Source: Planctomycetota bacterium | Lineage (GTDB): Bacteria > Planctomycetota > Planctomycetia > Pirellulales > UBA1268 | Direction of reading: 5' to 3' | DNA: 32,457 nucleotides | Assembly: GCA_027592945.1 (NCBI GenBank) | Contig: JAQCJP010000008.1 | Location: forward strand, 1 to 32,457 | Shown here: positions 1 to 32,457 of the stretch, piece by piece | Layout: every line of letters begins with the position of its first letter | Numbering within the stretch: the stretch's first letter is position 1 | Position numbers and translations under genes: made by a program | The notes under the pieces: model-generated | Database searches by the model: none | The model's input: the letters and a program-made list of their open reading frames with translations, nothing else | Told to the model about the DNA's origin: nothing

Positions 1-420
1 GTGGCTGGGATGAAGGAGCCGCGTTTGAGATGCGGGCCGGGACGATGGTTGTCGCCGGACGCGTCGGCCCCAGGGCCGGGCTGGGGATGGCACGAGGGTC
101 GCTGGTGGCCCTGGCCGATCACCCGGCGATTCCGGCCACGTTTTACCCCGGCCGGGCCTGGCTGCCTCCCTTTATCGCCCTCCTGCTGGGCCGCCTGAGG
201 CGGGCCGGATTCTGGCCGGCGACCTCCCCACCCCGCCGTTTTCAGCAGTGGCACGGCGACGTTCTCGCGGGCGGCGGAGGGGAAATCCTGGATCCCGCCT
301 GACCGGACCAGCCCACGGCAAAATCCCGGCCCGCGGACGGCGGCCCGCTTCCGTCAGCCTGATTCCTGGTGTATTCTCCAGGGCTCGCCTCGAGATCCCC
401 TGACACACGGCCACGACTGC

Positions 421-789
421 ATGCCCACGATCAGCCAACTCATTCGCCACCGCCGCCATCCGAAGCGGAAGTTTTCGAAGTCTCCGGTGCTCGACAAGTG
501 TCCGCAGAAGCGGGGCGTCTGCCTCCAGGTGCGGACGATGACCCCGAAGAAGCCGAACTCGGCTCTTCGGAAGATCGCCCGGGTACGCCTCTCCAATAAG
601 AAGGAAGTGACCGTCTACATCCCCGGCGAAGGCCACAACCTCCAGGAACACTCGATCGTTCTGGTTCGCGGCGGCCGAGTCCGCGACCTGCCGGGTGTTC
701 GCTACCACATCATCCGCGGCGCGCTCGACACGCTAGGCGTTTCAGGCCGCAAACAGTCCCGTAGCCTCTATGGCGCCAAGAAGGGTTAA
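421..789 (+). CDS. rpsL: 30S ribosomal protein S12
   Basis: Translation contains S12 hallmarks [43 protein letters not shown]. Confidence 0.98.
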
Positions 790-807
790 GGAACAAAGAA
801 CACGACG

Positions 808-1278
808 ATGGGAAGCATTACCGCCAGCCGTACGCAACTTCGCCCCGACCCGCAGTTTGGATCGCTGCTTGCCAGCAAGTTCATCAACTGCCTGATGGAA
901 GATGGCAAGAAGAGCATCGCCCAGGGCATCTTCTACCGGGCCATGGAGATCGTGGGTCAGAAGATCAACGACGCCGAGCCGATCGAAATCTTCAATCGCG
1001 CCGTTGAAAACGTGAAGCCCGCCGTGGAAGTCCGCTCGAAGCGGGTCGGTGGTGCCGCCTATCAGGTGCCGATGCAGGTCAACCGCAACCGGCAGCAGTC
1101 TCTGGCGATCCGCTGGCTGCTGCAGGCCGTCCGCGACAAGAAGGGACGAGCCACGCACGAGAAGTTGGCCGAGGAAATCATTGCCGCCTACAAGCGGGAA
1201 GGTGCCGCAGTCACCAAGCGGGACAACGTGCACCGAATGGCCGACGCCAATAAGGCCTTCGCGCACTTCGCCTGGTAG
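808..1278 (+). CDS. rpsG: 30S ribosomal protein S7
   Basis: S7-like protein ([60 protein letters not shown]), directly after rpsL. Confidence 0.98.
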
Positions 1279-1298
1279 GCCTTTCGCCTGGTAGGCCT
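1267..1298. repeat. Perfect 16-bp tandem duplication (TTCGCCTGGTAGGCCT x2) covering the rpsG stop codon
   Basis: 1267-1282 and 1283-1298 are identical; flanked by 9-bp inverted repeat GGCCTTCGC (1254-1262) / GCGAAGGCC (1300-1308). Confidence 0.9.
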
Positions 1299-1482
1299 GG
1301 CGAAGGCCCCACGGCACTGCCTCGCAACTCACGAAACAGGCGTCTGCGCGTGTGGTGACGCATAAAAGCCGCCCGGCGCGAGCCGGGGGGACGGCGGGCC
1401 GTTGGGCCATCCCAGCCCCCGGAAGCACCAGCAACCGGTCTCCGCCAACCCGCCCAAAACGCGATCACCACCACCGAAACTC

Positions 1483-1616
1483 GGGGTGAGCCCGTGCCGT
1501 GTCGCTCGGACGCTCTCTGCGGGCATCCTGCCCTCCGCTCGCTCGATGCTGGCTCGCTCTCGACATCCCTGCCTCCACTCGCCAGCAACGCCGGCTCCAC
1601 GACACGGGCTCACCCC
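1483..1616. repeat. Intergenic element bounded by 14-bp perfect inverted repeats GGGGTGAGCCCGTG / CACGGGCTCACCCC
   Basis: Arms at 1483-1496 and 1603-1616, in the rpsG/sppA convergent intergenic region. Confidence 0.75.
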
Positions 1617-1704
1617 TCACGCACCCGTATTCCCCGCCCGTTGACGCAATAGAAGCTCCCACGGGTCGAAGCCGGCTCCTCACCACAAAGCCGATCTTCG
1701 ACTC

Positions 1705-3576
1705 CTACCGAATCCTGATCCGCACCGGCAGGAGCAGTTGGGGCCGGCCCGAGAGCAGGTTCACGAGGGTCTCGCCCTCGGCCGCCAGTGGCTCGAGTCC
1801 TGGCACTCCCGCGGCGCGGGCCATCAGCACCGCCCGCGTGGCCAGATCGCCCCGCGGCAGCCCCGCCGCAAGGCGGGCAACCGGGCCGGCCTGACCGCCG
1901 GCGGCCGCAAACAGGTCGTCGAACAGGCCGCGGGGCTCGGGAAGGAGCAGCCGCTCGACGTCCTCGTCGGACTCGATTCCTGCGAGCTGTTTCGCCTCGT
2001 CAACGGCGTCGTCCAGCGTTCCCAGCCGGTCGACAAGCCCTGCCTCGACCGCCTGACGGCCGGTGTAGACCCGTCCCTCGGCCAGGGACTCAACCGTCGC
2101 CACGTCGAGCTTCCGGCCGACGGCCACCTTCCCGGTGAACAACCGGTAGACATCTTTCATCGTGCCGAGAAACGCCTCTCGCTCGGTGTCGCTGAACTTC
2201 TCCGTCATCGAAAGCCAGCCGGCGTTTCTGCCTCTGCTGACCACGTCGGTATGAACGCCCAGTTTCTCGAGACCGTCGCCGACTGCAATCTTGCCGCCGA
2301 CAACCCCGATCGAGCCGGTCAGCGTGCCGGGCGCCGCCACGATCTTGTCGGCTGCCACCGCGATGTAATAGCCGCCGCTGGCCGCGATGTCGGACAGGCT
2401 CGCCACCACCGGCTTTTTGGCCCGCTCGGCCTCCCGCCAGATCAGGTCGCTGGCCAACGCCGAGCCTCCCGGCGAATCAATCCGGAGCACGATCGCCGCC
2501 ACCTTGTCGTCGTTGGCGGCCTCCCGAATCGCCTTGCAGACCGTCTCGGACCCTGCGGCCCCTGCCATCAGCAGGTCGTCGGTGCTCTTGCCCTCGCGGA
2601 TCTCGCCCGCCACATGCACGATGGCCACCTGGCGGCCCTTGCCCGCACGAACCGTCGTCTGGCCCGAGAGCAGTTCCACCAGTTTCACGAGCCCCCCGAT
2701 CCCGGAGAAATCGTTGTCCATCTTCCGAGCCCCGTAATCGCGAGCCAGCTTGGGCTTCTCCACCTCGAGACGCTTGGCCAGAGCCGCGACCGCCTCGTCT
2801 TCATAGGCGACGGCATCGATCAGGGATGCCTTGAGAGCCGCCTCGGGCGTGAAGACCCCCGTGTCGATCAGGGCCCGCACCCGGTCCGGCCCGAGACCGC
2901 GATCCTCCGCGATCCGCTCGACCAGCTGCTCGAAGAGGTCGCCGACAAAGCTCTCGTACTGCTTGCGAAGCTGCGGACTCATGCTCGTGCGGGTGAGCGG
3001 CTCACCGGCCCCCTTGAACTCACCGACCTGCAGAATCTCCGCGTCCACGCCAAGCCGATCAAGGAGCGACTTGTAGAACATCATCTCGGCCCGAACGCCG
3101 GTCAGCTCCAGCGTGGCAGCCGGCGGCATGACGACCGTGTCGCAGGCGGCCGCCACGAAGTAGGGCACCGCCGATCCCCCCACCAGCACTGCCGTGACCG
3201 GCTTGTCCCGCCCGCGGATGCGGCTGATGGCCGCCCGAATCTCATCGCCCCGGCCTCGGCCGATGGCGGGAGCCTCGATCACGACGAGCACGGCAGCGAC
3301 TCGGTCGTCGTCGGCCGCCTTGTCGAGCCGCTCCACCAGCCGGTGCAGTCGGGGGGAGACATCCGCCAGCAGTCCGCCTTGCCCCACGCCATCAGGCAAG
3401 TCGCCCGTGATTCGAACATGAGCGATCGTCGCTGTCCGTGGTTTTTCCCGCGGTTTCTCCGGCTGACGATCGGCCGCCGGGCTCCCGCCCGATGACGCCA
3501 CGAGCATCCCGAGGCATCCAGCAGTGATCAGCCCCGCGCAACGGCGGCGGCTTGCAAACGCTCTCGGCAGTGACAT
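1705..3576 (-). CDS. sppA: Signal peptide peptidase SppA, long (tandem S49) form
   Basis: VGEFKGAGEPLTRTSMS (Lys motif) and DIAASGGYYIAVAADKIVAAPGTLTGSIGV (Ser motif); start chosen at MSLPRAFASRRR (ORF extends to 3636). Confidence 0.9.
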   Translation of the reverse strand: MSLPRAFASRRRCAGLITAGCLGMLVASSGGSPAADRQPEKPREKPRTATIAHVRITGDLPDGVGQGGLLADVSPRLHRLVERLDKAADDDRVAAVLVVIEAPAIGRGRGDEIRAAISRIRGRDKPVTAVLVGGSAVPYFVAAACDTVVMPPAATLELTGVRAEMMFYKSLLDRLGVDAEILQVGEFKGAGEPLTRTSMSPQLRKQYESFVGDLFEQLVERIAEDRGLGPDRVRALIDTGVFTPEAALKASLIDAVAYEDEAVAALAKRLEVEKPKLARDYGARKMDNDFSGIGGLVKLVELLSGQTTVRAGKGRQVAIVHVAGEIREGKSTDDLLMAGAAGSETVCKAIREAANDDKVAAIVLRIDSPGGSALASDLIWREAERAKKPVVASLSDIAASGGYYIAVAADKIVAAPGTLTGSIGVVGGKIAVGDGLEKLGVHTDVVSRGRNAGWLSMTEKFSDTEREAFLGTMKDVYRLFTGKVAVGRKLDVATVESLAEGRVYTGRQAVEAGLVDRLGTLDDAVDEAKQLAGIESDEDVERLLLPEPRGLFDDLFAAAGGQAGPVARLAAGLPRGDLATRAVLMARAAGVPGLEPLAAEGETLVNLLSGRPQLLLPVRIRIR

Positions 3577-3681
3577 GATGCGGAACTCCAGGTTGATCTC
3601 GGGCTGGCTCTCCAAGGAACCATCGGACTTGGGCAATCTACCGCGGCCGACGCGGTCTCGGGAAATTTGTACGGACTGGGG

Positions 3682-3709
3682 TTGAAAATGAACGATCGTA
3701 TAGTAAGAT
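3682..3709 (+). promoter_or_regulatory. Possible lexA promoter (TTGAAA-N16-TAAGAT) with GAACGATCGTAT operator-like sequence in the spacer
   Basis: TTGAAA 3682-3687, TAAGAT 3704-3709; GAACGATCGT 3690-3699 resembles GAAC-N4-GTTC LexA boxes with a degenerate right half. Confidence 0.35.
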
Positions 3710-3764
3710 ACCTGTGTTCATCCACTTGCATCCTCCAAGGAGCGGCGGTCGCCGCCTGATCCCG

Positions 3765-4487
3765 ATGCCCAAGCGCAAGACGCCAGCGACTCGCAGCACC
3801 AAAGCTCGCACCACAACCCGGCCCAAGCGGCGTTCCGCCCCGGCTTCACTGCCGCGGAATCCGCTCGCGCTCAAGGTGACCACCGACGAAGACCAGAGCG
3901 ACGCGCCAACGGAACGACAACTCGAAATCTACGCCTTCATCCGCGACAAGATTCATTCCCGCGGCTTTGGCCCCACCGTCCGAGAAATCGGCCAGGCCTT
4001 CAAGATTCGCTCGCCCAATGGCGTGGTCTGCCACCTCAAGGCCCTGGAGCGCAAGGGCCTGATCACCCGGGGCAAAAACATGTCACGGGCCATCGAGTTG
4101 GTCAACGAACCCGCCCACCTTCGGGGCCTGCAGATGGCTGGTTGGGTTGCGGCCGGCACCCTCCGCGCTGCTGAAGAGCAGAAGGAGCGAATCGATTTCG
4201 AGGAACTCTTCGACCGTGACAACCATTTCGTGCTCAAGGTGATGGGGGAGTCGATGATCGACGCCCAGATCGCTGATGGAGATTGGGTGGTTATCCAGTC
4301 GAAACAGACGGCCCGCACCGGAGACATCGTCGTCGCCCAGACCGAAGACGGCGAAGCGACCCTCAAGCAATGGTTCCCGGAAAAAGACCGGATTCGGCTC
4401 CAGCCGGCCAATGCTTCGATGAAGCCGATTTACGTCCGCAACGCCAAGGTTTTGGGCGTTCTGGTCGGGGTAGTCCGCAAGACCTGA
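3765..4487 (+). CDS. lexA: LexA repressor (SOS regulator, S24 self-cleaving)
   Basis: HTH (PTVREIGQAFKIRSPNGVVCHLKALERKGLI), AAG cleavage site in GWVAAGTL, MGESMID Ser and ATLKQW Lys; start MPKRKTP chosen (ORF opens at 3714). Confidence 0.93.
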   Translation: MPKRKTPATRSTKARTTTRPKRRSAPASLPRNPLALKVTTDEDQSDAPTERQLEIYAFIRDKIHSRGFGPTVREIGQAFKIRSPNGVVCHLKALERKGLITRGKNMSRAIELVNEPAHLRGLQMAGWVAAGTLRAAEEQKERIDFEELFDRDNHFVLKVMGESMIDAQIADGDWVVIQSKQTARTGDIVVAQTEDGEATLKQWFPEKDRIRLQPANASMKPIYVRNAKVLGVLVGVVRKT

Positions 4488-4504
4488 GCCGCCGGCTGTG
4501 GTGC

Positions 4505-5893
<1,389 letters not shown>

Positions 5894-5936
5894 AGGACGC
5901 TGCGTCTTCACGTTCGTGATCTCCCAAACATCGTTG

Positions 5937-7520
5937 TCAGGCCGCCCGCTCGAGGCGTTCATCGGCCGGTGGATCACCCGCCACGGCCCCGATCTGGGCC
6001 AGCGGGAGGTGAATGCGGAAGGTGGCCCCGTGACCGGGCCCGTCGCTGGTCACCTCGATCCGGCCACCGTGGTCGGTCACAATCCGATGGACAATCGAAA
6101 GGCCAAGCCCGGTGCCCTGCCCCGTCTTGCGGCGGGTGAAGAATGGCTCGAAGAGATGGTCGAGCACCTCCGGGGTCATTCCGCAGCCGTCATCGGCAAT
6201 CACGAGGATCCCCTCGCCGCCACTGCGGCGGGCCGACACCCTGACGCTGCCTGATTCACCGATCGAGTCGAGCGCGTTGACAAGCAGGTTGAGCACCACC
6301 TGCTTGATCTCCTGGGGATTGACCATCACCAGGACGTCCTGTCCTTCTTCGATTGCGATCGAGCGGCCGGCAAACCGCCCGACATGGCCCAGCATGTCGG
6401 CCACATCGGTGACAAGTGCCGACAACGCCGTGGCCTGCCTGCGAACCTGACCCAGCCGAGAAAAATCGAGCAGCTTCTCGGTAATGCCCTTGCAGCGGAA
6501 GGCTTCGCTCTGAATCAGCGAGAGGTAGCGGCGGGCCACCTGGGCATCGGACTCGGCGGAAGCCATCGCATCGACCCGGCTCTCCAGCGATTCCGCACAC
6601 ATCGCGATCGATGCCAGCGGGTTGTTGATTTCGTGGGCGACGCCGGCCGCCAGAAAGCCGACGCTCGCCAGTTGCTCGCTGCGAATGACCTCACGGGTGC
6701 GACTCTGCACCTGCCGATCGAGGTCATCCCGGATTTCCTGGAAGCGTTCGGTCATGTCGTTGAGGGCGTCGGCCAGTTCGGCCATTTCATCGCGGGTATC
6801 GAGCCGAATCCGATAGTCGAAATCACCTGCGGCGACCCGACGGGAGCCGTGCCCCAGATGCCGCAGGGGACGGAACACCCAGCGATAGGTGAGGATGCCG
6901 ATCGTGGCCAGCAGCAGGCCGCCGGCGAGCGCTGCGGCCCAGGTGACGACAATCAGCGTTCGGTAGCGGCCCCGCACCTCATGGGCCAGATCGTGGAGCC
7001 GCTGCTGGAGGAAGGTAGGCAACTCGCCGGTCAGCTCGGCCAGTTGCTCCAGCTGGGGATTTGCCTCCAACAAGATGTCATGAACCGCCGCCGGAGACGA
7101 CGGGGTCGGACCAGCTGCCGGGGCGACGGTGGCCTCGATTTCTCGGAGGCAGACGGCGATGCGGTCGGAGGTCGCCCGTTCTCGGGTGCGGTCGGCAAAG
7201 GGCATGTCATCGAGTTCTCCGGCCTCGAGTTCCCCCCGATACGCCTCGAGGGCGTCGCTTGTCGCCCGAACGCCGACCAGCAGGCTGGCAGCTTCTTCGG
7301 CTACCGACAGGCTGCGGGCATGGGTCAGCCGCAGCCTCGCGACCCGGGCGTCGAGCTCGGCCGCAAGCGGCAGCTCAGCGGCCCGGCTGGAAAGCGCCCG
7401 CACCAGCCGTCGATAGGAGTAGACGCCGAGAAAACTGCTGGCCGAAAGGGCCGCCACCATTGATGCCAGCAGCAGGCCGCCGAGGAGCAGCTTGTCGCGG
7501 ATGGGACGTCGCTTCGCCAT
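5937..7520 (-). CDS. Membrane sensor histidine kinase (HAMP-HisKA-HATPase)
   Basis: N-terminal TM, periplasmic region, second TM, HAMP; H-box GVAHEINNPLASI; N/G boxes NLLVNALDSIGE, DDGCGM, GTGLGLSI; immediately upstream of the response regulator. Confidence 0.93.
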   Translation of the reverse strand: MAKRRPIRDKLLLGGLLLASMVAALSASSFLGVYSYRRLVRALSSRAAELPLAAELDARVARLRLTHARSLSVAEEAASLLVGVRATSDALEAYRGELEAGELDDMPFADRTRERATSDRIAVCLREIEATVAPAAGPTPSSPAAVHDILLEANPQLEQLAELTGELPTFLQQRLHDLAHEVRGRYRTLIVVTWAAALAGGLLLATIGILTYRWVFRPLRHLGHGSRRVAAGDFDYRIRLDTRDEMAELADALNDMTERFQEIRDDLDRQVQSRTREVIRSEQLASVGFLAAGVAHEINNPLASIAMCAESLESRVDAMASAESDAQVARRYLSLIQSEAFRCKGITEKLLDFSRLGQVRRQATALSALVTDVADMLGHVGRFAGRSIAIEEGQDVLVMVNPQEIKQVVLNLLVNALDSIGESGSVRVSARRSGGEGILVIADDGCGMTPEVLDHLFEPFFTRRKTGQGTGLGLSIVHRIVTDHGGRIEVTSDGPGHGATFRIHLPLAQIGAVAGDPPADERLERAA

Positions 7521-7629
7521 GCGGAACTCTCCGAGCGGCAGACCGGCAGCCGGATCCGGCCGGAATGCGGGCGGGGAGGATAGCAGGGGCGACCGGGCCG
7601 AAAAAGTGGGGAATCCACCGGTTTCAGCC

Positions 7630-9927
7630 CTACACGAGCCCCCATTTCTTCCGCAGGTACCATTCGGCGATCATCGCACCAGCCAGGAGCAGGAGCATCG
7701 GCCAGGTGTCCCAGGGAGAGAGCGACCATTGCTTCCTGCTTTCGTAGACGGCCGGCTGCTCCCCAAGTTCCGTGAAGATCGCCGGCAGTTCCTCAGGCAG
7801 CCGCGGCCCCCCGCCGGTGGCCTGGGCGAGCTGCCGCATCAAAAGGGGATTGGCACGAGGATTGGCAAGCTCCAAGTCCTGACGGAAAACCGTGAACCGA
7901 GCTGATGCCTCGCGCGGTTCGGTCCCGGCCGGTTCGCGAGTTCGCACCGTCAGCAGCCAATCCCCGGGTTCGGCAGCATCGCTAATGGTGCCTGCCACGG
8001 TCTCGCCCGCTCGCACGAGCCGGATGCCCCGTGACTCCCCTTGCGGCGAGACCAGTTCGGCCTCGAGCAGCACATCGAGGCGGGCCTCGCCGTTGGGGCC
8101 GGTGACTCCCGCGTCGAACTCCAGCGGCGTGCCCGGTGAGATCCGCCGCTGGGCCAGCCGCACCCAGATGCTATCAGCTTCGGCCCCGTCCTTGCGGGCC
8201 AGCCAGAGCACCAGCTGCCGCCAGAATCTTCGATGTGCCTGGTCCGCGCCCTGCATGACCCATCGCCAGGTGGAATCCGCGGCGAAGGCCAGCACCCGCC
8301 CCACACCGTATTCACGGGCCACCAGCAAGGGCCGGCCATCCGGCGTGTTTGCCAGCGGCTTGGTAACCGGGAGCAGCCGGCCCAGCCGATTCGCGCCGGC
8401 GAGCGAGGGGAGCTTCTCCCAGGCGGCGCGGTTTTCTTCAGGCTTGCTGTCGAGCCGGAGAATCGAAATGCCTCCAAACCGATCGTCCGGCCGCATCCTG
8501 AGCGGCCCCTTGTAATGGAGGCTCTCGCGGACCGGCTCCCCAAACGGCTGCCGCAACAGCCGGTCAGCCTCGAAGGGCATCAACGGCCCCAGCGCTGAAC
8601 TCGCCCAGCCACCGGCCTCGAAGGCGTGGAACCCGCCGAGGAGGCCGATTCCGGCCCCCTGTGAAACCCGCCCCAGGATCGTCTCCAGGTCTGCGGGCCG
8701 CAGGGCCGAGGAATCGAGGTCACCGATCAGGTAGACGTCGTATTCCTCCTTCAGGGTCCGGGAGAGGTCGACGGGCCACCCGTCACGACGACTCGAATCA
8801 ATCCATTGGAAATCGACCTGGATGTCGGGGCTGGCTGCCAGCACCCGCCGCAGGAACCTCTGCTCGACCCGCAGGGCACCCTCCAGAAACAGCACCCGCA
8901 GCCCGCCCTCAACGACGTTCACGAACGTGGTCAGCTGGTTGTTGGTGAGCACCACCTCACCCTCCTGGGGCTCCACGCTCAGGACCAGTTTCCGCTCCCC
9001 GTTCTCCCGGGGCGTCCATTCCAGGCTCACTGGCTGCTCGTCGGCCTCGCCGGCTGCCTGCACCGTCGTGCGAGCCACCTCCTCCAGTTCACCGGCGTCA
9101 TTTTCAACCCGGAGCACGACGGCCGCGATCTGGCCGGCAAGCCCCTCGAGTCGCACCCGACCCGCCACCTCCAGGCGGTTCTCCCGATAGACCGTCTCGG
9201 CCACCGCAAGGTTGGTGATCGCCGCATCCCGCCCCTGGCTGCCACTTCGCTGCCGGCCAAAGGTGACGCTCCAGACAGCCGCGCCGGCGTCGGCCACGTT
9301 CCGGGCGGCCGTCTGGGGGGGCAGATCCCGCGGGGCATAGGCGTGCTGGGCTCCGTCGCTGAGGACGATGACCCCGCCAATTCGGCGACCGGCGTTTCTG
9401 CGGAGCGCCTCGTCGACCGCGGCCCCAATCGCTGTCTCGTCTGCCGTCGCCGCGTCTTCCCAGTCGCCCAGAGCCAATGGGTCGTCGTCATCCCCGGCCC
9501 GCGGATGCAGCTCGCGGTCGAAGGTCAAGGTCGTCAGGACAAAGTCGCCCCGGGCGAGGAGTTCCTCAGCCGCCGGCCGGGCGGCCTCGACGGCTGCGGT
9601 CATCTCCTCCCAGCGGCTTCGCCCCCCACTGCCATCGGCCACGGTCATGCTCTCTGAGGCATCCGCGAGGAGAATCACGACTGTCTCCTCCCGGGATTTA
9701 CGGGTCGAGACGAGCGTGGGCCGCAGCAGACAGGCCACCAGCGCCAGAAAGGCCACGAGCCTCAACCCCACGAGCGTCCAACGCCGGCCAGGACCTACCC
9801 GCGTGCGGTCGGGAGGGAACGCCAGCAGCACGGCGGCCAGCAGGCTCGCCACCATGATCACCAGCAGCCACGAACCGACCGGTTCAAACTGGACGCTCAG
9901 TTCCTCCAGCCAGGTGGTGTCGGTCAT
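7630..9927 (-). CDS. Membrane VWA/glutamine-amidotransferase-like protein of the BatA/MoxR gene cluster
   Basis: N-terminal TMs, VVILLADASESMTVADGSGG MIDAS-like motif, GATase1-like region, C-terminal TM; ATGA overlap with upstream gene at 9924-9927. Confidence 0.75.
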   Translation of the reverse strand: MTDTTWLEELSVQFEPVGSWLLVIMVASLLAAVLLAFPPDRTRVGPGRRWTLVGLRLVAFLALVACLLRPTLVSTRKSREETVVILLADASESMTVADGSGGRSRWEEMTAAVEAARPAAEELLARGDFVLTTLTFDRELHPRAGDDDDPLALGDWEDAATADETAIGAAVDEALRRNAGRRIGGVIVLSDGAQHAYAPRDLPPQTAARNVADAGAAVWSVTFGRQRSGSQGRDAAITNLAVAETVYRENRLEVAGRVRLEGLAGQIAAVVLRVENDAGELEEVARTTVQAAGEADEQPVSLEWTPRENGERKLVLSVEPQEGEVVLTNNQLTTFVNVVEGGLRVLFLEGALRVEQRFLRRVLAASPDIQVDFQWIDSSRRDGWPVDLSRTLKEEYDVYLIGDLDSSALRPADLETILGRVSQGAGIGLLGGFHAFEAGGWASSALGPLMPFEADRLLRQPFGEPVRESLHYKGPLRMRPDDRFGGISILRLDSKPEENRAAWEKLPSLAGANRLGRLLPVTKPLANTPDGRPLLVAREYGVGRVLAFAADSTWRWVMQGADQAHRRFWRQLVLWLARKDGAEADSIWVRLAQRRISPGTPLEFDAGVTGPNGEARLDVLLEAELVSPQGESRGIRLVRAGETVAGTISDAAEPGDWLLTVRTREPAGTEPREASARFTVFRQDLELANPRANPLLMRQLAQATGGGPRLPEELPAIFTELGEQPAVYESRKQWSLSPWDTWPMLLLLAGAMIAEWYLRKKWGLV

Positions 9928-12374
9928 GCCGGCGTCCTCGGGACAGGTGGCGGTCCGGAGGGGGGCGTCGCGGGCGGGCTGCTTCGTGAGGCCGCCGCGG
10001 ACGACGAGGCGGGCCATGCGTCGGCAACTGCTGCCAACGGCTCATCGGCCAGTTCGCCGAATTCGGCCGCGGCGGTGGTCTCGTCCACCTCAGGCCGCGG
10101 CCGATAGAAGCGATTGGCGACGATCCAGTCCGCAGCCATGGCTGCCGCCGCCAGGAGGATCGTCCAGCCGAAAAGTTCGGCACCGATTCGTTCCAGTTTG
10201 AGATCGCGGACAATCTCTTCCGCGGTACGGGCCATCCGCCGATCAGCCCCCAGCACGGCTACCAGATCATTGTCGGACAGCCGCTGGAAATCGGTCGCGG
10301 CTGGTTCGAGATTGACACTGAATCCATCGCTGACGCCATCTGCCTCGCCCCCGGCCTGGACCTTGTAGTTGCCGGGCGTCAGCGTTGCGGTGATGGTCAC
10401 GGAGCCCCGGGACCGGTCGATGGCTACCGGAAACGTGTCACCGCTGGGAGCCCGAACCAGGGCCGTGGGAAGATCCCGCCGCCCCAGGGAGAGCGTGGCC
10501 GGGCTGCCTGGAAACAGGTTGCGGTCGTCGGGGGTATCGATCGCGTGCAGCAACGTCTCGTTGGCGAGGATCAGGAATGGCCAGGGCTCGAAGCCCGTCG
10601 CCAGCGTGTTCCACTCTCCGGGATCACCGGCCACCCGCGAGACCGGTGTCGTGACCACCACCACCGTCCCCTGCCCGACGCGGTGCTCGAGGATCGCCGG
10701 CAGACCGTTCCGGTACGAGGCGACCACCGTGGCCGGGCTGCTGCGCGGGTCTTCCCCTGGTTCGTCGGCGTCACGTCCTAGGGCCGCAAACTCCCAGTGC
10801 CTGGTCACCGGAAAATCCTGCCAGGGGACGGCATCGCCGACTCTCCGAAAGGTCGCCATGACAGGATGGTCGAGGCGGGCCGGGGCCAGAAAGTTGTCGC
10901 CTGCCGGACTCCGCCAGACTCGCACCAGGTCGCCGCCCAGCACGGCCCGCGAGGCCACCGAGTTGAAGCCCGCCGCGTTACCTGCCGCCGGCCCGAGCCA
11001 GACGACCAGCCCCCGCCCCGGCGCGATCCAGTCGGCCAGCGCCTCCCAGACTCGGGGCTCGAGCGGGGGCGGATCGAGGAGCACGATGCCTTGGGCCGTC
11101 TGCCAGTCAGTGGCATCAAGCCTCGCGTAATCGACCACCTCGGGCAGGAACCGTGCCGCGCCGGTTCGCCGAAGGGCCATCGGCGCAAGTGCCTCCGTCA
11201 GGAGCGCGGCGTTGCGGGTGGCGGGAGCGGCTGCCGCCACGATGACCCGCGTCGCCGACCCAACCACGACGGTAAACGAGCGGACGTCATCGGCGGCCAG
11301 GTCGTCCGTGCCGTCCAGCACGATCCGTCCCTGCCTCACGCCGGGCCGGAGGCCACCGAGTTCAAAGGCAATCGTCGCCGGTCGGCCCACCGGCACCTCA
11401 ACTGGCTTGATGCCCCGTCGCACGTAGCGACCATCTTCGCCCAGGACTTCAATGGCGACCGGCCGGCTGCCCCCGTCCTCCGTGCTGCTGACCGTGGCTG
11501 CCACAACCAGGGACGTACCCGCCGCCACCCGATCGGCGGACAGCTCAATCTGTTCGATCGCAAAGTTTCGCGGGGCCTCTGCTCCGACATCGACAAACAA
11601 CACGCTCGGCTCGCCCGGCAGCCGCCCCTGCTCGACTGGGTCAGCGGCAGCGACCGTGGCTACGGGCTCGCTCCCCGCGTCACCGCCCACGCTCTCCCCG
11701 GCTGCGGCGTCATCACCGACGTCACCCTCGCCCGGCTCGGCCCGACGTTGCCGCCTCGGGCTTCCTTCCCAGCCGCCCCGGGAGCAGTCGGTGAAGACAT
11801 ACAACTCCCGGTGCTCGCGATCGGCAGTCTGCAAGAGCCGCTTCGCCTCGGCGATCGCGTCGGTGAGTGTGGCAACGGGAGTCTCAGCGGCAAGCCGATC
11901 GAGGCGCATCTGAACCGCTGCCGGCGTGGGGAGGAAGGCTGCTGGTGTGCCCGCGGTATCGAGGAGTGCCACGTCACTGCCCGGGGGCAGCTTGTCGAGC
12001 AGCACCCGGGCCAACGAGACTGCCCGCTCGAGTCGGGTCTCGTTGCCCTGCCGCAGCACCATACGAGGCGCCGTGTCAAAGACAAGCGCCGCCGCCACCG
12101 GCGCCTCCGCCCCCGGCAGCCAGCCGGCGCCTCGCAGAACAGGCCGGGCCAGAGAAATCGCCAGAAGCACGAGGGCGGCCATCCGCAGCATCAGCAAAAG
12201 CAGGTGATTGAGCTGCAGCCGGCGACGATTGGCAACGGCTCGCTGCTGCAGAAAGCGGAGGGCCGGGAAGTCGTGCGGGACCGGGTTCCGCCGCATCACC
12301 ATATGGAGGATGATCGGGGCAGCCACCAGGGCGGCGCCCCCGAGCAGCAGCGGCGAGAGAAATGAGAATCCCAT
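9924..12374 (-). CDS. BatA (aerotolerance regulator N-terminal) domain membrane protein
   Basis: N-terminus MGFSFLSPLLLGGAALVAAPIILHMVMRRNPVPHDFPALRFL is typical of the BatA N-terminal domain; VWA-like and GATase-like regions follow. Confidence 0.82.
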   Translation of the reverse strand: MGFSFLSPLLLGGAALVAAPIILHMVMRRNPVPHDFPALRFLQQRAVANRRRLQLNHLLLLMLRMAALVLLAISLARPVLRGAGWLPGAEAPVAAALVFDTAPRMVLRQGNETRLERAVSLARVLLDKLPPGSDVALLDTAGTPAAFLPTPAAVQMRLDRLAAETPVATLTDAIAEAKRLLQTADREHRELYVFTDCSRGGWEGSPRRQRRAEPGEGDVGDDAAAGESVGGDAGSEPVATVAAADPVEQGRLPGEPSVLFVDVGAEAPRNFAIEQIELSADRVAAGTSLVVAATVSSTEDGGSRPVAIEVLGEDGRYVRRGIKPVEVPVGRPATIAFELGGLRPGVRQGRIVLDGTDDLAADDVRSFTVVVGSATRVIVAAAAPATRNAALLTEALAPMALRRTGAARFLPEVVDYARLDATDWQTAQGIVLLDPPPLEPRVWEALADWIAPGRGLVVWLGPAAGNAAGFNSVASRAVLGGDLVRVWRSPAGDNFLAPARLDHPVMATFRRVGDAVPWQDFPVTRHWEFAALGRDADEPGEDPRSSPATVVASYRNGLPAILEHRVGQGTVVVVTTPVSRVAGDPGEWNTLATGFEPWPFLILANETLLHAIDTPDDRNLFPGSPATLSLGRRDLPTALVRAPSGDTFPVAIDRSRGSVTITATLTPGNYKVQAGGEADGVSDGFSVNLEPAATDFQRLSDNDLVAVLGADRRMARTAEEIVRDLKLERIGAELFGWTILLAAAAMAADWIVANRFYRPRPEVDETTAAAEFGELADEPLAAVADAWPASSSAAASRSSPPATPPSGPPPVPRTPA

Positions 12375-12377
12375 CGC

Positions 12378-13280
<903 letters not shown>

Positions 13281-13292
13281 CGCTCACACCTC

Positions 13293-13373
13293 AAAAAGGG
13301 GACATTCTGCTTTTTCGTGCACGCTGCGTCGCACTCCTGGCGGGCTCCTGAAAAAGCAGAATGTCCCCTTTTT
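13293..13373. repeat. REP-like hairpin: 24-bp perfect inverted repeat with 33-nt loop
   Basis: AAAAAGGGGACATTCTGCTTTTTC (13293-13316) and GAAAAAGCAGAATGTCCCCTTTTT (13350-13373). Confidence 0.9.
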
Positions 13374-14395
13374 TATCTCGCGAACTTGGGGATCTCGGGC
13401 TCCGGGGTCTCGGCCACGAGCCGCTCGATGATCGACTCGCTGGTCAGACCCTCGGCCTGGGCCTGGAAGTTGGTGGCGATCCGATGCCGCAGCACCGGTA
13501 CCGCCACCCGCTTGACGTCGTCGATCGAGACACTGAACCGGCCATCCATCGCGGCCACCGCCTTCCCTCCCTGAATCAGGAACTGGCCCGCCCGTGGGCC
13601 CGCCCCCCAGTCCACCAGCTGGGCGACATAGGGCGGGGCTTCGGCCGCCTTCGGACGCGTCGCCCTGACCAGACCGGCCACGTACTTCACGATGTATTCG
13701 CTGACGGCTACGCTGCCAACGACCTTCTGAATGTTGACGATCGCCCGAGCAGAGAGAACCTTACGGACCTCCGGCCGCTCTGGCCGGGTGGTCGCCATCA
13801 GAATCTGCTCCTCCTCGCTCGCGGAGGGATACCCAACCTTGATGTTGAACATGAATCGGTCGAGTTGCGCTTCGGGCAGCGGATAGGTGCCTTCTTGTTC
13901 GATCGGATTCTGGGTGGCGATCGTGAAGAAGGGCTCCGGCAGCTTGTAGGTTTCCTGCCCGACCGAAACCTCCCGCTCCTGCATCGCCTGAAGCAGGGCG
14001 GCCTGCGTCTTGGGGGGCGTGCGGTTGATCTCGTCGGCCAGGAGAATGTTTGTGAAGATCGGCCCCTCGACGAACCGGAAAACTCGTTTGCCTGATTCAT
14101 CGTCGAGAACATTCGTCCCGGTGATATCGGAGGGCATCAGGTCGGGAGTGAACTGCACCCGCTTGAAGCCGACATCGAGAATCCGGGCGAGCGTCGAGAC
14201 CATCAGCGTCTTGGCCAGCCCGGGAACGCCCTCGAGCAGGCAATGCCCGCGAGTGAAGATGGCGGCAAACAACTGCTCGATGACATCGGCCTGGCCGACG
14301 ATCACCTTCTGAAGTTCCTCCTGCATCAGCCGCCGATGCTGGGCAAACTCCTGGAGCACATCGTCGAGCGTCTTGGGGCGGGCTGCAGTGGACAC
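13373..14395 (-). CDS. MoxR-family AAA+ ATPase
   Basis: LLEGVPGLAKT Walker A, DEINRTPPKTQAALLQAMQE, ATQNPIEQEGTYPLPEAQLDRF. Confidence 0.95.
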   Translation of the reverse strand: MSTAARPKTLDDVLQEFAQHRRLMQEELQKVIVGQADVIEQLFAAIFTRGHCLLEGVPGLAKTLMVSTLARILDVGFKRVQFTPDLMPSDITGTNVLDDESGKRVFRFVEGPIFTNILLADEINRTPPKTQAALLQAMQEREVSVGQETYKLPEPFFTIATQNPIEQEGTYPLPEAQLDRFMFNIKVGYPSASEEEQILMATTRPERPEVRKVLSARAIVNIQKVVGSVAVSEYIVKYVAGLVRATRPKAAEAPPYVAQLVDWGAGPRAGQFLIQGGKAVAAMDGRFSVSIDDVKRVAVPVLRHRIATNFQAQAEGLTSESIIERLVAETPEPEIPKFAR

Positions 14396-14420
14396 GCCGG
14401 GAAACCTCCCTGTCGGGAAA

Positions 14421-14460
14421 ATACTGGCGGAAAACCGCCAGTATCGGCCCTTGGGGGCCG
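14421..14460. promoter_or_regulatory. Two adjacent perfect hairpins/palindromes in the divergent moxR / DUF4159 upstream region
   Basis: ATACTGGCGG-AAAA-CCGCCAGTAT (14421-14444) followed by CGGCCC-TTGG-GGGCCG (14445-14460). Confidence 0.5.
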
Positions 14461-14556
14461 GGCGGCAAACCGACGGCGCCGCTCCCGACGATTTTGAGAC
14501 GTTTGAGATGCCCCTTCTCCGGGCCTTCGCCCCGTCCGGGACAACAGCCTGCTACC

Positions 14557-17055
14557 ATGGAACTCCTCGTGCGTCCTCGAGAAGATCAACTGATGCCGCG
14601 GCCTCTTCCCGCTTCTTCCGAGACACACCCGCGGCAGCGGTTGCTGACCCGGAGGCTGCTTCGTGATCGGCGAGGCAAGTCTTTCCTGCGCACCGCTTCG
14701 CTTCGGGCGATCGGACTTCTGACCCTCGCCATTCCGCTGATCGTGATGCGGTGCCCCGCTGCGGAACCGATCGCCCCGGGCGATATCCAACGGGCAATCG
14801 AGCGGGCCCGGGAGTTCCTCGTTCGTCAGCAGCAACGGGAGGGCTACTGGGAGGCGATGCACGCCGCTGACAAGCGGGTGGGGGCCACCGGCCTCGTGCT
14901 GCTGGCCTTGGCCAATGCCGGCCTCGATGCCGATCACGCGGCCGTTCGCAAGGGACTCGACTGGCTGCGGGCCCAGGAGCCCGACCAGACGTATCACGTT
15001 TCCCTGCAGACGCTGGCCCTGGCAATGCTCTCCCCCGAGAAGGACGCGGCTATTCTTGGCCGGAATGTCGCCTGGCTCGAAGCCGCCCAGATTCAGGGGG
15101 GGCCAGCCGCCGGCTCGTGGACCTACAAGGCGGGCGACCGAGGCACCGGTGACAACTCCAACACCCAGTTCGCCCTGCTGGCTCTCCACGAAGCATCCCG
15201 AGCGGGGCTGCGGGTCCGCCCGGAGACGTGGCTGCGATCGCAGCAGTACTGGGTGAGCTGTGCCAACGCCGATGGCTCATGGGGCTATTCAGGCCGTGCG
15301 CCCGGCACCGGCAGCATGACCTGCGCAGGCATCGCCAGCATTTGGATCACCTCGGAGCATGTCGGCACCCCCGACGCCCAGGCGGGCCAGGGGGCGGTTT
15401 CCTGCTGCGGCGGCGGCCGCTCGCCGCGGGTCTTGGAGCGGGGCCTCGACTGGCTGGGCCGCCGCTTCAGCGTCACCCAAAACCCCGGCACCGGTGGAGA
15501 CACCTGGCTCTACTACTACCTCTACGCCCTCGAGCGAGTGGGGCGGTTCACGGCCCGGCGCTACATCGGCGATCACGACTGGTACCGCGAGGGCGCGAGG
15601 ATGTTCATCGACGCCCAGGATCGGCTCAGCGGCCAGTTCAAGGCTCGGCGGATCGAAGATGAGGTGGTGGCGACGAGCTTTGCTCTTCTTTTTCTGGCCA
15701 AGGGACGCCGGCCGGTGATCGTCGCCAAGAGCCGCCACGGCCCAGAAGACGACTGGAACCGCCACGGCCACGATGTGGCCCATCTCGTGGCTCATGTGGA
15801 ACGCCGCTGGAGGAGTGACTATCCGGCCGGCCTGTCGTGGCACGTCCTCGACACACCTACCGCCAGTCATGCCGACCTGATGCAGGCGCCGGTCTTTTGG
15901 CTTTCAGGCAAAGTGCTCTTCAATCTCGGGCCCGACGCCGGCCCGCGACTCCGAAAGTACATCGACGAGGGAGGCTTCATCTTCGCCGAAGCCTGCTGCC
16001 CCCGCAGCGGAGAGTTCGACCGTCGTCTGCGGCAGCTGGTGGGAGAGATTTTCCCCGAGCCTGAGTACCAGCTCCGGCTGCTGCCCCCCGAACACCCCGC
16101 CTGGCATGCCGAGGAACTCGTGCCCCCCGAACTCCACCGACCGCTGTTGGGCGTGGAGTACGGCTGCCGCACCTGCATGATCTATGCACCCCCCACCGAT
16201 CTCGATCCTCAGGCGACCGCCGTTCCCAGCCTCTCCTGTCTCTGGGAACTGGGGGGTGAGGCTCGGGAGGAGCTGCCCCCCGCCATTCGCCGTGAGGTCG
16301 CAGCAGCCCTTGCCATCGGGGCCAACGTGCTCGCCTACGCGACCAATCGGGAGGTCAAACGGAAGGACGAACTGTTCGACATTCCGCTCGAGGAGGCCGG
16401 CCCAGCCGATGAGGTCGAGCGGGGGCAGTTGGCGATCGGCAAACTCCGGCATGCGGGCATGTGTGACGCCGCTCCAGCCGCCTTGGCAAACATCCTCCGG
16501 GCCGCCGCCCGGGAGACCGGGATTCGCGTCGACGACACCCCGAGCCTGATCGATCCAGGCGACGACGCGATCTTCGAATATCACCTCGTCTTCATGCACG
16601 GCCGGCAGGGCTTCGCCTTCGACCCGCCACGGCGGACGCAGCTGGCCACCTTCCTGGAACGCGGCGGCACGCTCCTGGCCGACAGCATCTGTGCCGCTCC
16701 GGCCTTCACCGCCGCCTTCCGCCGGGAGATCGCGGAAATCTTCCCGGGCAAGCCGTTGGAGGAGATCCCGGCGAACGATCCCATCTTCACGGCCGCCGAA
16801 TACGGCGGCTACGACGTCCGCAATGTCACGCTCCGCGAGCCGGCCGCCGGTGACGGCCCGCTCGAAGTCCGCAAGCGACGGGGCCCGCCCAAGCTCCAGG
16901 GAATCAGGCTCGGGGATCGCTGGGCGGTGATTTTCTCGCCCTACGATCTGTCGTGCGCGCTTGAGAAGCAGAACTCGATGGAGTGCTCTGGCTATGACCG
17001 AGACGACGCCGAGAAGATCGCCCTCAATGTCTTGCTCTACTCGCTCAATCAATAG
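14557..17055 (+). CDS. Prenyltransferase/squalene-cyclase-like toroid repeats fused to DUF4159 region(s)
   Basis: N-terminal repeats (ATGLVLLALANAGLDADHAAVRKGLDWLR); DUF4159-like APVFWLSGKVLFNLGPDAGPRLRKYIDEGGFIFAEACC and a second similar block LATFLERGGTLLADSICAAP...; start ambiguous (14494, 14557 or 14593). Confidence 0.8.
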   Translation: MELLVRPREDQLMPRPLPASSETHPRQRLLTRRLLRDRRGKSFLRTASLRAIGLLTLAIPLIVMRCPAAEPIAPGDIQRAIERAREFLVRQQQREGYWEAMHAADKRVGATGLVLLALANAGLDADHAAVRKGLDWLRAQEPDQTYHVSLQTLALAMLSPEKDAAILGRNVAWLEAAQIQGGPAAGSWTYKAGDRGTGDNSNTQFALLALHEASRAGLRVRPETWLRSQQYWVSCANADGSWGYSGRAPGTGSMTCAGIASIWITSEHVGTPDAQAGQGAVSCCGGGRSPRVLERGLDWLGRRFSVTQNPGTGGDTWLYYYLYALERVGRFTARRYIGDHDWYREGARMFIDAQDRLSGQFKARRIEDEVVATSFALLFLAKGRRPVIVAKSRHGPEDDWNRHGHDVAHLVAHVERRWRSDYPAGLSWHVLDTPTASHADLMQAPVFWLSGKVLFNLGPDAGPRLRKYIDEGGFIFAEACCPRSGEFDRRLRQLVGEIFPEPEYQLRLLPPEHPAWHAEELVPPELHRPLLGVEYGCRTCMIYAPPTDLDPQATAVPSLSCLWELGGEAREELPPAIRREVAAALAIGANVLAYATNREVKRKDELFDIPLEEAGPADEVERGQLAIGKLRHAGMCDAAPAALANILRAAARETGIRVDDTPSLIDPGDDAIFEYHLVFMHGRQGFAFDPPRRTQLATFLERGGTLLADSICAAPAFTAAFRREIAEIFPGKPLEEIPANDPIFTAAEYGGYDVRNVTLREPAAGDGPLEVRKRRGPPKLQGIRLGDRWAVIFSPYDLSCALEKQNSMECSGYDRDDAEKIALNVLLYSLNQ

Positions 17056-17096
17056 GCCCGCGCCGCGGCGGACAGCAGGTGCGAGTGCCTTCCTGC

Positions 17097-17786
17097 CTAG
17101 TCGTTGTTGGAACCGGTCAGGTAGCTCGCGTAGTAGAGAAGCGTCAGCACGCTCTGGAGCGTGCCGGCCACGTAGGTCCAGGCAGCGGCGTTGAGGACGG
17201 CGTTGACCGCCCCCATGTCAGCCGCCGGCACGATCCCAAGATCGACCAGCTGGGCCTTGGCTCGGTTGCTGGCGTCGATCTCAACCGGCAGATTGACCAG
17301 CTGGAAAAAGACCGTGCCGCCAAACAGAATCAGCCCCAGCCAGGCGACCGACTGGAGGGCCATCGCCAGCCCGATCATGAAGACAAACAGCCCCAGGCCG
17401 CTCCCAAAACCGGCCACCCCGACCGCCGCATTGCGAACAGCCATCAGCGAATAGTTCGTGGCATCCTGGAGGGCGTGCCCGGCCTCATGGGCCGCGATCC
17501 CCACGGCCGCCAGCGAGCGGGAGCCGTAGACATCCTGGGAGAGCCGCAGCACCTTCGTCCGCGGGTCGTAATGGTCGGTCAGATGGCCGCCAACCGGTTC
17601 AATCGCCACATCGACCGCCCCGGCCGAATCGAGGATGGGGCGGGCCGCCGCCGCTCCGGAGAGGGGTGCCGGCTCGCGGGCCGCCGCCGCGAACGTGGAG
17701 CGGACCTTCCACTGGGCCCACATCGCCAGCAGGATCGCCGGGGCGACCCAGATCAGGTAACGAGGATCAAAGAAGAAAAAAGGCAT
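17097..17786 (-). CDS. Neutral zinc metallopeptidase, YugP family
   Basis: HEAGH motif in AVGIAAHEAGHALQDA, multiple TM segments, N-terminus MPFFFFDPRYLIWVAPAILLAMWAQ. Confidence 0.92.
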   Translation of the reverse strand: MPFFFFDPRYLIWVAPAILLAMWAQWKVRSTFAAAAREPAPLSGAAAARPILDSAGAVDVAIEPVGGHLTDHYDPRTKVLRLSQDVYGSRSLAAVGIAAHEAGHALQDATNYSLMAVRNAAVGVAGFGSGLGLFVFMIGLAMALQSVAWLGLILFGGTVFFQLVNLPVEIDASNRAKAQLVDLGIVPAADMGAVNAVLNAAAWTYVAGTLQSVLTLLYYASYLTGSNND

Positions 17787-17870
17787 GGCTCGTCCTCCGT
17801 GTCCGCAGCGGAAACCTCGCCCGCTGCTGCAGCACGTTAATCAGGAACTATTCTAGAAGGTCGGCGGCCG

Positions 17871-19103
17871 TTGTCCGGCCGGTCCGACCCGATCGGTACA
17901 GCCATGTTCTACGCATCTCAGCCCCGCCCGGTTCACCCGTGGCAGGAAACGCCCCGCCCCTCTCGCCCGACAGGCTTCCTGACCGGCCTGGCCGTGGCGT
18001 TCCTGCTGCTGCCCGGCTGCGGGCCGCAGCCGACCCAGGACACGGGCACCAGTCCGCTTCCCGACCAGGCCACCCTCTGCAGGCGGATCGAATTGGCTCT
18101 GACCGGCGTCCGCGAGGCCCGTCGACTCGACGCGACGGTTCAAGGTGCCTGGCAGGTCGTGCATGGCATCCTCGCCTTTGGCAGCGAACTGCCCCTTGCC
18201 CACGACGGCGAGGTCTCTCCGGCAGTCGATTATCTGCTCGGTGGCGGCCGGATCACGGGCTGGCGGCTGCGGCCGGGCGATGCTGGCGTGGTCGCGATCG
18301 TCGAGGAGGGCAGCACGCTGGGACAGGGCCATCCCGACCAGTGGCTCGGCTATCTGTCGCAGTGCGGGATCGCGGCGGAGGGCGACTCCCCCGTCGGCGG
18401 CCTGCCCCTCTCCACGCCTCTGCTGATCGGGGCACAGCAATACACCCTCGAAGATCTTCTATCCCAGGCGCTTCATGACATCCGCCCCGGCCAGGAGAGT
18501 TCCTGGACGCTGATGGCGCTGGCGGCCTATCTGCCGCCCGACGCCTCCTGGGACGCTGGTGACGGCCGACGGTGGACCACCGAAGACGTGGTCCGAATGG
18601 AGGCGAAGGCCGATATCCTCGGGGCAGCCTGCGGCGGAACGCACCGGCTCTACGGTCTGGCGGCCGCCGTGCGTGCCTATCGCACTCTGCATCCTGAGGG
18701 CCCGCCCCCGGACAGCGGCTGGGCGGCAGCGGAGGAGGTGCTCGCCGACTGCATTGATCGGGCTCGTCGCTACCAGCAGCCCGATGGAAGTTTTTCTGTG
18801 CACTATTTTGAACGGCCCGGCGCGTCGCCCGATGTCTTTGCGACGCTCGGGTCAACGGGGCACACCTTCGAGATTCTGGCGCTCGTGCTCGGCCCCGCGG
18901 AACTCCGCCAGCCCTGGGTGACGCGGGCCGCCGAGCGGCTCGTCAGCATGCTCGAACGGACGGCCGACATCGACGTCGAATGCGGCGGGCTCTACCACGC
19001 CGCTCACGGCCTGGCGATCTACCGTCGTCGTCTCTGCGGCGATGATTCGGCGACCCTGGGCAGGGCTGACAGCCCCTTGCTTTGCCAAGCCGGCCGGCAG
19101 TGA
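17871..19103 (+). CDS. Predicted lipoprotein with alpha/alpha-toroid-like repeats, function unknown
   Basis: Signal peptide with lipobox-like LLPGC; recurring motifs GGTHRLYGL, QPDGSFS, GSTGHTFEILAL, CGGLYHAAHGLAIY; alternative start at 17904. Confidence 0.65.
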   Translation: MSGRSDPIGTAMFYASQPRPVHPWQETPRPSRPTGFLTGLAVAFLLLPGCGPQPTQDTGTSPLPDQATLCRRIELALTGVREARRLDATVQGAWQVVHGILAFGSELPLAHDGEVSPAVDYLLGGGRITGWRLRPGDAGVVAIVEEGSTLGQGHPDQWLGYLSQCGIAAEGDSPVGGLPLSTPLLIGAQQYTLEDLLSQALHDIRPGQESSWTLMALAAYLPPDASWDAGDGRRWTTEDVVRMEAKADILGAACGGTHRLYGLAAAVRAYRTLHPEGPPPDSGWAAAEEVLADCIDRARRYQQPDGSFSVHYFERPGASPDVFATLGSTGHTFEILALVLGPAELRQPWVTRAAERLVSMLERTADIDVECGGLYHAAHGLAIYRRRLCGDDSATLGRADSPLLCQAGRQ

Positions 19104-19145
19104 TAGGCTTTTTCCGGGGCAAGGTCGCGTCCAGTCCGTCTCCGG

Positions 19146-20678
19146 ATGACCCATACCGTGCACGGGCTGATTTTTTTCTACATCCAGAAGTTTGCCGACT
19201 CGCTCTCGGTCGGCCGTTCATCGGTCTCGGCGGCTGCCGGGATTTCGGGGGCCGCGAGGAATGAGCGGGGTCGCTACCTGCCCTCCGGCGTCTACTCTGA
19301 CGCCGAAGCCGTCGCCCTGCTCGAATCGATCGCCGAAACACGCGGGGAGCCGCTCGGGGAGACCGCGACCAGTTTTGGGGAGTTTCTGGCGCCCCACCTC
19401 GTCAAAGTGGCCGGCAGCCTGGTCGATCCGGCCTGGCGGACGCTCGACCTCATCGAGCATACCGAGGAACTGATTCACGCGATGGTGCGGACGACCCAGC
19501 CCGGGGCCGAGCCGCCGGTGCTCGAGGCGGTGCGGGTGGGCCCGCAGGAACTTCACCTCGTCTACAGCTCCCGCCGGCGGCTCTGCCCGCTGGCCATCGG
19601 TCTCGTCAAGGGGCTCGCCCGACACTACGGCGACACCGTTGAGATCGAGCAGCCGAGTTGCATGCTGCAGGATGACCCGTTTTGCTCCTTTGTGATCCGG
19701 GTGGCCGGCAACGAGACCCAGGCCTCCCACTCGCCGCTCTGCGAGACGGTCGTCTTGCCGCCGGGAGCCGCCGCCTCGGCCGCTGCGATGCTCTCCGATC
19801 CCGGGCTCCTGCCCGATGACTCCGGCCCCAGCGACGACCCGCTGCCCGATCGGATCGGCGGCCACCGAGTTCTCGGGCTGATCGGAGCGGGCGCCATGGG
19901 CCGGGTCTACCTGGCCCACGACGAACAACTCGACCGGCGGGTGGCGATCAAGGTGATGAACCGGAGTCGGGCTCGCGATCCCGGCGCGCGGCAGCGATTC
20001 CTGCGGGAGGGGCGAGCTGCAGCCGCCGTGGAGCATCCGCACGTGCTCGCCATCCATGCAGTCGGTGAGGAAGACGGCCTCCCCTACATCGTCATGCAAC
20101 TGCTCGACGGGACGACGCTCGCGGCCCATCTGGCCGCCAGCGGACCGCCACCGCTCGCCGAGGTCTTGCGGGTTGGCCGGGAGATCGCCGAGGGGCTGGT
20201 GGCCGCTCACGCCCGGGGTCTCGTCCATCGCGACATCAAGCCCGACAACATTTTCCTGGAGGGTGTCGACCGGCGGGTCCGGATCATCGACTTCGGCCTG
20301 GCGCGGGCAGCCGAGGACGACACCGCAAAGCTCACCGTCGAGGGGGCTGTCGTGGGCACGCCCGCCTACATGCCGCCGGAGCGGATCGGCGAGGAGTCCC
20401 TCGATGCCAAGAGCGACCTCTTCGGCCTCGGCGTAATGCTTTATGAAATGCTCGCCGGCCGGCTTCCCTTCGACGGCAACTCGATGGTGGCGATGCTGGC
20501 CTCGATTGCCCGGGGCAGCCCGCTGCCGCTGCCGAAAGCGGCGCCGGCGACCCCGCCGGAGGTCTGCGACCTGGTGATGCAACTGATGGCACACCGCAAG
20601 GAGGATCGCCCGGCCGATGCCCGCAGCGTCGCGGCCGAGCTCGGCCGGCTGGAGCGACGCTTCGGCAGCCCCGGCTGA
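19146..20678 (+). CDS. Ser/Thr protein kinase (Hanks type) with N-terminal H-NOX/HNOB-like heme-binding domain
   Basis: aa 1-~187: H-NOX-like with candidate proximal His111 (LIHAMVRTTQPGAEPP) and YxSxR (Y140-S142-R144); aa ~238-510 kinase: GAGAMGRVY, VAIKVM, HRDIKPDN, DFGLA, GTPAYMPPE; no TM segment apparent. Confidence 0.88.
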   Translation: MTHTVHGLIFFYIQKFADSLSVGRSSVSAAAGISGAARNERGRYLPSGVYSDAEAVALLESIAETRGEPLGETATSFGEFLAPHLVKVAGSLVDPAWRTLDLIEHTEELIHAMVRTTQPGAEPPVLEAVRVGPQELHLVYSSRRRLCPLAIGLVKGLARHYGDTVEIEQPSCMLQDDPFCSFVIRVAGNETQASHSPLCETVVLPPGAAASAAAMLSDPGLLPDDSGPSDDPLPDRIGGHRVLGLIGAGAMGRVYLAHDEQLDRRVAIKVMNRSRARDPGARQRFLREGRAAAAVEHPHVLAIHAVGEEDGLPYIVMQLLDGTTLAAHLAASGPPPLAEVLRVGREIAEGLVAAHARGLVHRDIKPDNIFLEGVDRRVRIIDFGLARAAEDDTAKLTVEGAVVGTPAYMPPERIGEESLDAKSDLFGLGVMLYEMLAGRLPFDGNSMVAMLASIARGSPLPLPKAAPATPPEVCDLVMQLMAHRKEDRPADARSVAAELGRLERRFGSPG

Positions 20679-20682
20679 TCGG

Positions 20683-22017
20683 TCATCCGGCCGCGGTTCC
20701 TGCCAGCCGCTCCCGCACCGCCGCGACGAGCGTGGCGATATCGCCCTGCCAGTCGATCGTCGCGGCCGTCTGGGCGGCCATGTCCTTGAACTGGGCGGTG
20801 CCGCCCTTGAACTCATCGCTGCCGATCACCAAGGCCGCCGGGATTCCCCGCTTGTCGGCAAGCTTGAGCTGCTGGCCGAGCTTTCTGGGCTCGGGGAAAA
20901 ACTCGACGGCGATCCCCGCCTGCCGAAGGGCGGCAGCGATCGCCAGGTAGTCGTTCACATGGGCCGGATCGAAGTGGGCCAGAAACAGCTCGGCCGGCGT
21001 CTCGCGGGCCGGCGCCTGACCGAGTTCCTCGAGCCCGGCCAGCAGCCGGTCGATCCCCAGCGACGCCCCCACGCCCGGCAGCGGCTGCTTGGTGTAGAGC
21101 CCGGCAAGATTGTCGTAGCGGCCGCCGGAGCAGACGCTGCCGAGCGACGGAAGCTCGTCGAGAAAACTCTCAAGCACGATCCCCGTGTAGTAGTCGAGCC
21201 CGCGGGCAATTCCCGGGTCGATCACCAGCCGACCGGACGGCACGCCGGCCGCTTGGGCCCCAGCCACGATCCCCTCGAGGGCCGCCACCCCAGCCCCACC
21301 CCGCCCTTCTCCCGCCAGGTCGGCCAGCCGGGGGAGCACCTCCGCGTTCGGGCCGGTCAGTTGGGCCATCTCCAGAAGCGTCGTCGTCGCCGCCTCGGCC
21401 ACCCCCTGCTCCGCCAATTCGGCAGCCACCTTTTCGGGCCCTGCCTTGGCGAGTTTGTCGAGGCTCCGCAAAACGCCGGTGGCCTGCCCGGCCAGGCCCA
21501 GCCGTTCGAGGATTCCGGCCAGGACCCGCCGATCGTTGATCCGGATCGTGAACCGCTCCAGGCCGATGGCGGCCAGGAGGTCGTGGACGACCAGCACCAT
21601 CTCGAGATCGGCCACGGGGCTGGTCGTGCCGATCGTGTCGAAGTCGCACTGCATGAACTCGCGGTAGCGGCCCCGCTGGGTGTTCTCACCCCGCCAGACC
21701 GTCGCCATGTGATACCGCTTGAACGGCAGGCCTAGTTCGTGGGCATGCTGGGCGGCGAAGCGGGCGAAGGGCACGGTCAGGTCGAACCGCATCCCGACCT
21801 CCCGGCCGCCGTGATCGACGAACCGGTAGAGCTGCTTGTCGGTCTCGTCGCTGCCCTTGCCGGTGAGGACCTCGAGGTATTCAAGCGCCGGCGTGTCGAT
21901 CGGCGCGAAGGCGTAGGAGCGGTAGATCCGGCGGGCCACCTCGAGCAGCCGCTCCCGGGCCAGGGCCTGCGCCGGCAGATGGTCGCGAAACCCCTTGAGC
22001 GTGCGTGGCTGGATCAT
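20683..22017 (-). CDS. hisS: Histidyl-tRNA synthetase
   Basis: Class II motifs: GMRFDLTVPFARF, KRYHMATVWRGENTQRGRYREFMQCDFD, DPGIARGLDYYTG, GGRYDNL, GASLGIDRL. Confidence 0.96.
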   Translation of the reverse strand: MIQPRTLKGFRDHLPAQALARERLLEVARRIYRSYAFAPIDTPALEYLEVLTGKGSDETDKQLYRFVDHGGREVGMRFDLTVPFARFAAQHAHELGLPFKRYHMATVWRGENTQRGRYREFMQCDFDTIGTTSPVADLEMVLVVHDLLAAIGLERFTIRINDRRVLAGILERLGLAGQATGVLRSLDKLAKAGPEKVAAELAEQGVAEAATTTLLEMAQLTGPNAEVLPRLADLAGEGRGGAGVAALEGIVAGAQAAGVPSGRLVIDPGIARGLDYYTGIVLESFLDELPSLGSVCSGGRYDNLAGLYTKQPLPGVGASLGIDRLLAGLEELGQAPARETPAELFLAHFDPAHVNDYLAIAAALRQAGIAVEFFPEPRKLGQQLKLADKRGIPAALVIGSDEFKGGTAQFKDMAAQTAATIDWQGDIATLVAAVRERLAGTAAG

Positions 22018-22511
22018 CAGAGGACTTGCAGGAGCGGCGGCTTGGGGCCACGAATCGATTGGTCGCGGTTCTTCTTGCGGCGGCCGTCGCCCAGCGTTTC
22101 ACCGCCGACTCCCAACACGGCATCCATGTATTCCACCACCTGCTCGGGCGTTTCGAAATACTGGTCGTAGACCCATTCGTCCTCATACTCGCAATCGTCG
22201 GTGGTGTACTCCCGGCAGATCGGCGGACGGGTCTCGTAGATCCCGCAGCGATGGTCGTCCTGGAGATGCTTGCAGACGGTGTGCACGCAGACGTACCACT
22301 CCCCCTCTTCGGTGAAGACGGTCGCCTGGTCGTGGAGGAGGAACCAGCGGATGTACTCGAACTCCTCGCGGGTGGTCGGGGTTTCCAGGGGAAGGGCAAA
22401 GTAGCGGCAGCACTTGGCCGTGCAGAACTCGCAGAGCACCTTGTCCTGGGGCACGTCCTCCCGCTTCGGCTTGGACGGGAGCACCGGCAGTGGGATGTCG
22501 GCAAGTGGCAT
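22017..22511 (-). CDS. YkgJ-type cysteine-cluster protein (putative metal chelating)
   Basis: LCEFCTAKCCRYFALP ... CVHTVCKHLQDDHRCGIYETRPPICREYTTDDCEYE; overlaps hisS start. Confidence 0.85.
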   Translation of the reverse strand: MPLADIPLPVLPSKPKREDVPQDKVLCEFCTAKCCRYFALPLETPTTREEFEYIRWFLLHDQATVFTEEGEWYVCVHTVCKHLQDDHRCGIYETRPPICREYTTDDCEYEDEWVYDQYFETPEQVVEYMDAVLGVGGETLGDGRRKKNRDQSIRGPKPPLLQVL

Positions 22512-22606
22512 TATTCAAGACTCCTTCCTGGACTCGGCACCGTGGCCGACACTATAGCGAACTGCGCCGGGGTATACTGCCGGGCCCGAGGAAAGGAGTC
22601 TGCTCG

Positions 22607-24394
22607 ATGCCGAAGCGGTGGCATGTACGTCCTCACGACGCGGCGGCCGTGGCCGCCCTCGAGCGATCGACCGGGGTGCCGAGCCTTGTCGCCGCGCTCT
22701 TGGTGAGCCGAGGGGTCACCGATCCGGCCGCCGTGAAGGCCTTTTTGAGCGGCACGCTCACCGACCTGCGTGATCCTGAAACCCTGCCGGGCGTGCCCGC
22801 GGCGGCCGACCGGATCCTGGCGGCGGTCCGGGCCGGTCGGCAGGTCGTGATCTATGGCGACTACGACGCCGACGGGATGACGGCCACAGCGATCCTCGTC
22901 GGCTGTCTGGAAGCCCTCGACGCCACCCCACGGTGGTATGTGCCCAACCGCTTCGAGGAGGGCTACGGACTCAACGCCGAGGCCCTCGAAAAACTTGCCG
23001 CCGAGGGGGCGAGCCTTGTCGTTACGGTCGACTGCGGTATCGCCAGCGTCGCCGAGGCGGCCCGGGCCAAGGAACTCGGGCTCGAACTGATCATCACCGA
23101 CCATCACGCCTTCGGCGACACGCTCCCCCAGGCCGACGCCCTCGTCCATCCCCGGCTGCCCGGCAGCGAGTATCCCTTCGGCGACCTCTGCGGGGCCGGC
23201 GTCGCGTTCAAGCTCGCCTGGGCGATTGCCACGCGGGCCGCCGGGGCGAAGCAGGTCACACCCCGGCTCCGCGAGATGCTCCTGCGGAGCGTGGGCCTGG
23301 CCACGCTGGGCACGGTCGCCGATGTCGTGCCGCTGCTCGATGAAAACCGGATCATCGTCCGGCGGGGCCTCGAGTGCCTCCGGCAGCGGGGCGGCCCGGG
23401 ACTCGACAAGCTCCTCGAACTGGCCAGCCTCGATGAGAAGCGGGCCCTCGACAGCGAAGACGTCGCCTTCCGGCTCGCCCCCCGGCTCAACGCGGCCGGC
23501 CGGTTCGGCGAGGCCGCCAAGGGCATCGAACTCTTGACGACCACCGATGTCACGAGGGCTGAAAATCTGGCGACCTACGTCCACGAGCTCAACGTCCGCC
23601 GGGGCACCGAGGAGCGGAGCATCCTCCTGGCGGCCGCCAAGCAGGCCCTTGAACAGTTCGACCCCGAGGCCGACGCGGCGCTCGTCCTGGCCGACCGCGG
23701 CTGGAACGCGGGGATCGTGGGAATCGTGGCGGGCCGGCTGGCCGAGCGGTTTCACCGGCCGGTGGTCGTGATCGCCCAGGGAGCCCACGAAGGGCTCGTC
23801 GCCTCGGGGAGCGTGCGGAGCGTGCCCGGCTTCGACGTCCACGCGGCACTGATGCCCTGCCGGGAGCTGCTGGTCTCGTGCGGTGGCCATGCTGCCGCCG
23901 CCGGGCTGCGGGTGGACGAGCACCGGATCGACGCGTTTCGCGAGGCCTTCGTGGCGGAGGTCGCCGCCCGGATGCCGGCGTCGCTCCGCCGGGCCCAGCT
24001 CTCGCTCGACGGCGAGACGACGCTGGCAGGCCTCTCGCTCCATGCCGTCGAGCAGATCGAGCAGCTCGCCCCCTTCGGCCAAGGCAACCGCCGGCCGATG
24101 CTCTGCGCCTCCGAAGTCGTGCTCGCCGAGTCACCGCGAACGATCGGCGGCGGGGGCCGCCACCTCTCGATGCGGCTGGTGCAGCACGGCGCGGAGATCC
24201 GCGGCGTGGCCTTTGGTGGTGCCGACTGGCTACCGCATCTGCCCGCGCCGGGCGAGCCCTTCCACGTCGCCTTCAAGCCGAAGATCAACGAGTTCCGCGG
24301 CCGGCGGACCGCCGAGATGGAGGTAATCGACTGGCGGCCGGCGGGCATCGAGATCGCCACCGACCTGCCGCAGCCCGCCGCTGCGGCCACGTGA
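22607..24394 (+). CDS. recJ: Single-stranded-DNA-specific exonuclease RecJ
   Basis: DYDADGMTATAILV, ITDHHAFGDTLP, DHHA1 region SCGGHAAAAGLRV; start MPKRWHVRP with GAAAGGAG SD upstream. Confidence 0.96.
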   Translation: MPKRWHVRPHDAAAVAALERSTGVPSLVAALLVSRGVTDPAAVKAFLSGTLTDLRDPETLPGVPAAADRILAAVRAGRQVVIYGDYDADGMTATAILVGCLEALDATPRWYVPNRFEEGYGLNAEALEKLAAEGASLVVTVDCGIASVAEAARAKELGLELIITDHHAFGDTLPQADALVHPRLPGSEYPFGDLCGAGVAFKLAWAIATRAAGAKQVTPRLREMLLRSVGLATLGTVADVVPLLDENRIIVRRGLECLRQRGGPGLDKLLELASLDEKRALDSEDVAFRLAPRLNAAGRFGEAAKGIELLTTTDVTRAENLATYVHELNVRRGTEERSILLAAAKQALEQFDPEADAALVLADRGWNAGIVGIVAGRLAERFHRPVVVIAQGAHEGLVASGSVRSVPGFDVHAALMPCRELLVSCGGHAAAAGLRVDEHRIDAFREAFVAEVAARMPASLRRAQLSLDGETTLAGLSLHAVEQIEQLAPFGQGNRRPMLCASEVVLAESPRTIGGGGRHLSMRLVQHGAEIRGVAFGGADWLPHLPAPGEPFHVAFKPKINEFRGRRTAEMEVIDWRPAGIEIATDLPQPAAAAT

Positions 24395-24407
24395 CCCGGA
24401 GCATGCG

Positions 24408-25817
24408 ATGAACTGCCTCCTCGCGTCTGATTGGCCTCGTTCGGGTCTTGCCCGCCGGCTTACCCTGCTGGCCGTCCTGGCCGTTGCCTGGCCTTGGTCA
24501 GCCCGAGCCGACGATTGGCCGCAATGGATGGGCCCCCGACGGGATGGCATCTGGCGGGAGACGGGCCTCGTCGAGTCGCTTCCGGCCGACGGCCTGCCGG
24601 TGAAGTGGCGGGTGCCCGTGAACGGGGGCTACTCCGGGCCGGCCGTCGTCGGCGGCCGCGTCTATCTGATGGACTACGAGCGGCCCGAGGGTGATCTTGC
24701 CAACAGCCCAAATGACCGCAGCGAGGTCGCCGGCCGGGAGCGGGTTCTCTGCTTCGATGCCGGCACCGGCGAGCTCATCTGGAAGCATGAATACGACTGT
24801 CCTTACGCGATCTCCTACGCATCCGGCCCGCGGTGCACGCCCACCGTGGCCGACGGCAAGGTCTACGCGCTTGGTGCCGAGGGCAATCTGACCTGCCTCG
24901 ACGCCGACACGGGCAAGCTGCTCTGGACCAAAGACTTCAAACGCGACTACGCCGCTCCCACGCCGCTCTGGGGCTTCTGCGGCCATCCGCTCGTCGAGGG
25001 CGATCTGCTGATCTGCCTGGTCGGTGGCGAGGGCAGCGTGGCCGTCGCCTTCGACAAGGAAACCGGCGCCGAGCGGTGGCGGGCCATCACCGCGAGCGAG
25101 AGCGGCTACTGCCCGCCAACGATGATCGAGGCGGGAGGTGACCGCCAGCTGATCATCTGGGATGCCGACAAGCTCAACGCTCTCGAGCCGGCGACCGGCC
25201 GGCTGCTCTGGTCACAGCCGCTCAAGCCCGACTACGGGATGTCGATCATGGCCCCACAGGTTGCCGACACGCCAACGGGTCGCGTCCTCTTTGCCAGCGG
25301 GATCGGGGGCGTGGGAGCGCTATTCCAACTCTCCGCCGACGGCTCCCCGCCAAGCCTGCTCTGGGCAGGGGAGCCGAAGACTGCCGTCTACTGCGCCAAC
25401 AGCACGCCCTTCATCGCCAATCAGACGATCTACGGCTGCGACTGCTTCACGAGCAACCTGACGGCGGTCGATCTCGCGACGGGCGACCGGCTCTGGGAGA
25501 CGCTCGAGCCGACGACTGGCGGCGAGCGGCGAAGCCGGCACGGCACGGCATTCCTGGTGCGGCAGGATCCGCCGGGCGACGGCACGCGGACCTGGATCTT
25601 CTCGGAGACTGGCGACCTGATCCTGGCGAGGCTCACGCCGGAGAAGTATCAGGAACTCGGCCGGATGCACCTCCTCGACCCGACCAACGAGTGCTTTGGC
25701 CGCGAAGTCGTCTGGAGCCACCCGGCCTTCGCGGGGAAGTGCATCTTTGCCCGCAACGACCGCGAACTCATCTGCGTCGACGCCGCGAAGGCTGCGACAC
25801 CTGCAACGACCGAATAA
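24408..25817 (+). CDS. Secreted PQQ-like beta-propeller repeat protein
   Basis: Signal peptide ending WSARA, then DDWPQWMGPRRDGIWRETGLV and repeats such as LTCLDADTGKLLWTKDF, VAFDKETGAERWRA, LTAVDLATGDRLWETL. Confidence 0.9.
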   Translation: MNCLLASDWPRSGLARRLTLLAVLAVAWPWSARADDWPQWMGPRRDGIWRETGLVESLPADGLPVKWRVPVNGGYSGPAVVGGRVYLMDYERPEGDLANSPNDRSEVAGRERVLCFDAGTGELIWKHEYDCPYAISYASGPRCTPTVADGKVYALGAEGNLTCLDADTGKLLWTKDFKRDYAAPTPLWGFCGHPLVEGDLLICLVGGEGSVAVAFDKETGAERWRAITASESGYCPPTMIEAGGDRQLIIWDADKLNALEPATGRLLWSQPLKPDYGMSIMAPQVADTPTGRVLFASGIGGVGALFQLSADGSPPSLLWAGEPKTAVYCANSTPFIANQTIYGCDCFTSNLTAVDLATGDRLWETLEPTTGGERRSRHGTAFLVRQDPPGDGTRTWIFSETGDLILARLTPEKYQELGRMHLLDPTNECFGREVVWSHPAFAGKCIFARNDRELICVDAAKAATPATTE

Positions 25818-25848
25818 GCAGGCGACCCTTGGCCCCGGGAGTAATCGG

Positions 25849-27255
25849 ATGGGCACGCGGCCCTTCATCCACGACGACTTTCTCCTCCACACCGAGGCGG
25901 CCCGGCGGCTCTACCACGACCACGCCGCCGCGGAGCCGATCTGCGACTTTCACTGCCACCTGCCGCCGGCCGATATCGCCGGCGACCGCCGGTTTGCCGA
26001 CCTGTTCGAGATCTGGCTCGAGGGCGATCATTACAAGTGGCGGGCGATGCGGGCCAGCGGCGTCGCGGAGCGATTCTGCACCGGTGACGCCGCCCCCTTC
26101 GAAAAGTTCCAGGCCTGGGCCGCAACCGTGCCGCAGACCCTGCGGAATCCGCTCTACCACTGGACCCATCTGGAGCTGGCCCGCTATTTCGGGATCGAGG
26201 AACTGCTCGACCCCCGCTCGGCTGAGCGGATCTGGCACGAGGCCAACGACCGCCTGGCCGCCGAGGGCATGAGCGTCCGGGGGATCCTCGAGAAGTTTCA
26301 GGTCCGCACCGTCTGCACCACCGACGATCCGACCGACTCACTCGAGCATCACCGCCGGCTGGCGGTCTCGGGATGCACAACCCGGATGCTGCCGACCTGG
26401 CGTCCCGACAAGGCCTTCGCCGTCGACAAGCCGGCGGCCTTCAACGCCTGGCTCGACCGCCTCGAGGCGGCCAGCGACACGGCGATCTCCGGCCTCGACG
26501 ACCTGCTCAGCGGCCTGCTTCGGCGGATGGACGCCTTCGAGGAGGCCGGCTGCCGCCTCTCGGATCATGGGCTGGGCCACTGTCCGGCCACCTTCTGCAC
26601 CGCCGCCGAGGCGGGCGGAATCCTGGCAAAAGCGCGGCAGGGAGCAGCCGCCTCGCCCGAGGACCAGGGCCGGTTCACCAGCTTCCTGCTCGACGTCCTC
26701 GGCAGGGAGTACGCCCGCCGCGGCTGGACGATGCAGCTGCACCTCGGCCCCCTCCGCAACAACAACCGCCGGATGTTCGCGCAGCTCGGCCCCGACACGG
26801 GGTTCGATTCGATCGGCGACGGCCCCCAGGCCCGGTCGCTGGCCGCTTTTCTCGACCATCTCGATGCCGATGACCAGCTGCCCCGGACGATCCTCTACAA
26901 CCTCAACCCCGCCGACACCTACGTCTTCGCCGCGATGCTCGGCAACTTCCAGACCGGGGGCGTGGCCGGCAAGATGCAGCTCGGCTCCGGCTGGTGGTTC
27001 CTCGACCAGAAAGAAGGGATGGAGCGGCAGCTCAACGCCCTTTCAAACCTCGGCCTCCTCTCCCGGTTTGTCGGGATGGTGACCGATTCCCGGTCGTTCA
27101 TGTCATTCCCGCGTCATGAGTACTTCCGCCGGGTGCTGTGCAATCTCGTGGGGCGCGACGTGGAGAACGGCGAGCTGCCCGACGACGATCAGCTCGTCGG
27201 GACGATGATCCGTGACATCTGCTACCGCAACGCGGCCAAGTATCTCGGCGTCTGA
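25849..27255 (+). CDS. uxaC: Glucuronate isomerase
   Basis: FIHDDFLLHTEAARRLYHDHAAAEPICDFHCHL, VCTTDDPTDSLEHH, MQLHLGPLRNNN, GMVTDSRSFMSFPRHEYFRR; start MGTRPF chosen. Confidence 0.95.
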   Translation: MGTRPFIHDDFLLHTEAARRLYHDHAAAEPICDFHCHLPPADIAGDRRFADLFEIWLEGDHYKWRAMRASGVAERFCTGDAAPFEKFQAWAATVPQTLRNPLYHWTHLELARYFGIEELLDPRSAERIWHEANDRLAAEGMSVRGILEKFQVRTVCTTDDPTDSLEHHRRLAVSGCTTRMLPTWRPDKAFAVDKPAAFNAWLDRLEAASDTAISGLDDLLSGLLRRMDAFEEAGCRLSDHGLGHCPATFCTAAEAGGILAKARQGAAASPEDQGRFTSFLLDVLGREYARRGWTMQLHLGPLRNNNRRMFAQLGPDTGFDSIGDGPQARSLAAFLDHLDADDQLPRTILYNLNPADTYVFAAMLGNFQTGGVAGKMQLGSGWWFLDQKEGMERQLNALSNLGLLSRFVGMVTDSRSFMSFPRHEYFRRVLCNLVGRDVENGELPDDDQLVGTMIRDICYRNAAKYLGV

Positions 27256-27264
27256 CCGGCGGCT

Positions 27265-28476
27265 TTACGGGGGCGGGCGGCGGCCCATCTCGTAAATCAC
27301 CGTCATCATCCGCCGGTAGGCTGGCCTCAGCGACACGCCCCGGCGAGCCATCATCCGCTCCATGTCGAGGAGGGCCTTGTCGAGCCGGTAGTCGGTGACC
27401 GCGCCGGGCTGGACCCACTTGAAGGACGGGATCGCCCGGGGCGGGAAGCCGGCCCCAACCAGGATCGAGGAGACCCCGCAGACCGTGCCGGTGTTGAGCA
27501 TCGTCTTGATGCCCGTCTTGCAGTGGTCGCCCATGATCGTGCCGATGAACTGCTCGCCCGTGTCGATCTCGACTCCGCTCGGCCAGTCGAGCAGCTTGAC
27601 GGTCCCGTAGGTCATCTTGAGGTTGGAGGCGGTCGTGTCGGCACCCAGATTCACCCACTGCCCGAAGACCGAGTTGCCGACGTAGCCGTCGTGGGCCTTG
27701 TTGGAATAGGAATGAAAGACGGTGGCGGCCACCTCGCCGCCGATCTTGCAGTGCGGCCCGATGACCGTGCCCCCGGAGATCCGCGCACCCATCCGGACGG
27801 TCGCCCCCTGGCCGACCGCCACCGGCCCGCGGAGCATCGCCCCGGCCATCACCCGCGCGCCCGCGGCGAGCAGGATCGGCCCCTCCCCGGCCAGGAGGAT
27901 CGCCCCGGGCTCGACGATCGCCGAGGGATGCATCAGGACCTGGTCGGGCCGATCCAGGGTGGCGGCGGGGCTGCAGGCGGGGCCGCGGCCGGGGGGCCAG
28001 TCCAGCAGCGAGGCCTCGGCCGTGATCGCTTCGGGAGCGAGCCCGGAGATGTCCCAGGGATGCGTGATCGCCGTCGGCCTGCCGGGTAGCCGCCGCCCGC
28101 GGCCAGTCGGCTGCGGCAGACCGGCGGCCAGCCACGCGGCCGACTCCGCGGCGGTCGCCTCGGCGGCCACCGTCGCCTCGCCGTCGCGGAGGTGGCCGAA
28201 GTTCCCCCTGCTGATGGCGGCCGCGAGGGCCGGTGTCGGCAGGTAGCGGGCGTTGATCCAGAGGGCCGCGGCCGGCCGCTTCGCCGCCGCGGGGAACACT
28301 CCGCGGAGGTGCGGCCGCAGCAGCCCGACAGCCTTCCTCAGACCCAGGGCCCGTTCCCACCGCTCGCGAATCGTGAACAGACCGAGCCGCAGGTCGTGGA
28401 TCGGCCGCGTCAGCGTGAGCGGTTCGAGATGGACCGCTCGATCATCGTCGAAGAGGATCAGCCGCACGCCGCGCAT
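27265..28476 (-). CDS. GlmU-like bifunctional sugar nucleotidyltransferase/acetyltransferase (alternative bacterial GlmU family)
   Basis: N-terminus MRGVRLILFDDDRAVHLEPLTLTRPIHDLRLGLFTIRERWE; C-terminal left-handed beta-helix repeats (GPILLAAGARVMAGAMLRGPVAVGQGATVRMGARI); the longer ORF to 30000 is antisense read-through. Confidence 0.85.
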   Translation of the reverse strand: MRGVRLILFDDDRAVHLEPLTLTRPIHDLRLGLFTIRERWERALGLRKAVGLLRPHLRGVFPAAAKRPAAALWINARYLPTPALAAAISRGNFGHLRDGEATVAAEATAAESAAWLAAGLPQPTGRGRRLPGRPTAITHPWDISGLAPEAITAEASLLDWPPGRGPACSPAATLDRPDQVLMHPSAIVEPGAILLAGEGPILLAAGARVMAGAMLRGPVAVGQGATVRMGARISGGTVIGPHCKIGGEVAATVFHSYSNKAHDGYVGNSVFGQWVNLGADTTASNLKMTYGTVKLLDWPSGVEIDTGEQFIGTIMGDHCKTGIKTMLNTGTVCGVSSILVGAGFPPRAIPSFKWVQPGAVTDYRLDKALLDMERMMARRGVSLRPAYRRMMTVIYEMGRRPPP

Positions 28477-28688
28477 GGAGACATGCCTGTTCGAACATGA
28501 AACACCGGCGTCTGTCTCCTCAGCCATGCTGGGAGTCGCCGGATCGATCCTAACGCCGTCTCGTGATCCCACCAAAAACTTCCCCGCGACAGGCCGTAAG
28601 TTCGTGGGACAGACCTGACGGCGTGATGGTCCCACGCCTGCCCGGAAGCACACCGAGTCCGCCCTGCCACCGGTTAGACTGAGATGGT

Positions 28689-28700
28689 GAACGATCGTTC
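28689..28700. promoter_or_regulatory. Perfect palindrome GAACGATCGTTC upstream of glmS (LexA-box-like GAAC-N4-GTTC)
   Basis: Direct reading; 11-nt TGAACGATCGT is identical to the lexA upstream sequence at 3689-3699. Confidence 0.4.
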
Positions 28701-28770
28701 GGAGAGGCCGTCCAGGCGGAGCGGTTGCCCGCACCGGGCGGGCTGCCCAACGGCGATTTGAGGAAACGGC

Positions 28771-30606
<1,836 letters not shown>

Positions 30607-30716
30607 GCCCCTGCCCGGCGGGCCTTGAAATCAGCTCCCGTTGCCCGGCCGGAGCATCGCGGGTAGATTTCTAGTACCTCTTTCCGTGAGGCCGGTTTCT
30701 GGCCGGCGACTCGCAT

Positions 30717-30791
30717 CGGGGCGTAGCTCAGCCTGGCTAGAGCGCTACGTTCGGGACGTAGAGGTCGCTGGTTCGAATCCAGTCGCCCCGA
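30717..30791 (+). tRNA. tRNA-Pro (anticodon CGG)
   Basis: CGGGGCG/CGCCCCG acceptor, TAGCTCAGCCTGGCTAGAGC D-arm, anticodon arm CTACG-TTCGGGA-CGTAG, T-arm GGTTCGAATCC, discriminator A, no encoded CCA. Confidence 0.95.
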
Positions 30792-30901
30792 CTCACCTTG
30801 GATAACCGTCGTGCCTCTCGCGGTTGGCGAGGGGTTTCTGAACCGACCGGTGAATCCTCCCTGTCGCCCCGCGACAGGGAACTCGATCCGCTCGATCCAC
30901 G

Positions 30902-30928
30902 CTGCCGACTCGGCAGGGCTTTCTGTTT
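30902..30928 (+). terminator. Possible rho-independent terminator downstream of tRNA-Pro
   Basis: CTGCCGA-C-TCGGCAG stem followed by GGCTTTCTGTTT; weak U-tract. Confidence 0.3.
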
Positions 30929-31059
30929 AAGGATAGGTCTGCCAATGGCACTTCGGGAAGCGTCGGCCGAGCAGCGAGGACCATGAGGAGCAACCGCCGG
31001 AGCTGATCGAGCTGGATGCGCCCCGATCGTGGAGGTGCCGAGGAGCTTCCTACCCACGC

Positions 31060-31740
31060 TCAAGGCCGGGTTTTTCTCGTTGGCTCGAGCCCGGCCTTGA
31101 AACCACTCTTCTCGCGGGCCGTCCGCACCGTGGCATGGAATGCCATCAGAGGCTGTGGATGTCGCTGTCGGGCAGCTCGACGGGTGACGCCTGAAAAATC
31201 GCCCGGTCGAAAGTGGACCTGGACGAGCTCGCCCCAGTCGGTGGGCGGGCCACGGGCCGGCGAGACGGGCGGAGGTTCGAGCGGTTGGCCCAGATGCGTG
31301 AGGACCTTCCGGATCGGCCCCGGCTTGGGTGTAACGCGATCAGCCGGATATCGCCGCCGCACCCAAGGGCACTCGAGCGGAAACTCCTCCCCCACCCGGG
31401 CCATGAGTTTCGCCCAGGCGATTCGGGAGGTGTCGTGCGAGCGGGGTTTTGAGGCGCGTCACAGCAGCCTTCCGTGGCGTGACCTTCGTTCCCATGCCCG
31501 CCGGCAGCGGCCTCGCGGCGCTTGCCGATATTCCCGATCGCCAGCGCCGTGACGGCCCGACTCAGCTTGTGATTCGGTGCAAACACACCGTGATAGCGAT
31601 GCCGGTGCTTCCGCGGCGGCGGGACGAGATCGGCGAGCCGGTCCAAGAACTCAAACGGTGGTCAAGAAACTCAAACGGCGTCAGCTCGATGACACCGGTC
31701 GACCCGGGCTGCGTCATCTTTTCTGTGCGTCCCGGGCCAA
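31060..31740 (-). pseudogene. Degraded IS91-family (Y2-type) transposase, C-terminal remnant with several frameshifts
   Basis: Alternating minus frames give VIELTPFEFLD, RLADLVPPPRKHRHRYHGVFAPNHKL, SHDTSRIAWAKLMARVGEEFPLECP, CGGDIRLIA, PGPIRKVLTHLGQPLEPPPVSPARGPPTDWGELVQVH, IFQASPVELPDSDIHSL. Confidence 0.8.
31640..31678. repeat. Near-perfect 19-nt tandem duplication (period 20) inside the transposase remnant
   Basis: GGTCCAAGAACTCAAACGG (31640-31658) and GGTCAAGAAACTCAAACGG (31660-31678). Confidence 0.75.
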
Positions 31741-31898
31741 CCCAGTTCCCGCGCTTATGCCGGGGCAGGGTGTAGCGGATCCGCTAAGGTCTGTCACCCG
31801 TGCCCGACACAACCGAAAACCGATTGAGTGTAAACGCCGGCCTGGCACAGTAACGCAGCAAATGTTCCAGGCTCTGGAAGTACCCCGGCACGTCCCGG

Positions 31899-32435
31899 TC
31901 AGTAGCCCACCTCTTTGTCACAGGTAAAGACCAGCCGAATCGGCCCATGCGGCACCTCCCGTTTCGTGATCAGCCGCTCTGCCGCTGCCATGAACACCGC
32001 CACACCCGACTTATCATCCGCCCCCAGCAGGGTCGTGCCATTGGATGTGATGATCGTGCCACCAATAAGCTGCGTCAGCTCCAGGTTGTCAGCGACCCGC
32101 AGCACCTTTGAAGGATCACCTGGGAGCACAAGGTCAGACCCGTCGTAGTTGGCATGCACGACTGGCTTCACGTTGGTTCCAGAGGTCTCGGGAGACGTAT
32201 CGACGTGGGCAACCAAGGCGATCGTTGGAGCGTCGTGCGGCACGGTGGCAGGCACAGTCGCCATCACAACGCCATGCTCCGAGAGCGACACATCGGCAAG
32301 CCCCATCGCCTCGCACTCACTCGCCAGCAGGCGGCAGAGGTTCAGCTGCTTCGCCGTGCTTGGGCTCGCGTTTGAATGCTCATCCGCCTGTGTATCGATG
32401 CGAACGTAGGAAAGAAAACGATCAAGGAGCGTCAT
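31899..32435 (-). pseudogene. pepT: Truncated peptidase T (tripeptidase), N-terminal ~178 aa only
   Basis: MTLLDRFLSYVRIDTQADEHSN, VAHVDTSPETSGTNVKP, LGADDKSGVAVFM, HGPIRLVFTCDKEVGY*; stops at the metal/catalytic Glu motif with no continuation visible downstream. Confidence 0.8.
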
Positions 32436-32457
32436 CGTAAAGACCCGTCTCTAGAGC

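Follow-up and report, generated by a model that had tools for sequence, protein, structure and literature searches.

Known H-NOX proteins act on histidine kinases, on diguanylate cyclases/phosphodiesterases or, as fusions, within MCPs (PMC8738867, PMC12329717), and Acanthamoeba possesses H-NOX proteins without linkage to a cyclase (PMC4053784). The NO-type pocket and the distal tyrosine rule for the ligand choice of H-NOX proteins have been described (PMC12329717). In a subset of H-NOX proteins, Cys139, Cys164 and Cys172 (numbering of Shewanella oneidensis H-NOX) are zinc ligands together with a His or Gln as the fourth (PMC7108781). Oxidation of the cysteines switches on the heme-free H-NOX of Vibrio cholerae in vitro (PMC7108781) and likewise acts in the H-NOX of Caulobacter (PMC12329717).

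With regard to kinases, a survey from 2009 reported that HNOBA, a different domain, accompanies the kinase-like regions found in receptor cyclases (PMC2754085), and a 2024 survey of planctomycete kinases distinguished 105 accessory domain groups, its text naming neither HNOB nor haem (PMC11032199). A published description of an H-NOX-Ser/Thr kinase was not found in the literature, and the supplements of the latter survey may list the architecture. The protein presented here appears to join two well-known modules in a combination so far undescribed, which sequence databases may list automatically.

The window, i.e. the whole stretch of DNA that was analysed, comprises 32,457 nucleotides from a Planctomycetota bacterium of the order Pirellulales. 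One of its genes encodes a protein (P0001) which, as we consider probable, is a soluble cytoplasmic Ser/Thr kinase under the control, in cis, of NO bound to the haem of its H-NOX sensor. Its features, in which So and Tt denote the H-NOX proteins of S. oneidensis and T. tengcongensis, are:

19158..20678, + strand: gene for the H-NOX-Ser/Thr kinase fusion, with GTG as the preferred start instead of ATG 19146
19158..19697, + strand: H-NOX domain (HNOB), P0001 aa 5-184 (about aa 5-186), from Pfam HNOB, AF2 and Foldseek
19476..19478, + strand: His111, predicted proximal haem ligand, invariant in 36/36 aligned fusions
19563..19577, + strand: Tyr140-x-Ser142-x-Arg144, haem-propionate motif, invariant in the aligned fusions
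19584..19586, + strand: Cys147, predicted Zn/redox ligand (So Cys139), by alignment (PMC7108781)
19590..19592, + strand: Leu149, at the position of the O2-stabilising Tt Tyr140, NO-type distal pocket, by alignment with Tt H-NOX
19650..19652, + strand: Gln169, at So His161 (fourth Zn ligand), by alignment (PMC7108781)
19659..19661, + strand: Cys172, predicted Zn/redox ligand (So Cys164), by alignment
19683..19685, + strand: Cys180, predicted Zn/redox ligand (So Cys172), by alignment
19704..19853, + strand: linker of low confidence (aa 187-236) holding a conserved SPLxET-like motif, tentative because this region aligns only weakly
19872..20615, + strand: Hanks-type Ser/Thr kinase domain (Pfam aa 243-490), from Pkinase and Foldseek to PknB

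The open reading frame of 510 aa (19146-20678, + strand) contains no internal stops. The original prediction had taken ATG 19146 as the start, whereas GTG 19158 is likely the true one, because H-NOX proteins open with Met-x-Gly and the conserved N-terminus of the relatives reads [M/V]HG. P0001 residue numbers would therefore be 4 too high; those of the original prediction, counted from ATG 19146, are kept throughout. A 19-residue hydropathy scan of the full protein predicted no transmembrane segment (maximum 1.39), in line with what had been read from the letters, and a membrane receptor was thereby ruled out. Likewise, a chimeric assembly or a chance joining of reading frames was ruled out, since dozens of separate genomes show the identical architecture. 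The genome from which the window is taken has a single HNOB match.

The original prediction had named an HMM search and a structure prediction as its checks, and a missing HNOB profile or fold match as grounds for giving it up. Both matches are present. PF07700 matches aa 7-169 with E=7.5e-21 and 75.2 bits, compared with a curated cut-off of 25.5, and the closest solved structures by sequence are the Shewanella oneidensis H-NOX 4u99 (E=6e-12) followed by the Nostoc H-NOX. The H-NOX part alone was modelled by AF2 with a pLDDT of 88.7, aa 21-44 being divergent and of low confidence, and in Foldseek this model reached a TM of 0.87 to 4u99, all top matches being H-NOX. The identity of the region formerly delimited as aa 101-187 is thus upheld, while its extent has to be widened to about aa 5-186.

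The haem-contacting residues were placed correctly from the outset. After the identity of the reference sequence to 1u4h had been confirmed, the proximal His as well as the Tyr, Ser and Arg were all found to align with T. tengcongensis H-NOX, His111 corresponding to Tt His102. The O2-type subgroup is ruled out because Tt Tyr140 is replaced by Leu149, a substitution that the original prediction had not noted; nearly all fusions have a hydrophobic residue at this site, in most cases Leu. The glycines G78 and G152, invariant as well, lie within one residue of the hinge glycines described for V. cholerae H-NOX. A set that had been overlooked consists of C147, C172 and C180, invariant in all 36 aligned fusions; together with Q169 these residues show, by sequence alignment, the three cysteines plus His/Gln of the zinc/redox H-NOX subgroup. 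Zinc binding is nevertheless a prediction only, because most relatives have Glu in place of Gln169 at the fourth-ligand position.

The C-terminal half matches Pkinase (aa 243-490) above the curated cut-off with E=2.2e-47, and its best Foldseek matches are mycobacterial PknB structures with a TMt of about 0.9. The motifs VAIK (Lys269), HRD (361-363) and DFG (382-384) are intact, as originally claimed, and invariant in 36 relatives. The PknB/PASTA model NF033483 covers the kinase part only and yields 264.7 bits against a cut-off of 450; of the marks of PknB/PASTA kinases, neither a transmembrane helix, nor PASTA domains, nor a score above this cut-off was found in the protein. In the full-length AlphaFold2 model, built from an alignment of 36 fused relatives (mean pLDDT 84.7), the linker is of low confidence and the relative placement of the H-NOX and kinase domains is poorly defined (pTM 0.60). 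Thr201 of the linker (19746-19748) is aligned in 36/36 fusions, tentatively as the alignment is weak there, and the SPLxET-like motif that holds it is a possible phospho-acceptor or docking site.

HNOB was matched in 45 of the 72 genomes of the window's family (21/34 when good-quality genomes are considered), nearly always in frames of about 500-590 aa, a length that accommodates a kinase. In the family loci that were fetched the kinase domain follows the H-NOX in the same frame, and HNOB and Pkinase were both matched by Pfam in 36/36 aligned fusions. At a mean column identity of 51%, the invariant residues of the H-NOX half include H111, P123, Y140, S142, R144, G78, G152, C147, C172 and C180, and those of the kinase half G247, G249, G252, K269, E288, H361-R362-D363, K365, N368 and D382-F383-G384. 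Fusions also occur in other families of the Pirellulales. The search for HNOB+Pkinase across planctomycetes, which the original prediction had proposed, has returned the architecture from dozens of genomes.

In a sample of the phylum HNOB was found in 42/392 genomes, mostly as standalone genes. Outside the Pirellulales, fusions were found in the genome G044 (OFTM393; three genes) and, in divergent form, in the genome G107. A multi-phylum scan with one peptide pattern, a weak negative, gave no kinase fusions outside Planctomycetota. The divergent protein of G107 (L118:2996-4999, - strand) combines a kinase and TPR repeats with an H-NOX-like domain (HNOB E=3e-11) that is without the proximal His, YxSxR and the cysteines. 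It is likely a haem-free descendant, and its loss of these residues shows that their invariance in the other fusions is not automatic. Longer planctomycete frames with a C-terminal H-NOX were also noticed (L113, 467 aa; L121, 321 aa; L114, 687 aa), the N-terminal parts of which have no Pfam match. Furthermore, a Vicinamibacteria MAG carries two standalone H-NOX genes of the three-cysteine subgroup in tandem (L126:1303-2426, + strand).

In the H-NOX tree all Pirellulales fusions form one branch (58 rows, SH-aLRT 98), its two seemingly standalone members being a gene cut off at a contig end and one with a broken frame. The G044 fusions are placed close to three-cysteine H-NOX proteins that stand alone in other phyla, and in the kinase tree their kinases nest within G044's own huge kinase expansion. 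A single clade of the Pirellulales fused kinases was not rejected (p=0.688), whereas one origin for all H-NOX-kinase fusions was rejected with the OFTM393/G044 kinases included (AU p=0.0148). The fusion arose once in the Pirellulales and independently in another planctomycete lineage, i.e. at least twice, and the combination of sensor and kinase was therefore favoured more than once. The G044 genome has at least 150 kinases (150 matches scored of 1047 first-look candidates), many of them very long proteins and three of them carrying H-NOX.

The fusion gene has a conserved neighbourhood:

14494..17055, + strand: DUF4159 protein, conserved upstream (Pfam DUF4159 E=1.5e-53; synteny)
17079..17840, + strand: conserved upstream neighbour, family not assigned (synteny)
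17871..19103, + strand: predicted lipoprotein, conserved upstream neighbour
20683..22017, - strand: HisS (histidyl-tRNA synthetase), conserved convergent neighbour (profile match; synteny)

The lipoprotein gene was present in 32/39 family loci, always on the same strand and 6-480 bp upstream of the fusion, the DUF4159 gene in 28/39 and HisS in 27/39, all of these counts being limited by contig ends. The lipoprotein (17871-19103) had no match in Pfam, NCBIfam or PDB. The DUF4159 gene and the two upstream genes are kept with the H-NOX-kinase across the family, and a set of MoxR AAA ATPase, DUF58 and BatA is oriented divergently from them (window 7630-17055). This linkage to the MoxR/BatA/DUF4159 set suggests a functional tie. 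A histidine kinase adjoining the H-NOX gene, as in H-NOX/HnoK pairs, is absent, the neighbours being the predicted lipoprotein and HisS; the histidine kinase of the window lies about 12 kb from the fusion gene.

Six relatives have no HNOB, and in them HisS directly adjoins the lipoprotein gene. In a further locus (L263:2568-3804, - strand) a decaying H-NOX-kinase lies between these two genes, what is left of its two halves standing in different frames. No case of one half kept alone at the locus was seen among the six lacking genomes and the decayed L263. Because of the six empty sites and the breakage of both halves in L263, sensor and kinase are seen to be absent or to decay together, as expected of one dispensable working unit.

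The following course of events would fit the residues observed. Haem b would be bound via His111, with its propionates held by Tyr140, Ser142 and Arg144. The pocket, made non-polar by the Leu, would admit NO to the ferrous haem and disfavour O2, a selectivity expected from established H-NOX work. NO would then break the His-Fe bond and, as in characterised H-NOX proteins, the two subdomains would turn about G78 and G152. The flexible linker may relay this movement to the RD-type kinase and so alter self- and target phosphorylation, in a direction that is not predictable. Oxidation at a zinc site of C147/C172/C180 could act on the same switch, and cysteine oxidation is possibly an additional gate of the kinase. 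In this way a single protein could convert the sensing of gas or redox state straight into phosphorylation of proteins. The wider proposal that NO on the haem and oxidation of the Zn-cysteines both gate one soluble kinase, possibly acting on the MoxR-DUF58-BatA/DUF4159 envelope system, is a doubtful one.

We favour gating in cis by NO because HNOB and Pkinase occur together in all fusions with their haem and kinase residues invariant at 51% identity, because H-NOX and PknB folds are combined with a Leu at Tt Tyr140 and no transmembrane segment, and because the fusion is kept in most family members, has evolved at least twice and, where absent at this locus, is absent as a whole. The protein might instead be mainly a redox sensor, in which zinc on Cys147/Cys172/Cys180/Gln169 is the switch and oxidation drives the kinase, the haem being secondary or absent. 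The three cysteines are present without exception in the aligned fusions, almost no other planctomycete H-NOX has them, and they match the So residues of the subgroup in which oxidation activates the heme-free V. cholerae protein (PMC7108781) and also acts in Caulobacter (PMC12329717). The haem His and YxSxR are however equally invariant, and a haem-free role would not need them. In addition, L118, the sole kinase fusion without haem residues, is separate and divergent and has no cysteines either, the Glu of most relatives makes zinc binding uncertain, and the cysteines are also common to standalone H-NOX relatives of other phyla and may reflect common descent instead of a tie to the kinase. 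We regard a mainly redox-sensing role as rather unlikely.

That the H-NOX half is a docking or dimerisation module, with kinase activity independent of ligand or redox state, would agree with the weakly predicted domain arrangement (pTM 0.60), with the protein-protein contacts by which H-NOX proteins are known to act, and with L118, where an H-NOX-like domain is still fused to a kinase after loss of the haem residues. An argument against this is that the haem-contact residues do not vary in either of the two independent fusions, and such a role seems quite improbable. As to the ligand, a BatA ("aerotolerance") protein in the neighbouring cluster might point to O2 or CO rather than NO as the physiological one. 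In the same direction, copper nitrite reductase was not matched in the genome of the window, and no match exceeded the cut-off in 297 Pirellulales genomes, so that an endogenous source of NO is not evident, and local NO production by this enzyme was rejected. The Tyr needed for stable O2 binding in H-NOX of anaerobes (PMC12329717) is however replaced by Leu in this protein and by a hydrophobic residue in almost every relative, and O2 or CO seems very improbable.

If gating by NO holds true, eukaryote-like phosphorylation joins the outputs of NO sensing, by a direct route from NO to Ser/Thr phosphorylation without second messenger or histidine kinase, and a candidate input signal is supplied for one orphan kinase among the many that planctomycetes possess. 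The fusion would also be a compact single-chain system in which to study how an enzyme is driven by movement of the H-NOX domain, a problem of long standing in work on soluble guanylate cyclase.

Compared with known systems, the protein shares the kinase fold and motifs of PknB-kind Hanks kinases, its best Foldseek matches; PknB however has a transmembrane helix and a PASTA sensor, in place of which an H-NOX input without transmembrane segment is found here. HRI, the haem-regulated eIF2alpha kinase, is a eukaryotic Ser/Thr kinase under a haem-containing N-terminal region, its haem domain being unrelated to H-NOX. PknG of M. tuberculosis is likewise a Ser/Thr kinase and soluble; the module at its N-terminus is redox-sensitive and binds metal (PMC5667593) but is rubredoxin-like and not an H-NOX. 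In the beta1 subunit of animal soluble guanylate cyclase an H-NOX with an NO-type pocket is likewise covalently joined to a catalytic output, which is however cGMP, produced through HNOBA/coiled-coil and cyclase domains without a kinase. H-NOX-MCP proteins of the T. tengcongensis type also use H-NOX as an input domain in cis, but they sit in the membrane, have the Tyr for O2 binding and serve chemotaxis, whereas the protein of the window is soluble, has Leu at this position and has a kinase as output. The H-NOX-HnoK systems of Shewanella oneidensis and Vibrio cholerae share the H-NOX fold, the proximal His, YxSxR, the NO-type pocket and the three-cysteine zinc motif, and in them, too, the sensor is paired with a kinase, the coupling being a predicted one in our protein; their separate H-NOX acts in trans on a histidine kinase, whereas in the present protein H-NOX and a Ser/Thr kinase form one chain.
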